A stretch of 64,000 bases of DNA from Nonomuraea angiospora (GTDB taxonomy: Bacteria; Actinomycetota; Actinomycetes; Streptosporangiales; Streptosporangiaceae). Below are positions 1 through 64,000 of this stretch, one piece after another (position 1 is the first letter of the stretch; each line of letters starts with the position of its first letter). A program made the position numbers and the translations under genes. A model generated the notes under the pieces. That model made no database searches. It had not been told where the DNA came from and was given only the letters and a program-made list of their open reading frames with translations. The stretch lies in contig NZ_JADBEK010000001.1 in NCBI RefSeq assembly GCF_014873145.1, positions 4,092,001 through 4,156,000 on the forward strand. The letters run 5' to 3'.

Positions 1-1
1 C

Positions 2-2158
2 GTCAAGCTGAGCAGCACGGGCCTGCGGTCCCGCAAGGATCTGGAAAGCCAGCGCAAGCAGACGGACCGTCTGCTCGCCACCTTCAAGGAGTCGGCGGCC
101 TCCGGCACAGTCGACCTCGCCCTGGACGACGAGGGAGCCAAGCGGCTCGCCGACGTGCTCCAGAAGCTCACCACTCTGAAGCAGACCCGGCAGGCCATCG
201 ACTCGGGCCAGATGAACCGGATCCAGGCGACCGCCACCTATGGCGAGATCATCGACTCCGTCTACAGCCTTTACGGTTCGCTGGCGACTCTCGACGACAA
301 GACCCTCGCCAAGGACATCCGTACGCTCCTCTCCCTGAGCCGGGCGCGCGAGGTGATCACCAGGGAGGACGCGCTCGTCGCCGGCGCACTCGCCGAAGGC
401 CGGCTGACCTCCACGGAACACTCGCAGTTCACGCAGACCGTGGGAGCCTGGCGCGTCCTCGCCGACCAGGCCGCGGCCGAACTCCCCGCCACGGAGAAGG
501 CCGCTTACGACAAGGTGGCCAACGGCCAGTCGTTCACCCGTCTCAGGAGCCTGGAAACCTTGCTGTCTGAGCAGGACCCGAGCACCGAGACCCTGCCGTT
601 CGGCGCCGACCAGTGGAAGACGACCGCCGACCGGGCCTTGAACGACTTCAACAACCTGGTGCTCACCGCGGGCGACCGCCTGGTCGAGCGGGCCACCCCT
701 GTCGCCGTCAACGTGATCATCCGGCTGGTCCTGGCCGGCGGTCTCGGGCTCATCGCGGTCATCGCCTCGGTCATTCTGTCCATCACCACGGCCCGTTCCC
801 TGTTCGCCCAGCTGCAGAAGCTGCGCGACGCCGCGCACGAGCTGTCCGACGACCGGCTGCCCGGCGTCGTCGAGCGCATCGGCCGCGGCGAGGACGTCGA
901 CCTGGCCAAGGAGGTGCCCGCGCTGGACTTCGGCGACGACGAGATCGGGCAGGTGGGCCAGGCGTTCAACACCGTCCAGCACACCGCCGTCAGCGTCGCC
1001 GCCGAGCAGGCCGAGCTGCGCCGCAGCATCCGCGACATCCTGCTGAGCCTGGCCCGCAGGACGCAGGGCCTGGTCCACCGGCAGCTCACCGTGCTCGACG
1101 TCATGGAGCGCCGCGAGACCGACCCCGAGGAGCTGAAGGAGCTCTTCCGGCTCGACCACCTGGCCATCCGCATGCGCCGCAACGCCGAGAACCTGATCGT
1201 CCTGTCCGGCTCTGCCCCCGCCCGAACGTGGCGCCGCTCGGTCCCCATGGTGGACGTCGTCCGCGGCGCGCTGGCCGAGGTCGAGGACTACACCCGCGTC
1301 ACGCTCATGCCCATGGGCGACGTCGTGCTCGTCGGCCGCGCCGTCGGTGACGTCATCCACCTGCTCGCCGAGCTGATCGAGAACGCCGTGTCGTTCTCGC
1401 CCCCTTACACGAACGTGCAGGTCAGCGGCCAGCTCGTGGCCAACGGGTACGTGATCGAGATCGAGGACCGGGGCCTGGGCATGAAGCCCGAGGACCTGGA
1501 CGCCGCGAACGAGCGCATCGCGGACCCGCCCGAGTTCCGCATCACCGGCACCGCCCGGCTGGGCCTGTACGTGGTCAGCCAGCTGGCCAAGCGCCACGAG
1601 ATCCAGGTGGTGCTCAAGGCGTCGCCGTACGGCGGGACGACGGTCGTGGTGCTGCTGCCGCAGGAGCTCGTACAGCTCGATCCCACGCCCGAGCCGCAGG
1701 ACGGCGGGCGGCGCGAGCGGCTGCCGCGCAGGACGACGGCGGTGGCCGCGGCGGCCACCGGGGCGTCCACCGCTTCGCGGGCGGCGGCCACCGGGGAGAA
1801 CGTGCGCGCGCTCAAGCCCACGCGCCCGACCCCCGTCCCGGCCCCGGTCCCCGCGCCGGTCCCCCAGCCTTCCCGCCCGATCACCGCCGTGGAGACACAA
1901 CCCGAAACGCCGGCCGAACCGGAGCAGAAGCCTGTGACCGAGTTCACGTCGAACGGGCTGCCCCTCCGGGTGCCCCAAGCCAACCTGGCGCCAGCGCTGC
2001 GGGACGACACGCCCACGCAGCCCGACTTCGAGGAGGACGATGACGAGCGCTCGCCGGAGGAGATCCGCGCGATGATGGGATCTCTGCAGTCAGGCACCCG
2101 TCTTGGCCGCACCGAAGCCGCCAAGATGATGGATGAGCAGTCGGGAGATGAGGCATGA
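2..2158 (+). CDS. cvnA: CvnA-like sensor histidine kinase, 5' end outside window
   Basis: Conservon membrane sensor that acts with a roadblock protein, a DUF742 protein and a small GTPase. The frame is open from base 2, so the true start lies upstream; 718 residues are visible. The N-terminal half is a helical extracytoplasmic sensor resembling the nitrate/nitrite-sensing type. One membrane helix follows (VNVIIRLVLAGGLGLIAVIA, about residues 236-263), then a HAMP-like segment and a HATPase domain (ELIENAVSFSPP as N box, EDRGLGM as G1, GLYVVSQLA as G2). The H-box region has FRLDHLAIRMRRNAENL, typical of actinobacterial CvnA and unlike classical HisKA domains. The last 150 residues are a proline/alanine-rich, acidic, probably disordered tail. 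It overlaps the next gene by 4 bp (ATGA). Family assignment is firm; the signal sensed is unknown. Confidence 0.9.
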   Translation, partial: VKLSSTGLRSRKDLESQRKQTDRLLATFKESAASGTVDLALDDEGAKRLADVLQKLTTLKQTRQAIDSGQMNRIQATATYGEIIDSVYSLYGSLATLDDKTLAKDIRTLLSLSRAREVITREDALVAGALAEGRLTSTEHSQFTQTVGAWRVLADQAAAELPATEKAAYDKVANGQSFTRLRSLETLLSEQDPSTETLPFGADQWKTTADRALNDFNNLVLTAGDRLVERATPVAVNVIIRLVLAGGLGLIAVIASVILSITTARSLFAQLQKLRDAAHELSDDRLPGVVERIGRGEDVDLAKEVPALDFGDDEIGQVGQAFNTVQHTAVSVAAEQAELRRSIRDILLSLARRTQGLVHRQLTVLDVMERRETDPEELKELFRLDHLAIRMRRNAENLIVLSGSAPARTWRRSVPMVDVVRGALAEVEDYTRVTLMPMGDVVLVGRAVGDVIHLLAELIENAVSFSPPYTNVQVSGQLVANGYVIEIEDRGLGMKPEDLDAANERIADPPEFRITGTARLGLYVVSQLAKRHEIQVVLKASPYGGTTVVVLLPQELVQLDPTPEPQDGGRRERLPRRTTAVAAAATGASTASRAAATGENVRALKPTRPTPVPAPVPAPVPQPSRPITAVETQPETPAEPEQKPVTEFTSNGLPLRVPQANLAPALRDDTPTQPDFEEDDDERSPEEIRAMMGSLQSGTRLGRTEAAKMMDEQSGDEA

Positions 2159-2574
2159 CCCCCACCTCCGGCACCGACCTGAACTGGCTGCTCGACGACC
2201 TCGTCGGCCGTATCAAGGAGGTCGAGCACGCCATCGTGCTGTCGTCCGACGGCTTGCTGATGGCCTCCTCCGCCGCGTTGCAGCGGACCGACGGAGAGCA
2301 CCTGTCCGCCGTCGCCTCCGGGCTGCAGAGCCTGGCGAAAGGCGTCTCGGACCACATTTCCGGCGGGCCCGTGCGGCAGACGGTCGTGGAGTGGAAGAAC
2401 CAGTTCCTCATCGTGACCACGGCGGGCGAGCGCGCCTGCCTGGCCGTCCTGTGCGCGCAGAACGCCGACATCGGGCTGGTCGCGTACGAGATGGCGATGA
2501 TGGTGGCCCGCGTCGGCCAGTATCTCACCTCGGGCGCCCGCAACGCCGAGGCAGTCGCCAGGAGCGACCGGTGA
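2155..2574 (+). CDS. cvnB: Roadblock/LC7 domain protein (CvnB)
   Basis: Small cytoplasmic roadblock/LC7 protein of 139 residues, the second member of the conservon. In this family such proteins bind the CvnD GTPase and modulate its nucleotide state. The start LNWLLDDLVGRIKEVEHAIVL and the later central SSDGLLMASS are the family signature. ATG overlaps the cvnA stop by 4 bp and its own stop overlaps the next GTG by 3 bp, so translation is probably coupled through the cluster. The length is normal for the family. Confidence 0.93.
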   Translation: MTPTSGTDLNWLLDDLVGRIKEVEHAIVLSSDGLLMASSAALQRTDGEHLSAVASGLQSLAKGVSDHISGGPVRQTVVEWKNQFLIVTTAGERACLAVLCAQNADIGLVAYEMAMMVARVGQYLTSGARNAEAVARSDR

Positions 2575-2948
2575 GAGGCGCGGACGAACCGACGGATGAG
2601 CACTGGGTGGATCCGGAGATCATCCGGCCCTACGTGGTCACCCGCGGCCGTACACAGCCCGTGCACGGCCGGTTCGACCTGATCTCCATGGCCCTGGCGG
2701 TGGGTCCGCCGCCGGGCCCCGACGCCGGGCTCGACCCGGAGCACCTGCGCATCCTCCAGCTCTGCCGCGAACCGAAGTCGGTCGCCGAGATCGCGGCATA
2801 CCTCGACCTGCCGGCCGGCACGATCCGGGTGCTGCTCGGCGACCTGTTCGACCGCGAACTCGTCTCTGCCCAGGAACCACAATCCGAGGTGGACATGCAC
2901 GACATGAAGATGTACAGGGCGGTGCTCGATGGTCTTCGCTCGCTCTGA
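2571..2948 (+). CDS. cvnC: DUF742 protein (CvnC)
   Basis: A 125-residue DUF742 protein, the third conservon member. The frame is open far upstream, but GTG at 2571 overlaps the cvnB stop (GTGA) and gives the usual family length, so I chose it over earlier starts. Visible family features are WVDPEIIRPYVVTRGRT near the N-terminus and a winged-helix-like C-terminal half (ILQLCREPKSVAEIAAYLDLP, then IRVLLGDLFDRELV). Its end overlaps cvnD by 20 bp. Function beyond complex formation with the other Cvn proteins is not established. Confidence 0.9.
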   Translation: MRGADEPTDEHWVDPEIIRPYVVTRGRTQPVHGRFDLISMALAVGPPPGPDAGLDPEHLRILQLCREPKSVAEIAAYLDLPAGTIRVLLGDLFDRELVSAQEPQSEVDMHDMKMYRAVLDGLRSL

Positions 2949-3516
2949 GCGTCCGCGCCTGCCGACGGCGATCAAGATCCTGATCGCGGGCGGCTTCGGC
3001 GCGGGCAAGACGACGATGGTGGGCGCTGTCTCCGAGACCCGGCCGCTGCGCACCGAGGAGGTCCTGACCGACCGCGGGATAGGCGTGGACGACATCTCCT
3101 CGGTGGAGGCCAAGCGCACCACCACCGTGGCGATGGACTTCGGCCGGATCACGCTGGGCAACGACTACGTCCTGTACCTGTTCGGCACCCCTGGCCAGGA
3201 GCGTTTCTGGTTCGTGTGGGACGAGCTGGCGGAGGGGTCGCTGGGGGCCGTCATCCTGGCGGACACGCGGCGCCTGGCCGACTGCTTCCCGTCGGTCGAC
3301 TACTTCGAGCGGCGCGGGACGCCGTTCGTGGTGGCCGTCAACTGCTTCGAGGGCTCGCCGACGTTCGAGCTGGACGAGGTACGGCTGGCGCTCCAGCTCA
3401 ACCCGTCCGTCCCCATCATCATGTGCGACGCCCGCAAGAAGGACTCGAGCCGCGAGGTCCTGATCGCCCTGGTCAAGCACTCGGCCCGGCTCCGCGCCGA
3501 GCCGGTCGGCAGCTAG
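2929..3516 (+). CDS. cvnD: Conservon GTP/ATP-binding protein (CvnD)
   Basis: Small Ras/MglA-like GTPase of 195 residues, the presumed output switch of the CvnABCD complex. It has the P-loop GGFGAGKTT near residue 24, a switch region with TTTVAMDFG, the G3-type motif FGTPGQERF and a VNCFEG segment where NKxD would stand in classical GTPases; this relaxed G4 is usual for the CvnD family. It starts inside cvnC with 20 bp of overlap and is followed directly by a strong hairpin, so it is the last gene of the operon. No cytochrome P450 (sometimes present as CvnE) follows. Confidence 0.92.
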   Translation: MVFARSERPRLPTAIKILIAGGFGAGKTTMVGAVSETRPLRTEEVLTDRGIGVDDISSVEAKRTTTVAMDFGRITLGNDYVLYLFGTPGQERFWFVWDELAEGSLGAVILADTRRLADCFPSVDYFERRGTPFVVAVNCFEGSPTFELDEVRLALQLNPSVPIIMCDARKKDSSREVLIALVKHSARLRAEPVGS

Positions 3517-3560
3517 CCCCCGGGAGGCGCCCGTTCGTCAGGGGCGCCTCCCGGGGTTTT
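3517..3560 (+). terminator. Rho-independent terminator after cvnD
   Basis: A 15-bp GC-rich stem (3518-3532 paired with 3542-3556, CCCCGGGAGGCGCCC and its complement) with a 9-nt loop, followed by TTTT at 3557-3560. It begins at the cvnD stop and also abuts the stop of the convergent prolyl aminopeptidase gene, so it may serve both strands. Confidence 0.85.
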
Positions 3561-4492
3561 CAGCGGAAACGGTCCGTCGCGGCGACCACCTCCGCCACCA
3601 TGTCCCTGCCGCCGTGTCCATCGCCGCAGACCACGAGCTCGCTGCCGGGCCAGCTCTTGTGGAGCTCCCATGCGGTCTCCAGGGGCCCGCTCACGTCGAG
3701 CCTGCCGTGGATCAGCACCCCCGGGATCCCCTTCAGCAGGTGGGCCTGCTCCACGAGGTCGCCCTTCTCCGGCAGGAAGCAGTCATTGCCCCAGTAGTGG
3801 GTCACCAGCCGCGCGAACGTCATCCGGAAGACGGGATCCTGGAAGCGCGGGTCCGGCTGGTACTGCGGGTCGAGGCTCACGTGCGTGTCCTCCCAGTCGC
3901 ACCAGTCGCGGGCGGCCTGCTCGCGCGTGCTCGGGTCGGCCAGGAGCCTGGCGTAGGCCGCGGCCAGGTTCCCGTCGCGGTCCCGCTCCGGCACTGCGTC
4001 GCGGAAGCGCTCCCACTCCTGCGGGAAGACCCGTCCCACGTCCCGGGTGATCCATGCGATCTCCTTGCGGCGGCTCGCCGTGACCGCCATCAGGATCACC
4101 TCGCTCACCCGTTCGCGGTGCCGCTGCGCGTAGGCCAGGCTCAGGGTCGAGCCCCACGAGGCCCCGACCAGCTGCCACTTCTCGATGCCCAGGTGCGCGC
4201 GCAGGAGCTCCATGTCGGCGATGAGGTGCTGGGTGGTGTTGACCGACAGGTCGGTCTCGAGCAGCCCGGCGTTCGGCGTGCTGCGCCCGCACCCCCGCTG
4301 GTGGAACAGGACGATCCGGTACGCCTCGGGGTCGTGGAACCGCCGCCAGTTCGCCGACATCTCGCCCCCGGGACCGCCGTGCACGATCACCGCCGGCTTG
4401 CCCGCCGGGTTGCCGCTCACCTCCCAGTAGACCTGGTTGTGGTCGCCCACGTCGAGCATGCCCTGGTCGTACGCCTCGATCGGAGAATACAT
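3560..4492 (-). CDS. pip: Prolyl aminopeptidase, alpha/beta hydrolase
   Basis: Removes N-terminal proline from peptides. The alpha/beta hydrolase core shows the oxyanion motif HGGPGG, the family motif HQRGCGRS and the nucleophile elbow GASWGSTL with the catalytic serine; the C-terminal GDGHGGRDM supplies the catalytic histidine. The usual pip length (about 310-320) is matched at 310 residues. A longer frame begins at 4501, but ATG at 4492 gives the normal MYSPIEAYDQG start and lies 7 nt behind a TACCTT -10 box, so the message is probably leaderless. It stands alone, with a shared terminator at its 3' end. Cytosolic, with no signal peptide. Confidence 0.9.
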   Translation of the reverse strand: MYSPIEAYDQGMLDVGDHNQVYWEVSGNPAGKPAVIVHGGPGGEMSANWRRFHDPEAYRIVLFHQRGCGRSTPNAGLLETDLSVNTTQHLIADMELLRAHLGIEKWQLVGASWGSTLSLAYAQRHRERVSEVILMAVTASRRKEIAWITRDVGRVFPQEWERFRDAVPERDRDGNLAAAYARLLADPSTREQAARDWCDWEDTHVSLDPQYQPDPRFQDPVFRMTFARLVTHYWGNDCFLPEKGDLVEQAHLLKGIPGVLIHGRLDVSGPLETAWELHKSWPGSELVVCGDGHGGRDMVAEVVAATDRFR

Positions 4493-4499
4493 AGGCGCC

Positions 4500-4505
4500 A
4501 AGGTA
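4500..4505 (-). promoter_or_regulatory. -10 box of leaderless pip promoter
   Basis: TACCTT on the minus strand, 7 nt before ATG at 4492. There is no Shine-Dalgarno between the box and the start codon. Confidence 0.5.
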
Positions 4506-4544
4506 ACGCCCGCCGGGCGGGGGCGTCGGCCGGCGCGGGCGCCG

Positions 4545-5093
4545 CTAGACGCCCTCGGCCGGGACGTAGGTCAGGTTGAGCACGCCGGTCTCGAACGTCT
4601 CCGACTTGACCAGCTTCAGCGCGTGGGTCGGGGTGTCCTCGAACAGCCGCTGTCCATGGCCGACGGCGATCGGGTGGACGAGCAGGTTGAGCTCGTCGAG
4701 CAGCCCGTTGGCCAGCAGCCACCGCACGGTCGTCGCGGAGCCGGACATCTGGATGTCGCCGTCGATCTGCTCCTTGAGCTCGCGCAGCTTGGCGGCGACG
4801 TCGCCGTCGACGACGGTGGTGTTCTCCCAGTCCGCCTTCTCCAGGGTGCTCGTCACGACGTACTTGGGGAGGGCGTTGAAGGTCGCGGCGATCTCCTTGT
4901 CGCTCTCCGCCGACGTCCAGTACGCGGACCACTCGTCGTACAGCTTGCGGCCCATCAGCATCGCGCCCGCGCTCCGCATGCCCGCCTCGACGACGGCGCC
5001 CATCTCGTCGTTCCAGTACGGGAAGTGCCACTGGTCGGGCGACTCGACCACGCCGTCGAGGGAGATGAAGAAGCTCGAAATGATCTTGGCCAT
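4545..5093 (-). CDS. DHFR/RibD C-terminal-like reductase
   Basis: A 182-residue protein of the dihydrofolate reductase/RibD C-terminal superfamily (the YyaP/YwjB type), probably an NADPH-dependent reductase of unknown substrate. The N-terminus MAKIISSFFISLDGVVE and the central LMGRKLYDEW are the family signature, and QMSGSATTVRWLLANGLLDEL is the usual C-terminal cofactor-binding segment. The frame extends upstream to 5117, but ATG at 5093 is preceded by GAAGGAA at a proper distance and fits homologous starts. It is a single gene between two minus-strand neighbours, with no operon partner visible. Confidence 0.85.
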   Translation of the reverse strand: MAKIISSFFISLDGVVESPDQWHFPYWNDEMGAVVEAGMRSAGAMLMGRKLYDEWSAYWTSAESDKEIAATFNALPKYVVTSTLEKADWENTTVVDGDVAAKLRELKEQIDGDIQMSGSATTVRWLLANGLLDELNLLVHPIAVGHGQRLFEDTPTHALKLVKSETFETGVLNLTYVPAEGV

Positions 5094-5201
5094 GGTTCCG
5101 TTCCTTCTGTCTTTCAAGGGGTCGCCCGATCGGCGTGCTCAGAGCCTACGCGGGCGGGAACAGGCACAGCTTGTACAGAAGCGACAAGGGCGGGCCGCCG
5201 A

Positions 5202-7697
5202 TCAGCGCAGGGTGGCGGTGAAGGTGCGGCCGTGGGCGTGGCGGGTGGTCGCCTGGACGAGGGTGCCGCCCGGCACGCGCCGTACCGTCACCCCCTCGTC
5301 GGCCTTCTCCAGCCTGAGGGGCGCGCCGGGCAGGACGACGGTGACGCGGTCGCGGTTCATCGTGGGGTCCGACAGGGCGACGACCGTGCGCTCGCCGGAC
5401 CTGACGATGACCGAGGCGGGGCCGTCGACGAGCAGGTGCCCGGCCTGGCGGGGGCCGTCGGAGAAGACGTTGGCGGCGACGATCCCGAGCGTTTTGTGCC
5501 GGACGGCCTGCACGTGCCGGTCGTTGGCCAGGACGGTCAGCGGGCCGTCCGCGTAGCGGCGCAGGCGTGCCTCGGTCGCGTTCGGGACCAGGGCGTAGGC
5601 GAGGGCGGGGACGTCGCCGGTGGCGGGGTGGGTGATCGAGGCGGTGAAGACGTTCTTGGTCACGCCGGTGTCGGGGTTGGACGTGCGCACGACCCTGCGG
5701 CTGCGGGTCACCGTCTCCAGGCCGGCCGCGACGGGCTGGCGGGTGAGGAAGGCGTACCCGATGGCGGTGGCGCGCGTGCCGTTGGCGTAGCGCAGCCAGC
5801 GCGGCGGCGTGGTGTCGCCGGGCTGCCAGGCCCGGCCGCCCCAGCTCTCGCCGGTGAGCGCGACCGCGTCGCCCGGGGCGGCGATGCGGCTGTCCACGGT
5901 GGTCACCGCGGCCCGGCCGCCCTGGCCGGAGACGCCCGCGGCCAGCACCACGATCTCGTCGTCGAGCATGAACCAGGACTTGGTCGCGCGGGCGTTGCGG
6001 TAGACGACGAAGTCGTCCGGCAGGATGCCGGCCTGTTTGGCGGTGTAGGCGGCGTCGTCGGACTGGACCATGCCGGCCGCGCCGTACGCGCCGAGCGTCG
6101 CCCCGCCGGAGAAGGCGTTCCCGGCCTTGGGGAAGTACACGTAGGTGTTCTGGGACTCGGAGGAGGAGGTGAAGTTCAGCGGGTGGCCCGGGTTCTCGTA
6201 CCAGAGCCGGCCGTACAGCTCGGGCACCGTCCGCCGCTCCTCCACCGGCGCGGTGATCCCGGCCAGCCGGTACGGCGAGACGGCCGTGTAGTAGTCGACG
6301 CCGAACACCTCGCGCTGGTCCTCGCCCGCGAGGTAGAGGTAGTACGCGCCGTCGCCCTGGAACCAGGGCATGAGGTTCTCGCCGCTCATGTACTCGTACT
6401 TGCTGATCCGCTCGGAGCTGCGCGCCAGGGCGAAGGCGTAGCCGGGGCGGCGGTGGACGGTCCTGTCCATGGAGTTGAACGCCACGCAGCGCGCGGACGG
6501 ATTGAGGTCGGCGGCCGGGACGGCGGAGTCGGCGCGGATGGCCGCGTACCGGGCGACGCTGACCGGGGAGACGAAGGCGGCCGTGTCGGCGGCCGGCAGG
6601 AACCTGACGTACTTCTTCAGCGCGAGAGCCTCGGCGCCCTCGACGTGGTCGGCCAGGTCGGCGATGGCCTCCACGACCACCCCGACGTCGGCGTAGCCGG
6701 TGGTCGTGCGCGAGACCGCCCGCCCCTTGACGATCTCCATCATCCAGCCCTCGAAGATCAGCGGGGCGAAGCCGTCGGCGACCCAGCCGTACACCACCCC
6801 GGCCAGGTCGGCGGATCCGCCGCTCGTCGCGCCCTCCAGTGTCTTGAGGGTCTGGACGACGCGGGTGAGCAGGGCTTTCCCGTAGGAGCCCGTGTAGGCG
6901 ACCGAGTGGTGCTGGATGAAGGAGCCGTCGCGGTAGTAGCCGTCGGTGTTGCCGTGCTGGAGGTCGTAGAGGTCGATCGTGGCGAAGACGGTGGCCTGGT
7001 CGGAGATGGCCTTGCCGACGCGGGCGTCGTCGCCGGTGAGCGCGCCCTGGAGGATCCGGTTGGCGGTGATGTCGGCCAGGTTCGCCCCGGTGTGGAAGCG
7101 CGAGTCGAGGTCGACGTCGCCGTTCTTGCCGTTGCGCAGGTAGGCGTCCATCGAGGCGAGGTACGTCGCCGTCAGGCCGGGCCGCTCCTCCCGTACACGT
7201 TCGGCCAGCAGGGCCAGGGTCCTGCTCACGTGGGTGGAGATGCCGATCTCCCAGTTGTGCCAGTTGCCGTAGTAGCCCGCCGACTGGTCGCCGTAGTAGC
7301 GCTCGTGCAGCCACTGCAGACCGTCGAGGACCCGCCGCTGCACGGCGGCGTCACCGTCGAGCTGCCCGCCCGGCGTGCGGGTCGAGAGCGCGATCTCGAA
7401 CAGGTACTGGTACGCCAGCCGCAGGTTGGCGTCGTCGGTGCCGAGCCTCAGCCCGGAGAACAGCTCCCCGGCGCCCGCCTGGTCCATGGCGGCCAGCCGC
7501 TGCCGGGCGGTCGTGGTGATCGACGCGAGCTTGCCGGCGACCTCTGGCCGGGCGTTGACGTCCGGGGTGCCCGCGAAGATCGCCACGGTGTTGGCGATCA
7601 GCCGGGCGTGGTCGATGCCCGCGGCGGCGCGTGCGGGGGCGGCCGCGGCGAGCAGACCGGCGGCGGGGAGCAGGGAGAGAACCTGGCGACGGGACAT
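5202..7697 (-). CDS. Secreted polysaccharide lyase family 8 (hyaluronate/chondroitin/xanthan lyase type)
   Basis: A PL8 lyase of 831 residues that cleaves uronic-acid polysaccharides by beta-elimination outside the cell. ATG at 7697 gives a Tat-type leader, MSRRQVLSLLPAAGLLAAAA with an ARA cleavage site; a GTG 48 nt upstream would add a poorly suited extension. The alpha/alpha toroid carries the catalytic Asn in HNWEIGIST (about residue 150) and the His/Tyr pair in FIQHHSVAYTGSYGK (about 260), followed by the Arg/Glu patch ERISKYEYMSGENLMPWFQGDG. The C-terminal half is beta-sandwich. Hyaluronate, chondroitin and xanthan lyases share these motifs, so the substrate cannot be fixed. No transporter is adjacent. 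Confidence 0.88.
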   Translation of the reverse strand: MSRRQVLSLLPAAGLLAAAAPARAAAGIDHARLIANTVAIFAGTPDVNARPEVAGKLASITTTARQRLAAMDQAGAGELFSGLRLGTDDANLRLAYQYLFEIALSTRTPGGQLDGDAAVQRRVLDGLQWLHERYYGDQSAGYYGNWHNWEIGISTHVSRTLALLAERVREERPGLTATYLASMDAYLRNGKNGDVDLDSRFHTGANLADITANRILQGALTGDDARVGKAISDQATVFATIDLYDLQHGNTDGYYRDGSFIQHHSVAYTGSYGKALLTRVVQTLKTLEGATSGGSADLAGVVYGWVADGFAPLIFEGWMMEIVKGRAVSRTTTGYADVGVVVEAIADLADHVEGAEALALKKYVRFLPAADTAAFVSPVSVARYAAIRADSAVPAADLNPSARCVAFNSMDRTVHRRPGYAFALARSSERISKYEYMSGENLMPWFQGDGAYYLYLAGEDQREVFGVDYYTAVSPYRLAGITAPVEERRTVPELYGRLWYENPGHPLNFTSSSESQNTYVYFPKAGNAFSGGATLGAYGAAGMVQSDDAAYTAKQAGILPDDFVVYRNARATKSWFMLDDEIVVLAAGVSGQGGRAAVTTVDSRIAAPGDAVALTGESWGGRAWQPGDTTPPRWLRYANGTRATAIGYAFLTRQPVAAGLETVTRSRRVVRTSNPDTGVTKNVFTASITHPATGDVPALAYALVPNATEARLRRYADGPLTVLANDRHVQAVRHKTLGIVAANVFSDGPRQAGHLLVDGPASVIVRSGERTVVALSDPTMNRDRVTVVLPGAPLRLEKADEGVTVRRVPGGTLVQATTRHAHGRTFTATLR

Positions 7698-7886
7698 GTG
7701 CGGCACGGCGAGCTCCAGGCCGTTGGGGGGATATGCCGGGCTCACCCTACATGATCCCTTTCGCCGATCCAGGGAAGGAAAAGCCCATGCTCCCAGCCCG
7801 GCCGCCCATCAGGGCTGAGCGACACCGAGCTCGACCGGCAGCGATGCGCTCCCGGCCGACCGGCGGGCGAGGGGGGCGCCGACTGA

Positions 7887-7914
7887 GGTCAGGCGGGTGG
7901 GGTCAGGCGGGTGG
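7887..7914. repeat. Perfect 14-bp tandem duplication over a stop codon
   Basis: GGTCAGGCGGGTGG occurs twice head to tail (7887-7900, 7901-7914). The second copy holds the stop codon of the minus-strand TetR gene at 7903-7905. A third, partial copy (GTCAGGC) follows. Confidence 0.8.
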
Positions 7915-8589
7915 CGTCAGGCCGAGGGACTCGATCAGGGCGATCATCTCGTCGCGGTAGATCGCGGCCGGATCGCGCGTGAGCGTGCGCAGGTGGCCGT
8001 AGATCTCCAGCGCGACCAGGCCGTGCATGCGGCCCCACACCCGTAGCGTGAGCGCCACCGCGTCCGGCGGCAGGCCCGGGAACCTGGCCTGGATGTCCGC
8101 CGCCAGGCCGGGGTCGAAGTCGGACCAGCTGTAGGCGCCCGGGTCGGGGCCGGTCCAGGCCGCCGCGACCAGGCCCGTGAGCCCCCGGCACGCCCGGTGC
8201 TCGGCCTCCTTCGCCGGGCCGTCCTCCGGGGGCTGGTAGCCGGGGACCGGGTCGCCGTAGATGAGGCGGAAGCCCTGCGGGTTGGCCAGGGCCCACTCGC
8301 GTACGGTCTGCGCCCAGGCCAGGACGCGGCCACCCGGGTCGGCGGCGGGCACGGTGTCGCGGGCGGACTCCGCCCTGTCCACCAGGGCCGTGTAGAGGTC
8401 GGCGATGAGCGTGCTGACCAGGTCGTCGCGGGTGGCGAAGTAGCTGTAGATGGCGCCGGCCGTCATGCCCATGTCGCGGGCGATGGCGCGCAGCGAGATG
8501 GCGTCGGGGCCGCCGGCCGCCATGAGCTTGAGCGCGATCTCCTTGATCTCCGCCGTGGTCTCCGCGCGCAGCCGCTCACGCCTGCTCAT
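7903..8589 (-). CDS. TetR/AcrR family transcriptional regulator
   Basis: A 228-residue TetR repressor. The helix-turn-helix is clear (ISLRAIARDMGMTAGAIYSYFATRDDLVSTL), with a C-terminal ligand domain containing a WGRMHGLVALEIYGH segment of the WHG type. The frame is open to 8784, but ATG at 8589 starts MSRRERLRAETTAEIKEIAL, the normal distance ahead of the HTH. It is divergent from the MFS exporter at 8702, and the 112-bp gap contains a promoter and repeats, so it most likely represses that exporter in answer to a drug or metabolite. It could also act on the palindromes at 10461-10506, which share a CAGTCTA core with this gap. Confidence 0.9.
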   Translation of the reverse strand: MSRRERLRAETTAEIKEIALKLMAAGGPDAISLRAIARDMGMTAGAIYSYFATRDDLVSTLIADLYTALVDRAESARDTVPAADPGGRVLAWAQTVREWALANPQGFRLIYGDPVPGYQPPEDGPAKEAEHRACRGLTGLVAAAWTGPDPGAYSWSDFDPGLAADIQARFPGLPPDAVALTLRVWGRMHGLVALEIYGHLRTLTRDPAAIYRDEMIALIESLGLTPPA

Positions 8590-8609
8590 CGTCGTCTGAT
8601 CACCCACGC

Positions 8610-8637
8610 TTGACAGTCTACAGCGTTGGGCTACTGT
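8610..8637 (+). promoter_or_regulatory. Promoter of the MFS operon
   Basis: TTGACA at 8610-8615 and TACTGT at 8632-8637, 16 bp apart, predict a transcript start near 8644 and a leader of roughly 58 nt. The core TTGACAGTCTAC overlaps the region just upstream of the divergent tetR start. Confidence 0.55.
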
Positions 8638-8640
8638 TCC

Positions 8641-8694
8641 CCGTGTATGAATTGAACGGCGTGTAGAAAGTTCGCGCCGTGTAAAGAGAGGGGA
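8641..8694 (+). promoter_or_regulatory. Three 18-bp direct repeats, probable operator
   Basis: CGTGTA recurs at 8642, 8660 and 8678, exactly 18 bp apart; the three 18-bp units share the form [C/G]CGTGTA with an A-rich middle. They lie directly downstream of the predicted promoter, a repressor position, between tetR and the exporter. Confidence 0.5.
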
Positions 8695-8701
8695 TTCCCG
8701 A

Positions 8702-10108
8702 GTGACGCTTGCCACCTCTCGTGCGCCGACCGGCGCGGGCCGTTCCGGGCCCAGGCTGGCGCTCCTGGCGTTCACCCAGCTCATCGTGGCTCTCGACTAC
8801 AACATCGTTTACGTAGCGCTGCCCGACATCGGGACGGCGCTGGGCTTCAGCGCGCGATCCGTGCAGTGGGTGGTGAGCGCGTACGCCATCGGGCTCGGCG
8901 GGCTGCTGCTGCTCGGCGGCCGGGCCGTGGACAAGCTCGGCGCCCGGCGCACGTTCGTGCTCGGTCTGGCGCTGTACGGCGTGGCCTCCCTGGCCGGCGG
9001 GCTGGCCCCGGGCTCCGGCGTGCTGATCGCCGCCCGCGCCGTCCAGGGCGTCGGCGGCGCGCTGCTCACCCCGGCCACGCTCGCGCTGATCTACCGGGGG
9101 TTCGAGGAGGGGCCCGCGCGCAACCGGGCGCTGGGCGCCTGGGGCATGGCCGGCAGCGCCGGGCTGGCCGCCGGGTCCCTGCTGGGCGGTGTGCTCACCA
9201 GCGCCCTGGGCTGGGAGTGGGTGTTCTTCGTGAACGTCCCCCTGGCCGTCGGCGCCGTCCTCGCCGCACCCCGGCTGCTCCCCTCCGACGGCCCTCCCGC
9301 GTCCGGGCTGCGCGGGTTCGACGTGCCGGGCGCGCTGCTGGCGACGGCGGGGCCGACGCTGGTGGTGTTCGGCCTGGCGAGCGGGCCGGAGGCCGGATGG
9401 GGGTCGGTACGCGGCGCCGGCTCGCTGGTCGCGGGCCTGGCGCTGCTGGCTCTGCTGGTCCTGGTCGAGGCGCGCGGCCGGGATCCGCTGATCCCGCTGC
9501 GGCTGGTCCGGCGGCGCGGCCCGGCCACCACGATGGTGGTGATCGCCGTGTTCCAGGGCACGCTGGGCGGCGCCTACTACGTGCTCACCACGTACCTGCA
9601 GCCGGTCCTCGGCTACAGCGCCCTGGAGGCGGGGCTGACGTTCCTGCCGCTCACCCTCGTCTGCATGGCCGCCGCGATGAAGGCCGCGCCGGTGATGCTC
9701 GGCAGGTGGGGGATCCGTACGACGCTCAGCGTCGGCATGCTCGGCGCCGGAGCCGGGATCGCCGCGCTGACCGCGGGCATGCCCGCGGGCGGCGGCTTCT
9801 GGACGCTGATGCCGGGCAGCCTCGTCTGGGGATTCTTCGGCGGCGTGGCCTTCGTCGCCCTGTTCGCGGCGGCCGGCGCCGGGGTGGCGCCGGAGGCGCA
9901 GGGCGTCGCCTCGGGCCTGGCCAGCACGGCCAAGGAGGTCGGCGGCGCGATGGGGCTGGCGGTCTTCGTCGCCGTCGCCACCGCCTCCTCCGACCTGCTC
10001 GGCGGTCTGCACGCGGCCGGCTGGGCCGCCGCGGCCGCCACCGCACTGGGCGGCCTCGCCGCCCTGGCACTCGAACCGAACCGCACCACGGAAGGAATCA
10101 CGTCATGA
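8702..10108 (+). CDS. MFS drug exporter, DHA2 (14-TM) type
   Basis: A 468-residue proton-coupled efflux protein of the EmrB/QacA subfamily. The N-terminal helix carries ALDYNIVYVALPDIGTALGF (motif D1-like), followed by WVVSAYAIGLGGLLLLGGRAVDKLGARR with motif A, and RAVQGVGGALLTPATLALI with motif C. About 14 hydrophobic segments can be drawn. GTG at 8702 has GAGAGGGG about 10 nt upstream. It overlaps the next gene by 4 bp and is divergent from a TetR repressor, the standard arrangement for an inducible exporter. The substrate cannot be read from sequence. Confidence 0.9.
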   Translation: MTLATSRAPTGAGRSGPRLALLAFTQLIVALDYNIVYVALPDIGTALGFSARSVQWVVSAYAIGLGGLLLLGGRAVDKLGARRTFVLGLALYGVASLAGGLAPGSGVLIAARAVQGVGGALLTPATLALIYRGFEEGPARNRALGAWGMAGSAGLAAGSLLGGVLTSALGWEWVFFVNVPLAVGAVLAAPRLLPSDGPPASGLRGFDVPGALLATAGPTLVVFGLASGPEAGWGSVRGAGSLVAGLALLALLVLVEARGRDPLIPLRLVRRRGPATTMVVIAVFQGTLGGAYYVLTTYLQPVLGYSALEAGLTFLPLTLVCMAAAMKAAPVMLGRWGIRTTLSVGMLGAGAGIAALTAGMPAGGGFWTLMPGSLVWGFFGGVAFVALFAAAGAGVAPEAQGVASGLASTAKEVGGAMGLAVFVAVATASSDLLGGLHAAGWAAAAATALGGLAALALEPNRTTEGITS

Positions 10109-10449
10109 TCGACGACCTCATCGCCAAGTACCTGGACGTCTGGAACGAGCGCGACGCCGCCGCCCGGGACCTCCTGATCAAGACCGTGCTCACCGACGAC
10201 TCCGTCTACTCCGACCCCGACTACGCCGGGCTGCGCGGGCACGCGGAGCTGTCCGAGGCGATCGGCCGGGCCCAGGAGAACTTCGGGGACCTGGTGTTCA
10301 CCCTCGGCACGCTGATCGGCGCCCATCACGACACGGCGCTGTTCACCTGGAAGCTCGGCGCGCCGGGCTCGGAGACGCCGGTGGCCACCGGCTACGACGT
10401 CGTGGAGTTCGCGGGCGACCGCATCAGCCGCGTGGTCGGTTTCTTCTGA
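10105..10449 (+). CDS. NTF2-like/SnoaL-type small protein
   Basis: A 114-residue alpha+beta barrel protein of the NTF2/SnoaL superfamily, seen in MIDDLIAKYLDVWNERDAAAR, the DPDYAGLRGHAEL segment and the closing ATGYDVVEFAGDRISRVVGFF. ATG overlaps the exporter stop (ATGA), so the pair is co-translated. Such proteins are small-molecule isomerases, hydrolases or binding proteins. Here it may modify or carry the compound the exporter removes; that is inference from position. Confidence 0.8.
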   Translation: MIDDLIAKYLDVWNERDAAARDLLIKTVLTDDSVYSDPDYAGLRGHAELSEAIGRAQENFGDLVFTLGTLIGAHHDTALFTWKLGAPGSETPVATGYDVVEFAGDRISRVVGFF

Positions 10450-10460
10450 CGAGACCGCCT

Positions 10461-10506
10461 TGTCAGGCTGGATTGACAGCGGCTCGCGTGTCAGTCTAGC
10501 TTGACA
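10461..10506 (+). promoter_or_regulatory. Promoter with two 18-bp palindromic operators
   Basis: Two imperfect palindromes, TGTCAGGCTGGATTGACA (10461-10478) and TGTCAGTCTAGCTTGACA (10489-10506), start 28 bp apart. The first ends in a -35 TTGACA (10473-10478) and the second covers a -10 TAGCTT (10497-10502), placing the transcript start at or beside ATG 10510. A repressor bound here would block the promoter. Confidence 0.65.
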
Positions 10507-10509
10507 AGC

Positions 10510-11235
10510 ATGCGAACTCTCACACCTGCGGGCCCCGCCCCCATCGCGGGGCCCGGCGACCCGACGCCCAGGCGGCTGCTGCTGTGCGGGGTGGTCGCCG
10601 GGCCGCTGTTCGTCGTCGCGTTCCTCGTCCAGGGCGCCCTCCGCCCCCACTACGACCCGCTGCGCCACCCGGTCAGCTCGCTCGCGCTCGGGCCGGGCGG
10701 CTGGGTGCAGGCGGTCACCTTCGTCGTGGCCGGTCTCCTGACGCTGGCCTTCGCCGCCGGGCTGCGGCGGGCGCTCCGGAGGGTCTGGGGCCCGGTCCTG
10801 GTGGGGGTCTGGGGCGGCGGCCTGGTGGGGGCCGGGCTGTTCACCACCGACCCGGTGAGCGGCTATCCCCCGGGCACTCCTGGCCTGCTGCCCGAGTACG
10901 GCAGCACGCACGCGGCGCTGCACGACTACCTCTCGCTGGCGGGATTCGTGGCATTGATCGCGGCCTGCCTGGTCTTCGCGGTCGGGTTCGCGAGGAAGCG
11001 GGAGCTCGGGTGGGCGGCGTACTCGGCCGCCAGCGGGGCCGGGTTCACCGTGGCGATGGCACTGGCCACGATCGCCTTCAGCCAGGCCCCGGCACTGGTC
11101 GCCCACGGCGGGCTCTACCAGCGCGTCGCGATCACCATCGGCTGGGCCTGGCTGACCCTGCTGGCCCTCCGGACGCTCAGGCGGCGACCCGCCGGGCGGC
11201 GAACAGCAGCAGGACGACCGCGCCGACCGTCATGA
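10510..11235 (+). CDS. DUF998 family membrane protein
   Basis: A 241-residue integral membrane protein of the DUF998 type. LRHPVSSLALGPGGWVQAVTFVVAGLL is the family signature, followed by about six hydrophobic helices and a short basic C-terminus. A TTG at 10501 is possible, but ATG at 10510 sits 7 nt after a -10 box, so I take it as a leaderless start. The promoter carries two palindromes, implying specific repression. The last 59 bp overlap the convergent gene on the other strand; this basic tail (RRRPAGRRTAAGRPRRPS) may not be conserved. Function unknown. Confidence 0.82.
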   Translation: MRTLTPAGPAPIAGPGDPTPRRLLLCGVVAGPLFVVAFLVQGALRPHYDPLRHPVSSLALGPGGWVQAVTFVVAGLLTLAFAAGLRRALRRVWGPVLVGVWGGGLVGAGLFTTDPVSGYPPGTPGLLPEYGSTHAALHDYLSLAGFVALIAACLVFAVGFARKRELGWAAYSAASGAGFTVAMALATIAFSQAPALVAHGGLYQRVAITIGWAWLTLLALRTLRRRPAGRRTAAGRPRRPS

Positions 11236-12184
11236 CCGCGTTGCTGGTCAGGTCGGCCGCCGGGCTCGCGGGCACGATCACCTTCCACGGGAACGAGTGC
11301 CACGCGTACGTGAGCATCGCCCCCGCCGCGAGCGCCAGCCGGTGCGCGTCCGACCAGCCGGACCGATGCGACCAGCGCCTCACCAGGGCGCCGACCCCGG
11401 CGAACAGCGCCAGATAGAGCAGCACGCTCAGCCACGCCGGGACGGCCAGCGCGGCCAGCCAGGGCGACAGGCCCGTGGGGTCGCACGCGTAGAGGAGCAC
11501 GAAGAGCGCACCGGCCACCAGGGCGAACGCGAACACCGCCCACGGGCCGGGCACGGCGCCCTCGACCGTGGGGGCGCCGCGGCGCAGGCGCAGGCCGAGC
11601 ACGATGAGCGCGACGACCAGCACGCCGGCGCCGGCGTACTGGATGGGAGTGGCGAACCAGCCGCCGTACATCCCGGTGCCGACGGCGCCCAGCACGAAGA
11701 AGACCGCGAAGACCGCCGAGACGACCCGGAGCCCGGTCTTTCCCAGCCAGGGCGTGGTGCGGCGCGATCCGGCGAGCGTCTCCACGACCGCGATCGGGAC
11801 GCTGATGCTCCAGATCGTGTGCACGCCCGCCATGAACATCAGCCAGGGCACCCCGGTCCCCAGCGCGGGAACGTAGCCGTAGTCGAGGATGCGCACGCCG
11901 TACCAGCTCTGGTTCCAGAGCGTCTGGGTGAAGAACGCCTCCTCGAACACCCCGTACGCCAGCGCCCACGCCAGGATCGCCGGCCATCCGCGCCCGGTCC
12001 GCCGGGCGACCTCGCGGATGGCCAGCGCGCCGGCGCCGTACAGGAAGGTCGTGGAGATCAGCGTCACGACCTCGGTGATCGCGATGTTCCCCATGAGGAA
12101 CTCGGCGGTCAGGGGCGCCACGAACCACAGCCCGATCGCGGGCGCCACGCGAGCGAGCAAGGGCATCTGATGAGTCGTTGCCAC
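11177..12184 (-). CDS. Polytopic membrane protein of unknown function
   Basis: A 335-residue protein with about nine hydrophobic segments. I do not recognise the family with certainty. An EEAFFTQ motif within a helix and an HTIWS motif later resemble the spacing of CAAX-type membrane proteases, but the signature is incomplete, so I make no enzymatic claim. The GTG start at 12184 has GGAGGT only one base upstream, unusually close; ATG at 12166 is the alternative. Upstream DNA is unusually AT-rich with a palindrome, suggesting a regulated promoter. It converges on the DUF998 gene with 59 bp of coding overlap. Confidence 0.75.
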   Translation of the reverse strand: MATTHQMPLLARVAPAIGLWFVAPLTAEFLMGNIAITEVVTLISTTFLYGAGALAIREVARRTGRGWPAILAWALAYGVFEEAFFTQTLWNQSWYGVRILDYGYVPALGTGVPWLMFMAGVHTIWSISVPIAVVETLAGSRRTTPWLGKTGLRVVSAVFAVFFVLGAVGTGMYGGWFATPIQYAGAGVLVVALIVLGLRLRRGAPTVEGAVPGPWAVFAFALVAGALFVLLYACDPTGLSPWLAALAVPAWLSVLLYLALFAGVGALVRRWSHRSGWSDAHRLALAAGAMLTYAWHSFPWKVIVPASPAADLTSNAVMTVGAVVLLLFAARRVAA

Positions 12185-12214
12185 GACCTCCAGATAACAC
12201 CACTTCGAGTAAAC

Positions 12215-12246
12215 TTACAACTGATGTAAATATATTCATGATGTAA
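12215..12246 (-). promoter_or_regulatory. AT-rich promoter with TTACA-N5-TGTAA palindrome
   Basis: TTACA at 12215-12219 and TGTAA at 12225-12229 form a 15-bp palindrome, and GATGTAA recurs at 12240-12246. The block from about 12205 to 12250 is far more AT-rich than its surroundings. It lies 31 bp ahead of the minus-strand gene at 12184 and is a plausible TetR- or MarR-type operator. Confidence 0.5.
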
Positions 12247-12256
12247 CAACGACGAA

Positions 12257-12323
12257 GGGCCCGGCCTCGCGGGAGGCCGGGCCCTCGGGTGCAGGCGCCT
12301 TCGGAGGGGAGGGGAAAGGCGCC
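12257..12323 (-). terminator. Double hairpin terminator of the symporter operon
   Basis: A 12-bp stem (12257-12268 with 12273-12284, GGGCCCGGCCTC and complement) with a GCGG loop, preceded on the minus strand by a second stem GGCGCCTT/AAGGCGCC (12294-12301 with 12316-12323). Both lie directly after the symporter stop at 12337. The T-tract is weak. Confidence 0.65.
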
Positions 12324-12336
12324 TTCAGGGGGAACG

Positions 12337-13977
12337 TCAGTGCTCGGTCGCCTTCTCCGCGCCGACGCCGGTGAGAGAGCGGACCTCCATCTCGGCGTAC
12401 TTCGCCGCGTTGTACTCCTTGCTGAGGATCGTGCCGAGCCACCCGCACAGGAAGCCGATCGGGATCGACAGGATGCCGGGGTTGCTCAGCGGGAACCAGT
12501 GGAAGTCCACGCCGACGATCAGCGCGCTCGGCTTGACGCCGGCCGGGGGCGGCGGCGCCGAGACCACCGGCGAGAAGATGACCAGGACCAGGGCCGAGAT
12601 CAGGCCGCCGTAGATGGCCGAGACCGCGCCCGTCGTGTTGAACCGCTTCCAGAACAGGCTGTAGAGGATCGCGGGCAGGTTGGCCGAGGCCGCGACGGCG
12701 AAGGCCAGGGCGACCAGGAAGGCCACGTTCTGGCCCTGGGCCAGGATGCCCAGGCCGATCGCGACGGCGCCGATGACCAGGGCGGACACGCGCGCCACCA
12801 CGACCTCCTGGCGCTCGCTGGCCTGGCCGCGCTTGAAGACGTGCGCGTACAGGTCGTGCGAGAAGCTGGAGGAGGAGGCCAGCGTGAGGCCCGCGACGAC
12901 GGCGAGGATCGTGGCGAAGGCGACGGCGCCGATGAGCGCCAGCAGGACCGTGCCGCCGACCGCGCCGAAGATCTCCTGGCCGACGCGTTCGGCCAGCATC
13001 GGCGCGGCCGTGTTGCCCGCCGCGTCACCGGCGACGATCGCGGACTTGCCGACCAGGGCCGCGGCGCCGAAGCCGAGGACGAGGGTCAGCAGGTAGAACA
13101 CGCCGATGATGCCGATGCCCCACAGGACCGACTTGCGGGCGTCCTTGGCGGTGGGGACGGTGTAGAAGCGGATGAGGATGTGCGGCAGGCCCGCGGTGCC
13201 GAGCACCAGCGCCAGGCCCAGGCTGATGAGGTCGATCTTGCCGGCCAGACCCTGGGCCTCGGTGCCGTACTTCAGGCCGGGGATCAGGAAGCTGCCCGGG
13301 TTCGCCTTGGGGCCGCTGGTGGTGGCGGCCTGGCCGAGCAGGGCCGACAGGTTGAAGCCGAACTTGCCCAGCACCAGCACCGTCACCAGCGCGGCGCCGC
13401 CCATCAGCAGCACGGCCTTGACGATCTGCACCCAGGTGGTGCCCTTCATGCCGCCGAAGACCACGTAGACGATCATCAGCGCGCCCACGCCGACGATGGT
13501 CCACGCCTTGCCCGCCGGGGAGGTGATGCCGAGCAGCAGGCCGACCAGCGCGCCCGCGCCGACCATCTGGGCCAGCAGGTAGAAGATGCTGACCACGATG
13601 GTGGACACGCCCGCCGCCGTGCGCACGGGACGCGGGCTCATCCGGAAGGCCAGCACGTCGGCCATGGTGAACTTGCCCGAGTTCCGCATCAGCTCGGCGA
13701 CCAGCAGCAGCGCGACCAGCCACGCCACCAGGAAGCCGATCGAGTACAGGAACCCGTCGTAGCCCGACAGCGCGATGATGCCGGCGATGCCGAGGAAGGA
13801 GGCCGCCGACATGTAGTCGCCGCCGATGGCCAGCCCGTTCTGCACGCCGGTGAACGACCGGCCGCCGGCGTAGTAGTCGGCGGCCGTCTTGGTCTGCCGG
13901 CTCGCCCAGAAGGTGATCCCCAGCGTGGCGGCGACGAAGGTGAGGAAGAGGATCATCCCCAGGGTGTGGGAGCTCAC
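12337..13977 (-). CDS. actP: Cation/acetate symporter, SSS family
   Basis: Sodium:solute symporter of 546 residues, closest in style to ActP, which takes up acetate and other short carboxylates with Na+. Visible features: ASRQTKTAADYYAGGRSFTGVQNGLAIGGDYMSAASFLGIAG (TM1 unwound region), PHILIRFYTVPTAKDARKSV and FATILAVVAGLTLASSSSFSHDLY, all SSS signatures; 13 helices can be drawn. It overlaps the upstream DUF485 gene by 4 bp, the usual yjcH-actP pairing. Acetate specificity is inferred from the DUF485 partner, not proven. A second SSS/DUF485 pair lies at 24797-26780. Confidence 0.88.
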   Translation of the reverse strand: MSSHTLGMILFLTFVAATLGITFWASRQTKTAADYYAGGRSFTGVQNGLAIGGDYMSAASFLGIAGIIALSGYDGFLYSIGFLVAWLVALLLVAELMRNSGKFTMADVLAFRMSPRPVRTAAGVSTIVVSIFYLLAQMVGAGALVGLLLGITSPAGKAWTIVGVGALMIVYVVFGGMKGTTWVQIVKAVLLMGGAALVTVLVLGKFGFNLSALLGQAATTSGPKANPGSFLIPGLKYGTEAQGLAGKIDLISLGLALVLGTAGLPHILIRFYTVPTAKDARKSVLWGIGIIGVFYLLTLVLGFGAAALVGKSAIVAGDAAGNTAAPMLAERVGQEIFGAVGGTVLLALIGAVAFATILAVVAGLTLASSSSFSHDLYAHVFKRGQASERQEVVVARVSALVIGAVAIGLGILAQGQNVAFLVALAFAVAASANLPAILYSLFWKRFNTTGAVSAIYGGLISALVLVIFSPVVSAPPPPAGVKPSALIVGVDFHWFPLSNPGILSIPIGFLCGWLGTILSKEYNAAKYAEMEVRSLTGVGAEKATEH

Positions 13978-14303
13978 TTGGTCTTCTCCTCAACCTCGTG
14001 GCGGAGCTTGTCGGCGATCGGGTCGAGCTTCTTCTCGGCGTGCCTGGCGTACGCCCACGCGATGAGGAACGTGGAGACGAACTGCAGCAAACCGAAGACG
14101 AGGCCGACGTTGATCTCGCCGAGCAGCTTGATCCCCATGAAGCCGCGCGCCCATCCGGACAGCACCACGTAGAGCAGGTACCACACGAGGAACGCCACGG
14201 TCATCGGGAACGTCCAGGCGCGGAATCGCCGTTTCAGATCCTGGAACTCACTGCTCTCCTGAACTTCCTCATAGACCGATGCGTCATGTTCTTTAGTAGT
14301 CAC
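13974..14303 (-). CDS. DUF485 membrane protein (YjcH-like)
   Basis: A 109-residue two-helix membrane protein of the DUF485 family, the small partner normally encoded just before ActP symporters. EFQDLKRRFRAWTFPMTVAFLVWYLLYVVLS and INVGLVFGLLQFVSTFLIAWAYA are the two helices. The frame is open to 14348, but GTG at 14303 follows GGAGGT and gives the normal length. A CRP-like palindrome lies 12 nt upstream. Its stop overlaps the symporter start by 4 bp. Confidence 0.88.
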   Translation of the reverse strand: MTTKEHDASVYEEVQESSEFQDLKRRFRAWTFPMTVAFLVWYLLYVVLSGWARGFMGIKLLGEINVGLVFGLLQFVSTFLIAWAYARHAEKKLDPIADKLRHEVEEKTK

Positions 14304-14314
14304 GAGACCTCCAC

Positions 14315-14330
14315 TGTGATGCGGATCACG
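14315..14330 (-). promoter_or_regulatory. CRP/GlxR-type site before the acetate symporter operon
   Basis: TGTGATGCGGATCACG on the plus strand is TGTGA-N6-TCAC(G), one base from the symmetric CRP consensus. A possible -10 box TACGTT (minus strand, 14334-14339) places the transcript start inside the site, which would suit repression. Confidence 0.55.
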
Positions 14331-14468
14331 CCCAACGTAAGAGCGCAACCTACCCGGCGTGGAGGTCCCTGGTGACGTTGTTCGGCGAGTCGCTGGGCTC
14401 CGGCGATTAGTTGGGAATGACTTGCGGTGAAAGGTCTGTTGCGTGCGACGAGCGGTTGGGCGCGCCTT

Positions 14469-17303
14469 TCATCGGGGTGCTTCCACGGAGAGCGCGAACA
14501 GGTGGAGCTGGGGCCGGGTGAGCGCGGGCAGGCTGAGCGAGCGCAGCTCCCTGGCCGGGTCGAGCGCCGCCTGCACCTCGAACAGCCCGACCCGCAGCGA
14601 GTTGGCGCCCGTGCGGCCGTGGCGGTGGGTGCAGCGGATCACCTCTGAGGCCCCCGCCCCGGGCTGGCCGCCCCAGTCGGGCAGGACGAACGGCACCTGG
14701 GCGGTGGTCCCGTCGGCGTACGTGGCGGTCAGCGCGGAGGTGAGGACCCCGGAGCTGGCCGCGCCCAGGAGCCGGACCTTGGCGTACTTCCCGGACGGCA
14801 CGGCGATCGTCTGCCCCTGGCCGGCGACGTTGTTCCTGGCCGCGTCCCCGTACGCGGGGAAGGCGAAGCTCAGGCCCTCGTGGACGAGCGGCCCGGCGGG
14901 CGGCAGCTCCTCGGCCGGATAGGTGTAGCCGGACCCGTCGAAGTCGCCGTCCGCCATCGCCTCGTGCGTGGAGACGCCGTCGTTGTCGAAGTACGCCGAC
15001 AGGTCCACCGGCGTGGTGGGCCCGGGAGGCGGGATCGGCGGCAGCCCCCAGGCGTCCCCGGGCTTGCTCACCGGCACAGGTCCGATGACCGGGTCGGGCC
15101 GCGCGCCCGTGTGGACGAGCACCTCGTCCCCCTTGCCCAGGGCGATCTCCACGACGCCCTCGCCCAGGTCCTTCACCCGGGCGGGACGGCCGTCGGGCAG
15201 CACGGCGGTGACCGGCCCGTCGAGCCCGTGCTTGAGCCGCAGCGGCGCCCCCGCCAGGCTCCTGACGCGGATGAACGAGGTGCGGCCGCCCTTGCGCACG
15301 GCCGAGACCAGGAACGCGCCCTGGGTCCGGAAGTCGTGGATCGCGACGTCCGCCCATGAGGCGGGCACGGCCGGGAAGACGCGGACGATCCCGCCCCAGC
15401 TCTGGCAGAGCAGGTCGTGGAGGGACTGGGCGGCCGACAGCGGCGTCTCGATGACCGGCCCGGCCTCGGCGTAGTGGGTGTTGGCCGTGCACGGGTAGCG
15501 GCTGGCCGGGTCGAAGAAGCGCTCCAGGTAGGACAGCGCGGTGTCGCCCCGGCCCATCATGGCGTAGAGCGAGGCGGCGCCGGTGTAGCTGTAGCCGCGG
15601 TGCGCGCCCGTCAGCGACTGCCAGTGGGCGACCGACTTCTCGATCAGCTCGCGCTGCTCCGGCTGGTCCCAGTTGACCAGATAGAGGGGGTAGATCATGA
15701 GGAGGTGGGAGTAGTGGCGGTGCGACTGCGCGTACGGCGTGCTCGCGCCGATCATGAACCCGTCGGCGTCGGCCGGGTAGTCCACGAGCGTGGCCAGCAC
15801 CTCCCGCCACTTCGCCTTCAGCGGGTCGTCGATCCCGAGCCGCTCGGCCGACTCGATCAGCGTCCGGCAGCCCCACCGGATCAGCGCCAGGTCGTAGTTG
15901 GTGTCCTGGGGCGGGGTGACCGGGTATTCCGGTGAGAGCGTGCTGGGCAGGTGCAACCTGCCGTCCGCGCCGGCGGCCAGGAAGTGCAGGTAGTAGTTGA
16001 CCGCCCGCCGCAGCAGCGGGAAGACCGTGTCGCGCAGCAGCCTGTCGTCCATGGTGTGCCGGTAGGTGAGCCACACGTTGTGCAGCGCCCACGTGAGGTC
16101 GCCCACCTCCGCGCCCGTGCCGGGCGTGCCGACGCTCCGGTTGCCGAACATGTCGGAGCTGCGTCCCACCCCGGCCGAGTCGGCGCGGTAGGCGGCGGGC
16201 ACGTTGGCGACGAGCTGGTCGCGGTTGCGGTCGAGCGTGCTGGTGAGCGAGTCGAGCTCCAGGTGGTTGGAGCCGTGGATGAGCCAGTACTCGAGCTGCA
16301 CGTTGAGGTTCCACCACACCGCCGGCCACGGGGTGGACTCCAGCCAGGGGCCGGTGGTGGCCATGACCGGGCCGCCCGTCCGGCTGGCGGAGGCGACCTT
16401 GTAGAGCTGGATCCAGTAGAAGCTCTGCAGCCGCTGGTCGGGCAGGGAGACGAAGCTCTTGCCGTAGAAGTCGTGCCACCAGTCGCGGTGCCGCTTCTTC
16501 ATGGTCCCGTACGGCGGCGCGTTCCGGATCCTGGCGAGCGCGCTCTCCTGGGCCTCGGTCGCCGACGGGAAGGTGTGGCCCACGGTGACCAGGAGCGTCC
16601 CGTCCTTGACGCGGTAGGCGGTGGCGGTCTGGCCGCCGCCGGTCAGCGGCTGGAGCACCTGCTCGACGTCGCCGGCGGTCGCGGTGGTCCAGGCCGGGTT
16701 GGGCGTGTAGCCGCTGGGCGGGGCCTCGGAGAGCGATCGGGGGCTGACGGCCTCCTCGGGGTGGAAGGTCCAGCGGACCTGCTCCTCGCCCCCGGCCTCC
16801 ACCTTGGCGACGAGCACTTCGTCGTGGATGAACGCGGAGAAGGACAGCTTGCCCTTGTCCGTGGTGACGGTGCCGGTGACCTCGGCGTCCCACAGGCTGA
16901 GCCGCCAGTCGACGGCCGTGATCGTGCCGACGGGGTCGAGGGTGACGTGGCCGACGGGCAGGCGGCAGGTGCCCCAGCCGCTGCCGAACTGGGGGCGGTG
17001 GTCCTGGACGCGGCCGTGCTGGACGGTGAAGCGGATCTTGTTCTGGCCGGGCTCCTGGTAGACCATGCTGCCCAGCAGGCCGTCCCCGAGGAACGGGCCC
17101 TCGTACCAGGTCCTGGGCATCCTGCCCCAGAGCAGGTCCTGGGCCTTCAAGAACTCGGCCCAGGGCACGCGCTGCCGGAGCTGCCAGCCCGGGGCCGCCC
17201 CGGCGTGCTCGGTCGTGGCGAGCGCCGGGGCGGCGGGGACGAGGGCGAGACCTAAGCCGCCGAGCACGGCACGGCGGGTCGGATCGCCGGAGGGGGGTGT
17301 CAT
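14469..17303 (-). CDS. Secreted GH95-type glycosidase (alpha-L-fucosidase family)
   Basis: A 944-residue exported glycosidase. The N-terminus has a twin-arginine leader (DPTRRAVLGGLGLALVPAAP, ALA cleavage). The central (alpha/alpha)6 region matches GH95: WHDFYGKSFVSLPD, ESTPWPAVWWNLNVQLEYW, LTWALHNVWLTYRHT and the hallmark HRHYSHLLMIYPLY near residue 527. GH95 enzymes act on alpha-L-fucosides or alpha-L-galactosides. After about residue 770 a beta-sandwich domain (YFDNDGVSTHEAMADGDFDG) resembles carbohydrate-binding modules. ATG at 17303 follows GAGGT at good spacing; an in-frame GTG is 12 nt upstream. It lies downstream of two sugar permeases and a binding protein on the same strand, so the released sugar is probably imported by that transporter. 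Confidence 0.82.
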   Translation of the reverse strand: MTPPSGDPTRRAVLGGLGLALVPAAPALATTEHAGAAPGWQLRQRVPWAEFLKAQDLLWGRMPRTWYEGPFLGDGLLGSMVYQEPGQNKIRFTVQHGRVQDHRPQFGSGWGTCRLPVGHVTLDPVGTITAVDWRLSLWDAEVTGTVTTDKGKLSFSAFIHDEVLVAKVEAGGEEQVRWTFHPEEAVSPRSLSEAPPSGYTPNPAWTTATAGDVEQVLQPLTGGGQTATAYRVKDGTLLVTVGHTFPSATEAQESALARIRNAPPYGTMKKRHRDWWHDFYGKSFVSLPDQRLQSFYWIQLYKVASASRTGGPVMATTGPWLESTPWPAVWWNLNVQLEYWLIHGSNHLELDSLTSTLDRNRDQLVANVPAAYRADSAGVGRSSDMFGNRSVGTPGTGAEVGDLTWALHNVWLTYRHTMDDRLLRDTVFPLLRRAVNYYLHFLAAGADGRLHLPSTLSPEYPVTPPQDTNYDLALIRWGCRTLIESAERLGIDDPLKAKWREVLATLVDYPADADGFMIGASTPYAQSHRHYSHLLMIYPLYLVNWDQPEQRELIEKSVAHWQSLTGAHRGYSYTGAASLYAMMGRGDTALSYLERFFDPASRYPCTANTHYAEAGPVIETPLSAAQSLHDLLCQSWGGIVRVFPAVPASWADVAIHDFRTQGAFLVSAVRKGGRTSFIRVRSLAGAPLRLKHGLDGPVTAVLPDGRPARVKDLGEGVVEIALGKGDEVLVHTGARPDPVIGPVPVSKPGDAWGLPPIPPPGPTTPVDLSAYFDNDGVSTHEAMADGDFDGSGYTYPAEELPPAGPLVHEGLSFAFPAYGDAARNNVAGQGQTIAVPSGKYAKVRLLGAASSGVLTSALTATYADGTTAQVPFVLPDWGGQPGAGASEVIRCTHRHGRTGANSLRVGLFEVQAALDPARELRSLSLPALTRPQLHLFALSVEAPR

Positions 17304-17397
17304 ACGGGACCTCACAGACGAGACATCGGGTCTTTCGCCTGTATGACACGCAAGATGACCTTAGTCAAGGGCGGTCAACCGAAATTCATCGGATGCA

Positions 17398-18222
17398 TCA
17401 CCCCTTAACGGCACCCGCGGTGAGCCCTTCGACGATGTAGCGGCGGATCGCGGCGAACAGGACGAGGGTCGGCAGCACCGAGATCACGGTGGCCGCGGCC
17501 ATGGAGCCCCAGTCGATGTCGTACTGGGTGATGAAGGAGTTCATGGCGACCGGGATGGTCTTGGCGTCCTCGCTGTCGATGAACGTGATCGCCAGGAACA
17601 GCTCGTTCCAGCACTGCACGAACGCGAAGATGAACGTGGCCGCGATGCCCGGCAGCATGACCGGGATGACCACCCGCACCATGGCCACCAGCCGCGAGGC
17701 GCCGTCCACCTGCGCGGCCTCCTCCAGCGCGACCGGCACCCGCTCGTAGAAGCCGCGCATGATGATCGTGGAGAACGGCACCAGCATGGCCACGTAGACC
17801 AGCATCAGCCCGGCCAGCCGGTTGAGCAGGTCGAGGTCGGACATCAGCAGGTAGAGCGGGCCGAGCGCGATGAACAGCGGGATCATCTGCGTGACCAGGA
17901 ACGCCAGCATCAGCGCGCCCCGGCCGGGGAAGGCGAAGCGGGCGAGGGTGTAGCCGCCCAGCACGCCGATCGCGGTCACCACGCCGGCCGCGACGAGCGA
18001 GACGAGCAGGCTGTTGAGCAGGTACGCGCCGAAGTCCGCGAACGAGAACAGCTCCTCGTAGTGCTCGAACGTCACGTTGCCCGGCCAGTACCTGAGCGGC
18101 ATCGAGAAGATCTCGGGCTTGGGCTTGAGCGAGGTGACGACGATCCAGTAGAGGGGGAAGAGGGTGATCAGCAGCCAGACGCCCAGCACGACGACCTTGG
18201 CCGCATTCCCGATACGTCTCAT
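17398..18222 (-). CDS. Carbohydrate ABC transporter permease, MalG type
   Basis: Inner-membrane permease of 274 residues with six helices. The EAA loop near the C-terminus reads EEAAQVDGASRLVAMVRVVIPVMLPG, the ATPase-contact signature of the MalG/CUT1 family. Its ATG overlaps the stop of the partner permease by 4 bp. No ATPase gene is present in the locus, so a shared ATPase of the MsiK type encoded elsewhere is expected. An 82-bp gap separates it from the GH95 gene. Confidence 0.92.
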   Translation of the reverse strand: MRRIGNAAKVVVLGVWLLITLFPLYWIVVTSLKPKPEIFSMPLRYWPGNVTFEHYEELFSFADFGAYLLNSLLVSLVAAGVVTAIGVLGGYTLARFAFPGRGALMLAFLVTQMIPLFIALGPLYLLMSDLDLLNRLAGLMLVYVAMLVPFSTIIMRGFYERVPVALEEAAQVDGASRLVAMVRVVIPVMLPGIAATFIFAFVQCWNELFLAITFIDSEDAKTIPVAMNSFITQYDIDWGSMAAATVISVLPTLVLFAAIRRYIVEGLTAGAVKG

Positions 18223-19103
18223 CTGGATTTCTCGAATCTCGTCGCGTTCAGGTAGAAGACGCTGAAGGACAGCAGCAGGCCCAGGATGAGCAGGCCCACC
18301 GCGCCCGCGCGGCCGTAGTCGCCGCCGATGACCTGCTGGATGAGGAAGGTCGTGATGATGTCGGTGCTACCGGCCGGGCCGCCGCCGGTCATCGAGTAGA
18401 TGAGGTCGGGGAAGTTGAGGATCCAGATGATCCGCAGCAGCACGATGAGGGCGAGCGTGGGCCGGATGTGCGGCAGCGTCACGTGCCAGAACTGCCGCAG
18501 CCGCGACGCGCCGTCCACGTCGGCCGCCTCGTAGAGCTCCTTCGGCACCGACTGCAGCGCGGCCATGATCATGATGGCGAAGAACGTGACGCCGTACCAG
18601 ATGTTCGCCACGATCACCGACGTCATCGCCCACCCGGGGGTGGCCAGGAAGCCGATGCGCTGGTCGATGAGGCCGGTCTTGAGCAGCAGGTCGTTGATCA
18701 CGCCGAACTGCCCGTTGAACATCCAGCGCCACAGCAGCCCGATCAGGAACCCCGACATGGCCCAGGGGAAGAACACCCATGCCTGGTAGAGGCCCCGGCC
18801 CCGGAAGTGCCGGCGCAGCAGCAGCGCCAGCCCGAAGCCCAGGAAGAACTGGAAGAACAGCGAGACGACCACCCACGTGCCGGTGTTCCGCAGCGCCGTC
18901 CAGAACCGCTCCTCCGACAGGACGGCCCGGAAGTTCTCCAGGCCGACGAAGGGCGTCGAGGTGATGTCGAACAGGTTGTAGCGCTGGAAGGCGATGATCG
19001 TGCCGCGGATCATCGGGTAGTACGTGAACAGGGTCACGAAGACCACGCCGGGCAGCAGGCACAGGGCGATGAACCTGGCCCGGCGGGCGGTGAAGAGCCT
19101 CAT
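18219..19103 (-). CDS. Carbohydrate ABC transporter permease, MalF type
   Basis: Inner-membrane permease of 294 residues with six helices; ALCLLPGVVFVTLFTYYPMIRGTIIAFQRYNL at the N-terminus and the EAA loop YEAADVDGASRLRQFWHVTLPHIRPT identify the CUT1 MalF type. The open frame reaches 19142, but ATG at 19103 overlaps the binding-protein stop (ATGA) and begins MRLFTARRARFIALCLLPG, a normal cytoplasmic lead-in. It pairs with the permease that follows. Confidence 0.92.
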   Translation of the reverse strand: MRLFTARRARFIALCLLPGVVFVTLFTYYPMIRGTIIAFQRYNLFDITSTPFVGLENFRAVLSEERFWTALRNTGTWVVVSLFFQFFLGFGLALLLRRHFRGRGLYQAWVFFPWAMSGFLIGLLWRWMFNGQFGVINDLLLKTGLIDQRIGFLATPGWAMTSVIVANIWYGVTFFAIMIMAALQSVPKELYEAADVDGASRLRQFWHVTLPHIRPTLALIVLLRIIWILNFPDLIYSMTGGGPAGSTDIITTFLIQQVIGGDYGRAGAVGLLILGLLLSFSVFYLNATRFEKSR

Positions 19104-20356
19104 GAGACCTTCTTGGCCTGGTCCGTCCAGAAGGCGTCCCACGACTTGAGCACCTCGGCCGTGGTCTTCTTGCCGGTGATCAGGGCCTGGACGTCACGGT
19201 CGGAGTCGACGAGGAACTGGCTCCAGCCCGGGTAGTCGACGGGCCTGATCGTGATCACCTGCTTGGGGTCCTGCTGCGCCTGCAGGTACGCCTTCCACGC
19301 GCCCTGAGAGAACTGCGGGTCGCTCTGGGCCTGCTTGGAGATCGGGATGAGCGAGTTGCCCTTGGCGAAGGCGATGCTCTGCTTGGCCTCCGACAGGAAC
19401 TGGACCAGCTTGACCGCCTCCTTCGGGTGCGCGGTGAACGAGGTGGCGCCCCAGCCGGCGTAGCCGACGGGCTGGAAGGCGTATCCGGACGGGCCCTTGG
19501 GGATGGGGGCCGTCGCCCAGGCCGTCATGCCGCTCTCCTGGACCGTCTTGATCACTTCGGGGTCCTGGATGAGCATTCCGGTGACGCCCGCGGTGAAACC
19601 CTGGACCATCTCGGGGAAACCCCAGGAGACGGAGTCGGGCGGCGACGCCTCCTTGAAGATCTTGACGTAGAGGTCCATGGCCTGGGCGGCCTCGGGGGTG
19701 GAGAAGATCGTCCGCTTGTCCTTGAGAAAGAACGATTTTTCGGGATTCAGGGCTTCGCCGTTGTACGCGCTGACCATCATGACCGCGTAGTCGGCCCCGC
19801 CCTTGCCGCCCCGGAACGAGTAGCCGAACCGGTCGCCCGAGGTCATCTTCTTGCCGGCCTCGTAGAGCTCCTGCCAGGTGGCCGGCGGCTGCGTCATGCC
19901 CCAGTCCGTACGGTAGAAGATCGTGCGCTCGTAGAAGCCGTACGGGATCAGGTACGCCTTGCCGCCGACCTCGACGGCCTTCTTCTGGGCCAGCTCGGTC
20001 AGGTCCGACCAGCCGGGCCACTCCGTGGTGGGCAGCTCGGCCAGCCAGCCGTTGTTGGAGAAGGACTTGGCCGTGTGGTCGCGCACTTCCAGCACGTCCA
20101 GGTCCTTCTTGGTCTGCAGGATCTGGGTGATCTTCTGGTCGGCGCTGTCGAGCGGCGGCGAGATCAGCTCCACCTTGATGCCCGGGTTGGCCTTCTCGAA
20201 GTCCTTCAGCAGCGTTTTGATGAGCTTCGTGCGTTCGGGACTGGTCAGGCTCTCGATCATGCGGAGCCGTACCTCGCCGGGGGACGACGAGCCGGAGCCG
20301 CAGCCCGCGAGCAAGAGCGTGGCGGCGGCCGCGGCCGCCAGGAGGGGGGTTCTCAT
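19100..20356 (-). CDS. ABC sugar-binding lipoprotein
   Basis: Extracytoplasmic solute-binding protein of 418 residues, family 1. The lipobox LLAGCG follows a short hydrophobic leader (MRTPLLAAAAAATLLLAGC), so it is membrane-anchored. The mature part has the CUT1 pattern ANPGIKVELISPP, IPYGFYERTIFYRTDW, GKKMTSGDRFGYSF and a C-terminal KSWDAFWTDQAKK. It is the first gene of the transporter/GH95 operon; GGAGG stands before ATG, and a LacI-type operator lies 18-31 nt upstream. The GH95 gene suggests a fucose- or galactose-containing oligosaccharide as ligand, which is inference. Confidence 0.9.
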   Translation of the reverse strand: MRTPLLAAAAAATLLLAGCGSGSSSPGEVRLRMIESLTSPERTKLIKTLLKDFEKANPGIKVELISPPLDSADQKITQILQTKKDLDVLEVRDHTAKSFSNNGWLAELPTTEWPGWSDLTELAQKKAVEVGGKAYLIPYGFYERTIFYRTDWGMTQPPATWQELYEAGKKMTSGDRFGYSFRGGKGGADYAVMMVSAYNGEALNPEKSFFLKDKRTIFSTPEAAQAMDLYVKIFKEASPPDSVSWGFPEMVQGFTAGVTGMLIQDPEVIKTVQESGMTAWATAPIPKGPSGYAFQPVGYAGWGATSFTAHPKEAVKLVQFLSEAKQSIAFAKGNSLIPISKQAQSDPQFSQGAWKAYLQAQQDPKQVITIRPVDYPGWSQFLVDSDRDVQALITGKKTTAEVLKSWDAFWTDQAKKVS

Positions 20357-20373
20357 GCTGAGCCTCCAGCTTC

Positions 20374-20387
20374 AGACAGCGCTGTCA
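20374..20387 (-). promoter_or_regulatory. LacI-family operator before the sugar transporter operon
   Basis: AGACAGCGCTGTCA contains a perfect 12-bp palindrome, GACAGCGCTGTC (20375-20386), the central CG form typical of LacI operators. It sits in the 32-bp gap between the PLP enzyme stop and the binding-protein start. A lacI-type gene is at 21564. Confidence 0.75.
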
Positions 20388-20388
20388 G

Positions 20389-21552
20389 TCAAGCTAGGCG
20401 ACCGACCCCCTCCAGCGCTAGACCGAGATCCTTGATCAACGTGTCCGCGGGCTCCAGGCCGACCGAGAGCCGCACGAGGCCGACGGGGATGCCCATGGTG
20501 GCCCGCACGCTCTCCTCGGTGGACAGGGCGGGGGCGTTCACCAAGCTCTCAAAACCACCCCAAGACACCCCAATCCTGAAATGTCGCAACTTGTCGAGGA
20601 AGAGGCCGACCTCCTGGCGCGACTCCGTGTCCAGCACGAGGCTGAACAGGCTGGAGAACCCCGCCATCTGCCGCTTCGCGAGGTCGTGCCCCGGATGGGA
20701 GGGCAGCCCGGGGTGGTTCACCGCCCGCACGGCCGGATGCCCGGTCAGGAACTCGGCCACGGCCAGCCCCCGCTCCTGGTGCGCGGCCATCCGCACGGGC
20801 AGCGTGCGCAGCCCCTTGATCACCTTGGCCGCGTCGTGCGGCGACATCGCGGCCCCGTACAGCTGGTACTCGGTCAGCGCCAGCGGCCTGATCAGCCGGG
20901 ACGGGCCCACCACGACACCGCCCACGAGGTCGCTGTGCCCGCCGATGTACTTCGACAGCGAGTGCACGACGAGATCGACGCCCATGGTCAGCGGCTTCTG
21001 GAAGATCGGCGTGGACCAGGTGTTGTCCATCACGCTCACCAGCCCGCGCTCCCGCGCCCACGCCGTGACTTCGGCGATGTCGACCACGGCGTAGGCCATG
21101 TAGGAGGGGGACTCGAAGTAGAGTAGACGGGTGCTCGCCCTGATAGCGCTGTCACACTCCGCGAGGTCGTTCACGTGCGTATGCGTGACCCCGAACTTCT
21201 CCAGGTAACGCAGGAACTGGGTGGTGGGCCCGTACACTGCGCCCAGCACCAGCACGTGATCCCCGGCCTTGACGAGCGAGGAGATGGTCGCCGAGATGGC
21301 CCCCATTCCCGACCCGAAACACTTGGCACGCTCTCCCCGCTCGAGCGCGGCGAGCTTACGCTGAGCGAGATCGACCGTCGGGTTGGTCCCCCGCCAGTAG
21401 ACGTACCTCTCGTCCTCGCTCCTGATCGCCTCGCCCAGCTCCTGCGCGGTCCTGAACGTGAACAGCGAGTTCTCGAACACCGGCGGGTTGACCGCGCCCA
21501 ACGCCCAGGGCTCGTCCTCGCCCAACCGGCCACAGATCCATTCGTCATCCAT
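20389..21552 (-). CDS. Cys/Met metabolism PLP enzyme (cystathionine gamma-synthase/lyase type)
   Basis: A 387-residue transsulfuration-family enzyme (MetB/MetC/MetZ/MdeA fold). The PLP lysine is in HSLSKYIGGHSDLVGG; VYWRGTNPTVDLAQRKLAALE and KCFGSGMGAISATISSLVKAGDHVL bind phosphate and cofactor, and MDNTWSTPIFQKPLTMGVD precedes the lysine. Reaction type (synthase, lyase or gamma-lyase) cannot be separated by eye. ATG at 21552 is 6 nt from a TAGTCT -10 box, so the message is probably leaderless. It lies between lacI and the LacI-type operator, and read-through into the sugar operon is possible. Confidence 0.85.
   Translation of the reverse strand: MDDEWICGRLGEDEPWALGAVNPPVFENSLFTFRTAQELGEAIRSEDERYVYWRGTNPTVDLAQRKLAALERGERAKCFGSGMGAISATISSLVKAGDHVLVLGAVYGPTTQFLRYLEKFGVTHTHVNDLAECDSAIRASTRLLYFESPSYMAYAVVDIAEVTAWARERGLVSVMDNTWSTPIFQKPLTMGVDLVVHSLSKYIGGHSDLVGGVVVGPSRLIRPLALTEYQLYGAAMSPHDAAKVIKGLRTLPVRMAAHQERGLAVAEFLTGHPAVRAVNHPGLPSHPGHDLAKRQMAGFSSLFSLVLDTESRQEVGLFLDKLRHFRIGVSWGGFESLVNAPALSTEESVRATMGIPVGLVRLSVGLEPADTLIKDLGLALEGVGRLA
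21141..21154 (-). promoter_or_regulatory. Second, intragenic LacI-type operator
   Basis: TGATAGCGCTGTCA, a 14-bp palindrome with one mismatched pair, inside the PLP enzyme gene. It shares AGCGCTGTCA with the operator at 20374, 767 bp away. It could serve repression by looping or by roadblock, or be chance. Confidence 0.4.
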
Positions 21553-21558
21553 GGGGGC

Positions 21559-21564
21559 AGACTA
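21559..21564 (-). promoter_or_regulatory. -10 box of the leaderless PLP-enzyme promoter
   Basis: TAGTCT on the minus strand, 6 nt before ATG at 21552. Its last base coincides with the first base of the divergent lacI ATG, so the two transcription units face each other with 11 bp between start codons. Confidence 0.5.
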
Positions 21565-22595
21565 TGACAGCCAGGGATCTGGGTGACCGGGCGGCCTCCC
21601 GGGGCGAAGCCCGCAAGCCGACCATGGCCGACGTGGCCAGGCACGCCGGCGTGAGCCTCAAGACCGTCTCCCGCGTGGTCAACCAGGAGCCGCACGTACG
21701 GGCCTCGCTGCAGGAGCGCGTGCAGGCGGCCATCGTCGCGCTCGGCTACCGCCGCAACGAGGCCGCCGCCCGCCTGGCCAGGGGCGCGACCATGCTGACG
21801 CTCGGGCTGGTGATGGAGAACATCTCCAACGAGTTCTACTCCCGCCTGGCCGCCGCCGTGGAGTCCGCCGCGGCCCAGTACGACGCGCTGGTGGTGTTCG
21901 GCTCGTACGAGGAGAGCGCCGACAAGGAGCGCATGCTCATCGAGTCCATGTACGCGCGCGGCGTGGACTCCCTGATCGTCGTCCCCTCGGCGGCCGACCA
22001 CGCGTGGCTGGCCGAGCACGCCTCGCTCACCACGGTGTTCGTGGACCGCGTCCCCCCGGGCCTGGAGTCGGCGGACGTGGTGCTGCTGGACGACGTGCGG
22101 GGCGGCCGGGCCGCGACCGAGCACCTGCTGGCCCGCGGCCACCGCCGGATCGCGCTGGTCTCGGACGACGAGGGCATCAGCTCGGTGCACGACCGCGCGA
22201 CCGGCTACCGCGCGGCCCTGCGCGCGGCCGGGCTGGCGGCCGACGACGCGCTGGCGGTCCGCGCGCTCTTCGACCCCTGGCGGGTCTCCCACGAGGTGAA
22301 CCGCCTCCTGGACCTGCCCGACCCGCCGACGGCCTTCTTCGCCACCAACAACCGCGCCGCGATCGGCATCCTCCAGGCGCTGCGCGAGCGTCCGGAGCGG
22401 CCCGCGTACGTGAGCTTCGACGACTTCGCCCTGGCCGACGTGTTCAACCCCGGGGTGACGGTGGTCCGCTACGACACGGCCCGCCTGGCCCGCAGCGCGG
22501 TGGACCTCCTGCTGAACCCGTCGCCGTCGCCCCGCCGCGTCAAGGTCCCGGTCGAGCTGGTGGCCAGAGGCTCGGGCGAGCTGCCGCCCTCCTGA
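21564..22595 (+). CDS. LacI family transcriptional regulator
   Basis: A 343-residue repressor. The HTH reads TMADVARHAGVSLKTVSRVVNQEPHVR with the hinge YRRNEAAARLARG, then a periplasmic-binding-like sensor domain (MENISNEFYSRLAAAVE, VVFGSYEES, RGHRRIALVSDD, AFFATNNRAAIGILQAL, SFDDFALADV). ATG at 21564 adds about 20 residues before the HTH; ATG at 21624 is the alternative and is closer to the family norm. It is divergent from the PLP enzyme. The palindrome at 20374 is its likely target, so it should control the sugar transporter/GH95 operon, with the imported sugar as inducer. Confidence 0.92.
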   Translation: MTARDLGDRAASRGEARKPTMADVARHAGVSLKTVSRVVNQEPHVRASLQERVQAAIVALGYRRNEAAARLARGATMLTLGLVMENISNEFYSRLAAAVESAAAQYDALVVFGSYEESADKERMLIESMYARGVDSLIVVPSAADHAWLAEHASLTTVFVDRVPPGLESADVVLLDDVRGGRAATEHLLARGHRRIALVSDDEGISSVHDRATGYRAALRAAGLAADDALAVRALFDPWRVSHEVNRLLDLPDPPTAFFATNNRAAIGILQALRERPERPAYVSFDDFALADVFNPGVTVVRYDTARLARSAVDLLLNPSPSPRRVKVPVELVARGSGELPPS

Positions 22596-22624
22596 ACACC
22601 ATGCGTGAGCGGCGTTCGTCTCGC

Positions 22625-22630
22625 TAGGGT
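22625..22630 (+). promoter_or_regulatory. -10 box of a leaderless promoter
   Basis: TAGGGT 6 nt before GTG at 22637, with no Shine-Dalgarno. Confidence 0.5.
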
Positions 22631-22636
22631 CGGGTT

Positions 22637-24787
22637 GTGCCTCTTCCCGCCGCCGACCTCGCCCGGCTCCTCCGCAACCGGCCGGAGCTGGCCGCCGTCC
22701 CCTCCGCCGAGGCGCTCGAACGCCTGCTCGCGGCGCCGGAGCTGGCCGTGCCCGCCCTGCTCGCCCTCGACGCCGACTGCCACCTCGTCAGCCAGGCGCT
22801 GCAGCTCCTGGGCGGCGAGGCGAGCCGCGCGGCGCTGGCCGAGCTGCTCCACGACCCCGGCGACCGGCTCGGCGAGACGATCGAGACCCTGGCCGCGTGG
22901 GGGCTCGTGACGCTCGACGGGAGCGGCGACGGGGGCACGGTGAGATCCCCTCACCCGCAGGGGCTGTGGGCCAACCCGTTCGGGCTGGGCCGGCCGTTGC
23001 GCGAGCTGACCGCCGAGGATCTGAAGTCCCTGGTCAAGGGGCTGGGCGGCAGGCCCAAGGGCCGCAAGTCGGAGGTGCTCGCCCAGGCGGCGGAGATCGT
23101 GCGCGACGGCCGGGCCGTGCGCGAGCGCGCCGCCGCGCTGCCGCGCGAGGCGGCGGCGCTGCTGGAGTCGATGGCGGGCGGGCAGCCGGTCTTCCAGCAC
23201 GCCGTCTGGTACGGCTCCGGCGACGCGGACCATCCCGTCACGCGCCTGGCCGAGGCCGGGTTCGTGGTGCGGGACGGCTGGGAGTACGAGATGCCCATGG
23301 AGGTCGCGCTCGCGCTGCGCGGCGACGGCTGGAAGCCGGAGCTCACGGGCCAGCCGGACGTGCCGTCCGTGGAGCTCGCCGGGCACTCGGACGGGCTCGC
23401 CGCCGCGCTGGCCGCCGTGGACCAGGTGGAGGCGCTGATCGAGCTGACGGGGACGCAGCCCATCGCCGAGCTGAAGGCGGGCGGGGTGGGCGCGCGGGAG
23501 CTGAAGCGGGTGGCCAGGGCGCTCGACGTTCCCGAGCAGGCGGTCGTGCTCTGGCTCGACCTCGCCTTCGGCACCGACCTGATCGCCTCCGAGGCCGGCG
23601 AGCGGCTGGCCGGCACCACGCTGGCCGACGAGTGGCTGGGCCTGGACCCGGCCTCGCGCTGGCAGGCCCTGGTGGAGTCCTGGCTGGCGATGCCGCAGGC
23701 GGCCACGTTCAGGGTGACGGGCTGCTGCGACGAGCACATGACGCCGCAGGCCCCGCCGTACCAGTTCGAGTCCGGGGCCGGCGAGATCCGGCGGGCCGCG
23801 CTGCGCGTGCTCCAGACGCTGCCTCCCGGGCGGGGGGCGAGCCCTGAGGGGCTGCTCCCGGCCGTGGGCTGGCGGACGCGGGCGGTCAAGGAGTTCGCGC
23901 CGGCCGCCACCGAGTTCACCGCCGCCGCCCTGCGCGAGGGCGAGCTGCTCGGGATGGTCCAGCAGGGCGCGCTGACCGACCTCGGCCGCGCCCACCTCGA
24001 CGGCGACGGCGTGGCCGGCCGCTTCCCCACGCCGACCCACACCGTGACCCTGCAGAACGACCTGACCGCGATCGTGTCGGGGGTGCCCGCGCCGCAGCTG
24101 ACGGCGTTCCTGAACGGCTGCGCCGACCTGGAGTCACGCGACCGGGCCAGCGTGTGGCGCTTCTCGCACAAGAGCGTACGCCGGGCGCTGGACGCGGGGA
24201 CGACGGCCGACGCGCTGCTCGAGGAGCTGGCCCGCGTCGCCGCCAAGGCCGTCCCCCAGCCGCTGCGCTACCTCGTCACCGACGTCGCCCGCAGGCACGG
24301 CGCCGTCCGCGTCACCTCCGCCGCCTGCGTGGTGACCGCGGAGGACCCGGCGCTCATCACCGAGCTGTGCGGGACCAGGTCCCTGCGCAAGCTGGCGCTG
24401 CGCGCCATCGCGCCCACGGTCGCCCTCAGCGCCCTGCCTCCCGACGAGACCCTCCAGCTGCTGCGCCAGGGCGGCCACGCCCCGGTCGCCGTGGCCCCGG
24501 ACGGCACCATCAAGGCGGAGCCGCCCCAGCGCCGCCGCCTGCCCGTGGAGCCCGACCCGGCCTGGGACGCCACCGCGATCCTCCAGGGCGGCGAGCCCGG
24601 CACGCCCGCCGAGGCCCTGTCGGTGGCCTCCGTCACCGGCGAGCCGATCGTCATCGTCTGGCAGCGGCGCGAGCACTACATGGAGGACATCGAGCTGACC
24701 CGCGGCACGGTGTCCGGCTACTGCCACGACTGCGGCACCGAGCACACCTTCCAGCGGGGCCGGATCAAGGAGGCGCACCTGCCCTGA
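22637..24787 (+). CDS. Helicase-associated (XPB/Ssl2-like N-terminal) protein
   Basis: A 716-residue protein of the actinobacterial helicase-associated family, in which only the XPB/Ssl2-like accessory domain is present and the ATPase motifs are missing. Recognisable parts are ADLARLLRNRPELAAVPSAEALERLL at the start, NPFGLGRPLRELTAEDLKSLVKGLGGRPKGRKSEVLAQ (SAP-like, about 115-150), the helical repeats in the middle, TVTLQNDLTAIVSGVPAPQLTAFLNGCADLES and the C-terminal putative zinc-binding YCHDCGTEH. I see no Walker A. In this group the partner XPB-like helicase is usually elsewhere. GTG is leaderless by its -10 spacing. DNA repair or transcription support is probable but unproven. Confidence 0.75.
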   Translation: MPLPAADLARLLRNRPELAAVPSAEALERLLAAPELAVPALLALDADCHLVSQALQLLGGEASRAALAELLHDPGDRLGETIETLAAWGLVTLDGSGDGGTVRSPHPQGLWANPFGLGRPLRELTAEDLKSLVKGLGGRPKGRKSEVLAQAAEIVRDGRAVRERAAALPREAAALLESMAGGQPVFQHAVWYGSGDADHPVTRLAEAGFVVRDGWEYEMPMEVALALRGDGWKPELTGQPDVPSVELAGHSDGLAAALAAVDQVEALIELTGTQPIAELKAGGVGARELKRVARALDVPEQAVVLWLDLAFGTDLIASEAGERLAGTTLADEWLGLDPASRWQALVESWLAMPQAATFRVTGCCDEHMTPQAPPYQFESGAGEIRRAALRVLQTLPPGRGASPEGLLPAVGWRTRAVKEFAPAATEFTAAALREGELLGMVQQGALTDLGRAHLDGDGVAGRFPTPTHTVTLQNDLTAIVSGVPAPQLTAFLNGCADLESRDRASVWRFSHKSVRRALDAGTTADALLEELARVAAKAVPQPLRYLVTDVARRHGAVRVTSAACVVTAEDPALITELCGTRSLRKLALRAIAPTVALSALPPDETLQLLRQGGHAPVAVAPDGTIKAEPPQRRRLPVEPDPAWDATAILQGGEPGTPAEALSVASVTGEPIVIVWQRREHYMEDIELTRGTVSGYCHDCGTEHTFQRGRIKEAHLP

Positions 24788-24796
24788 CCAGAGAGA

Positions 24797-26284
24797 TCAC
24801 GACGAGCGGGGGCGCCAGTCGCCGCGGTCGAGGTCCAGGTCCTCCGGGGTGTGCAGCCTGACCATGGTCCTGGCGACCCCGGACGGCACGCGGTGCGGCG
24901 TCAGGAAGGACACCGACACCATCACCGCGAACGCGATCGGCACCGTCCACGCCGCCGGCTGGCCCAGCAAGGCGCCGGCGGCGCCCTCGTACGGACCGGC
25001 GACGATCGTGACGAGCACGGCCGCGCACGCCAGCCCGCCGCCCACGAACAGCCCGGCCAGCGCCCCCGTGGTGGACAGGCGGCGCCACCAGATGCCCAGC
25101 ACGAGCAGCGGGCAGAACGACGAGGCCGCCACCGCGAACGCCAGCCCCACCACGTCCGCCACCGGCAGCGCCCGCGCCCACAGCGCCAGGGCCAGCGGCA
25201 CCACCACCGCCATCAGCGTGGCGATCCTGAACGAGCGCACGCTGCCCTTCAGCAGGTCCTGCGCGATCACCCCCGCGACGGACACGGTCAGCCCCGACGA
25301 GGTGGACAGGAACGCGGCGAACGCCCCCGCCGTCACCAGCGCCGTCAGCAGGTCGCCCAGCGTGCCGCCGACCATCCGCTCGGGCAGCGTCAGCACGACC
25401 GTGTCGGTGCGGACCAGGTCGGGCGCGTAGAGGCGGCCGAGCCAGCCGTACACGGCGGGCAGCAGGTAGAAGGCCCCGAGCAGCGACAGCACCACCAGCG
25501 TGGTGCGGCGGGCGGCCCGGCCGTCCGGGTTGGTGTAGAAGCGCACCAGCACGTGCGGCAGCCCCATGGTGCCCAGGAACGTGGCCAGGATCAGCGAGTA
25601 CGTCGAGTAGAGCCCGTACTCCTTGCCCCCGGCCAGCGGCACCTGCCAGGTGGCCGCGTCCTGCGGGCTGACCGAGGGCGCCCCGTCGGCCTTCCACGCC
25701 ATCAGCAGGAACACCAGCGGCAGGGCCAGCGCCGTCAGCTTGAGCCAGTACTGGAAGGCCTGCACGAACGTGATCGACCGCATGCCGCCGGACAGCACGT
25801 TCACCGCCACGACGACCGCGACCAGCAGGCCGCCCACCCACACGGGCGCGCCGGTGATCTCCCTCAGCACCAGGCCGGCGCTCTGGAACTGCGGCATCAG
25901 GTAGAACCAGCCGATCAGCACGACGAGCACGCTCGCGGTGCGGCGCACGGCCATCGACTCCAGCCTGGCCTCGGCGAAGTCCGGCAGCGTGTACGCCCCC
26001 GAGCGCCGCAGCGGCGCCGACACCAGCACGAGCAGCACCAGGTAGCCGCCGGTCCAGCCGACGGGCAGCCAGAGCATGTCCACGCCGAACGACAGGATGA
26101 GCCCGGCGATGCCCAGGAACGAGGCCGCCGACAGGTACTCGCCGCCGATGGCCGAGGCGTTCCAGAGCGGGCTGACGGTGCGGGAGGCGACGTAGAAGTC
26201 GGAGGTGGTGCGGGAGACCCTGATCCCGAACGCCCCGATCAGCACGGCCGCCACCACCACGATCAGCACCGCCGTCAGGCTCAT
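24797..26284 (-). CDS. SSS family cation/carboxylate symporter
   Basis: A 495-residue sodium:solute symporter related to ActP but shorter and distinct from the copy at 12337. SRTTSDFYVASRTVSPLWNASAIGGEYLSAASFLGIAG, MPQFQSAGLVLREITGAPVW, LPHVLVRFYTNPDGRAARRT and AAFLSTSSGLTVSVAGVIAQDLL are SSS signatures. It ends 9 bp from the convergent helicase-like gene. Upstream on the same strand are a DUF485 protein, a LytTR regulator and a LytS kinase, so its synthesis is probably controlled by an external carboxylate or energy signal. The substrate is unknown. Confidence 0.88.
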   Translation of the reverse strand: MSLTAVLIVVVAAVLIGAFGIRVSRTTSDFYVASRTVSPLWNASAIGGEYLSAASFLGIAGLILSFGVDMLWLPVGWTGGYLVLLVLVSAPLRRSGAYTLPDFAEARLESMAVRRTASVLVVLIGWFYLMPQFQSAGLVLREITGAPVWVGGLLVAVVVAVNVLSGGMRSITFVQAFQYWLKLTALALPLVFLLMAWKADGAPSVSPQDAATWQVPLAGGKEYGLYSTYSLILATFLGTMGLPHVLVRFYTNPDGRAARRTTLVVLSLLGAFYLLPAVYGWLGRLYAPDLVRTDTVVLTLPERMVGGTLGDLLTALVTAGAFAAFLSTSSGLTVSVAGVIAQDLLKGSVRSFRIATLMAVVVPLALALWARALPVADVVGLAFAVAASSFCPLLVLGIWWRRLSTTGALAGLFVGGGLACAAVLVTIVAGPYEGAAGALLGQPAAWTVPIAFAVMVSVSFLTPHRVPSGVARTMVRLHTPEDLDLDRGDWRPRSS

Positions 26285-26351
26285 GCGACCGGCTCCGCCG
26301 CTCGCATGAGCCTGGAAGGGCTGCGTCTGATCATTCGCTCGCTGCGCTCGC

Positions 26352-26780
26352 TCATCGACGTTCGACCAGTTCGGCGAAGTGGCGCTCGTTGCGTTCGGCC
26401 TGGCGCACGTACAGCCAGGCGCCGATGACGAAGGCCGGGTAGATGAGCCCGGCGAGCACCGCCCACGGGAGCGGGATCCCGAGCAGGTGGACCGAGCGCA
26501 GCTCGGGGATGAGCAGGAACAGCAGCGGCAGCCCGCCGACCACGCACCCCAGCACCGTGCAGACGAACAGCGCCAGCCGGAACTGGGTGCGCAGGAACGA
26601 GCGCATGTAGACCTCGCCGAGCCGGGTCTGCTCGTCGATCTCCCGGGTGGCCGGGTAGCGGGGCCGGCGCGCGGCGGCCGTACGCGGGCTCATCACGGCC
26701 ACCCGGCGCAGGCTCTCGCGCCGGGCCGCCTCGGCGCGGGGCAGCGGGGCCCGGCGCCCGGGACGCGGTTCGGGGCTCAT
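26352..26780 (-). CDS. DUF485 membrane protein with basic N-terminal extension
   Basis: A 142-residue partner of the symporter at 24797. The C-terminal half is DUF485 (EVYMRSFLRTQFRLALFVCTVLG and PWAVLAGLIYPAFVIGAWLYVRQAERNERHFAELVERR). The first 55 residues are Arg/Ala/Pro-rich and not part of the domain. ATG at 26780 overlaps the response-regulator stop (TGATG); an internal ATG at MSPRTAAARR would give a shorter, more typical protein. It is separated from the symporter by 67 bp. Confidence 0.78.
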   Translation of the reverse strand: MSPEPRPGRRAPLPRAEAARRESLRRVAVMSPRTAAARRPRYPATREIDEQTRLGEVYMRSFLRTQFRLALFVCTVLGCVVGGLPLLFLLIPELRSVHLLGIPLPWAVLAGLIYPAFVIGAWLYVRQAERNERHFAELVERR

Positions 26781-27526
26781 CACGACCTCGCCTTCCTGGC
26801 TCTGCGCACCAGCAGGTCGCGCAGCTCGCGCGTGTGGCGGCGGCTGACCGGCAGCTCGGTGTCCCCCACCCGCACCGTGCACTTGCCCGAGTCGATGTGC
26901 AGCTCCTCGATGTGCTTGACCGCCACCAGATGGCTGCGGTGCACGCGGACGAACCCGGCCGAGGCCCACCGCTCCTCCAGGGTGGCCAGCGGGATGCGCA
27001 CCAGGTGGCTGCCCGTCGCCGTGTGCAGCCGCGCGTAGTCCCCTTGCGCCTCGACGTAGATCACGTCGGCGCTGGACACGAACCGCGTCACCCCGCCCAG
27101 CTCGACCGGGATCGTGTCGGTCTCCCCCGCCTCCGCGGGCACGTCGGCCGAGACCGCCACCCGCCGGATCGCCTCCGCCAGCCGCTCCGGGCGGACCGGC
27201 TTGAGCAGGTAGTCCTCGGCCTTGATCTCGAACGCGTCCACGGCGTGCTCCTCGTACGCCGTCACGAACACCACCCGGGGCGGGTTCGCGAACTGCGACA
27301 GCAGCCGCCCGAGCACCACCCCGTCCAGCCCGCGCATCCGGATGTCGAGGAACACCGCGTCGATCGGCCGGCCGTCGGCGATGGCCCGGTCGAGCAGCCG
27401 CAGCGCAGCCGCGCCGTCCCTGGCGGTGGCCACCTCGCCGATGCGGGGGTCGGCACGCAGCAGGTACGACAGGTCTTCGAGGGCAGGCAGCTCGTCGTCG
27501 ACCGCGAGGACCCGTAGTTGCGCCAT
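26780..27526 (-). CDS. LytTR-family response regulator
   Basis: A 248-residue two-component regulator. The receiver domain starts LRVLAVDDELPALEDLSYLL, has the phospho-acceptor aspartate in VFLDIRMRGLDG and the conserved lysine in EDYLLKPVRPERL. The LytTR DNA-binding domain is clear: VIYVEAQGDYARLHTATGSHLVRIPLATLEERW and FVRVHRSHLVAVKHIEELH, ending in VSRRHTRELRDLL. A TTG at 27547 is in frame, but ATG at 27526 gives the normal N-terminus. It follows the LytS-type kinase by 33 bp and overlaps the DUF485 gene by one base, so it probably regulates the symporter operon it heads. Confidence 0.92.
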   Translation of the reverse strand: MAQLRVLAVDDELPALEDLSYLLRADPRIGEVATARDGAAALRLLDRAIADGRPIDAVFLDIRMRGLDGVVLGRLLSQFANPPRVVFVTAYEEHAVDAFEIKAEDYLLKPVRPERLAEAIRRVAVSADVPAEAGETDTIPVELGGVTRFVSSADVIYVEAQGDYARLHTATGSHLVRIPLATLEERWASAGFVRVHRSHLVAVKHIEELHIDSGKCTVRVGDTELPVSRRHTRELRDLLVRRARKARS

Positions 27527-27559
27527 AGACAGTGATAAAACCGACAAGAAAGATCGAGG

Positions 27560-28738
27560 TCAACGGGCAGAGACGCCTGGGTGATATTTCGGCAACCTGA
27601 TGTTGACCTTGGTGCCCGCTCCCTGGGCGGTCTCGACCACGAGTCCGTACTCGTCGCCGTAGACCTGGCGCAGCCGCTCGTCCACGTTCGCCAGCCCGAC
27701 GCCGCCCGTGGGAGCGATGTCACCTGCGAGGATGCGGCGCAGCCGGTCGGGGTCCATGCCGAGCCCGTCGTCCTCGACGCTGATGCGGCACTCCGCCCCG
27801 GCGTCCTCGGCGATGATCGTGATGCGGCCGACGCCGTTGCGGCTCTCCAGGCCGTGTCTGACGGCGTTCTCGACGAGCGGCTGCAGGCACAGGAACGGCA
27901 CCGCGACCGGCAGCACCTCGGGCGCGATCCGGAGCGTCACCTGGAGCTGGTCGCCGAACCTGGCCCGTTCCAGGATCAGGTAGCGGTCGATCGAGCGCAG
28001 CTCCTCGGCGAGCGTGGTGAACTCGCCATGCCGGCGGAAGGAGTAGCGGGTGAAGTCGGCGAACTCCAGCAGCAGCTCCCTGGCCCGCTCCGGGTCGGTG
28101 CGGACGAAGGAGGCGATCGTGGTGAGCGAGTTGTAGATGAAGTGCGGCGAGATCTGCGCCCGCAGCGCGCGTACCTCGGCCTCCATGAGCAGCGTGCGCG
28201 AGCGGTCCAGCTCGGCCAGCTCGAGCTGCGAGTCGACCCACCCGGCCACCTCCTGCGCGGCCCTGACCAGGCCGGCGGAGGCGTCCTGCCCGTAGGCCGC
28301 CAGGGCGCCCACGACCCGGTCGTCGGTGGTGAGCGGCACCACCACGGCCTGGCGGATGGGGCATTCGAGCAGCTCGCAGTCGATGGTCAGCACCTGGGTG
28401 CGGCCGTCCTTCAGGGTGGCCGCCGCGTGCTCGAACGCCTGGTCGGCGTGGTGCTCGCCGGCGCCGTCGTACACGAGCAGCCGCTCGCCGTCGGTGATGG
28501 CCAGCGCGGCCGAGCCGAGCAGCGCGCGCAGGTGCCGCGAGGCCCGCTCGGCGCCGTCGGCGGTCAGCCCGGCCCGCAGCGGCGGCCCGGCCAGCGAGGC
28601 GGTGTGCAGGGTCTCGAACGTGGCCCGCTCCGCCGGGCTGGTGCCCAGCTCGCGGCGGCCCCGCATGACCCGCCAGAGCACGATCGCGGGCACGCTGACG
28701 AGCACCGCGACGACGGCGACGCCCACCACGTACTCCAC
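27560..28738 (-). CDS. LytS-type sensor histidine kinase
   Basis: A 392-residue kinase. One membrane helix at the very N-terminus (YVVGVAVVAVLVSVPAIVLWRVM), a GAF-like sensor region with a cysteine in IDCELLECPIRQAVVVPL, then the His-kinase domain with phospho-acceptor ISPHFIYNSLTTIASFVR (about residue 198) and a HATPase domain (CLQPLVENAVRHGLE, VEDDGLGMD, GVGLANVDERLRQVYG). GTG at 28738 lies 8 nt behind TAGGCT. With the LytTR regulator it forms a pair resembling those that sense carboxylates or redox state; here it is tied to an SSS symporter. Confidence 0.9.
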   Translation of the reverse strand: MEYVVGVAVVAVLVSVPAIVLWRVMRGRRELGTSPAERATFETLHTASLAGPPLRAGLTADGAERASRHLRALLGSAALAITDGERLLVYDGAGEHHADQAFEHAAATLKDGRTQVLTIDCELLECPIRQAVVVPLTTDDRVVGALAAYGQDASAGLVRAAQEVAGWVDSQLELAELDRSRTLLMEAEVRALRAQISPHFIYNSLTTIASFVRTDPERARELLLEFADFTRYSFRRHGEFTTLAEELRSIDRYLILERARFGDQLQVTLRIAPEVLPVAVPFLCLQPLVENAVRHGLESRNGVGRITIIAEDAGAECRISVEDDGLGMDPDRLRRILAGDIAPTGGVGLANVDERLRQVYGDEYGLVVETAQGAGTKVNIRLPKYHPGVSAR

Positions 28739-28746
28739 GGCGCCAC

Positions 28747-28752
28747 AGCCTA
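28747..28752 (-). promoter_or_regulatory. -10 box of the LytS/LytTR/symporter operon
   Basis: TAGGCT on the minus strand, 8 nt before GTG at 28738; probably leaderless. Confidence 0.45.
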
Positions 28753-28754
28753 AC

Positions 28755-29159
28755 TCAGAGGGCCTTGGCTATGAGGTCGGCGTACGACTCGGCCTCCTCG
28801 GCGGAGGCGTACGTGGTGCGCGGCCAGAAGAAGCCGCGCAGCCCGTCCTTCTTGTTGCGCGGCACGATGTGCACGTGCAGGTGGGGCACGCTCTGGCTGA
28901 CGCGGTTGTTCATGGCCACGAAGGTGCCGGCGACCTGCAGCCCCTCCTCCACCGCCCGGGCCATGGCCTGCACCCGCTCGAAGAACGGCCCCACGTCGGC
29001 CAGGTCGGCGAGCGTCTCCACGTGGAGCCTCGGCACCACCAGCACGTGCCCCTTGAAGACCGGCCGGACGTCCAGGAACGAGACCGCGACCTCGTCGGAG
29101 TGGACCATGGTCGCCGCTCGCTCACCCGCGATGATCTCGCAGAACAGGTCAGTGCTCAC
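28755..29159 (-). CDS. HIT family nucleotide hydrolase
   Basis: A 134-residue histidine-triad protein that hydrolyses or transfers nucleotidyl groups, of the FHIT/HINT type. The catalytic triad is HLHVHIV, preceded by VFKGHVLVVPRLHVETLADL and NNRVSQSVPHLH. The GTG start stands exactly 6 nt behind a TAGGGT -10 box and has no Shine-Dalgarno. It is transcribed in the same direction as the sensor kinase that follows, with a 16-bp gap that contains the next promoter. Confidence 0.92.
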   Translation of the reverse strand: MSTDLFCEIIAGERAATMVHSDEVAVSFLDVRPVFKGHVLVVPRLHVETLADLADVGPFFERVQAMARAVEEGLQVAGTFVAMNNRVSQSVPHLHVHIVPRNKKDGLRGFFWPRTTYASAEEAESYADLIAKAL

Positions 29160-29165
29160 CGGCCG

Positions 29166-29171
29166 ACCCTA
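29166..29171 (-). promoter_or_regulatory. -10 box of the leaderless HIT-gene promoter
   Basis: TAGGGT on the minus strand, 6 nt before GTG at 29159. Confidence 0.55.
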
Positions 29172-29192
29172 TCCGCCTCATCCGCGTCCACC

Positions 29193-29909
29193 TCATCCGC
29201 GCTGCCGCCCCGCCCGCTCGGCGAAGGCCGTCCAGCTCGTCACGTTGGGCGCCGACCACTCGGCGGGGGCGTGCAGGAAGTGCTCGCCCACCCGCTCGCG
29301 CAGCCGCTGCGGCACCTCGGCCACCTTGGCGCCCCGGCAGTGGTAGACCAGCCCGCCCGGACGCTGCCCCATCGCCATCCACGGCAGCCACGGCGAGACC
29401 CGGCACCAGGAGAACACGCACGGCACGTCCGGCACGCCCGAGTCCAGGTCCTTGGCCGAGGCGAAGAACTGGAACAGCTCCATCGCCCGGTAGGTGTCGT
29501 TCGCCGAGTTGTCGGGGTAGTCGGCGACCTTCAGGGGCGAGGGGTAGGCCAGGCGGATGTCGATGTTGTAGACGACCTGGTCGCCCAGGCGGGTCGTCGG
29601 CACCGGGTAGGCGCCGAGCCGCTGGTTGACCGGGTCGTTGAAGACGTGCTGCACCTCGACCGTCCGCTCCGTGAGCGGGTTGTCCCAGGTGTCGAGCACC
29701 TCCCTCGTCCTCGGGTCGAGGTAGAGGGCGGCCTCCCTGGTCAGCAGCTGCCAGCCGCCGTCGGCCTCGACCGCCCTGGCCACGTTCAGCCCCTCGAACC
29801 CGAACAGGTGGTGCGGCCCGCCGTCGTCCTGCCAGCCGTACACGTCGCCGGTCCAATAGGAGATGGTCTCCGCGCCGTCGGAGGAGGCGCGCACCCGGAT
29901 GAAATCCAT
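29193..29909 (-). CDS. DUF1838-like protein
   Basis: A 238-residue cytosolic protein that resembles DUF1838: WTGDVYGW, HHLFGFEGLNVARAVEADGGW, REAALYLDPRTREVLDTWDNPLTERTVEVQHVFNDPVN and a C-terminal RVSPWLPWMAMGQRPGGLVYHCRG are in the family order. The fold is lipocalin-like in appearance; no catalytic residues can be named. ATG at 29909 follows GGAG at good spacing and also stands 7 nt from a TACTGT box. Function unknown. Confidence 0.7.
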   Translation of the reverse strand: MDFIRVRASSDGAETISYWTGDVYGWQDDGGPHHLFGFEGLNVARAVEADGGWQLLTREAALYLDPRTREVLDTWDNPLTERTVEVQHVFNDPVNQRLGAYPVPTTRLGDQVVYNIDIRLAYPSPLKVADYPDNSANDTYRAMELFQFFASAKDLDSGVPDVPCVFSWCRVSPWLPWMAMGQRPGGLVYHCRGAKVAEVPQRLRERVGEHFLHAPAEWSAPNVTSWTAFAERAGRQRG

Positions 29910-29934
29910 GATCTCCACAGTAACCGGCGGCGCT

Positions 29935-30363
29935 CTACTTGACCGATACAGTGAAGACGGCCTCGCCCGACTGCTGCCTGCTCTGCTCGTCCGGCGGCGT
30001 CGTGGACCGGCCGCACCGCCAGCAGTCGTACAGTTTGATCTCCGTCGTGCCCGGGCGCTTGCTGTTGAAGACGAAGTAGGTCGTGCCCCCGGCGCCGACC
30101 CCGCCGCCGCCCTCGGTCTTGTGCTCCTCGCTGATGAACGAGGCCACCTTCGGGTCCGGCACGGCGACCAGCTTCCACTCGTCGCCCACCGACGGGTTGT
30201 CGGCGACGGCCAGCGAGAACCGCTGGCCGGATCGCAGCTCGACGGGCACGGTCGTGCCCTTGGCGCCCTTGACGACCGTGCCGAAGTCGCTCACCGCTGA
30301 GCCCCCGCCGCACCCGGCCGCCAGCAGGGCGAGCATGGCGGCGGCGATCGTTCGACGCATCAC
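29935..30363 (-). CDS. Chagasin-type (I42) protease inhibitor lipoprotein
   Basis: A 142-residue lipoprotein with leader and lipobox LLAAGCGGG. The mature part matches inhibitor family I42, which blocks papain-like cysteine proteases: LRSGQRFSLAVADNPSVGDEWKLV stands for the NPTTGYxW loop, GGVGAGGTTYFVFNSKRPGTTEIKLYDCW for the GxGG and RxW loops. The conserved TG of loop 1 is SVG here and the last loop has DCWRCG, with two cysteines not typical of chagasin. Two GTG codons and an ATG occur in a row; GTG at 30363 is 6 nt from a TACCCT box. Inhibitory activity is plausible, not certain. Confidence 0.72.
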   Translation of the reverse strand: MMRRTIAAAMLALLAAGCGGGSAVSDFGTVVKGAKGTTVPVELRSGQRFSLAVADNPSVGDEWKLVAVPDPKVASFISEEHKTEGGGGVGAGGTTYFVFNSKRPGTTEIKLYDCWRCGRSTTPPDEQSRQQSGEAVFTVSVK

Positions 30364-30369
30364 CACGGC

Positions 30370-30375
30370 AGGGTA
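30370..30375 (-). promoter_or_regulatory. -10 box of the inhibitor-lipoprotein gene
   Basis: TACCCT on the minus strand, 6 nt before GTG at 30363. Confidence 0.45.
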
Positions 30376-30411
30376 TCGGCCCGGGCGGGCGCCGGCCGTG
30401 CCCGTCCCCTC

Positions 30412-31068
30412 CTACCGGCGCGGGCGGCGGTTGCGCCGCATCATCATGCGGCGGACGACGAAGGCGAGCACGGCGCCGGCCGCGGCGACGAGCAGCATGG
30501 GCCGCTTGCGCGCCTGCCCGGCGGCGTCCTTGACCTGGTGGGGCGTGCCCTCGCGGACCTTGCCCGCCACCTCCGTCGCCATCTCCTTGACGGATCCGGC
30601 CATGCCCGCGGCTCTGTCCTTGGCGGTCTCGGCCACGTGGGCGGCCCTGGCCTTGACGTCGGCCTTGGCCGCCAGGGCTCCGACGGTCTCGCCCAGCTCC
30701 CTGCGGGTTTCCTCGATCTCCTTGCGCACGTTGCTCTCCTCGTGGTGACCTGTCCCGGGTGCCGTCCGGGGCGTGTGGTGCGTACTGCTGTGGTGGGCAC
30801 TGTGGTGGGCACTGTGGTGGCGCGGCGACTCCGCCTGGGCCCACTCGCTTTCCAGGGCCTGGGCCCGCTCGTCGGGGATGACGGGTTCAGGGGCGAATGT
30901 CTCGTGTGCCGTCCGCTCCTCCTCCACCCGCCGGGCGTTCTCGGCCGCGCCCGGCCTGGTCGGAGGCACGTTGATGGACTCTCGTTCGGTCGGCGTGCCC
31001 ACTGTCGCCCGGCGGGCGCCGACGTTTCCGGCATATTGTTCGCTGTATCCAGGGTCGGTCTCGCTCAT
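30412..31068 (-). CDS. DUF3618 protein with histidine-rich linker
   Basis: A 218-residue protein. Its C-terminal half is DUF3618: VRKEIEETRRELGETVGALAAKADVKARAA, an amphipathic stretch of Ala/Lys repeats, then one membrane helix (PMLLVAAAGAVLAFVVRRMMM) and a basic tail. The N-terminal 110 residues are acidic and disordered, with HHSAHHSAHHSSTHH encoded by 12-bp tandem repeats. DUF3618 proteins normally begin near the VRKEIEE segment, so an internal GTG start there is possible. It overlaps the holin-like gene by 4 bp; together they resemble actinobacterial envelope-stress pairs. Confidence 0.78.
   Translation of the reverse strand: MSETDPGYSEQYAGNVGARRATVGTPTERESINVPPTRPGAAENARRVEEERTAHETFAPEPVIPDERAQALESEWAQAESPRHHSAHHSAHHSSTHHTPRTAPGTGHHEESNVRKEIEETRRELGETVGALAAKADVKARAAHVAETAKDRAAGMAGSVKEMATEVAGKVREGTPHQVKDAAGQARKRPMLLVAAAGAVLAFVVRRMMMRRNRRPRR
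30789..30820. repeat. 12-bp tandem repeats coding for HHSA units
   Basis: TGTGGTGGGCAC repeats at 30789 and 30801, with a partial third copy at 30813. Twelve bases keep the frame, so copy number can vary without breaking the DUF3618 gene. Confidence 0.75.
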
Positions 31069-31445
31069 CGCCGTGCCCTTTCCTTGACCATGTCGATGTC
31101 GGCCCTGACGCTCGCGAGGGTCTCCGACGGGACCGGCGACCCCGCGCGTCGCACCTGCCCCTTACCGACCAGGCCGAGCAGCGCGGCGATGACGAAGAGC
31201 ACGCCCGCCACGATGGCGGCGGCGGCCCACGCGGGCAGGACCAGGGCCAGTAGCAGAATGACGGTGGTCACAAGTGCGGCGCCGCCGAAGAACGCGGCCA
31301 TTCCCGCCGCGCCGAACAGTCCCGCGCCGAAGCCCGCGCGCTTGCCTTTTTCCGCCAGCTCCATTTTCGCCAGGCGGAATTCGTCCCTCACGAGCCTGGA
31401 GAACTGCTCGGAAAGGTCGTTGACCAGCTTGTGGGTGTCGTTCAC
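31065..31445 (-). CDS. Holin-superfamily-III membrane protein (Phage_holin_3_6 type)
   Basis: A 126-residue protein with DLSEQFSRLVRDEFRLAKMELAEKGKRAGFGAGLFGAAGMAAFFGGAALVTTVILLLALVLPAWAAAAIV, the standard pattern of the actinobacterial putative holin-X family; two membrane helices. Despite the family name there is no phage gene nearby, and the usual setting is an envelope-associated pair with DUF3618, as here. GTG at 31445 has GGAGGAGG upstream, within a hairpin that could hide it. Confidence 0.85.
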   Translation of the reverse strand: MNDTHKLVNDLSEQFSRLVRDEFRLAKMELAEKGKRAGFGAGLFGAAGMAAFFGGAALVTTVILLLALVLPAWAAAAIVAGVLFVIAALLGLVGKGQVRRAGSPVPSETLASVRADIDMVKERARR

Positions 31446-31451
31446 AACGCT

Positions 31452-31474
31452 CGCCTCCTCCGCTGAGGAAGGCG
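31452..31474 (-). promoter_or_regulatory. Hairpin enclosing the holin-like gene's ribosome binding site
   Basis: CGCCTCCTC (31452-31460) and GAGGAAGGCG (31465-31474) pair around a CGCT loop with one bulge. On the mRNA the GGAGGAGG Shine-Dalgarno forms one arm. This could limit translation until the hairpin opens. Confidence 0.4.
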
Positions 31475-31508
31475 ACTACCCAAACAAACGGCCTTCTATC
31501 ACGCGCTT

Positions 31509-31673
31509 TTACCGCTTGACGACCTTGAGCAGGAATCCGAGGGCCGAAAGCACCGGGCCTTTCTGGACTTCGCACCAATTGTCCGGCTGCTTGGGCTTGC
31601 TCCACGGAGACGGGAGCTCGCACGAGGGAGCCTGCGGCTTGGGCCGCTCACACCACGATCCGGGAGGATTCAT
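31509..31673 (-). CDS. Small 54-residue protein coupled to a methyltransferase
   Basis: A small frame with ATG at 31673 overlapping the stop of the methyltransferase gene (ATGA) and a GGAGGT directly ahead. The product begins MNPPGSWCERPKPQ and ends GFLLKVVKR; it contains two related motifs, SWCERPKP and NWCEVQKGP, four residue types (Pro, Trp, Cys, Lys) being overrepresented, and a short hydrophobic C-terminal stretch. I do not recognise a family. Overlap and codon use argue that it is real; the paired Trp-Cys motifs could bind a metal or form a disulfide, which is speculation. Confidence 0.6.
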   Translation of the reverse strand: MNPPGSWCERPKPQAPSCELPSPWSKPKQPDNWCEVQKGPVLSALGFLLKVVKR

Positions 31674-32440
31674 ACCTCCATGCTAAGCCTTTCCTCACCT
31701 CTTGCGCAGATGAGGTGGACCAGCGCCGCCACCCTCCGGTACGGGTCGGTCCGGCCCGCGCGCTCCTCCGCCGCCAGGATGTCGTCGATGTCCTCGGGGA
31801 CGGGGGCGCCGTCGGGCGCGGCGTCGCAGAACACCCGCACGCCGTACCACTGCCGCACCCCCAGCCCCTGTACGGCCAGCCGCCGCGTGAGCTCGTCGAG
31901 CCGGTCGGCCCTGGCCGGGACCCCGAGCCGGTTGACGTAGCCGGTGCCCTCGAACGCCCGCAGCGCCCCCGCCCAGTCGCCCATGAGCCCGCTCCGCATG
32001 GCGAGGGCGTCGCCGTTGCGCACGAGCAGCGAGAGCAGGCCGCGGGGCGCGAGGAGGCGGGCGAGGTCGGCGAGCAGCGGGTCGGGGTCGTCGAAGTACA
32101 TCAGCACGCCGTGGCACAGGACGATGTCGAAACTCCCCGGCTCGAACAGCTCCCGCAGCCGCTCGGCCCCGGCCTGGACCGTCCGGATGCTCATGCCCGG
32201 CTGGATCCCGGCCTCCAGGATCCGGAGGAGGTCGCGGGAGGCGTCGAGGGCGGTGACGTGATGGCCCCTGGCGGCCATCCTGAGCGCCTGCGTGCCCTGG
32301 CCACAGCCCACGTCGAGGATGCGGCAGGGGGTCCTGGGGAGATGCTCGGCGAGCTGGCGGGTCACGAGGTCCTGCCGGACGACGTCCCGAAGCGCCCCCA
32401 ACCGGGCCGCCCACCTGCCCTCTGCCCCTGAGAACCTCAT
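31670..32440 (-). CDS. Class I SAM-dependent methyltransferase
   Basis: A 256-residue methyltransferase of the SmtA/CmoM type. Motif I is RILDVGCGQGTQALRMAARG, motif II VTALDASRDLLRIL, and FDIVLCHGVLMYFDDPDPLLADLARLLAPRGLLSLLVRNGDALAMR covers motifs III to post-IV; the order fits tRNA-type methyltransferases such as CmoM, although such identification is weak. ATG at 32440 is 7 nt behind TAGGAT. It is divergent from the SNF2 gene and followed by the overlapping 54-aa frame. Confidence 0.85.
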   Translation of the reverse strand: MRFSGAEGRWAARLGALRDVVRQDLVTRQLAEHLPRTPCRILDVGCGQGTQALRMAARGHHVTALDASRDLLRILEAGIQPGMSIRTVQAGAERLRELFEPGSFDIVLCHGVLMYFDDPDPLLADLARLLAPRGLLSLLVRNGDALAMRSGLMGDWAGALRAFEGTGYVNRLGVPARADRLDELTRRLAVQGLGVRQWYGVRVFCDAAPDGAPVPEDIDDILAAEERAGRTDPYRRVAALVHLICARGEERLSMEV

Positions 32441-32447
32441 GTGCAGG

Positions 32448-32453
32448 ATCCTA
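32448..32453 (-). promoter_or_regulatory. -10 box of the leaderless methyltransferase promoter
   Basis: TAGGAT on the minus strand, 7 nt before ATG at 32440. Confidence 0.5.
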
Positions 32454-32511
32454 GGCGGAACCGATCTTCCCCTCCGCGCGGGCCCCGGCCAGGAGGGCTC
32501 GCTCCGCGCGG

Positions 32512-32517
32512 TAGCCT
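32512..32517 (+). promoter_or_regulatory. -10 box of the leaderless SNF2 operon promoter
   Basis: TAGCCT, 6 nt before GTG at 32524. Confidence 0.5.
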
Positions 32518-32523
32518 GCCGGG

Positions 32524-35500
32524 GTGCTGGTACACGGGGTCTGGGCGGCCGGGGGGCTCGCCTTCTGGGCGGAGACCGCCGAGGCCGGCGACGCCTCCCC
32601 CGGGGTCACCGCCGCGAGGTCGCGAGCCGCCGGGGCGACCGGCGCGGTGCCCCAGGCGCCCGCCCCGCGCCGGCGGGCGGGGCCCGCGCCCCACCCGTTC
32701 GCCGCCCCCGCCTCCGAGGTCGCCGCCGTGCTCGGTCTCGACGACCCGCCGTCGCGGACGCTGGAGCTGCTCCTGCCGGGCTCGGCCAAGGAGCCGCTGC
32801 CCTCACCCGAGACCGGCCGGCTCTCGGAGACGACCCGGCCGCGGCTGCGCCTGTGGCAGGTGCCCGCCGTGGTGCCGCCCGCCTCGCAGGCCCTGCACGT
32901 GCTGGACGGGCACGCCGGCACCGCGACCATGCGCCACTGGGCCGCCGTGGCGGCCTTCGCCCGCGACCTCGTACGCCGGGGCCGCGTCATCCCGCAGCTC
33001 GTCCCCTTCTCCGCGGGCGGCGGTGAGCCCGAGGACTCCATGGCCATGTGGGCCGTGCCGGAGGCCGACGCGCGGGCGGTGTGGCGGCCGGTGGTGACCG
33101 GGGCCGACGCCGGATACTTCCGGGAGCTGGCCCTGGCCATGCCGCCCGCGTGCCGCACCTCCCGCGTCGAGCGGCCCTCCGCCGGCGTCCTGCTCGACGC
33201 CCTTGAGGCCTTCGCCGACGCGCTCGTCCGCCAGACCCTCACCGAGCCCCTGGTCGCCCGGCCCAGGACGCTCCACGAGCGCTGGCTGGCCGCCCTGACC
33301 GGCGCCGCGCCACAGTGCCCGGACGTGCCCGGGCTGCGCCTGGAGCTGGAGCGCTGGCGCGAGAGCGTCGCCTCGGCCGAGGGCGCGACCCGGGTGTGCT
33401 TCCGGCTGCTGGAGCCCGCCGGCACCGAGGACTGGCGGGTCGAGCTGGCGCTGCAGGCCGCCGACGACCCCAGCCTGTACGTCCCCGCGGCCCACGTCTG
33501 GAGCGGCGAGCGGGTGACGGGGCTGCCCGGCAGGCCGGAACGCGACCTGCTGGCCGGGCTGGGCCGGGCGGTCCGGCTCTACCCCGAGCTCGACCGCGCC
33601 CTGCGCGGGCCCACGCCGAGCGAGCTGGCGCTGGACACGGCCGGCGCGTTCGGGTTCCTGCGGCAGGCCGCGCCCCTGCTGCAGGCGGCCGGGTTCGGGG
33701 TGCAGCTGCCCCGCTGGGCCGGGCGTACGCGGCTGGGGCTGAAGCTGACCACCAGGGCCAAGGCGCAGACGGCGGCCACCGGGCAGGGGTTCGGCCTGCG
33801 GGAGCTGGTCGACTTCCGCGTCGACCTGGCGGTGGGCGACGAGACGATCAGCGAGGCGGAGCTGGCCGAGCTGGCCCGGCTGAAGGTGCCGCTGGTCCGG
33901 GTGCGCGGCCAGTGGGTGGAGCTGGACGACCGGCAGCTCAAGGCCGCGCTCAGGGCCGTGGAGGGCGCCCGTACGGGGGAGGCGAGCGCCGCCGACCTCC
34001 TGCGCCACGTGGTGCAGGAGGACGACGCCGAGCTGCCGCTGCTGGAGATCGACGCCGACGGCGTGCTCGGCGACCTGCTGTCCGGCCAGGCCGAGCGGCG
34101 GCTGACGCCCATCGCGACCCCCGCGGGGCTGGACGCCACGCTCAGGCCCTACCAGGAGCGCGGCCTGGCGTGGCTCAGCTTCCTGTCGGAGCTGGGCCTG
34201 GGCGGCGTCCTGGCCGACGACATGGGGCTGGGCAAGACGGTCACCACGCTGGCCCTGCTCGTCCACGAGCGGGCCGGCACGCCCACGCTGCTCGTCTGCC
34301 CGATGTCCCTGGTCGGCAACTGGCAGCGGGAGGCCGCCAGGTTCGCGCCCGGCCTGCGCGTCTACGTGCACCACGGCAGCGGGCGCGACGCGGCGCTGAT
34401 CCCCGGCGCCGATCTGGTGATCACCACGTACGGCACCGCCCACCGCGACCTGGAGACGCTCAAGGGGCACGAGTGGCGCAGGGTCGTGTGCGACGAGGCC
34501 CAGGCGATCAAGAACAGCGGCACGCTCCAGGCCCAGGCCGTGCGCTCGATCCCCGCGGGCGGCCGGCTCGCCCTCACGGGCACCCCGGTCGAGAACCACC
34601 TGGCCGAGCTCTGGTCGATCATGGAGTTCGCCAACCCGGGGCTGCTGGGCCCGCGCTCGCGGTTCAGGACGCGCTTCCAGGAGCCCATCGAGGCCCGCCA
34701 GGACGAGCAGGCCGCGCGGGCGCTGAAGCGGGCGACGGGGCCGTTCATCCTGCGCCGCGTCAAGACCGACAAGTCGATCATCTCGGACCTGCCGGAGAAG
34801 CTGGAGGTCAAGGAGTGGTGCCCGCTCACCACGGAGCAGGCCACGCTCTACCAGGCGGTCGTGGACGACATGCTGGCCAGGATCGACGACAGCGAGGGCA
34901 TCGAGCGGCGCGGCCTGGTGCTGGCGGCCATGGCCAAGCTGAAGCAGGTGTGCAACCACCCGGCCCACCTGCTAAAGGACGGCTCCCGGCTGGCGGGCCG
35001 CTCCGGCAAGCTCACGCGGCTGGAGCAGTTGGCCGAAGAGATCCTGGCCGAAGGCGAGAAGGCCCTGCTCTTCACCCAATACGCCGAGTTCGGCACCATG
35101 CTGCAGCCGTACCTCGCCCAGCGGCTCGACACCACGGTCCTGTGGCTGCACGGCGGCCTGCCGAAGAAGACCCGCGACCGCCTGGTCGACCGGTTCCAGA
35201 ACGACGAGGAGCCGATGCTGTTCGTGCTGTCGCTCAAGGCGGCCGGGGTGGGGCTCAACCTGACCGCCGCCAACCACGTCGTCCACGTGGACCGCTGGTG
35301 GAACCCGGCCGTCGAGGACCAGGCCACCGACCGGGCGTTCCGCATCGGGCAGCGCAAGAACGTGCAGGTGCGCAAGCTCATCTGCGCCGGCACCCTCGAA
35401 GAGCGCGTCGACCAGATGATCGAGCGCAAGAAGGCCCTGGCCGAGCGGGTGGTGGGCACCGGGGAGGACTGGCTGACGGACCTGTCGACGGAGGAGCTGC

Positions 35501-35540
35501 GCGAGGTGTTCAGGCTCACGGCGGAGGGGGTGGGCGGATA

Positions 35541-35541
<1 letters not shown>
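32524..35541 (+). CDS. SNF2/RapA-type DNA-dependent ATPase
   Basis: A 1005-residue Swi2/Snf2 ATPase. The N-terminal 560 residues are the SNF2-associated bacterial domain. The ATPase starts with LRPYQERGLAWLSFLSELGLGGVLADDMGLGKT (Walker A near 564), DEAQAIKN (Walker B near 656), LTGTPVENHLAELWSI, and the C-terminal lobe with FTQYAEFGTMLQPYL, VGLNLTAANHVVHVDRWWNPAVEDQATDRAFRIGQ. All seven motifs are intact. Probable role: remodelling protein-DNA or RNA polymerase complexes, often in stress or repair. It overlaps the SWIM gene by one base (TAGTG), the usual pairing for this family. Confidence 0.92.
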
Positions 35542-36305
<764 letters not shown>

Positions 36306-36317
36306 GACCCCTGGCGG

Positions 36318-37256
36318 TCAGCGGTCCTCGAAGGAGGAGGGCACCATCACGCGCACGCCGTTGGGGACCACGCGCAGCCGGATCGGGGTGCGCAGCCGCA
36401 CCTCGCCGTCCACGTCGGCCGCCATCGGCGGGTCGGTCTCCAGCAGCATCTCGCGCCCCACCACGAACGGCCCGCCGGCCAGGCTGCGCCACCGCCCGGT
36501 GGTCGCCCTGATCAGGGTCTCGCCGAGCAGGCGCAGCTTCTTGCCCGAGCCGAGCTGGTAGGCCACCAGCATGCCGTTGTCGATGCTGATGTCCTTGGCC
36601 ACCTGCCAGCCGCCGTGGAAGCGGCCGTTGGCGATGTTGAGCTGGTGGGTGAGCAGCTCGTGGCGCTGCCCCTCGACCGTGATGTACGCCCGGAACGGCG
36701 TGTGCCCCGGCAGGATCGTCAGGGCGGTCAGCGGGTAGGCCGGGCGCCCCACGATGCGCTTGAGCCACGGCTTGACCTTGCCCGCCACCTCGACGGACAC
36801 CCCGAAGCTGGCCAGGTTGGCGAAGGGCCGGTCGTCGGCCATGCCCAGGTCGATGTCGGCCACCTTGCCCTCGGCGAACACCCTGATCGCCCCCGCCAGG
36901 TCGAGCGGCAGGCCGAGGCTGCGGGCGAAGTTGTTGGTGGTGCCCAGCGGGAGCACCCCGAGCGCCACGTCGCGGTGGGCCACGTGGCGCACGGCCGAGG
37001 AGAGCGTGCCGTCGCCGCCGCCCACGACGAGCAGATCGGGCTTGGTGGCCAGGGCCGAGTCGAGCAGCTCGCGCAGCCGCTTGGGGTTGTAGACCGACAG
37101 CTCCACCAGCGGCTCGAAGCCGAGGTTGTGGATCTGCTCGATCACCTCGAAGTAGTGGCGGCGGCCGCGGCGCGAGCGAGTGTTCACCACCACTGCCACC
37201 TTGCGATCTCTCCGGATCGCCTCGGTGTGCTCGTCTTTGGTGCGCAATTCGCTCAT
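36318..37256 (-). CDS. Diacylglycerol kinase-family lipid kinase (YegS/DagK type)
   Basis: A 312-residue lipid kinase. KVAVVVNTRSRRGRRHYFEVIEQIHNLG at the start and LLVVGGGDGTLSSAVRHV form the ATP-binding lobe (GGGDGT), LGVLPLGTTNNFARSLGLP the following loop and DIDLGMADDRPFANLASFGVSVEVAGKV the lipid-binding half. It probably phosphorylates diacylglycerol or a related lipid for phospholipid recycling. ATG at 37256 lies 8 nt from TACCAT, so the message seems leaderless; an in-frame start at 37265 is less likely. It ends 12 bp from the convergent SWIM gene. Confidence 0.9.
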   Translation of the reverse strand: MSELRTKDEHTEAIRRDRKVAVVVNTRSRRGRRHYFEVIEQIHNLGFEPLVELSVYNPKRLRELLDSALATKPDLLVVGGGDGTLSSAVRHVAHRDVALGVLPLGTTNNFARSLGLPLDLAGAIRVFAEGKVADIDLGMADDRPFANLASFGVSVEVAGKVKPWLKRIVGRPAYPLTALTILPGHTPFRAYITVEGQRHELLTHQLNIANGRFHGGWQVAKDISIDNGMLVAYQLGSGKKLRLLGETLIRATTGRWRSLAGGPFVVGREMLLETDPPMAADVDGEVRLRTPIRLRVVPNGVRVMVPSSFEDR

Positions 37257-37264
37257 GGTCACCA

Positions 37265-37270
37265 ATGGTA
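37265..37270 (-). promoter_or_regulatory. -10 box of the lipid kinase gene
   Basis: TACCAT on the minus strand, 8 nt before ATG at 37256. Confidence 0.4.
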
Positions 37271-37303
37271 GGCGCAGACCGCGCCGCCTATGGCCGGACG
37301 CAG

Positions 37304-37333
37304 GAGGGCCGCCGGGATGCCCCGGCGGCCCTC
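37304..37333 (-). terminator. Terminator hairpin after the M6 protease
   Basis: A 13-bp stem, 37304-37316 with 37321-37333 (GAGGGCCGCCGGG and complement), with a 4-nt loop, about 40 nt downstream of the protease stop. No clear T-run follows. Confidence 0.6.
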
Positions 37334-37342
37334 TCGATCGTT

Positions 37343-37384
37343 GTTACTTCTCCAGCGTTACTTCTCCGGCGTCACTTCTTCGGC
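37343..37384. repeat. Three 14-bp tandem repeats across a stop codon
   Basis: GTTACTTCTCCAGC, GTTACTTCTCCGGC and GTCACTTCTTCGGC lie end to end at 37343, 37357 and 37371. The last copy contains the TGA of the minus-strand M6 protease; the others repeat its Lys-stop end out of frame. Confidence 0.8.
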
Positions 37385-40116
37385 GGGACGACCTGGACGA
37401 TGGCGCCCAGGTTGCCCGGCAGCGGGCTCACCAGCTTGAACTGAACGCCCAGCGCCTTGCCCTCGTCACCGGGGTTGCCGGTGCCGAGCACCGAGCCGGC
37501 GGCCACCTGGCCGTACAGCTCCGTGGCGGGGGTGCCGTCCTGGTGCACCACGCGAGTGCTGTACGTCTGGTCGCCCTTCGACGGCACGACCACCGAGGCG
37601 TCGGAGTCACGGTAGTAGAGACCGGTGCCGATCACCTCGAGGCCCGGGAACCAGGTCTTCGCGTCGGTGAAGGCCGGGACGCCCTTCTGCGCGGGCAGGT
37701 CCGTGCAGTACGCGCTGAACGGCTCGTCCGCCGCCTCCAGGCACTCCTTGAACGGGTACGTCTTGCCGAACCCGAACGCGGCGTTGGACGACTGGACGCG
37801 TCCCTGGAGGTTCTTCTGCAGCGTCGGGTCCTTCTCGGCCGCGGTCCCGGTGCGGCGCAGCGGGTCGAAGTGCGAGTCCACGACCAGCAGGCTGCCCTTC
37901 GGACCGAGGCTCGGCGGGAGCCGCAGGGTGCTGCCGACGTTGTTGTTGATGAACGTCGAGTCGCGGTACCACACCAGCAGGCCCGGCGCGTTGTACTTCA
38001 GCTTCTGCACCTTCCACGCCCCGTCGCGGGAGTAGTCGGTGTCGTAGGCGTACTGCAGGCCCTTGTCGAAGCCGTCGAAGTTGCGCCACTCGGCCAGGTA
38101 GAACCGGGAGATCTCGCGAGAGCCGTTGTTGCGGGTCCAGCCGGTGCCGCTGGTGTTGGTGAACGTGCCGCCGACGGCCTTCCACCCGTTGTCGCCGTTC
38201 TCGACGTCGTCGCTCCACACGGCCGTGCCGCCGTTGGTGAGCTGGAAGTCGTCGGCGTGCCAGCCGCGCTCCTGGAAGGCGGCGTCGGTGTTGTACGTCA
38301 GCCGCAGCTTGATCGTCTTCCCGGCGAACGGCGTCAGGTTGACGTAGTCGTGCCGCCAGCCACCGCTGTCACCGGTGAGGCCGTACTTCTTCTCGCCGAA
38401 GGCGTGCAGGTTCTTGTTCGGGTCCGGGTAGTCGTCGGGCGTGCTGACCTCGGTGCCGGCCTCGTCGAAGACCTTCTGCTGGGCCCAGGTCTGGCCGCCG
38501 TCGGTCGAGATCTCGACGAAGCCGAAGTCCCAGTCCTGCTCGATGACGTAGTTGTTCCACATCCAGAACTTGAGATCGGTCCCGGCGGGGACGGGCACGT
38601 CGCGGGTCACAGTGAGGTTGGCCCAGTCCTGGTCGAGACCGCTCCACCAGGCGTTCGCGCCGCTGTGGACGTCGATCATCTTGAGCGGCGTGGAGGCCAG
38701 GTTGACCCGGACGCCGTCCTCGGTGAGCTTGGGCGTGCGCGAGGACTGTCCGACCGTGACGAGCTTGGAGGCGTCGCCCGGGTTGAACGTCTTCGGGTTC
38801 GCCCAGCCGAGCACCCACTTGTCCCACAGGCCCATGTGCGACGGCATCGACTGGAAGATCGGGCCGGAGTGGGAGCCGCTGGACATCAGGTCCCAGAAGT
38901 CCACGGCCGAGCTGGCCTGGCCCGAGGTGTCGTACAGGTCGGGCAGGCCCAGGTCGTGGCCGTACTCGTGGGCGAAGACGCCGACGCCGGAGTCCTCGGG
39001 CTGCACGATGTAGTTGGAGATCTTCTTGTCGGTGCCGGGGATCTTGTAGCCGCCGGCGACCGCGCTGGAGTGCGCCCAGATCGCGTACGTGCCCTCGGCG
39101 CCGCCGTCGGAGGACTTGTCCTTGCCGGCGTGCACCAGCACCAGGTGGTCGATCACGCCGTCGGGCTCGTTGAAGTTGCCGTCACCGTCGGCGTCGGCGA
39201 CGTCCTCGACGTCGTAGTCGGCCCACGGGAAGCTCGGCTGGGACTTGACCAGGCTGTCCACCACGTCGATGGGCAGCTGCTGGGCGCCGCGCGGGTTGCC
39301 GGGGTGGCCGGACATGTCCTGGGGAGGACCGCCGCAGGCCGCGGCGCCGTACCAGGCCTCGGAGTGCGGGACCTTGATCCAGCCGACCGCCGAGCCGGTG
39401 ACGGAGTAGGCGCCCTTGGACATCTCCTCGTACATCTTCTTCATCGTGTAGCCGGAGATGTCGATGCCCGGCTTGCCGTCGCGCGGGTCCTTCAGGTCGG
39501 GGCGGACGCGCTCGGTGATGCCCTTGTCGGTGTAGAGCATCTTGTTGAAGTGCTCGGGGCTGAAGTCCTTGACCCAGAAGGAGTTGTTGTCCTTGTGCGG
39601 CAGCGTGGCCGGGTTGGGGATGTTGTTGTGCAGCGGCCCGTTCTTGAGCGTGCCGGGCGGCTCCACGACGCAGTCGTTGGGGTCGCTGTCGGTCGTGCGC
39701 AGCCGGTTGAAGCCCGAGAAGTCGTCGTTGGCCTGCTCGTTGAACTCGACGAGGATCGTCAGGAGCTTGGCCGTGCGGGTCTGCTTGGAGTTCTTGAAAA
39801 TCCACTCAGCGGGATTGCGGCCAGTCCTGATGGCCTCGTTCTCGCGGGCGGCGAGAATGCGGCCGGCGGCCGGATTTCCACTGGTGAACTTGCGGTCGAA
39901 CTTCTGTGCCGGACTGAGCGAGCGCTGGTTCTTGTCGTTGACCGACGGCTCCTGCGGGTCCTTCTCCACCGCCGGAGGCACGTAGTTGATGTAGTAGTCC
40001 GCCGCGGTGGGCTTGTAGTCGGCGACGGACGCCGCCTGAGCCGTGGGAGCGGACAGGGCGGCGCCGAGAAGGGCGACCGCCGGCAATGCTGCTAATAAGC
40101 GCTTCGTGCTGGGCAC
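37372..40116 (-). CDS. Secreted immune-inhibitor-A-type M6 metalloprotease
   Basis: A 914-residue exported zinc protease of family M6. The leader is STKRLLAALPAVALLGAALSAP with TAQA cleavage. A propeptide follows, then the catalytic domain with HEYGHDLGLPDLYDT near residue 383 (HExxH plus downstream Asp) and the met-turn-like WDLMSSGSHSGP. Calcium-binding DADGDGNFNEPDGVIDH is upstream. The C-terminal half has two beta-sandwich domains of the VEG/MAM kind (FVEISTDGGQTWAQQ). GTG at 40116 follows AGAGAGGG; a TTG at 40194 only adds a non-signal extension. It should degrade extracellular proteins. An inverted repeat lies about 73 nt upstream. Confidence 0.9.
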   Translation of the reverse strand: MPSTKRLLAALPAVALLGAALSAPTAQAASVADYKPTAADYYINYVPPAVEKDPQEPSVNDKNQRSLSPAQKFDRKFTSGNPAAGRILAARENEAIRTGRNPAEWIFKNSKQTRTAKLLTILVEFNEQANDDFSGFNRLRTTDSDPNDCVVEPPGTLKNGPLHNNIPNPATLPHKDNNSFWVKDFSPEHFNKMLYTDKGITERVRPDLKDPRDGKPGIDISGYTMKKMYEEMSKGAYSVTGSAVGWIKVPHSEAWYGAAACGGPPQDMSGHPGNPRGAQQLPIDVVDSLVKSQPSFPWADYDVEDVADADGDGNFNEPDGVIDHLVLVHAGKDKSSDGGAEGTYAIWAHSSAVAGGYKIPGTDKKISNYIVQPEDSGVGVFAHEYGHDLGLPDLYDTSGQASSAVDFWDLMSSGSHSGPIFQSMPSHMGLWDKWVLGWANPKTFNPGDASKLVTVGQSSRTPKLTEDGVRVNLASTPLKMIDVHSGANAWWSGLDQDWANLTVTRDVPVPAGTDLKFWMWNNYVIEQDWDFGFVEISTDGGQTWAQQKVFDEAGTEVSTPDDYPDPNKNLHAFGEKKYGLTGDSGGWRHDYVNLTPFAGKTIKLRLTYNTDAAFQERGWHADDFQLTNGGTAVWSDDVENGDNGWKAVGGTFTNTSGTGWTRNNGSREISRFYLAEWRNFDGFDKGLQYAYDTDYSRDGAWKVQKLKYNAPGLLVWYRDSTFINNNVGSTLRLPPSLGPKGSLLVVDSHFDPLRRTGTAAEKDPTLQKNLQGRVQSSNAAFGFGKTYPFKECLEAADEPFSAYCTDLPAQKGVPAFTDAKTWFPGLEVIGTGLYYRDSDASVVVPSKGDQTYSTRVVHQDGTPATELYGQVAAGSVLGTGNPGDEGKALGVQFKLVSPLPGNLGAIVQVVPPKK

Positions 40117-40188
40117 CAGGAACCCTCTCTGCCCGGGGTCGCCGGGCGCATGGCCATAGGGGTGTGCAATGCCGGACGCTAGAGGGTG

Positions 40189-40219
40189 TTTCAACGAAAC
40201 GTAAAGTACGTTGTTGAAA
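40189..40219 (-). promoter_or_regulatory. 31-bp imperfect palindrome before the M6 protease
   Basis: TTTCAAC (40189-40195) and GTTGAAA (40213-40219) flank ACGT at 40199-40202 and 40208-40211, a two-layer inverted repeat in an AT-rich patch. It lies 73 bp ahead of the protease start and behind the frdD stop; likely operator or promoter control of the protease. Confidence 0.5.
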
Positions 40220-40262
40220 TGTGATCAAAGGGGGACATTTAGCGCAGCGTTGGCGTAAGGAA

Positions 40263-40604
40263 TCAGAACAATACGAGCCCGGCCACGATCCCGCCCGCGA
40301 CGGCGCCCCCGTAACAGATCAACGCGATGACCAGGTCGAATCTGGCGAGGCCGAGCAGTTCCTCGCTGGTGAACCTGATCCGGTGCGCGGCGTGGAAGAG
40401 GCACAGCACGGCGACCGCGAGCAGCGCGAGCCGTACCGGCACGGGGTCGAGCAGCGCGCCCAGCTGCTCGGGGGCGGGCCAGCCGACCACGCCGAGCGGC
40501 ATGAGCACCCCGAAGAGCAGCACGAGCACCGGCAGCACCAGCGCCGCCACCACTCCCCCGCCGCTGAAGAGCAGCCACAGGTACGGCTCCAGGGTGCGTC
40601 TCAT
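40263..40604 (-). CDS. frdD: Fumarate reductase membrane anchor D
   Basis: A 113-residue three-helix membrane anchor. [37 protein letters not shown] follows the enteric FrdD pattern (EPxxWxLFxxGG...PLG), and the last two helices are LALLAVAVLCLFHAAHRIRF and FDLVIALICYGGAVAGGIVAGLVLF. ATG at 40604 overlaps the frdC stop. With FrdC it forms the haem-free type D anchor that binds the quinone pool. It is the end of the operon. Confidence 0.88.
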   Translation of the reverse strand: MRRTLEPYLWLLFSGGGVVAALVLPVLVLLFGVLMPLGVVGWPAPEQLGALLDPVPVRLALLAVAVLCLFHAAHRIRFTSEELLGLARFDLVIALICYGGAVAGGIVAGLVLF

Positions 40605-40984
40605 GGCGACCTCAGGACGAAGTAGGCGATGAGGAGGGAGATCGCCACCCAGGCCGAGTGGTTGCCGCCCTGGATCATCCAGGCGGGCACCCGCCAGCCG
40701 TCCAGGCGGACGACCGTGGCCTTGGGGGCGAGGTTGAGGAACGTGATCGTGTGGAAGACGGTCGCGGCCAGCGCGAGCACGTTGATCGCGATCATCCACG
40801 GCCGGGCGGCCAGCGCGGCGAACTCCTGGAGGGCGCCGCCGCGCAGCGCGTCGGCGAACATCAGCACGAAGACGATCGACCAGGCCACGAAGACGCTGGT
40901 CAGCTCGCGCAGCACGAACACCGCGCAGTGGCGGGTGCGGACGAACCAGAGGTTGTCGCGCGGCGGGCGGTAGGCGGTCGTCAT
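40601..40984 (-). CDS. frdC: Fumarate reductase membrane anchor C
   Basis: A 127-residue three-helix anchor. [39 protein letters not shown] matches the FrdC N-terminus, followed by [42 protein letters not shown] and a last helix [14 protein letters not shown]. Its ATG overlaps the frdB stop by 4 bp, its stop overlaps frdD by 4 bp. Confidence 0.88.
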
Positions 40985-41703
40985 CGCCTGCTCCACGGCA
41001 GGACCGAGCGCAGGGCGGCGGTCACCTTGTAGCGCTGGATGGCCTCGGCCGGGTCCACGTGCTTGGGGCAGACCCGCGTGCACTCCCCGACGAAGGTGCA
41101 CCCCCAGACGGCGTCCTCCTGGTTGAGCACGTCGAACCGGTCGCCCATGTCGCGCGAGTCCAGGTTGTAGCGCTGGGCGAGCGCGATGGCGGCCGGGCCG
41201 AGGAAGTCGGGGTCGAGCACGTAGACGGGGCAGGCCGAGTAGCAGAGCAGGCAGTTGATGCACATGCTGTACTGCTTGTACGCCTCCAACTGCTCGGGCG
41301 TCTGGGCGTACTCGGCGCTCAGCGGCAGCTCCTCGCCCTCCCTGACCAGCCAGGGCCGCACGGACGACAGCTTGGCCAGGAACCCGTCGATGTCCACGAC
41401 CAGGTCCCTGATGACCGGGAAGCCCTTCAGCGGCTCGATCCTGATCGGGCCCCCGCCGAACTCGGTGAGGAAGGTGCCGCAGGTCAGCCTGGGCTCGCCG
41501 TTGACCGTCATGCCGCACGAGCCGCACACGCCCATCCGGCACGACCAGCGGTAGGACAGGCTGCCGTCGAGCTGGTCCTTGATGTAGTTGAGGCCGTCGA
41601 GGACCGCCCAGTCGGCCACGAGCGGCACGTCGTACCCCTGGAACACCGGCTCCTCGTCCTGCCCGGGCCGGTACCGGGCCACCTCGACCCTGATGTCAGT
41701 CAC
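40981..41703 (-). CDS. frdB: Fumarate reductase iron-sulfur subunit
   Basis: A 240-residue electron-transfer subunit. Three clusters can be assigned: [2Fe-2S] in [21 protein letters not shown], [4Fe-4S] in [12 protein letters not shown] and [3Fe-4S] in [18 protein letters not shown], in the standard positions. [18 protein letters not shown] is a family feature. GTG at 41703 overlaps the frdA end by 8 bp. It passes electrons between the flavoprotein and the quinone-binding anchor subunits. Confidence 0.93.
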
Positions 41704-43429
41704 GTCCGTACACCCTTTCTCCCGGAGGCCAGCGGGTGATCGTCACGGGCAGCAGCCCGACGGACGGGGTGCCGTCGGGCGCGCGGTGCACCAGCGAGTG
41801 CGCGAGGTAGGCGGCGTCGTCCCTGGCGGGGAAGTCGGTGCGCTGGTGCGCGCCGCGCGACTCCCGCCGGTTCAGCGCGCAGGCCACGATGGTCTGCGCG
41901 ACCTCCAGCATGGTGTGCAGCTCCTGAAGGTTGATCAACTCGGTGTTGAACGCGGTGCTCGTGTCGTCGATGCGGACCTCCTCGGCGCGCTCGCGCAGCC
42001 CCGCGAGCGTGTCGGCGGCCTTGGTGAGCACGTCGCCCGCGCGGTAGATGCCGGCGGCCCCTTCGAGCGTGTGCTGCATCTCCTCCCGCAGGTCGGCGAT
42101 GCGCTCACCGGTGCTGCTGCCCTCCCGGACGCGTTCCAACCGGCGCCGCTCGTCGTCCCCCTGGCTCCGCACGGCGGGCGGCTCGCCGTCCCGGTGCGAC
42201 CTGGCGAACTCGGCGGCGGCGATCCCGGCCCGGCGGCCGAAGACCAGGCACTCCGGCAGCGAGTTGGAGCCGAGCCGGTTGGCGCCGTTGATGCTCACGC
42301 AGGCGGTCTCCCCCGCCGCGAACAGCCCCGCGACGGGGGTGGCGCCGTCGATGTCGGTGTGGACGCCGCCCATCATGTAGTGCACGACCGGGCGCACCGG
42401 GATGAGGTCGGTGGCCGGGTCGAGGTTCTGGTAGCTGCGGCACAGCTCGCGCACGAACGGGATGCGGGCGTCGATCTTGCCCTCGCCCAGGTGGCGCAAA
42501 TCCAGGTAGACGACCGGGCCGTACGGGGTGTCCACCGTGCGGCCCTTCTGCTGCTCGTGGACGAACGCCTGGGAGAGCCGGTCGCGCGGGCCCAGCTCCA
42601 TGCTGCGCAGCTTCGGGGTGGGCGTGGGCCTGCCGAGGTCGTAGTCCTGGAGGTAGCGGTAGCCGTCCTTGTTGATCAGCCAGCCGCCCTCGGCCCTGGC
42701 CGCCTCGGTGATGAGGATGCCGGTGAACGGCAGGCCCGTGGGGTGGTACTGGACGAACTCCATATCCTTCAGCGGCGCTCCCGCCCGGTAGGCCAGGGCC
42801 ATGCCGTCGCCGGTCTTGATGGCGGCGTTGGTGGTGAAGGGGAAGACCCGGCCGCAGCCGCCGGTGGCCAGGATGACGGTCCTGGCGGCGATGGTCTCGA
42901 TGCGGCCGGTCCTGATCTCGACGGCCACGACGCCGTGGACGCGGCCGTCGTCGACGACGAGCTTGGTGACGTACCACTCGTCATACCGCAACACGTCCTG
43001 ATATTTCAGGGTTGTTTGGAACAAGGTGTGCAAGAGGTGAAAGCCCGTTTTGTCGGCCGCGTACCAGGTGCGCATCTTCTTCATGCCGCCGAACGGGCGG
43101 ACCGCCACGCGCCCGTCGCCCTCCCGGCTCCATGGGCAGCCCCAGTGTTCGAGCTGGATCAGCTCCTGGGGGGCCTCGGCCACGAACGCCTCGACGGCGT
43201 CCTGGTCGCACAGCCAGTCACCGCCGGAGATCGTGTCGTAGCAGTGCTCGTCGAGCGTGTCGCCGAGGCCGATCACCCCGGCGGCGCCGCCCTCGGCGGA
43301 GACGGTGTGGCTGCGCATGGGATAGACCTTCGAGACGACCGCCACCTTCAAGGACGGGTCGCTCTCGGCAACCGCGACGGCCGCCCGCAGGCCCGCTCCG
43401 CCTCCTCCGACGATGAGCACGTCGATCAT
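41696..43429 (-). CDS. frdA: Fumarate reductase flavoprotein subunit
   Basis: A 577-residue catalytic subunit of the fumarate reductase/succinate dehydrogenase family. FAD site [19 protein letters not shown]; the histidine that binds FAD covalently is in [42 protein letters not shown] closely follows enteric Frd[25 protein letters not shown] and [17 protein letters not shown] hold active-site residues. It converts fumarate to succinate with menaquinol, or the reverse. The start is 4 bp after the preceding 77-aa gene, so both are co-translated. The subunits C and D, rather than SdhCD, mark it as FRD type. Confidence 0.92.
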
Positions 43430-43433
43430 TACG

Positions 43434-43667
43434 TCACTTCCCGTGGTCGGGTTGTATCGGGTCCTTCACCCGTTTGCCGTCGTGCCGGATGGCGGACAGG
43501 TGGATGCTGCCGTCGTGGTACTCGTGCCGGATCCGGCGGCAGCCGCAGTCGAAGAACTGGTCACGGATCACCAGGCCGTAGCCGTCGTCGTCGACGAGGC
43601 GCTCACCGCCGGACGCCTTCCCGCAGGGGGCCGTCTCGGGGGTGAAGGGGATTCGCGTGCCTGACAT
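43434..43667 (-). CDS. Small 77-residue protein preceding frdA
   Basis: I do not recognise this family. ATG at 43667 follows AGGGAG at good spacing and the stop is 4 bp before frdA, so it is real by context. Visible features are an acidic/aromatic middle, [18 protein letters not shown] with a CGC pair, several histidines ([18 protein letters not shown]) and a charged C-terminus. No signal peptide or helix for membrane insertion. A metal or cofactor role in assembly of the reductase is possible but inferred only from the position and the Cys/His content. Confidence 0.68.
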
Positions 43668-43700
43668 CGCCGATCTCCCTAGATAGGCGAAATTTCATGA

Positions 43701-45416
43701 TCAGTCGGGATTCTCCGGGCGGGGCTCGGCCTCGGAGGCCTCGTCGCGCTCACCCTCCTGCTCCCCCGCTGAGGGCAGCTCCGGCTGCTCGTGGGGGTAG
43801 TGCAGGTCGAAGGCGGGCCGCTCGGAGCGGATCGGGGGCATGCTGACGAAGTTGTGGCGCGGGGGCGGGCAACTGGTGGCCCATTCGAGGGAGTTGCCGT
43901 ACCCCCACGGGTCGTCGAGGGTGACCTTGGGCGCGTACCTGGCCGTCTTCCAGACGTTGTAGAGGAACGGCAGCGTCGAGGCTCCGAGCAGGAACGCCCC
44001 GGCGGAGGAGATCTCGTTGAGCGCGGTGAAGCCGTCGCCCGGGCTGTAGTCGGCGTACCGGCGGGGCATGCCGAGCTGGCCGAGCCAGTGCTGCACCAGG
44101 AACGTGGTGTGGAAGCCGATGAACAGCGTCCAGAAGTGCAGCTTGCCGAGGCGGTCGTCGAGCATCCGGCCGGTCATCTTCGGCCACCAGAAGTAGAAGC
44201 CGGAGAACATGGCGAACACGACCGTGCCGAAGACGACGTAGTGGAAGTGCGCGACCACGAAGTAGGTGTCGCTGATGTGGAAGTCGAGCGGCGGCGAGGC
44301 CAGGATGACCCCGGTGAGCCCCCCGATCAGGAACGTCGCCAGGAAGCCGACCGCGAAGAGCATCGGCGTCTCGAAGCTCAGATGGCCCCGCCACATCGTG
44401 CCGATCCAGTTGAAGAACTTCACCCCGGTCGGCACCGCGATGAGGAACGTCATGAGCGAGAAGAACGGCAGCAGCACCTGGCCGGTGGGGAACATGTGGT
44501 GCGCCCAGACGGTCATCGACAGCCCGGCGATGGTGATCGTCGCGCCGACGAGCCCCAGGTAGCCGAACAGCGGCTTGCGGCTGAAGACCGGGATCACCTC
44601 GGAGATGATCCCGAAGAACGGCAGCGCGATGATGTAGACCTCGGGGTGGCCGAAGAACCAGAACAGGTGCTGCCAGAGCAGCGCGCCGCCGTTCTCGCTG
44701 TGGAAGACCTGCGTGCCCAGCTTGCGGTCCGACTCCAGCACGAGCAGCGCCGCGGCCAGCACGGGGAACGCCATCAGCACCATCATGCTGGTCAGCAGCA
44801 CGTTCCAGGTGAACAGCGGCACCCGGAACATGATCATGCCGGGCGCCCGCATGCCGATGATCGTGGCGATGAAGTTGACCGAGCCGAGGATCGTGCCGAG
44901 ACCCGACAGCGCCAGGCCCATGATCCACAGGTCGCCGCCGATCTGCGGCGAGTACAGCGCCGTCGACAGCGGCGTGTAGGCGAACCAGCCGAAGTCCGCC
45001 GCCCCGCCCGGGGTGAGGAACCCGGCCACCACCATCAGCCCGCCGAACAGGAACAGCCAGTACGCGACCGCGTTCAGCCGGGGGAAGGCCACGTCGGGCG
45101 CGCCGATCTGCAGCGGCATGACCACGTTCGCGAACCCGGCGAACAGCGGGGTGGCGAACAGCAGCAGCATCACCGTGCCGTGGATGGTGAAGAGCTGGTT
45201 GTACTGCTGCTGGGTGACCAGTTGCATGCCGGGGGAGACGAGCTCGGCCCTGATGATCATGGCCATGACGCCGGCCACGAGGAAGAACCCGAACGAGGTG
45301 ATCAGGTAGAGATACCCGATGACCTTGTGGTCGGTCGTCGACAGCCAGGAGGCGATGACGGTCCCGGTGCGGCGGCGCCTGACCTGCTCGATCGAGGTCT
45401 CGCGAACAGTCGTCAC
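43701..45416 (-). CDS. ctaD: Cytochrome c oxidase subunit I (haem-copper oxidase)
   Basis: A 571-residue oxidase subunit with 12 core helices. Haem a ligand [10 protein letters not shown], CuB ligands [17 protein letters not shown] (His-Tyr cross-link) and [10 protein letters not shown], and the last haem pair [11 protein letters not shown] are all present. The C-terminus is a charged, likely disordered tail. GTG at 45416 follows GGAGGGAG. CtaC, CtaE and the bc1 genes are not in the window, so this is a separate copy of subunit I. It stands 33 bp ahead of the 77-aa gene and frdABCD on the same strand, so co-transcription is likely. Confidence 0.93.
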
Positions 45417-45439
45417 GGCTGCTCCCTCCAGTGCGGAGT

Positions 45440-45517
45440 GCTACCTGCGACGGACCGCTGGACGCCGCCCGCCTCAGGCGCGATTCGGCTACCTGCGGCG
45501 GACCGCCGGACGCGGCC
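45440..45517. repeat. Direct repeat of about 30 bp before ctaD
   Basis: Two copies starting GCTACCTGCG at 45440 and 45488, offset 48 bp, about 30 bp long with four or five mismatches (CGGACCGCTGGACG against CGGACCGCCGGACG). It lies in the 263-bp gap between ctaD and the next gene, with no gene of its own seen there. Confidence 0.6.
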
Positions 45518-45665
45518 CACCATGGCCTGCCCCGATCTACCCATTCCACGTCAAGCAGCGCCGCTCGGGAAGGCGTTCTTTAACATTCGCGCCGGAAGGT
45601 TTGCCATGCGGGCCGGACATGCGACCCATGCGTGATCGTCGCTGGTGGATCGCCTGAATCCGGCC

Positions 45666-45671
45666 TAGCGT
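45666..45671 (+). promoter_or_regulatory. -10 box of the leaderless oxidoreductase gene
   Basis: TAGCGT, 8 nt before GTG at 45680; it favours that start over ATG at 45686. Confidence 0.45.
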
Positions 45672-45679
45672 TCTCAGGC

Positions 45680-46522
45680 GTGCCCATGACGCTCGGATTT
45701 CACATGCCCAACGGCTACGCCGGCGCCGGCCGCCGCGGCGCCGCCAGGATCGCCGCGCTGGCGGAGGAGCTGGGCTACGACTCGCTGTGGACGGCCGACC
45801 ACGTCGTCCTGCCCAGCCCGCGGGTCGAGCCCTCGCCGCTCGAACCCGGCGCCCCGCTGCTGGACGCCGTGGTCTCGCTGGCCTTCCTGGCCGCGCACAC
45901 CGAGCGGATCCTGCTGGCCACCGGCTGCGTGGTGCTGCCCCAGCGCGACCCGCTGGTGCTGGCCAAGCAGCTGGCGAGCGTGGACGTGCTCAGCGGCGGG
46001 CGGCTGGTGTTCGGGGTCGTGGCCGGCTACCTGGAGCCGGAGCTGCGCGCGCTCGGCGTGCCCCTGGAGGGCCGCGGCGAGCGCACGGCCGAGTACCTGC
46101 GGGCGATGCGCGCGCTGTGGGAGCAGGACGCGCCCGCCTTCCACGGCCGGTACGTGTCCTTCGAGGGCGTTGACGCCCACCCCCGCCCGCTCCGGCGCGT
46201 GCCGGTCGTCATGGGCGGCCACACGCGCGCCGCGCACCGGCGGGCCGCCGAGCTGGCCGACGGCTGGTACGGCTGGATGCTGGGCCTGCGGGCGGCGGCG
46301 GCCCAGGTGGAGTCCGTACGCGCCGAGGCCGCGGCGGCGGGCACGACCCCGCACGTCTCGGTCACCCCGGCCCGCCCTCTCGACCCCGCGACCGTGCGCG
46401 CCTACGCGGAGGCGGGGGTGGACCGGCTCATCCTGGCCCACCGCCCCGGGCTGTCCCTGGCGGAGGTGGAGGACTTCCTGCGCCGCAACGCGCCCGGCCG
46501 CCTCCTCTCCCTCCTCGCCTGA
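45680..46522 (+). CDS. LLM-class flavin (F420/FMN)-dependent oxidoreductase
   Basis: A 280-residue TIM-barrel of the luciferase-like monooxygenase superfamily, in the F420-binding branch by its pattern. LGFHMPNGYAGAGRRGAARIAALAEELGYDSLWTADHVVLP, TERILLATGCVVLPQRDPLVLAKQLASVDVLSGGRLVFGVVAGYLEPELRALGVP and RVPVVMGGHTRAAHRRAAELADGWYGW are the signature blocks. Start GTG 45680 has a TAGCGT box at leaderless spacing; ATG is two codons later. No partner genes; the substrate is unknown. Confidence 0.88.
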   Translation: MPMTLGFHMPNGYAGAGRRGAARIAALAEELGYDSLWTADHVVLPSPRVEPSPLEPGAPLLDAVVSLAFLAAHTERILLATGCVVLPQRDPLVLAKQLASVDVLSGGRLVFGVVAGYLEPELRALGVPLEGRGERTAEYLRAMRALWEQDAPAFHGRYVSFEGVDAHPRPLRRVPVVMGGHTRAAHRRAAELADGWYGWMLGLRAAAAQVESVRAEAAAAGTTPHVSVTPARPLDPATVRAYAEAGVDRLILAHRPGLSLAEVEDFLRRNAPGRLLSLLA

Positions 46523-46617
46523 CGCGCCACATGTCCCACATTGCGGATATCCCCCGGCGCATCGGGTGAGGTCTTCTATCCTTCGTAACCGGACCCGACT
46601 TCGGAGGAGAAGATCTC

Positions 46618-47823
46618 GTGACTGCTCAGGCTGACTACGCCGCCCTCGTCCAGCGAGGGCTCTCGCTCGACCTCACCAGGGGCAAGCCGTCGCCGCGCCA
46701 GCTCGATCTCTCCAACGACCTGCTCAGGCTGCCCGCGTCCTACCGGGCGGCCGACGGCACCGACGGCCGCAACTACGGCAACCTCCAGGGCCTGGCCGAG
46801 CTGCGCGAGCTGTTCGCGCCGCTGGTCCAGGTGCCCGCCGGCCAGCTCGTCGTGGGCGGCAACTCCAGCCTGGCCCTGATGCACGACACGATCGTGCACG
46901 CGCTGCTGACCAAGGTGCCGGGCGCCGCGCGGCGGTGGGTGGAGGAGCCGGAGGTCACGTTCCTGTGCCCGGTCCCCGGGTACGACCGGCACTTCACGAT
47001 CACCGAGCGGTTCGGGATCAAGATGGTGCCCGTCCCGATGAACGCCGAGGGCCCCGACATGGACGTGGTCGAGCGCCTGGTGGCCGCCGACGCGAGCGTC
47101 AAGGGCATCTGGTGCGTGCCGAAGTACAGCAACCCGTCCGGCGTCACCTACAGCGACGAGACGGTCCGCAGGCTGGCCGCCATGCCGGCCGCCGCGCCCG
47201 ACTTCCGGATCTTCTGGGACAACGCGTACGCGGTGCACCACCTCACCGAGACCCCGGACGAGCTGGCCGACCTGCTGGCGCTCGCCGCCGAGCACGGCAA
47301 CGCCGACCGCGTGTTCGTCTACGCCTCCACCTCCAAGGTGACGCTGGCGGGCTCGGGCGTGTCCTTCTTCGGCTCCTCGCCCGCCAACGTCGAGTGGTTC
47401 CTGCACAACACGGGCAAGCAGTCCATCGGTCCCGACAAGATCAACCAGCTCCGCCACGTCGAGTTCCTGGGCGACCCGGCGGGCGTGGCCGCGCACATGC
47501 GGCGGCACGCGGAGCTGATCGGGCCGAAGTTCGAGCTGGTCGACAAGGTGCTGACCGAGCGGCTCGGCGACCTCGGCAGCTGGACGAGCCCCGCGGGCGG
47601 CTACTTCATCAGCCTGGAGGTGCCGCACGCCGCCGAGGTGGTGGCCAGGGCCAAGGCCGCGGGCATCGCGCTGACGCCCGCGGGCGCGACGCACCCGTAC
47701 GGCAAGGACGCCGCCGACCGCACGATCCGGATCGCCCCGACCTTCCCCGAGCTGGACGAGCTGGAGCAGGCCATCGAGGGCCTGGCCGTCTGCGTCCGCA
47801 CGGTGGCGGAGGAGCTGGGCTGA
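46618..47823 (+). CDS. Aspartate aminotransferase type Ic (PF12897-like)
   Basis: A 401-residue PLP enzyme resembling the Corynebacterium-type aspartate aminotransferase. LTRGKPSPRQLDLSNDLL, NYGNLQGLAELRELFAPL, FLCPVPGYDRHFTITERFGI, GIWCVPKYSNPSGVTYSDETVRRLA and FIFWDNAYAVHHL-like DFRIFWDNAYAVHHL line up with the family; the PLP lysine is in YASTSKVTLAGSGVSFFG. It likely interconverts aspartate and 2-oxoglutarate with oxaloacetate and glutamate. GTG follows GGAGGAG. A short gap separates it from the convergent zinc-ribbon protein. Confidence 0.86.
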   Translation: MTAQADYAALVQRGLSLDLTRGKPSPRQLDLSNDLLRLPASYRAADGTDGRNYGNLQGLAELRELFAPLVQVPAGQLVVGGNSSLALMHDTIVHALLTKVPGAARRWVEEPEVTFLCPVPGYDRHFTITERFGIKMVPVPMNAEGPDMDVVERLVAADASVKGIWCVPKYSNPSGVTYSDETVRRLAAMPAAAPDFRIFWDNAYAVHHLTETPDELADLLALAAEHGNADRVFVYASTSKVTLAGSGVSFFGSSPANVEWFLHNTGKQSIGPDKINQLRHVEFLGDPAGVAAHMRRHAELIGPKFELVDKVLTERLGDLGSWTSPAGGYFISLEVPHAAEVVARAKAAGIALTPAGATHPYGKDAADRTIRIAPTFPELDELEQAIEGLAVCVRTVAEELG

Positions 47824-47824
47824 C

Positions 47825-48394
47825 CTAGCGGCCGTTCCTGAAGCCGAAGATGTACTCGCGCGTCTCGCTCGGATGGAACGAGACGCCGACCCCCGGCTCG
47901 AACACGACGTTGTCGCGCGCGCAGTAGGAGAGGCCCTCCCACACGGCCAGGGCCTTCTCCCTGGCCGGGGCCTCGATGGTGTCGCGCTTCCTGGCGCCGT
48001 ACGAGCCGAGCACGTTCAGCAGCCCGAGCCCCCAGAACAGGCCGGTCAGGCAGAACGGGGCGAGCAGCACCTCGCCCCACTTGGGGTCCTGGCCCATGGC
48101 GATGACCAGCGACACGACCAGGTGCACCAGGGCCGCCAAGAGGAGCAGCAGATAGCCCTGGTTCCTGGCCCACGGGGTGTAGTGGCGGCTGGGGAACGAC
48201 AGCCAGACCGCGAGCTGCGTACGGCTCATGACGTGCTTCGAGGCGCCCAGTGCCGCCGCCGTGGGCAGGTCGGCGACCTCGCGCGTCCCTGGCAGCCGCA
48301 CCCTGCCGATCTTGTACGTGGTCCCGGCGGCCACCGCTCCAGGAACCGCGACGACCTGGTCGGTCTCCGAACACACCGGGCACCTGACTTCCAC
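47825..48394 (-). CDS. Zinc-ribbon membrane protein of unknown function
   Basis: A 189-residue protein with an N-terminal half zinc ribbon (RCPVCSETDQVVAV; the second cysteine pair is absent or divergent) and two membrane helices, NQGYLLLLLAALVHLVVSLVIAMG and VLLAPFCLTGLFWGLGLLNVLG. The C-terminus carries a small segment, VFEPGVGVSFHPSETREYIFGF, that could be beta. I do not know the family. GTG start. It converges with the aminotransferase with one base between stops. Confidence 0.65.
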   Translation of the reverse strand: MEVRCPVCSETDQVVAVPGAVAAGTTYKIGRVRLPGTREVADLPTAAALGASKHVMSRTQLAVWLSFPSRHYTPWARNQGYLLLLLAALVHLVVSLVIAMGQDPKWGEVLLAPFCLTGLFWGLGLLNVLGSYGARKRDTIEAPAREKALAVWEGLSYCARDNVVFEPGVGVSFHPSETREYIFGFRNGR

Positions 48395-48481
48395 CTGGGC
48401 AGTTTGGCCTTAAGTAACGACCTGCGCAAACCGGGAGGCGGAGCGTGTCCGGCCGGCCCCACCGGCCGAGTGATATCCACC

Positions 48482-48487
48482 TAAAGT
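48482..48487 (+). promoter_or_regulatory. -10 box of the leaderless glcD-like gene
   Basis: TAAAGT, 7 nt before GTG at 48495; no Shine-Dalgarno. Confidence 0.45.
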
Positions 48488-48494
48488 GCATGGT

Positions 48495-49856
48495 GTGAAG
48501 CCGATTGATGCTTTGGTGAGCTCTCTGCCCGAAGGCCGCGTCCTGACCGACCCGGATGTGATCGACTCCTACGCCCGCGACCGGACGTTCGTGGCGCCGG
48601 GCAAGCCGCTCGGCGTGGTGCTGGCCGCCTCGCGGGACGACGTGGTCACGACGATGAGGTGGGCCACCGAGCACCGGGTGCCCGTGGTGCCGCGGGGCGG
48701 CGGCTCTGGCCTGGCGGGCGCCGCCGTCGCCGGTGACGGCTCGATCGTGCTCTCGCTGGCCAGGATGAACGCGATCAGGGAGCTCTCCCCCGCCGACGAG
48801 ATCGCCGTCGTCGAGCCCGGCGTCATCACCGCCGACCTGGACAGGGCCGCCAGGGAGCACGGGCTCATGTACGCGCCGGACCCCTCGTCGTACGAGATCT
48901 CCACGATCGGCGGCAATCTGGCCACCAACGCGGGCGGCCTGCGGTGCGTGAAGTACGGCGTGACCAGGGACTCGGCGCTCGGGCTGGAGGTCGTGCTGGC
49001 CGACGGGCGGGTGATCGACACCGGCCGGCGCACGATGAAGGGCGTCACGGGCTACGACCTGACCGGCCTGTTCGTCGGCTCCGAGGGCACGCTCGGCGTC
49101 ATCACCGCGGCCACGGTCCGGCTCAGGCGGGCGCCCGCGGCGCCGCCGGCCACGTTCGCCGCGGAGTTCGGCTCGCTCCGGGACGCGGGCGCGGCGGTCT
49201 CGGCGATCATGGCGGCGGGCTGCCAGCCGTCCCTCATGGAGCTGATCGACCGCGCCTCGCTGGAGGCCCTCGACGACTGGCTCAACATCGGGCTCGAACC
49301 GGACACGCAGGCCACGCTGATCGGCCAGTCCGACGCCACCGACAGCCAGGCCGTGGTCGAGCGCATGGAGCGGCTGTGCCTGGAGAACGGCGCCTCGTTC
49401 GTGGCCGTCTCCTCGAGCCCGCAGGAGGCCGAGGAGCTGATCAGGCTGCGCCGGCTGGACTATCAGGCCAAGGAGCGGCTCGGGGCGTGCCTGGTGGAGG
49501 ACGTGTGCGTGCCCCGGTCCCTGCTGCCCGACATGATCACGGCCATCGAGGAGACGTCCGCGCGGCACGGCGTGAAGATCCTCACGGTGGCGCACGCCGG
49601 CGACGGGAACCTGCACCCGGTCTTCATCTTCGACCGCGGCCTGCCGGAGCCGCCGGCGGAGGTGTGGGCGGCGGCGGACGAGGTGTTCACCCGCGCGCTG
49701 GAGCTCGGAGGCACGCTGACCGGGGAGCACGGGGTGGGCCTGCTGAAGCGGCGCTGGCTCGACCTGGAGTCGGGGCCGGTGGTCACCGAGGTCCAGCAGG
49801 GAATCAAGGCGGTCTTCGACCCCCTTGGCATCCTCAATCCGGGCAAGGCGATCTAG
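48495..49856 (+). CDS. FAD-linked oxidase, GlcD (glycolate/D-lactate dehydrogenase) type
   Basis: A 453-residue flavoprotein. FAD-binding PCMH domain: VPVVPRGGGSGLAGAAVAGDGSIVLSLARMNAI and DPSSYEISTIGGNLATNAGGLRCVKYGVTRDSALGLEVVLADGRVIDTG, TGYDLTGLFVGSEGTLGVITAATVRL. C-terminal FAD-oxidase domain: HAGDGNLHPVFIFD and LTGEHGVGLLKRRWL. It oxidises a 2-hydroxy acid (glycolate, D-lactate or related) and hands electrons on; the GlcE/GlcF partners are not adjacent. An in-frame GTG at 48486 is the alternative start. Confidence 0.88.
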   Translation: MKPIDALVSSLPEGRVLTDPDVIDSYARDRTFVAPGKPLGVVLAASRDDVVTTMRWATEHRVPVVPRGGGSGLAGAAVAGDGSIVLSLARMNAIRELSPADEIAVVEPGVITADLDRAAREHGLMYAPDPSSYEISTIGGNLATNAGGLRCVKYGVTRDSALGLEVVLADGRVIDTGRRTMKGVTGYDLTGLFVGSEGTLGVITAATVRLRRAPAAPPATFAAEFGSLRDAGAAVSAIMAAGCQPSLMELIDRASLEALDDWLNIGLEPDTQATLIGQSDATDSQAVVERMERLCLENGASFVAVSSSPQEAEELIRLRRLDYQAKERLGACLVEDVCVPRSLLPDMITAIEETSARHGVKILTVAHAGDGNLHPVFIFDRGLPEPPAEVWAAADEVFTRALELGGTLTGEHGVGLLKRRWLDLESGPVVTEVQQGIKAVFDPLGILNPGKAI

Positions 49857-49965
49857 CTCTGGCCTGGGGAATCTCGGACTGTGGGCACCTTCACCAAGCC
49901 GTGACATTGGGGCCTGATGCCCGTCCGACCTGCGACGCAGGGCTGACGGTGGCCTGACTTTCCTC

Positions 49966-49987
49966 GTCAGAACATGAAAGTTCTGAC
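49966..49987 (+). promoter_or_regulatory. 22-bp palindrome before the kinase gene
   Basis: GTCAGAAC-N6-GTTCTGAC is a perfect 8-bp inverted repeat at 49966-49973 and 49980-49987, 74 bp ahead of the kinase start. It lies upstream of a possible -10 TAGCGT (50020-50025). No other feature is seen in the 205-bp gap (49857-50061). Confidence 0.55.
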
Positions 49988-50061
49988 AGGTCCGGCAGAC
50001 GTCCCAAGCATCACGCTGGTAGCGTTTTGCCCCATCTAATGGGTTGTAATGGGGGTCCGAC

Positions 50062-52431
50062 GTGAATCAGTTCCAGCCGTTGGCGGCGGACGATCCGCGG
50101 CGGCTGGGGGCGTATGAAATCGTCGCCCGGCTCGGCGAGGGCGGCCAGGGCGTTGTCTATCTGGGTGAGAGCGACTCCGGGGAGCAGGTGGCGGTCAAGC
50201 TGCTGCACCATGCCCTGGTGGCCGACGCCGACGCCAGGACGAGGTTCCTGCGCGAGGTGGCGGTGGCACAGCGGGTGGCCAGGTTCTGCACCGCTCCAGT
50301 GCTCCACGCCGACCTGGACGGCAGCCGCCCGTACATCGTGAGCGAGTACGTCCCGGGGCCGTCGCTGCGTGAGATGGTCATCAACGAGGGGCCGCGGCGG
50401 GGCGCGGCGCTCGAACGGCTCGCGATCAGCACGGCCACGGCGCTCGCGGCCATCCACCGCGCCGGCATCCTGCACCGCGACTTCAAGCCCGCCAACGTCC
50501 TGATGGGGCCCGAGGGTCCCGTCGTGATCGACTTCGGCATCGCCCGCGCCCTGGACTCGCCCGGCGCGACGGCCACGGGGATGGCCATGGGCACGCCCTC
50601 GTACCTGGCGCCCGAGCAGCTCAGCGGGGCGGCGGTGTCGGAGGCGGCCGACGTGTTCGCCTGGGGCGTCACGATGGTGTTCGCGGCGACGGGCAAGCCC
50701 GCCTTCGGCGCCGACTCCATTCCCGTCGTGATGAACCGGATCCTCAACGAGGAGCCGGAGCTCGGGCGGATGGAGGGCATGCTCGGGGAGCTGGTCGGCC
50801 TCTGCCTCTCGAAGGACCCTGCGCAGCGGCCCAGCGCGGACGAGCTCATCGTCCGCCTCACCGGCCAGCCGGCCCCGAAGTCCGCCATCGAGCCGGTGAC
50901 GGGCCAGCAGCTCGTCGGCGGCGCCGCCGCCGCGGGCGTGGAGAGCGCCGCTCCTGCGGCGAAGGGCCAGGACGTCTACCCGGGCCCCTGGACCCAGCCC
51001 ACCGGCCCCGTGGCCCCGCCGCAGACGGGCCCGTACGGCCGCCCCGCCGCGGCCGGCCCCCAGGCCGCGTCCGCCACGCCGGGCAACCAGCCCCAGGGCG
51101 GCCCCCAGCCGGGGACCCCTGGTATGCCCGGGACCCCTGGTATGCCGGGGACTCCTGGTGCGCCTCAGCCCGGAATGCCCGCCAGTCCCGCTGCCGGTCC
51201 CGCCGGCCCTGCTGCCGGCCCCGCCGGCCCCCAGTCCGGGATGCCCGCCGGGCCGGTCGGCTCCCAGCTCGGAATGCCCGGCAGCGCCACGCCAGGGGCA
51301 CCCGCGCCGGCCAACGGCCCGCAGGCGGGAGCGCCCCACGGAGGCCCTCAGGCGCCGCACGTAGGACCTCAGAGCGGCCCTCAGGGCGCCCTGCAGGGTG
51401 CGGCCGCGGCCGGGATGCCGCCGCACGGTGCCGCCTCCGGCGTACCCCTGCACGGCCCCGGCACGCCTCAGGGCCAGCCGGCCTTCCAGGCGGGAACCCC
51501 GGGCGGACCGGGCCGTCCCGGAACGCAGGGCGGCCCCACCCGTCCCGGCGGCCCGTCGGGCCCTGGTGACGGCGCGCCCGCGAAGCAGCGCCGCACGCTG
51601 ACACTCGCCCTGTCCGGAGCCGCGGCGGCCGCCCTCCTCGTGGTCGTCGGCGCCGTGGTGGTGCAGGCCAACACCAAAGAGGTCCCGGTGGTGGCCGTCG
51701 GCAACTCCTCCAACAAGACCAGCGGCGACGGCTCGGGCGGCGGCCAGCCCGTCGACCCGCCGCCCGGCGACCAGACCCCGCAGCCGCTGCCCACGGACAC
51801 CTCGGTCTCGGTGCCCACGCTGAGCCTCGAACCGACGGAGTCCAAGAAGGCGAAGCACACCAAGCAGCCGGAACCCATCTCCCAGGTCCCGAACCCGGTC
51901 ACCCAGGCACCCCAGCCCCAGACCACGACCAAGCGGCCGGAGCCCACCCCGACCCAGACCAAAAAGAAGAAGAAGTCTTCCAACACGGTCGACCCCATAG
52001 TGGAGCCGACGCTCAGTGACTCGACGGACCAGCCGGACACCGGCCCGTCGACGACCCTTCGCCCCTCGGGCAAGCCGTCCAAGACGACCGCTTCGGGCAA
52101 GCCGAACCCGTACCAGGCGACGAGCGTGTGCGGCGCCGGTTACAAGGTCGTCGACTCCCGCTCCATCGCCGGTGGCAACGCCACCGTGTATCTTCTGTAC
52201 AACACCGGCGCGGGCAAGAACTGCGTGGTCACGATGGCGCGCCTGGTGTTCCCGCAAAAGGTGCAGATGAACGCGGTCCTCCAGGTGAAGGGCGGATCCA
52301 GCGGCAGCAACCCCGGCAGCTTCTCTGCCTACGCGGGGCCCGTCCGGCTGCCGGCGAAGCAGAAGTGCGTGATCTGGGGCGGCTCGTGGGGCGGCCAGGT
52401 GTGGAAGTCCGGCTGGAGCCACTGCACCTGA
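50062..52431 (+). CDS. Transmembrane Ser/Thr protein kinase (PknB-like)
   Basis: A 789-residue signalling kinase. The kinase domain (about 12-265) has the glycine loop LGEGGQGVVYLG, catalytic HRDFKPANV near 137, IDFGIARAL (DFG) and the activation segment GTPSYLAPEQL. A 240-residue Pro/Gly/Ala linker follows with GTPGMP repeats of collagen-like type. The membrane helix is LTLALSGAAAAALLVVVGAVVV (about 513-536). Outside are a Thr/Pro/Lys-rich stalk and a folded C-terminal domain (about 680-789) with paired cysteines (SVCGAGYKVV, GKNCVVTMARLVFP, KQKCVIWGG, GWSHCT) that may sense an outer signal. It has no PASTA domains. GTG is preceded by GGGGGTC. It stands alone with its own terminator. Confidence 0.9.
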   Translation: MNQFQPLAADDPRRLGAYEIVARLGEGGQGVVYLGESDSGEQVAVKLLHHALVADADARTRFLREVAVAQRVARFCTAPVLHADLDGSRPYIVSEYVPGPSLREMVINEGPRRGAALERLAISTATALAAIHRAGILHRDFKPANVLMGPEGPVVIDFGIARALDSPGATATGMAMGTPSYLAPEQLSGAAVSEAADVFAWGVTMVFAATGKPAFGADSIPVVMNRILNEEPELGRMEGMLGELVGLCLSKDPAQRPSADELIVRLTGQPAPKSAIEPVTGQQLVGGAAAAGVESAAPAAKGQDVYPGPWTQPTGPVAPPQTGPYGRPAAAGPQAASATPGNQPQGGPQPGTPGMPGTPGMPGTPGAPQPGMPASPAAGPAGPAAGPAGPQSGMPAGPVGSQLGMPGSATPGAPAPANGPQAGAPHGGPQAPHVGPQSGPQGALQGAAAAGMPPHGAASGVPLHGPGTPQGQPAFQAGTPGGPGRPGTQGGPTRPGGPSGPGDGAPAKQRRTLTLALSGAAAAALLVVVGAVVVQANTKEVPVVAVGNSSNKTSGDGSGGGQPVDPPPGDQTPQPLPTDTSVSVPTLSLEPTESKKAKHTKQPEPISQVPNPVTQAPQPQTTTKRPEPTPTQTKKKKKSSNTVDPIVEPTLSDSTDQPDTGPSTTLRPSGKPSKTTASGKPNPYQATSVCGAGYKVVDSRSIAGGNATVYLLYNTGAGKNCVVTMARLVFPQKVQMNAVLQVKGGSSGSNPGSFSAYAGPVRLPAKQKCVIWGGSWGGQVWKSGWSHCT
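51112..51165 (+). repeat. 18-bp tandem repeats in the kinase linker
   Basis: Three units beginning GGGACCCCTGGTATGCC at 51112, 51130 and 51148 (the last diverged) encode GTPGMP, GTPGMP and GTPGAP. They extend into a looser Gly-X-Y run. Confidence 0.8.
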
Positions 52432-52458
52432 CGAGCTCCCAGAACGACACGTGATTCC

Positions 52459-52493
52459 GTGAGCCGGTGCCCATGTCCAGGGCACCGGCTCAC
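52459..52493 (+). terminator. Terminator of the kinase gene
   Basis: A perfect 14-bp stem (52459-52472 with 52480-52493, GTGAGCCGGTGCCC and complement) around a 7-nt loop, 28 nt after the kinase stop. T-run is weak. Confidence 0.8.
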
Positions 52494-52613
52494 GTGTTGG
52501 CGCTCGCAATACGCGTCACCTCGGCGTCCCGAAGATCACCCGGTCCGGGCGGCCCTGTGCCTCTGCCTGCCCGCCGCGGCCCGGAACCTGATGACTGGAG
52601 CTCGCTGCTGCGT

Positions 52614-52619
52614 TAGCGT
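52614..52619 (+). promoter_or_regulatory. -10 box of the AtuA/carboxylase operon
   Basis: TAGCGT, 7 nt before ATG at 52627, with a weak -35 (TGACTG, 52592-52597). Leaderless. Confidence 0.5.
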
Positions 52620-52626
52620 AGTTGAC

Positions 52627-53262
52627 ATGATCGTCAGGTCTTCGGTGCCGACGTCCAGGGGCAGGCGGACGCGGGCCGCGCTCCTGCAGGCTGGGCGGGA
52701 GGCGTTCGAGGAGCACGGCTACGACGCCGTGCGGATCGACGACGTGTGCGGGCGCGCCCAGGTGTCCCACGGCACGTTCTACACCTACTTCGGCTCCAAG
52801 GAAGCGCTGTTCGGCGAGGTCGCGGCGGCCGTGGTCGGGGAGATGTTCGCGGCCAGCGTCGTCGGCGCGGCGGCCCCGGACGATCCGTACGCCCGGATCG
52901 AGGCGGCCAACCGGCTCTACCTGCGGGCCTGGGCGGCGAACTCGCGGCTGGTGCGGATGGTGGAGCAGGCGGCCACGTCCGAGGAGAGGTTCGGGCGGTT
53001 GCTGCTCGAGCTGCGGGAGGTGTTCGTGCGGCGGGGCGCGGAGGGGCTGAAGCGGCTGCAGGAGCAGGGGCTGGCCGATCCGGAGCTGGATCCGCGGCTG
53101 ACCGCCGTCATGCTGGGCGGGATGGTGGAGCACTTCGCCCACGTGTGGCTGGATCTCGGGGAACGGGCCGACGAGCAGGTGGCGGTCGATCACCTGACGC
53201 GGTTGTGGGCCAGGGCCATCGGGTTGACGGTGACGTCAGGTTCACGGAAGGAGGGTGCGTGA
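52627..53262 (+). CDS. TetR regulator of the acyl-CoA carboxylase operon
   Basis: A 211-residue TetR repressor. HTH: TRAALLQAGREAFEEHGYDAVRIDDVCGRAQVSHGTFYTYFGSKEALFGEV. The ligand domain ends in DEQVAVDHLTRLWARAIGLTV. The frame is open from 52459, but ATG at 52627 gives the family start and a leaderless -10. It heads a five-gene run in which every junction overlaps by 4 bp, so it probably autoregulates the operon with an acyl-CoA as ligand, as for AtuR-type repressors. Confidence 0.9.
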   Translation: MIVRSSVPTSRGRRTRAALLQAGREAFEEHGYDAVRIDDVCGRAQVSHGTFYTYFGSKEALFGEVAAAVVGEMFAASVVGAAAPDDPYARIEAANRLYLRAWAANSRLVRMVEQAATSEERFGRLLLELREVFVRRGAEGLKRLQEQGLADPELDPRLTAVMLGGMVEHFAHVWLDLGERADEQVAVDHLTRLWARAIGLTVTSGSRKEGA

Positions 53263-54848
53263 TCAGGAGCAGGCTCGACACCGAGGGTGACGACTACCGC
53301 GGGCGCCGCGCGGCCATGCTCGCCAAGCTGCGCGAGCTGGACGCCGAGCACGCCAAGGCGGTGGCCGGGGGCGGCGAGAAGTACGTCGAACGGCACCGCA
53401 GGCGCGGCAAGCTCCTGGCCAGGGAGCGGATCGAGCTGCTGGTCGACCCCGACTCGCCCTTCCTGGAGCTGTCGCCGCTGGCCGCGTGGGGCAGCGAGTT
53501 CCCGGTCGGGGCCGGCATGGTGTCGGGGATCGGGGTGATCGAGGGCGTCGAGTGCGTGATCACCGCGAACGACCCCACGGTCCGCGGCGGCGCGTCGAAC
53601 CCGTGGACGCTGAAGAAGTCCCTCCGCGCGGCCGACATCGCGCTGCGCAACAGGCTCCCGTACGTGAACCTGGTCGAGAGCGGCGGCGCGGATCTGCCGA
53701 CGCAGAAGGAGATCTTCATCCCGGGCGGCCAGATATTTCGTGACCTGACACGGTTGTCGGCGACGGGCGTTCCGACCATCGCGTTGGTGTTCGGGAACTC
53801 CACGGCAGGCGGCGCGTACGTACCCGGCATGAGCGACTACGTGGTGATGGTGCGGGAACGAGCGAAAGTGTTCCTGGGCGGCCCGCCCCTCGTGAAGATG
53901 GCCACCGGGGAGGAGTCGGACGACGAGTCCCTGGGCGGGGCCGAGATGCACGCCAGGACCAGCGGCCTCGCCGACTACCTCGCCCAGGACGAGCACGACG
54001 CGCTGCGGATCGGGCGGCGGATCGTCCGTTCCCTCGGCTGGCGCAAACAGGGCATGAGCCCGCAGGCGGCGCGCGAGCCCGGATATCCGGCCGAGGAGCT
54101 GCTGGGGATCGTCCCCGAGGACCTGAAGGTGCCGTTCGACCCCCGCGAGGTGATCGCGCGGGTGGTGGACGGGAGCGAGTTCGAGGAGTTCAAGCCGCTG
54201 TACGGCGCCTCCCTCGTGACCGGCTGGGCGCGCATCCACGGCTACCCGGTGGGCGTGCTGGCCAACGCGCGCGGCGTGCTGTTCAGCGAGGAGTCGCAGA
54301 AGGCCACCCAGTTCATCCAGCTCGCCAACCAGTCGCGCACTCCGCTCCTGTTCCTCCAGAACACGACCGGTTACATGGTCGGCAAGGACTACGAGCAGGG
54401 CGGCATCATCAAGCACGGCGCCATGATGATCAACGCGGTGTCCAACTCGACCGTCCCCCACCTCACCGTCGTCATGGGCGCCTCGTACGGGGCGGGCAAC
54501 TACGGCATGTGCGGGCGCGCGTACGAGCCCCGCTTCCTGTTCAGCTGGCCGAGCGCCAAGTCGGCGGTGATGGGCCCGGCGCAGCTGGCCGGGGTGCTGT
54601 CCATCGTGGGCCGCGCGTCCGCGCAGGCCAAGGGGCAGGTGTACGACGAGGAGGCCGACGCGGCGATGCGCGCGATGGTGGAGGCCCAGATCGAGGCGGA
54701 GTCGCTGCCGTTCTTCCTGTCGGGCCGCCTGTACGACGACGGGGTCATCGACCCGCGTGACACCCGTACCGTCCTGGGCCTGTGCCTGTCGGCCGTCAAC
54801 AGCGCGCCGGTGCCCGAACCGGCGGGATTCGGGGTGTTCCGGCCATGA
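53259..54848 (+). CDS. Acyl-CoA carboxylase beta (carboxyltransferase) subunit
   Basis: A 529-residue carboxyltransferase that adds CO2 from biotin to an acyl-CoA. The crotonase-like halves show NDPTVRGGASNPWTLKKSLRAADIALRNRLPYVNLVESGGADLP, IFIPGGQIFRDLTRLSATGVPTIALVFGNSTAGGAYVPGMSDYVVMV, FLGGPPLVKMATGEESDDESLGGAEMHARTSGLADYLA and TGYMVGKDYEQGGIIKHGAMMINAVSNSTVPHLTVVMGASYGAGNYGM. The FGRIFYNQ segment typical of methylcrotonyl-CoA carboxylase is replaced by IFRDLTRLSA, so the substrate may differ from methylcrotonyl-CoA. GTG follows AAGGAGG and overlaps the tetR stop (GTGA). Confidence 0.88.
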   Translation: MIRSRLDTEGDDYRGRRAAMLAKLRELDAEHAKAVAGGGEKYVERHRRRGKLLARERIELLVDPDSPFLELSPLAAWGSEFPVGAGMVSGIGVIEGVECVITANDPTVRGGASNPWTLKKSLRAADIALRNRLPYVNLVESGGADLPTQKEIFIPGGQIFRDLTRLSATGVPTIALVFGNSTAGGAYVPGMSDYVVMVRERAKVFLGGPPLVKMATGEESDDESLGGAEMHARTSGLADYLAQDEHDALRIGRRIVRSLGWRKQGMSPQAAREPGYPAEELLGIVPEDLKVPFDPREVIARVVDGSEFEEFKPLYGASLVTGWARIHGYPVGVLANARGVLFSEESQKATQFIQLANQSRTPLLFLQNTTGYMVGKDYEQGGIIKHGAMMINAVSNSTVPHLTVVMGASYGAGNYGMCGRAYEPRFLFSWPSAKSAVMGPAQLAGVLSIVGRASAQAKGQVYDEEADAAMRAMVEAQIEAESLPFFLSGRLYDDGVIDPRDTRTVLGLCLSAVNSAPVPEPAGFGVFRP

Positions 54849-56719
54849 TCACCCGCCTGCTCGTCGCGAACCGGGGCGAGATCGCCCGCCGCGTCTTCCG
54901 CACCTGCGCCTCGCTCGGCATCTCGACGGTCGCCGTCTTCTCCGACCCCGACGCGGACGCGCCGCACGTGGCCGAGGCCGACCTGGCCGTACGGCTGCGG
55001 GGCGCCCGCCCGTCCGACACGTACCTGGACATCGGCCGCGTCCTGGACGCCTGCCGCGCGTCCGGCGCGGATGCCGTGCATCCCGGATACGGCTTCCTGT
55101 CCGAGAACGCGGAGTTCGCGCGGGCCGTGCTGGACGCCGGGCTGGTGTGGGTGGGGCCGCCGCCCGAGGCCATCGCGGCCATGGGGTCCAAGGTCGAGGC
55201 GAAGCGGCTGATGGCGGAGGCCGGGGTGCCCGTGCTCCCCTCGCTCGACCCGGAGGCGCCCGGGGAGTTCCCGGTGCTGGTCAAGGCGTCGGCCGGTGGG
55301 GGCGGGCGCGGCATGCGGATCGTCCGCGAGGCCGGGGACCTGGCGCGGGAGGTCGAGTCGGCGCGGCGCGAGTCGGCGGCGGCGTTCGGCGACGGAACCG
55401 TGTTCGTGGAGCCGCTGCTGGAGAACGCCCGGCATGTCGAGGTGCAGGTGCTGGCCGACCGGCACGGCACGGTGTGGACGCTGGGCGAGCGCGAGTGCAG
55501 CGTGCAGCGGCGGCACCAGAAGGTGGTCGAGGAGTGCCCGTCGCCGGGGATCTCGGCCGAGCTGCGGGAGCGGCTGTGCGGGGCGGCGGTCAGGGCCGCG
55601 CGGAAGATCGGCTATGTCGGGGCCGGGACCGTGGAGTTCCTGGTCAAGGGGGATCGGGTGGCGTTCCTGGAGATGAACACCCGGCTCCAGGTCGAGCACC
55701 CGGTCACCGAGCTGGTCTACGGGGTCGATCTGGTGCGGCTGCAGCTCGAGGTGGCCGAGGGGGCCGCCCTGCCGGTGACGCCGCCCGAGCCTGCCGGGCA
55801 TGCCGTGGAGGTGCGGCTTTATGCGGAGGACGGGGACTATCTGCCGCAGAGCGGGGTGTTGCGGCGGTTCGAGGTCTCCGGCGAGGTGCGGGTGGATTCG
55901 GGGGTGGAGTCCGGGTCGGTGATCTCGCCGTACTACGACCCGATGCTGGCGAAGGTGATCGGGTACGGGCGGGTACGGGCGGAGGCGGTGCGGAAGCTGG
56001 TCACGGCGCTCCGGCGGGCGAAGCTCCACGGGGTGACGACAAATCGGGATTTACTGGTAAAAATCCTGACAAATCCGGCTTTTGGGGCGGGCGACACCCA
56101 CACCGGCTTCCTCGCCCCCGACGGCCCTCTTGACCGCAGCTCCCCGGACGAGCCTGGCGAGCTCCCGATGCTGGCCGCCGCCCTCGCCATGGCCGCCGGC
56201 AACCGCCGCCGGGCGACGGTGCTGGCGGGCCTCCCGAGCGGCTGGCGCAACGTGCGCTCCCAGCCCCGCCGGGCCCGCTTCGAGGAGGCCGAGGTCTGCT
56301 ACGACCCGCTCCCCCAGGGCGTCACCGTGATCAGCGCGGAGCCGTACGAGGTGGTCCTGGAACGCGACGGCGTCCGGCACACCTTCGAGGTGGCCCGCTA
56401 CGACGAGGACGGCAAGATCTACGTCGACCACGTCGGCGGGTGCGCCGAGCTGACCCCGCTCCCCCGCCTCCCCGAGCCGGTCGAGCACGTCGCGCCCGGC
56501 TCCCTGCTGGCCCCCATGCCGGGCAGCGTGCTGCGGGTCGAGGTGGAGCCCGGCGACCGGGTGACGAAGGGGCAGCCGGTGCTGGTGCTGGAGGCGATGA
56601 AGATGGAGCATCGGATCGTGGCGCCGTCCGACGGCGTGGTGGCGGACGTACCCGTCGAAAAGGGCCGGCAGGTCGAAGCGGGCGCGGTGCTGGCGATCAT
56701 CCAGGAGGAGACCTCATGA
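54845..56719 (+). CDS. Biotin carboxylase/BCCP subunit of acyl-CoA carboxylase
   Basis: A 624-residue alpha subunit joining biotin carboxylase, a linker and the biotin carrier. RLLVANRGEIARRVFRTCASLGI, HPGYGFLSENAEFARAV, VKASAGGGGRGMRIV (ATP grasp) and FLEMNTRLQVEHPVTELVYGVDLVRLQLEVAEG are canonical. Biotin lysine is in VLEAMKMEHRI (about residue 586). ATG overlaps the beta-subunit stop. It forms an alpha6beta6-type complex with the beta subunit. Confidence 0.92.
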   Translation: MITRLLVANRGEIARRVFRTCASLGISTVAVFSDPDADAPHVAEADLAVRLRGARPSDTYLDIGRVLDACRASGADAVHPGYGFLSENAEFARAVLDAGLVWVGPPPEAIAAMGSKVEAKRLMAEAGVPVLPSLDPEAPGEFPVLVKASAGGGGRGMRIVREAGDLAREVESARRESAAAFGDGTVFVEPLLENARHVEVQVLADRHGTVWTLGERECSVQRRHQKVVEECPSPGISAELRERLCGAAVRAARKIGYVGAGTVEFLVKGDRVAFLEMNTRLQVEHPVTELVYGVDLVRLQLEVAEGAALPVTPPEPAGHAVEVRLYAEDGDYLPQSGVLRRFEVSGEVRVDSGVESGSVISPYYDPMLAKVIGYGRVRAEAVRKLVTALRRAKLHGVTTNRDLLVKILTNPAFGAGDTHTGFLAPDGPLDRSSPDEPGELPMLAAALAMAAGNRRRATVLAGLPSGWRNVRSQPRRARFEEAEVCYDPLPQGVTVISAEPYEVVLERDGVRHTFEVARYDEDGKIYVDHVGGCAELTPLPRLPEPVEHVAPGSLLAPMPGSVLRVEVEPGDRVTKGQPVLVLEAMKMEHRIVAPSDGVVADVPVEKGRQVEAGAVLAIIQEETS

Positions 56720-57477
56720 CGAGCCTGGTGCACGAGGACCTGGCGGCGGGCGTCGCGACCGTCACGCTGGACTCGCCGCCCAACCGCAACGCCCTGTCCA
56801 TACGGCTTCTCGCTGACCTGTCCGACCGGCTCCACCGGGCGCTGGCCGAGCCGGAGGTCAGGGTGATCGTGCTGACCGGCACCGGCAACGTGTTCTGCTC
56901 GGGCGCCGACCTCAAGGAGCAGAAGGCCTCGGGCGCGGCGGTGACGGCGTCGTTCCCCGACGTCCTCAAGTTGATCTGGGAGAGCCCCAAGCCGGTCATC
57001 TGCCGCCTGAACGGCACGGCGCGGGCGGGCGGCCTGGGCCTGGTGGCGGCGTGCGACTTCGCGATCGCGCCGCTGACGGCGTCCTTCGCCTTCTCCGAGG
57101 TACGGCTCGGCGTCGTACCCGCCATGATCTCGGTGCCGGTGCTGCGCCGGGTCGAGCCCCGGGCGGCGGCCGAGTACTTCCTGACCGGCGAGGTGTTCGA
57201 CGCGGCACGGGCGGCGGAGATCGGGCTGCTCACGCGGGCCGTCCCGGAGGACGAGCTGGACGCGACGGTCGCGCACTACGCCGAACTGCTGATCAAGGGC
57301 GGCCCCGAGGCGCTGGCCGTCACGAAGCGGATGGTGCGGGAGGTGCCCGCGCTGTCGTTCGAGGAGGGGCTGCGGCGGATGACCGAGCTGTCGGCCGAGC
57401 GCTTCACCTCGGAGGAGGGGCAGGAGGGCATCGCGGCGTTCAGGGAGAAGCGGCCGCCCAAGTGGGCCGCCCGATGA
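56716..57477 (+). CDS. Enoyl-CoA hydratase/isomerase
   Basis: A 253-residue crotonase. VATVTLDSPPNRNALSIRLLADL, GNVFCSGADLKEQ (oxyanion loop), KPVICRLNGTARAGGLGLVAACDFAIA and SEVRLGVVPAMISVPVLRRVEPRAAAEYFLTGEVFDAARAAEIGL. The classical second glutamate of hydratases is not clear (LGVVPAMIS instead of LGLIPGxGG), so the precise chemistry is open. ATG 56716 overlaps the preceding stop. It would hydrate the unsaturated, carboxylated acyl-CoA, as AtuE does in P. aeruginosa. Confidence 0.85.
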   Translation: MTSLVHEDLAAGVATVTLDSPPNRNALSIRLLADLSDRLHRALAEPEVRVIVLTGTGNVFCSGADLKEQKASGAAVTASFPDVLKLIWESPKPVICRLNGTARAGGLGLVAACDFAIAPLTASFAFSEVRLGVVPAMISVPVLRRVEPRAAAEYFLTGEVFDAARAAEIGLLTRAVPEDELDATVAHYAELLIKGGPEALAVTKRMVREVPALSFEEGLRRMTELSAERFTSEEGQEGIAAFREKRPPKWAAR

Positions 57478-59342
57478 CGCTGCGGATCGCGAACTGCAGC
57501 GGCTTCTACGGCGACCGCCTCTCCGCCGCCAGGGAGATGGTCGAGGGCGGGCCGATCGACGTGCTCACCGGCGACTGGCTGGCCGAGCTGACCATGCTCA
57601 TCCTCGCCGGGAACCGCCTCAAGGGCCGCCCCGGCTACGCGCCGACGTTCCTCCGGCAGTTGGAGGACGTCCTGGGCCCTTGCCTCGATAAATCCATCAA
57701 AATCGTGACTAACGCCGGCGGCCTGGACCCGGCCGGCTGCGCGGAGGCGGTTCACGACCTGGCCACCCGCCTCGGCCTGTCCCCCACGATCGCCCACATC
57801 ACGGGCGACGACCTCACCGGCCGCCCGCTGGACCTGACCAACGCCGACACCGGCGAACCCCTCACCGCGACCCCCCTGACCGCGAACGCCTATCTCGGCG
57901 GCCGCCCCATCGCCACCGCCCTCGCGGCGGGCGCGGACGTGGTGGTGACCGGCCGCGTGACGGACGCCGCCCTGGTGACCGGCCCCGGCATCTGGCGGTA
58001 CGGGTGGGGGCCCGGCGACCTGGACCAGCTCGCGGGCTCGGTGGTCGCGGGACACGTCATCGAGTGCGGCTGCCAGGCGACCGGCGGCAACTACGCGTTC
58101 TTCCAGGACGTACCGGACCTGGCGCACTGCGGCTTCCCCATCGCCGAGCTGAACGCGGACGGCTCCGCCGTGATCACCAAGCACCCCGGCACCGGCGGGC
58201 TGGTCTCGGTCGGCACGGTCACGGCGCAGCTCGTGTACGAGCTCGGGGGCCCGCGCTACCTGGGACCCGACGTGGTGGCCCGCTTCGACACGATCACCCT
58301 CACGGACGACGGCCCCGACCGCGTCCTGATCTCGGGCGTCCGGGGCGAGCCGCCGCCCGGCACCCTCAAGGTGGCCGTCAACTACCTGGCGGGCTACCGC
58401 AACACGATGACCCTGGTGCTGACGGGCCTGGACGTGGAGGCCAAGGCCCGGGCCGCCCAGGACGCCCTCTGGGCCCGCGTGCCCCGTGACTCGTTCGACC
58501 GGGTGGACGTGGAGCTGACGGACACGGGCCTGCTGCGGATCACCGTCATGGACGCCGACGAACGCCGGGCGGGACGCGCGTTCTCCTCCGCCGTGGTGGA
58601 GACGGGGCTCGCCAGCTATCCGGGCTTCTACGCCCTCACCCCACCGGGCAACGCCACGCCGTACGGGGTCTACTGGCCCGTCCTCGTCCCCGCCTCGGAG
58701 GTCCACCCCCGGGTCTTCCTCAACGGCAACGAACTCCCACCCACCGCCCCCGGTACACCGGGCCCACCGCACACGGCGAATGCCACCGCACGGGCTTCCG
58801 GGGCGACGGAGACGGCGAGCACGACGGATGCGGCCGGCCGGAGGGAGACGGCGGGCGCAGCGGAGGCGGCGGAGGCGGCAGGCGACGTAGCCGAAGCCGC
58901 CACCCCGCACCCCGCGCCGGCCCTCCTCTCAGCGCCGGGTCGGCGAGAAGCGGCACGGCGCGACCCGGCACCTGCGAACGGCGACCAAGAGGCGTCGGTG
59001 GTCGAGACTCAGGTGCGGGTGCCGTTGGGGTGGATTGCCGGGGCGCGATCCGGGGACAAGGGCGGGAACGCGAACCTGGGCGTCTGGACCGACACCCAGG
59101 AACGGTACGCCTGGCTGGCCGCCCACCTCACCCCCGACACCCTCAAACGCCTCCTCCCAGCCCTCGCCCCCCACCGCGTCGACCGCCACGAGCTCCCCAA
59201 CCTCAAGGCGCTCAACTTCGTCATCCACGGCCTCCTCGGCAGGGGCGTGGCGGCGAGCCCCAGGATGGACCCGCAGGCGAAGGCCTTGGGCGAGGAGCTG
59301 CGGGCGAAGGAGGTGGACATCCCCCCGCACCTACGAAACTGA
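57474..59342 (+). CDS. atuA: AtuA family protein (DUF1446) with C-terminal AtuA domain
   Basis: A 622-residue protein of the acyclic terpene utilisation AtuA family. The N-terminal domain (DUF1446, about 1-420) has LRIANCSGFYGDRLSAAREMVEGGPIDVLTGDWLAELTMLI, IKIVTNAGGLDPAGCAEAVHDLA and GRVTDAALVTGPGIWRYGW. Residues about 420-505 are an Ala/Thr/Glu-rich low-complexity linker. The C-terminal domain begins VPLGWIAGARSGDKGGNANLGVWT (about 516-). AtuA's reaction is unknown; the operon places it in acyl-CoA degradation. It overlaps the hydratase by 4 bp and converges with the ROK gene with 12 bp of overlap. Confidence 0.85.
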   Translation: MTLRIANCSGFYGDRLSAAREMVEGGPIDVLTGDWLAELTMLILAGNRLKGRPGYAPTFLRQLEDVLGPCLDKSIKIVTNAGGLDPAGCAEAVHDLATRLGLSPTIAHITGDDLTGRPLDLTNADTGEPLTATPLTANAYLGGRPIATALAAGADVVVTGRVTDAALVTGPGIWRYGWGPGDLDQLAGSVVAGHVIECGCQATGGNYAFFQDVPDLAHCGFPIAELNADGSAVITKHPGTGGLVSVGTVTAQLVYELGGPRYLGPDVVARFDTITLTDDGPDRVLISGVRGEPPPGTLKVAVNYLAGYRNTMTLVLTGLDVEAKARAAQDALWARVPRDSFDRVDVELTDTGLLRITVMDADERRAGRAFSSAVVETGLASYPGFYALTPPGNATPYGVYWPVLVPASEVHPRVFLNGNELPPTAPGTPGPPHTANATARASGATETASTTDAAGRRETAGAAEAAEAAGDVAEAATPHPAPALLSAPGRREAARRDPAPANGDQEASVVETQVRVPLGWIAGARSGDKGGNANLGVWTDTQERYAWLAAHLTPDTLKRLLPALAPHRVDRHELPNLKALNFVIHGLLGRGVAASPRMDPQAKALGEELRAKEVDIPPHLRN

Positions 59343-60194
59343 CCGCCAGCCCAGCAGCCCCGCCCCGAGCAGCCCGGCGCGCACGCCGAGGGACGACGCC
59401 ACCACCTCCGGTGCCCGCCGGAAGGCCAGCAGTCCCGCCAACCGCTCCCGCAGCGGCACCAGCAGCGCGTCCCCCGCCAGCGAGACCCCGCCCCCGATGA
59501 CGATGCGCGCCGGGTCGAGCAGCAGGGTGTACGTGGCCAGCGCCAGGGCGAGCGTGTCCACGGCCGAGGACCACACCTCCGCCGCCCGCTCGTCCCCCTC
59601 GGTGGCCAGGCGCACCACGTCCGCGGAGGTGCCCGAGCCGTAGCGGGCCGCGATGGCCCCGCCCGACGCGTACGCGGCCAGGCATCCCCGCTGCCCGCAC
59701 CCGCAGGCCAGCCCGTCGGGCCGGACCGGGATGTGACCGATCTGCCCGGCGAAGCCTTCAGCTCCCCCGTACAGCGAGCCCGACAGGACGACCGCGCCCG
59801 CGATACCCGTACCGATAGGGAGGAACAGGACGTCGTCCCCGCCCGCCCCATAGGCCAGCTCGGCCTCCCCCGCCGAGCGGACGTCGTGCCCGAGCGCCAC
59901 CGGCAGGTCCACGTCCGCGAACGACGAGACGGGCACGTCCCGCCACCCGAAGGCCGCCGAGTAGACGGCGTGGGTGGGCGTGACCAGTCCCGGCACCGCC
60001 AGTCCCACGGCGAGCGGGCGGCGTCCGGCGCGGGGCCGGGCCAGGTCGGCGACGAAGGCGGAGATGGCCGCGATCACCTGGCCGGCACCGCGAGGCGTTA
60101 CACGTCGCTCGAAATGCAGAATTGTCCCGTCTCGGGCGACAAATCCGCCTTTGAAGGTGGTGCCGCCGACATCGACGGCAACGACATAATCCAT
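59331..60194 (-). CDS. ROK family sugar kinase
   Basis: A 287-residue ROK-fold kinase. VVAVDVGGTTFKGGFVARDG binds ATP, DLPVALGHDVRSAGEAELAYG carries the catalytic Asp-like segment, GTGIAGAVVLSGSLYGGAEGFAGQIGHIPVRPDGLACGCGQRGCLAAYASG holds the zinc-binding ROK motif (CGCGQRGC plus His). It probably phosphorylates glucose or a related hexose. ATG 60194 is the first good start. It has no HTH so it is a kinase, not a repressor. It is divergent from the GNAT gene by 27 bp. Confidence 0.9.
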   Translation of the reverse strand: MDYVVAVDVGGTTFKGGFVARDGTILHFERRVTPRGAGQVIAAISAFVADLARPRAGRRPLAVGLAVPGLVTPTHAVYSAAFGWRDVPVSSFADVDLPVALGHDVRSAGEAELAYGAGGDDVLFLPIGTGIAGAVVLSGSLYGGAEGFAGQIGHIPVRPDGLACGCGQRGCLAAYASGGAIAARYGSGTSADVVRLATEGDERAAEVWSSAVDTLALALATYTLLLDPARIVIGGGVSLAGDALLVPLRERLAGLLAFRRAPEVVASSLGVRAGLLGAGLLGWRSVS

Positions 60195-60221
60195 CGTGCC
60201 ATCGTCCCCCAGGGTGCCATC

Positions 60222-61037
60222 ATGGCCGTCATGACCATCCGCCGCCTCACCCAAGAGGACCTTGACGACTGCACCCGCCTGGCCAAGGATCGCGGCTGGC
60301 TTCCCGAACGCCACAAGTGGAGCCTCCTGCTCGAGGTCGGCGAGGCGTACGGCATCGACGCCCCCGACGGCGACGGCCTGGCCGGCACGAACATCCTGAC
60401 CCGCTACGGCGACGACCACGCCGCGATCAGCATGGTCCTCACCGCGTCCAGGTACGCCAGGCAGGGGCTGGCCCGCCGGCTCATGGAGCACGTGCTGGAG
60501 CGGGCCGGCAGCCGTACCGTCTCCCTCTTCGCCACCGACTACGGCCGCCCCCTGTACGAGCAGATGGGATTCCGGGCCGTCGGCGGGGTCGTCAAGCACA
60601 CGGGGGTGTTCGCGGGCGAGCCGTCGGGCCGGACCCGCCCGGCCACGGAGGCCGACCTGGACGAGATCGTGGAGCTGGACGCGGAGCTGTTCGGGACGGA
60701 CAGGTCGGCGTTGCTGCGGCGGATGTTCGGCTTCGGCGAGCGGGTACGGATCGCGGACGGCGGCTTCGGCCACTGCTGGCGCAACGACGACAACACCGTG
60801 ATCGGCCCGGTCGTGGCGCGGGACGAGGCGACCGCCCGGGCGCTGATCGCGGACCTGGCGCTGGACGTGGGCGGCGAGGTGCGGATGGACCTGGACGAGG
60901 AGATGGACGGCCTGGTCGCGTGGGCGGTCGCGCACGGCATGGGCAACCCGTGGCGGAGCGCGAGGATGGTGCACAGGGGTGACCTGCCGGGCGAGCGCGC
61001 CTGCCAGTTCCTGCCGTTCATGCAGGCACTGGGCTGA
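60222..61037 (+). CDS. GNAT acetyltransferase with a C-terminal second domain
   Basis: A 271-residue acetyltransferase. MTIRRLTQEDLDDCTRLAKDRGWLPERHKWSLLLEVGEAYGI and ISMVLTASRYARQGLARRLMEHVLERAGSRTVSLFATDYGRPLYEQMGFRAVG are the acetyl-CoA-binding GNAT core (RxxGLAxRL). A C-terminal half (RPATEADLDEIVELDAELFGTDRSALLRRMF) repeats a GNAT-like lead, and the last part is a further, less clear domain. ATG 60222 follows AGGGTG. Substrate unknown. Confidence 0.85.
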   Translation: MAVMTIRRLTQEDLDDCTRLAKDRGWLPERHKWSLLLEVGEAYGIDAPDGDGLAGTNILTRYGDDHAAISMVLTASRYARQGLARRLMEHVLERAGSRTVSLFATDYGRPLYEQMGFRAVGGVVKHTGVFAGEPSGRTRPATEADLDEIVELDAELFGTDRSALLRRMFGFGERVRIADGGFGHCWRNDDNTVIGPVVARDEATARALIADLALDVGGEVRMDLDEEMDGLVAWAVAHGMGNPWRSARMVHRGDLPGERACQFLPFMQALG

Positions 61038-61090
61038 CCGCCCGGCACCGGGTTGACCGGGTGCAGGGCGCTCTCGTAGGGTCGGGCGAC

Positions 61091-61105
61091 CAGAATATGA
61101 TTCTG
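61091..61105 (+). promoter_or_regulatory. Promoter with operator over the -10 box
   Basis: CAGAATATGATTCTG, a perfect inverted repeat (CAGAAT-ATG-ATTCTG) whose core TATGAT (61095-61100) is a near-ideal -10 box. It is 13 bp ahead of ATG 61119; a repressor here would block transcription. Confidence 0.6.
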
Positions 61106-61118
61106 CCGAAGGGCGATC

Positions 61119-62132
61119 ATGACCTCCACCCACATCGACGTCAGCGCCATCGACCTCGCCGCGCTCGGCACGTGGATGGACGCCCAGGGCCTGCCCGCCG
61201 GCCCGATCACGGGCGTCGCGCCGGTCCTGGGCGGCACGCAGAACGTCATGGTCCGCTTCGAGCGCGGCGGCCGCCCGTACATCCTGCGCCGGCCTCCCCT
61301 GCACGCCCGCAGCAGGAGCAACGAGGTGCTGCGCCGCGAGGCGCGGGTGCTGGCGGCGCTGCGCGGCACGCCCGTGCCCGCGCCCAGGCTGGTGGCCGCG
61401 CAGACCGAGCGGGAGCCGGTGTTCTACCTGATGGAGCCGGTCGACGGGTTCAACCCTTCGACGGGCCTGCCGGAGCCGCACGCCTCCGACGCCGCGATCA
61501 GGCACCGCATGGGGCTGGAGGCCGCGGCCGCGCTGGCCGAGCTGGGGCGGGTCGATCCGGGGGTGCTGCCGGGGTTCGGCAGGCCGGAGGGGTTCCTGGA
61601 GCGGCAGGTGCCGCGCTGGCTCAAGGAGCTCGACTCGTACGGCGAGCTGGACGGCTATCCGGGCCCCGACATTCCGGGTCTGGCCGAGACGGCCGACTGG
61701 CTGTCGCGCAACCTGCCCCGGACGTTCACCCCGGGGATCATGCACGGCGACTACCACTTCGCGAACCTGATGTTCGCCTGCGACGGCCCCCGCGTGGCCG
61801 CGATCGTGGACTGGGAGATGAGCACGATCGGCGACCCGCTGCTCGATCTCGGCTGGCTGCTGGCCACCTGGCCCAGCAACAACGGCCACGTTCCCGGGCT
61901 GCCGGAGCCGCGCGAGCTCATCGAGTACTACGCGGCGCTGTCGGAGCGCGACCTGTCGGCCGTCGGCTGGTACGCGGTGATGGCCTGCTTCAAGCTCGGG
62001 ATCGTCCTGGAGGGCTCGCACGCGCGGGCGTTCGCGGGAAAGGCCCCAAAGGACATAGGGGACGTACTACACGAAACCACCCTGCAACTGTTTGAACGGG
62101 CACATCAGTTTATGGATGGCGTTCTCGGCTGA
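61119..62132 (+). CDS. APH/ACAD10-type phosphotransferase
   Basis: A 337-residue kinase-fold enzyme of the aminoglycoside phosphotransferase superfamily, of the sub-group found next to acyl-CoA genes. RFERGGRPYILRRPPLHARSRSNEVLRREARVLAAL binds nucleotide; catalytic loop HGDYHFANLMFACDG and metal loop AAIVDWEMSTIGDPLLDLGWLLATW are intact. Members phosphorylate hydroxyacyl compounds in mammals and bacteria; antibiotic resistance is less likely. It may serve the nearby AtuA operon, but has its own promoter. Confidence 0.82.
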   Translation: MTSTHIDVSAIDLAALGTWMDAQGLPAGPITGVAPVLGGTQNVMVRFERGGRPYILRRPPLHARSRSNEVLRREARVLAALRGTPVPAPRLVAAQTEREPVFYLMEPVDGFNPSTGLPEPHASDAAIRHRMGLEAAAALAELGRVDPGVLPGFGRPEGFLERQVPRWLKELDSYGELDGYPGPDIPGLAETADWLSRNLPRTFTPGIMHGDYHFANLMFACDGPRVAAIVDWEMSTIGDPLLDLGWLLATWPSNNGHVPGLPEPRELIEYYAALSERDLSAVGWYAVMACFKLGIVLEGSHARAFAGKAPKDIGDVLHETTLQLFERAHQFMDGVLG

Positions 62133-62170
62133 TTTCCGGAAAAAGATCGCTTTTCAATCCCCGAGTCGTA

Positions 62171-62186
62171 CAATTGCGCGCAATTG
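62171..62186 (+). promoter_or_regulatory. Perfect 16-bp palindrome CAATTGCGCGCAATTG
   Basis: A perfect palindrome 25 nt ahead of the ATG of the 86-aa gene. Its half CAATTGCG occurs again before the XRE gene. Confidence 0.6.
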
Positions 62187-62211
62187 CACCTGTTATCGGG
62201 GAAGGATCGTC

Positions 62212-62472
62212 ATGCGCATGCGGTTCCTCGGCTCCACCTCGGAGGCGGGCGCCTGTCCCACCCTGTACGAGACCGACCGCGGCACCATCGTCGTGCAAGG
62301 TCTGCAAGTCACCGACGCGGAGGCGCTCGCGGACCTCCGCGACGTGCTCGACGGCGAGACCGCGGTCGAGGTTCCGCGCGAGCTCATCACCGAAATCGCC
62401 CGCCGGGTCCTCCTCGACGGCCCGGCAACCGCTTTCCCGACCAGCGGAGGAACACCCTCGGCAACCTCCTGA
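62212..62472 (+). CDS. Small 86-residue protein of the XRE cluster
   Basis: Starts MRMRFLGSTSEAGACPTLYETDRGTIVVQGLQVTDAEALADLRDVLDGETAVEVP. GGGGAAGG lies ahead of ATG. I recall similar small proteins next to XRE-DUF5753 regulators in actinomycetes but cannot name a function. Fold is probably mixed alpha/beta, with no membrane segment. The 16-bp palindrome in front suggests control by the adjacent XRE regulator. Confidence 0.7.
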   Translation: MRMRFLGSTSEAGACPTLYETDRGTIVVQGLQVTDAEALADLRDVLDGETAVEVPRELITEIARRVLLDGPATAFPTSGGTPSATS

Positions 62473-62475
62473 TCA

Positions 62476-62483
62476 CAATTGCG
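62476..62483 (+). promoter_or_regulatory. CAATTGCG half-site before the XRE gene
   Basis: CAATTGCG, the same half-site as in the 62171 palindrome, followed by AGTGACACTGG; it lies just upstream of the predicted -35 of the XRE gene. Confidence 0.4.
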
Positions 62484-62515
62484 AGTGACACTGGCATGAT
62501 CCACGCAAGCAGGGC

Positions 62516-62521
62516 TAACCT
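62516..62521 (+). promoter_or_regulatory. -10 box of the leaderless XRE gene
   Basis: TAACCT, 8 nt before GTG at 62530. Confidence 0.45.
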
Positions 62522-62529
62522 CTTGCGGC

Positions 62530-63381
62530 GTGACGTCGTTTCAGCAGGCGCGCATCGACCTCGGCGGCCAGTTACGACAGCTGCGCGAGGCCGCGCACCT
62601 GTCGGGCAAGGAGCTGGCCCAGCGGCTGGGCTGGCAGCCGTCCAAGGTCTCCCGCCTGGAGAACGCCCGGCAGACCGCCACGGAGGATGACGTGGTCGTG
62701 TGGGCGCAGGCCGTACGCGCCTCGCCCGACACGACCGACGAGCTCATCAGGCAGGCCATCGCGCTGCTCGAACGGCACGACGACTGGAAGCAGCGCCACC
62801 GCAGCGGCCTGGCCGCCCTCCAGGAGGACATCCGCGACCTGGAGGCGCGCACGAAGCTCTTCCGGGTGTTCGAGCCCGGCATCATCGTGGGCCTGCTGCA
62901 GACCTCCGAATACGCCAGGCACGTCTTCCGCAAGGTCAAGCGCCTCTACAGCGCGGCCGACCAGATCGACGCGGCGGTGCGGGTGCGGATGCAGCGCCAG
63001 GAGATCCTGTACGACCGGACGCGCACGTTCAGGTTCGTGGTGACGGAGGCGGCACTGCGCACCGCCCTCGCCCCACCCGAGGTGATGCGCGGCCAGCTCG
63101 ACCGATTACTCGCCGTCAGCACACTGCCGAACGTCGAGTTCGGCGTGATCCCGTTCAGCACGGAGCTGCCGTCGAGCCCGATCAACGGCTTCTGGATCTA
63201 CAACGAGGCCATGGTCGGGGTGGAAACCATGACAAAGGACCTGATCCTTCGCGATCCCGATGACATCGGCTTCTACGTCCGGGCCTTCGATGACTATGCG
63301 AAGGTGGCGGAGTTCGACGAACCCGGGCGGGAGGTCATCATCGGAATTCTTCACGATTACCGCAAACAAACATCACATTAA
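62530..63381 (+). CDS. XRE family regulator with DUF5753 domain
   Basis: A 283-residue DNA-binding protein. HTH: LGGQLRQLREAAHLSGKELAQRLGWQPSKVSRLENARQTATEDDVVVWAQ. The DUF5753 domain covers the rest (about 95-275): FRVFEPGIIVGLLQTSEYARHVFRKV, RMQRQEILYDRTRTFRFVVTEAALRTAL, LLAVSTLPNVEFGVIPFSTELPSSPINGFWIYNE. Such regulators are common in Streptomyces development and are usually paired with small partners; the usual DUF397 partner is not seen, but 86- and 88-aa proteins flank it. GTG start. Confidence 0.92.
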   Translation: MTSFQQARIDLGGQLRQLREAAHLSGKELAQRLGWQPSKVSRLENARQTATEDDVVVWAQAVRASPDTTDELIRQAIALLERHDDWKQRHRSGLAALQEDIRDLEARTKLFRVFEPGIIVGLLQTSEYARHVFRKVKRLYSAADQIDAAVRVRMQRQEILYDRTRTFRFVVTEAALRTALAPPEVMRGQLDRLLAVSTLPNVEFGVIPFSTELPSSPINGFWIYNEAMVGVETMTKDLILRDPDDIGFYVRAFDDYAKVAEFDEPGREVIIGILHDYRKQTSH

Positions 63382-63385
63382 CCGC

Positions 63386-63395
63386 AGCAATTGCT
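63386..63395 (+). promoter_or_regulatory. Third CAATTG palindrome after the XRE gene
   Basis: AGCAATTGCT, a perfect 10-bp palindrome 5 bp after the XRE stop and 55 bp ahead of the 88-aa gene. Confidence 0.4.
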
Positions 63396-63450
63396 TGCCT
63401 CCCCACCCAAGATCGTGCAATTCTGTCGCGAGACGTTGCGGAGGTGACGC

Positions 63451-63717
63451 ATGATGCTTGATACCGCGCTCTGCCTCGAGCGATTCGCCTGGCACGCAGG
63501 TCGTCACGCTGACCTGACCATCCAGAGCCTCGCCCTGTCGAGCGACCCGGCCTACGTGTCGGTCCGCAACCGCTTCTCGGCCACGCTGACGGAGACGGTG
63601 ACGTGCTCGGACGAGGGCGCGTACATCACCTCGTGGGGCTACCGCCTGGGCACCGCCGAAGACGTCGAGTCCGCCGCCGCCCGCCTCGCCTTCCTCCTCG
63701 CCGCCCTCCCCGCCTGA
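63451..63717 (+). CDS. Small 88-residue protein downstream of XRE gene
   Basis: Begins MMLDTALCLERFAWHAGRHADLTIQSLALSSDPAYVSVRNRFSATLTETVTCSDEGAYITSWGYRLGTAEDVESAAARLAFLLAALP. Predicted mixed fold; a conserved actinobacterial style but I know no function. ATG 63451 follows GGAGG. Same strand as the XRE gene, 69 bp downstream. From here to the window end (63718-64000) the DNA is very GC-rich and I see no gene. Confidence 0.6.
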   Translation: MMLDTALCLERFAWHAGRHADLTIQSLALSSDPAYVSVRNRFSATLTETVTCSDEGAYITSWGYRLGTAEDVESAAARLAFLLAALPA

Positions 63718-64000
63718 CCCGCACGACGCCCGGCCCGAAACACGGCTTACGGCCCCCGACACGGAATTTCGGCCCCGCACCCGCAGGCCACCACCCAGCC
63801 GGCCCCGGCACGCGCCCCTGGTGGGGCAGAAGCGCCCCTCCGGCACGGACTCCCGCCACGGAACCCACAACGCCGCCGCCCGCCAGAGCACGCCCAGCGC
63901 CTCAGGAGGCCCCTCCCGCACGCCGGGCGGCGCCGCTCGAATGCGCCTCCCGCCGCCACCAGGGGCCCACCTCACGCCAGGCGGGCCGAACGACGGTCAA

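Follow-up and report, generated by a model that had tools for sequence, protein, structure and literature searches.

We consider it likely that a five-gene operon of the soil actinobacterium Nonomuraea angiospora specifies the central steps of beta-methyl removal, in which AccD/AccA carboxylate, EchA hydrates and AtuA frees acetate. The sequence evidence comprises the gene content, the 4-nt overlaps, the segment of the beta subunit that is of geranyl-CoA carboxylase (GCC) type, a conserved palindrome before and over the tetR start, the genomic tie between this subunit type and AtuA, the exclusion of HMGL and CitE from the same loci, and the homology of AtuA to CmlA. The genes tetR-accD-accA-echA-atuA lie at 52627-59342 of the window (the whole 64-kb stretch analysed, C1:4092001-4156000) in a genome of 13.09 Mb, and internal stops are absent from all five (Table 1).

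Table 1. Features of the operon and the region before it (positions in the window).
Feature	Position	Strand	Basis
-10-like element TAGCGT, 7 nt before tetR start codon	52614..52619	+	TAnnnT conserved in relatives
Candidate TetR operator TTGACATGATCGTCAG, spans tetR start codon	52622..52637	+	Conservation; function inferred
tetR, TetR-family regulator, 211 aa	52627..53262	+	PF00440 (TetR_N) 58.8 bits
accD, carboxyltransferase (beta) subunit, 529 aa, GTG start, GCC-like	53259..54848	+	PF01039 (Carboxyl_trans) 484.9 bits
Substrate-selectivity segment EIFIPGGQIF, aa 151-160 of AccD	53709..53738	+	Alignment
accA, biotin carboxylase + BT + BCCP (alpha), 624 aa	54845..56719	+	PF00289, PF02786, PF02785, PF21139 (BT_MCC_alpha, over cut-off), PF00364
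Met-Lys-Met motif of accA, presumably for biotinylation	56597..56605	+	Sequence
echA, crotonase-fold hydratase, 253 aa	56716..57477	+	PF00378 (ECH_1) 176.1 bits
atuA, AtuA-family protein, 622 aa, predicted acetate-releasing lyase	57474..59342	+	PF07287 + PF23544; distant CmlA homology
AtuA large domain, aa 3-414	57480..58715	+	Pfam and alignment
AtuA Ala-rich linker, about 100 residues	58716..59021	+	Pfam boundaries
AtuA small ferredoxin-like domain, aa 517-614, ARSGDKGG motif	59022..59315	+	PF23544

An earlier note on this DNA had proposed an operon with a 4-bp ATGA or GTGA overlap at each junction, and such overlaps are found at all four (GTGA at 53259-53262, ATGA at 54845-54848, 56716-56719 and 57474-57477). 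When 80 relative loci were surveyed for gene pairs at most 400 nt apart, the overlap was present in 27 of 28 tetR-accD pairs, 49 of 73 accD-accA pairs, 49 of 67 accA-echA pairs and 40 of 65 echA-atuA pairs, and 12 of the 80 loci had all four jointly. Shine-Dalgarno-like sequences precede accD (AAGGAGG) and echA (AGGAGGA), and inspection before the starts of accA and atuA revealed none. Thus, to judge from these sequences, translational coupling is most plausible for accA and atuA, whereas the note had taken the whole module for a single translational unit. The same note had stated that the window holds neither an acyl-CoA dehydrogenase nor an HMG-CoA lyase. Consistent with this, none of the 8 HMGL-family (PF00682) matches in the genome and none of the 38 matches to one acyl-CoA dehydrogenase of a Rhodococcus module fall in the window. 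This single query protein has no close counterpart in the genome (best 31-32% identity), and a Pfam scan of the ten flanking reading frames found no acyl-CoA dehydrogenase, ligase or synthase. Acyl-CoA dehydrogenases and ligases accompany many relatives of the Nonomuraea module.

The nearest solved relatives of AccD are the beta subunits of methylcrotonyl-CoA carboxylase (MCC) and GCC. According to the accessible part of one report, MCC differs from GCC in carrying a 3-residue insertion and in having Phe191 in the place of a Gly (PMC4673880). AccD aligns without gaps to GCC 5ikl, places Gly156 at Gly162 of GCC and Phe191 of MCC, and does not have the insertion before this selectivity residue, so that the methylcrotonyl-specific segment is indeed altered, as had been noticed. 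The MCC segment FPDR(D/E)HFG with Phe191 is absent from AccD and from all 73 loci covered among the best 80 matches listed (7 of the 80 were not covered). On the other hand, it is present in a separate MCC of the same genome (L004), which carries DEVFPDREHFGRIF and adjoins an HMGL-family gene about 37 kb downstream of the operon. By plain score, AccD is nearer to MCC 3u9r (589 bits) than to GCC 5ikl (505 bits). Tree building placed 44 beta subunits of loci with AtuA in one group (98/97), apart from the MCC side; firm clustering with MCC was the outcome that the earlier note had named as refuting its reading. This group is sister to three proteobacterial subunits (98/92), the atu operons being represented by the homologues L188, L189 and L191, with known GCC absent at full length and AccD2 absent. 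Not all rows of AtuA loci belong to the group: five lie elsewhere, namely three of L135, which join the MCC side, and those of L134 and L182, which sit on long branches. An alternative tree joining the AtuA-locus subunits to the MCC side was not rejected by the AU test (p-AU 0.07), so that the sister relation is tentative; we rely on this run, as an earlier one (p 1.4e-8) was unfair in that it omitted three MCC-side rows from Sulfitobacter.

These features raise the question of whether the cluster is an actinobacterial Atu operon for a true geranyl-CoA (citronellol/geraniol) pathway, which we regard as rather unlikely. The likeness to the P. aeruginosa atu set that had been claimed stands by domain: equivalents of AtuR, AtuC, AtuF, AtuE and AtuA, namely TetR, both carboxylase subunits, hydratase and AtuA, are present in both clusters, Gly replaces the MCC Phe without the insertion, and the beta subunit tentatively has those of the atu-type plasmid operons as its sister group. 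It does not stand in other respects. EchA falls far below the cut-off of the AtuE equivalog NF004227 for gamma-carboxygeranoyl-CoA hydratase (169.6 vs 426 bits), the beta subunit is at most sister to the atu-operon group and not inside it, the gene order differs, counterparts of atuB, atuD, atuG and atuH are absent from the operon, and so are an SDR, an acyl-CoA dehydrogenase and a ligase. Moreover, with Gly in the pocket many larger substrates could fit, and the module is spread over many genera of the class. Geranyl-CoA is a possible substrate of the Nonomuraea operon, and the substrate class would be isoprenoid or other beta-methyl acyl-CoA.

With regard to mycobacteria, the accD2-accA2-echA7 locus named in the earlier note does exist as an operon, Rv0971c-Rv0976c, according to the accessible part of one paper (PMC9283954), and another, in its accessible part, describes AccD2-AccA2 as not being an MCC and its function as open (PMC4347857). 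The genes echA7-fadE12-accA2-accD2-fadE13-Rv0976c are similar to those of the Nonomuraea operon, and the same order occurs beside an AtuA-family gene in the class genomes L159, L160 and L166. We take Rv0976c itself to be AtuA-like. The AccD of an M. chubuense plasmid is 70% identical to Nonomuraea AccD. In contrast to the mycobacterial operon, that of Nonomuraea has tetR first, 4-nt overlaps and no acyl-CoA dehydrogenases.

The tie between the beta subunit type and AtuA is evident across genomes. Among 148 sampled genomes of the class, AtuA is present in 67 of 68 with the operon's beta type vs 8 of 80 others, and in all 17 that have this type and for which an MCC-type subunit is absent from the matches listed. 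To compare neighbourhoods, 80 beta-subunit loci were chosen by genus and identity, and their genes were read by tblastn against named genes (calling by ORF conservation or GC position gave some antisense frames). AtuA lies near 24 of 40 loci of the operon's type vs 0 of 40 MCC loci, and HMGL or CitE near 0 of 40 vs 25 of 40; an HMG-CoA lyase or CitE beside MCC is usual, not universal. Because AtuA was known beforehand at 12 of the 40 loci of the operon's type, we also give the count without them, which is 12 of 28 vs 0 of 40. The remaining 16 of the 40 have no AtuA in the fetched stretch, 8 of them with full flanks.

AtuA exceeds both Pfam cut-offs (PF07287, 500.5 vs 22.8 bits; PF23544, AtuA_ferredoxin, 69.9 vs 27 bits). 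Its large domain has near-invariant Asp14, Glu38, Asn80, Asp112, Arg161, Asp164, His194, Glu197, Cys198, Gln201, Lys236, Tyr255, Glu256, Asp266 and Lys299, each deviating in at most one of 18 aligned rows, and a 40-row alignment gives a similar list. The motif (R/K)(S/A)GDK is present in all 18 aligned copies (11 fused, 7 separate), the two parts being separate genes in L134, L136, L137, L143, L145, L146 and L147. In a profile search of the PDB, 9erq/9evf were the only matches up to E 1 (E 7e-6); they are titled citramalate lyase subunit A (CmlA), and the title assigns them to the AtuA family. The match is weak and takes in the GRxxD motif, and our literature search found no paper on CmlA or 9erq. 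The chemistry is parallel, since in CmlA a tertiary alcohol releases acetate, but the CmlA substrate is a free hydroxy acid and that proposed for AtuA a CoA ester. In two haloarchaeal plasmids, a degradative HMG-CoA reductase gene overlaps a split AtuA. In our judgement it is evenly balanced whether AtuA proteins make up a lyase superfamily of their own, which would release acetate from tertiary hydroxy acids bearing a carboxymethyl arm and would replace HMG-CoA lyase and CitE for substrates that are bulkier than the leucine intermediate or otherwise unlike it. Its members would consist of a large part and a small one with (R/K)(S/A)GDK, fused here and split elsewhere. Under this proposal, the neighbours would indicate the substrates: CoA esters with GCC-like carboxylases, HMG-CoA with the haloarchaeal degradative HMG-CoA reductase, and free citrate or citramalate with citrate:proton symporters.

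The role of AtuA is disputed. In one paper it is reportedly, and tentatively, an acetate lyase. On the other hand, the accessible part of a review assigns the lyase step in Pseudomonas to LiuE (PMC4097962), and AtuA may therefore have a different function, such as CoA transfer, thioester hydrolysis or scaffolding, while an HMG-CoA-lyase-type enzyme encoded elsewhere acts. The 8 HMGL-family matches, one of them in the MCC locus, and the 16 loci without AtuA nearby are consistent with this explanation. We nevertheless hold it to be unlikely, as HMGL and CitE avoid the operon-type subunits and adjoin many MCCs, AtuA is kept almost wherever this subunit type occurs, including genomes without a listed MCC-type subunit, and AtuA is homologous to a protein titled citramalate lyase.

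With AtuA as the lyase, the proposed pathway would run as follows. AccD/AccA would gamma-carboxylate the beta-methyl group of a 3-methyl-2-enoyl-CoA larger than methylcrotonyl-CoA, giving a 3-carboxymethyl-2-enoyl-CoA. EchA would add water to form a 3-hydroxy-3-carboxymethyl-acyl-CoA, an analogue of HMG-CoA, and a retro-aldol reaction by AtuA would let the carboxymethyl arm leave as acetate, so that a 3-oxoacyl-CoA could pass to ordinary thiolysis. Alignment of EchA with solved ECHs, with the pattern examined in relatives, shows that the first of the two Glu residues we take to be catalytic is replaced by Gly and the second is retained (SEVRLG). Counting against the pathway are the operon's lack of an acyl-CoA dehydrogenase or ligase, the closer score of AccD to MCC 3u9r, the p-AU of 0.07, the five rows outside the AtuA-locus group, the 16 of 40 loci without nearby AtuA, the review's assignment of the lyase step to LiuE and the weak similarity of AtuA to CmlA.

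Acyl-CoA carboxylases frequently serve lipid or polyketide synthesis. A biosynthetic module making an unusual branched dicarboxyl-CoA or extender unit is, however, very improbable here, as the hydratase and AtuA, together with the acyl-CoA dehydrogenases and ligases of relatives, fit breakdown, the ten flanking frames offer no synthase, and the lipids of an M. smegmatis accD2-accA2 deletion strain were not significantly changed according to the accessible part of PMC4347857. The operon shares with the MCC/Liu leucine operon the gamma-carboxylase lineage, the BT_MCC_alpha domain and a crotonase partner, and AccD is 50-56% identical to MCC-type beta subunits; a second MCC for leucine is nonetheless hardly credible and was rejected, given that the module has AtuA and neither the FPDRxHFG segment nor the often adjoining HMGL or CitE (0 of 40 loci of its type), that the genome has a separate MCC, and that the same M. 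smegmatis deletion strain matches wild-type growth on isovalerate (PMC4347857, accessible part). The core of the earlier reading, an AtuA/gamma-carboxylase module distinct from the leucine MCC, is thus supported.

A new detail is a palindrome over the tetR start codon, downstream of a -10-like element, which is conserved in loci of the family. In Streptosporangiaceae, every one of the 29 loci that match tetR, the window included, has TAnnnT 6 or 7 nt upstream of the tetR start, and by this spacing the tetR transcript is likely leaderless. The candidate operator in most relatives is TTGACG-TGAT-CGTCAA, a palindrome with 6-bp arms, and the pattern TGAC[AG]TGATCGTCA follows the -10-like element in 29 of 29 of these loci. 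When up to 2 mismatches were allowed, the pattern matched 48 places in the genome, with the window site as the only exact one; many of the remaining places resemble codon runs. Of 43 loci that lack a tetR match, 42 have no palindrome in the 900 nt before accD; this is partly trivial and no independent proof, because the first codons of tetR are part of the site. Judging from the sequence, TetR is probably a dedicated autoregulator, which would sit on the operator over its own start codon and repress the operon until a ligand, perhaps an acyl-CoA, frees the site.

Finally, the five-gene cluster is ordinary as an operon, and it is useful because it makes the disputed function of AtuA testable. 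The mycobacterial AccD2-AccA2 operon is strongly induced in hypoxia, yet to our knowledge no substrate of it is known. Given the lyase swap and the connection to degradative HMG-CoA reductase, both the role of AtuA and the substrate of AccD2-AccA2 can be addressed by direct enzyme assay, and the minimal Nonomuraea operon conveniently supplies all the proteins. If the superfamily reading of AtuA is true, many annotations of 'acyclic terpene utilization' would become 'beta-branch-removing acetate lyase', with neighbours indicating the substrates, and the orphan mycobacterial AccD2-AccA2 operon would gain a pathway.

The operon is an ordinary catabolic one, a member of the Atu/AccD2 kind. The earlier note had described five genes here, tetR, accD (carboxyltransferase or beta subunit), accA, echA and atuA; all are present at the claimed positions, all four junctions overlap by exactly 4 nt on reading the sequence, and the names agree with the domain matches of a Pfam scan. 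Shine-Dalgarno-like sequences precede accD and echA, and none was found upstream of accA and atuA. Coupled re-initiation is therefore predicted to be most plausible at the latter two. The host genome is a single contig of 13,093,168 bases. The closest AtuA proteins are those of Nonomuraea (97% identity with one from N. angiospora), and N. jabiensis has an operon of the same make-up (accD 98%).

Coordinates of the operon and of other features mentioned in the text
Feature	Position	Strand	Remark
tetR-accD-accA-echA-atuA operon	window 52627-59342	+	
Palindrome TTGACG-TGAT-CGTCAA with upstream -10-like TAnnnT	window 52614-52637		over tetR start codon; one arm imperfect in window
Second host beta subunit	C1 (host contig) 4187961-4189505		55% identical; about 37 kb beyond operon
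HMG-CoA lyase family gene	C1 4185043		adjoins second beta subunit
Short AtuA-like piece, host	G000:C1:13069819-13069989 (L002, frame 1330-1836)	-	168-aa frame, near contig end
Ligase, acyltransferase and split AtuA, Rhodococcus gordoniae plasmid	L136 5294-9658		
accD match split in two, genome G016	L173 6811-8398		1 nt between; apparent frameshift or sequencing error

With regard to the beta subunit, Jurado et al. (PMC4673880) describe Phe191 preceded by a 3-residue insertion in methylcrotonyl-CoA carboxylase (MCC), and Gly without the insertion in geranyl-CoA carboxylase (GCC). The alteration of the methylcrotonyl-specific segment reported earlier holds for the window AccD, which shows a 3-residue gap against MCCs and aligns gaplessly with GCC 5ikl, with Gly156 at the selectivity position. 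The overall score places it closer to MCC 3u9r (589 bits) than to GCC (505 bits). A beta-subunit phylogeny had also been proposed; in our tree of 58 rows, 44 subunits from AtuA loci formed one group (support 98/97), whose sister was three subunits of proteobacterial atu-type operons (98/92), with the MCC of the host genome on the opposite side. The window type stood apart from the MCC side in this tree, but the alternative joining the 44 rows with seven MCC-side rows was not rejected (p-AU 0.07). Exceptions were three Sulfitobacter subunits flanking one AtuA gene, placed on the MCC side, and the rows of the AtuA loci L134 and L182, on long branches outside both groups. On the S. pontiacus plasmid (L135), one of the three carboxyltransferase genes around the single AtuA gene lacks the MCC insertion.

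The lyase gene near each beta type was compared in 80 beta-subunit loci, chosen by genus and identity among the matches listed and including some extra copies. About 9 kb was fetched on either side (one stretch being L157), and 58 loci had flanks of 8.5 kb or more in each direction, the remainder being truncated by contig ends. The MCC segment was absent in 40/40 close relatives of the window AccD and present in the 40/40 others. AtuA was nearby in 24/40 window-type loci versus 0/40 MCC-segment loci, whereas an HMG-CoA lyase family (HMGL) or CitE (CoA ester lyase type) gene was nearby in 0/40 versus 25/40 (14 HMGL, 11 CitE); neither was found in 16/40 and 15/40, respectively. Fisher p values were 8e-10 for AtuA and 2e-10 for HMGL or CitE, both making the contrast look stronger than it is because each beta type is one clade. 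Without the 12 window-type loci whose AtuA had been seen beforehand, AtuA was found in 12/28 versus 0/40, and among full-flank loci the counts were 19/27 versus 0/31 for AtuA and 0/27 versus 22/31 for HMGL or CitE. As a side observation, a Rhizobium phaseoli plasmid (L141) carries isovaleryl-CoA dehydrogenase and MCC-like genes; after them come genes for a MaoC dehydratase and for a CoA ester lyase of CitE-like type, and neither crotonase nor HMGL is among the genes listed for the stretch.

AtuA was present in 75/148 sampled genomes of the class versus 0/14 control genomes. Window-type beta subunits, counted at 58% identity or more among the matches listed, occurred in 68/148, and 67 of these 68 genomes have AtuA (sole exception, G049), compared with 8/80 lacking a listed window-type beta. 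The MCC segment was found in 0/73 AtuA loci with a covered beta segment, among the best 80 loci listed from the genome contigs.

Within the host genome, the second beta subunit carries the MCC segment DEVFPDREHFGRIF. Since this MCC has a neighbouring HMGL-family gene, the operon is probably dispensable for leucine.

AtuA is proposed to act as a lyase releasing acetate from 3-hydroxy-3-carboxymethyl-acyl-CoA, leaving 3-oxoacyl-CoA. Its match to the PDB entries 9erq/9evf, titled citramalate lyase subunit A (CmlA), reached E 0.079 in a single-sequence search and 7e-6 with a 40-sequence profile, as the sole PDB match up to E 1. The proposed step has a chemical parallel in the splitting of citramalate into acetate and pyruvate. 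A literature search for a paper on CmlA or 9erq found none. The window AtuA is fused, its large and small parts being joined by an Ala-rich linker roughly 100 residues long. Alignment of 18 large parts (11 fused copies, seven split) gave 48 positions with at most one deviating row, and the small part has (R/K)(S/A)GDK in 18/18 aligned copies. As for EchA, the second crotonase glutamate is kept (SEVRLG) and Gly replaces the first, both positions being presumably catalytic. This Gly occurred in 75/75 covered loci among the best 80 listed from the genome contigs (five not covered). The solved crotonase 3i47 likewise lacks Glu at the first position, and LiuC and AtuE share the trait of EchA.

The pattern TGAC[AG]TGATCGTCA spans the tetR start codon in 29/29 Streptosporangiaceae loci where tetR was matched, the window being one of them, and TAnnnT lies 6 or 7 nt upstream of that codon in the same 29/29. 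The pattern search gave exactly one perfect place in the host genome, and the palindrome is absent in two additional rows, L089 and L095, which belong to other lineages. Its left arm is non-coding, therefore codon usage does not explain it. This arrangement suggests a leaderless mRNA whose repressor is predicted to bind over its own start codon. In four Nonomuraea loci (L019, L022, L026, L050), no tetR was recognised upstream of accD, and an apparent remnant of the tetR promoter/start region lies immediately 5' of accD.

The gene order of mycobacterial Rv0971c-Rv0976c is matched by the class loci L159, L160 and L166, in agreement with Rv0976c being AtuA-like, as we assume. In M. tuberculosis, expression of Rv0971c-Rv0976c is reported to increase 20-300 fold under hypoxia and in stationary phase (PMC9283954), and M. 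smegmatis AccD2-AccA2 is described as not an MCC, its role still open (PMC4347857).

AtuA contexts outside the host were inspected as individual cases, not as a census. Elsewhere among the actinobacteria, acyl-CoA dehydrogenases, a TIGR03084 protein and a ligase frequently accompany the module. On two haloarchaeal plasmids (L137, L145), a degradative HMG-CoA reductase overlaps by 4 nt with an AtuA present as two genes, large and small, possibly a mevalonate breakdown unit. Citrate:proton symporters adjoin other split copies on plasmids, and symporter-like neighbours occur in the class loci L167, L179, L180 and L181. An operon of Achromobacter contains a gene of the 'acetate--CoA ligase family' that overlaps the one for the carboxyltransferase; two further loci have mainly transporters and an aldehyde dehydrogenase, and no carboxylase was found within the stretch fetched around a Sphingobium copy. 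The R. gordoniae plasmid chains an AMP-binding ligase, a phosphate acyltransferase and a split AtuA by 4-nt overlaps, and Pta-like matches lie close to AtuA also in L164 and L184. The value of the operon lies in its evidence for AtuA taking the place of HMG-CoA lyase and CitE.
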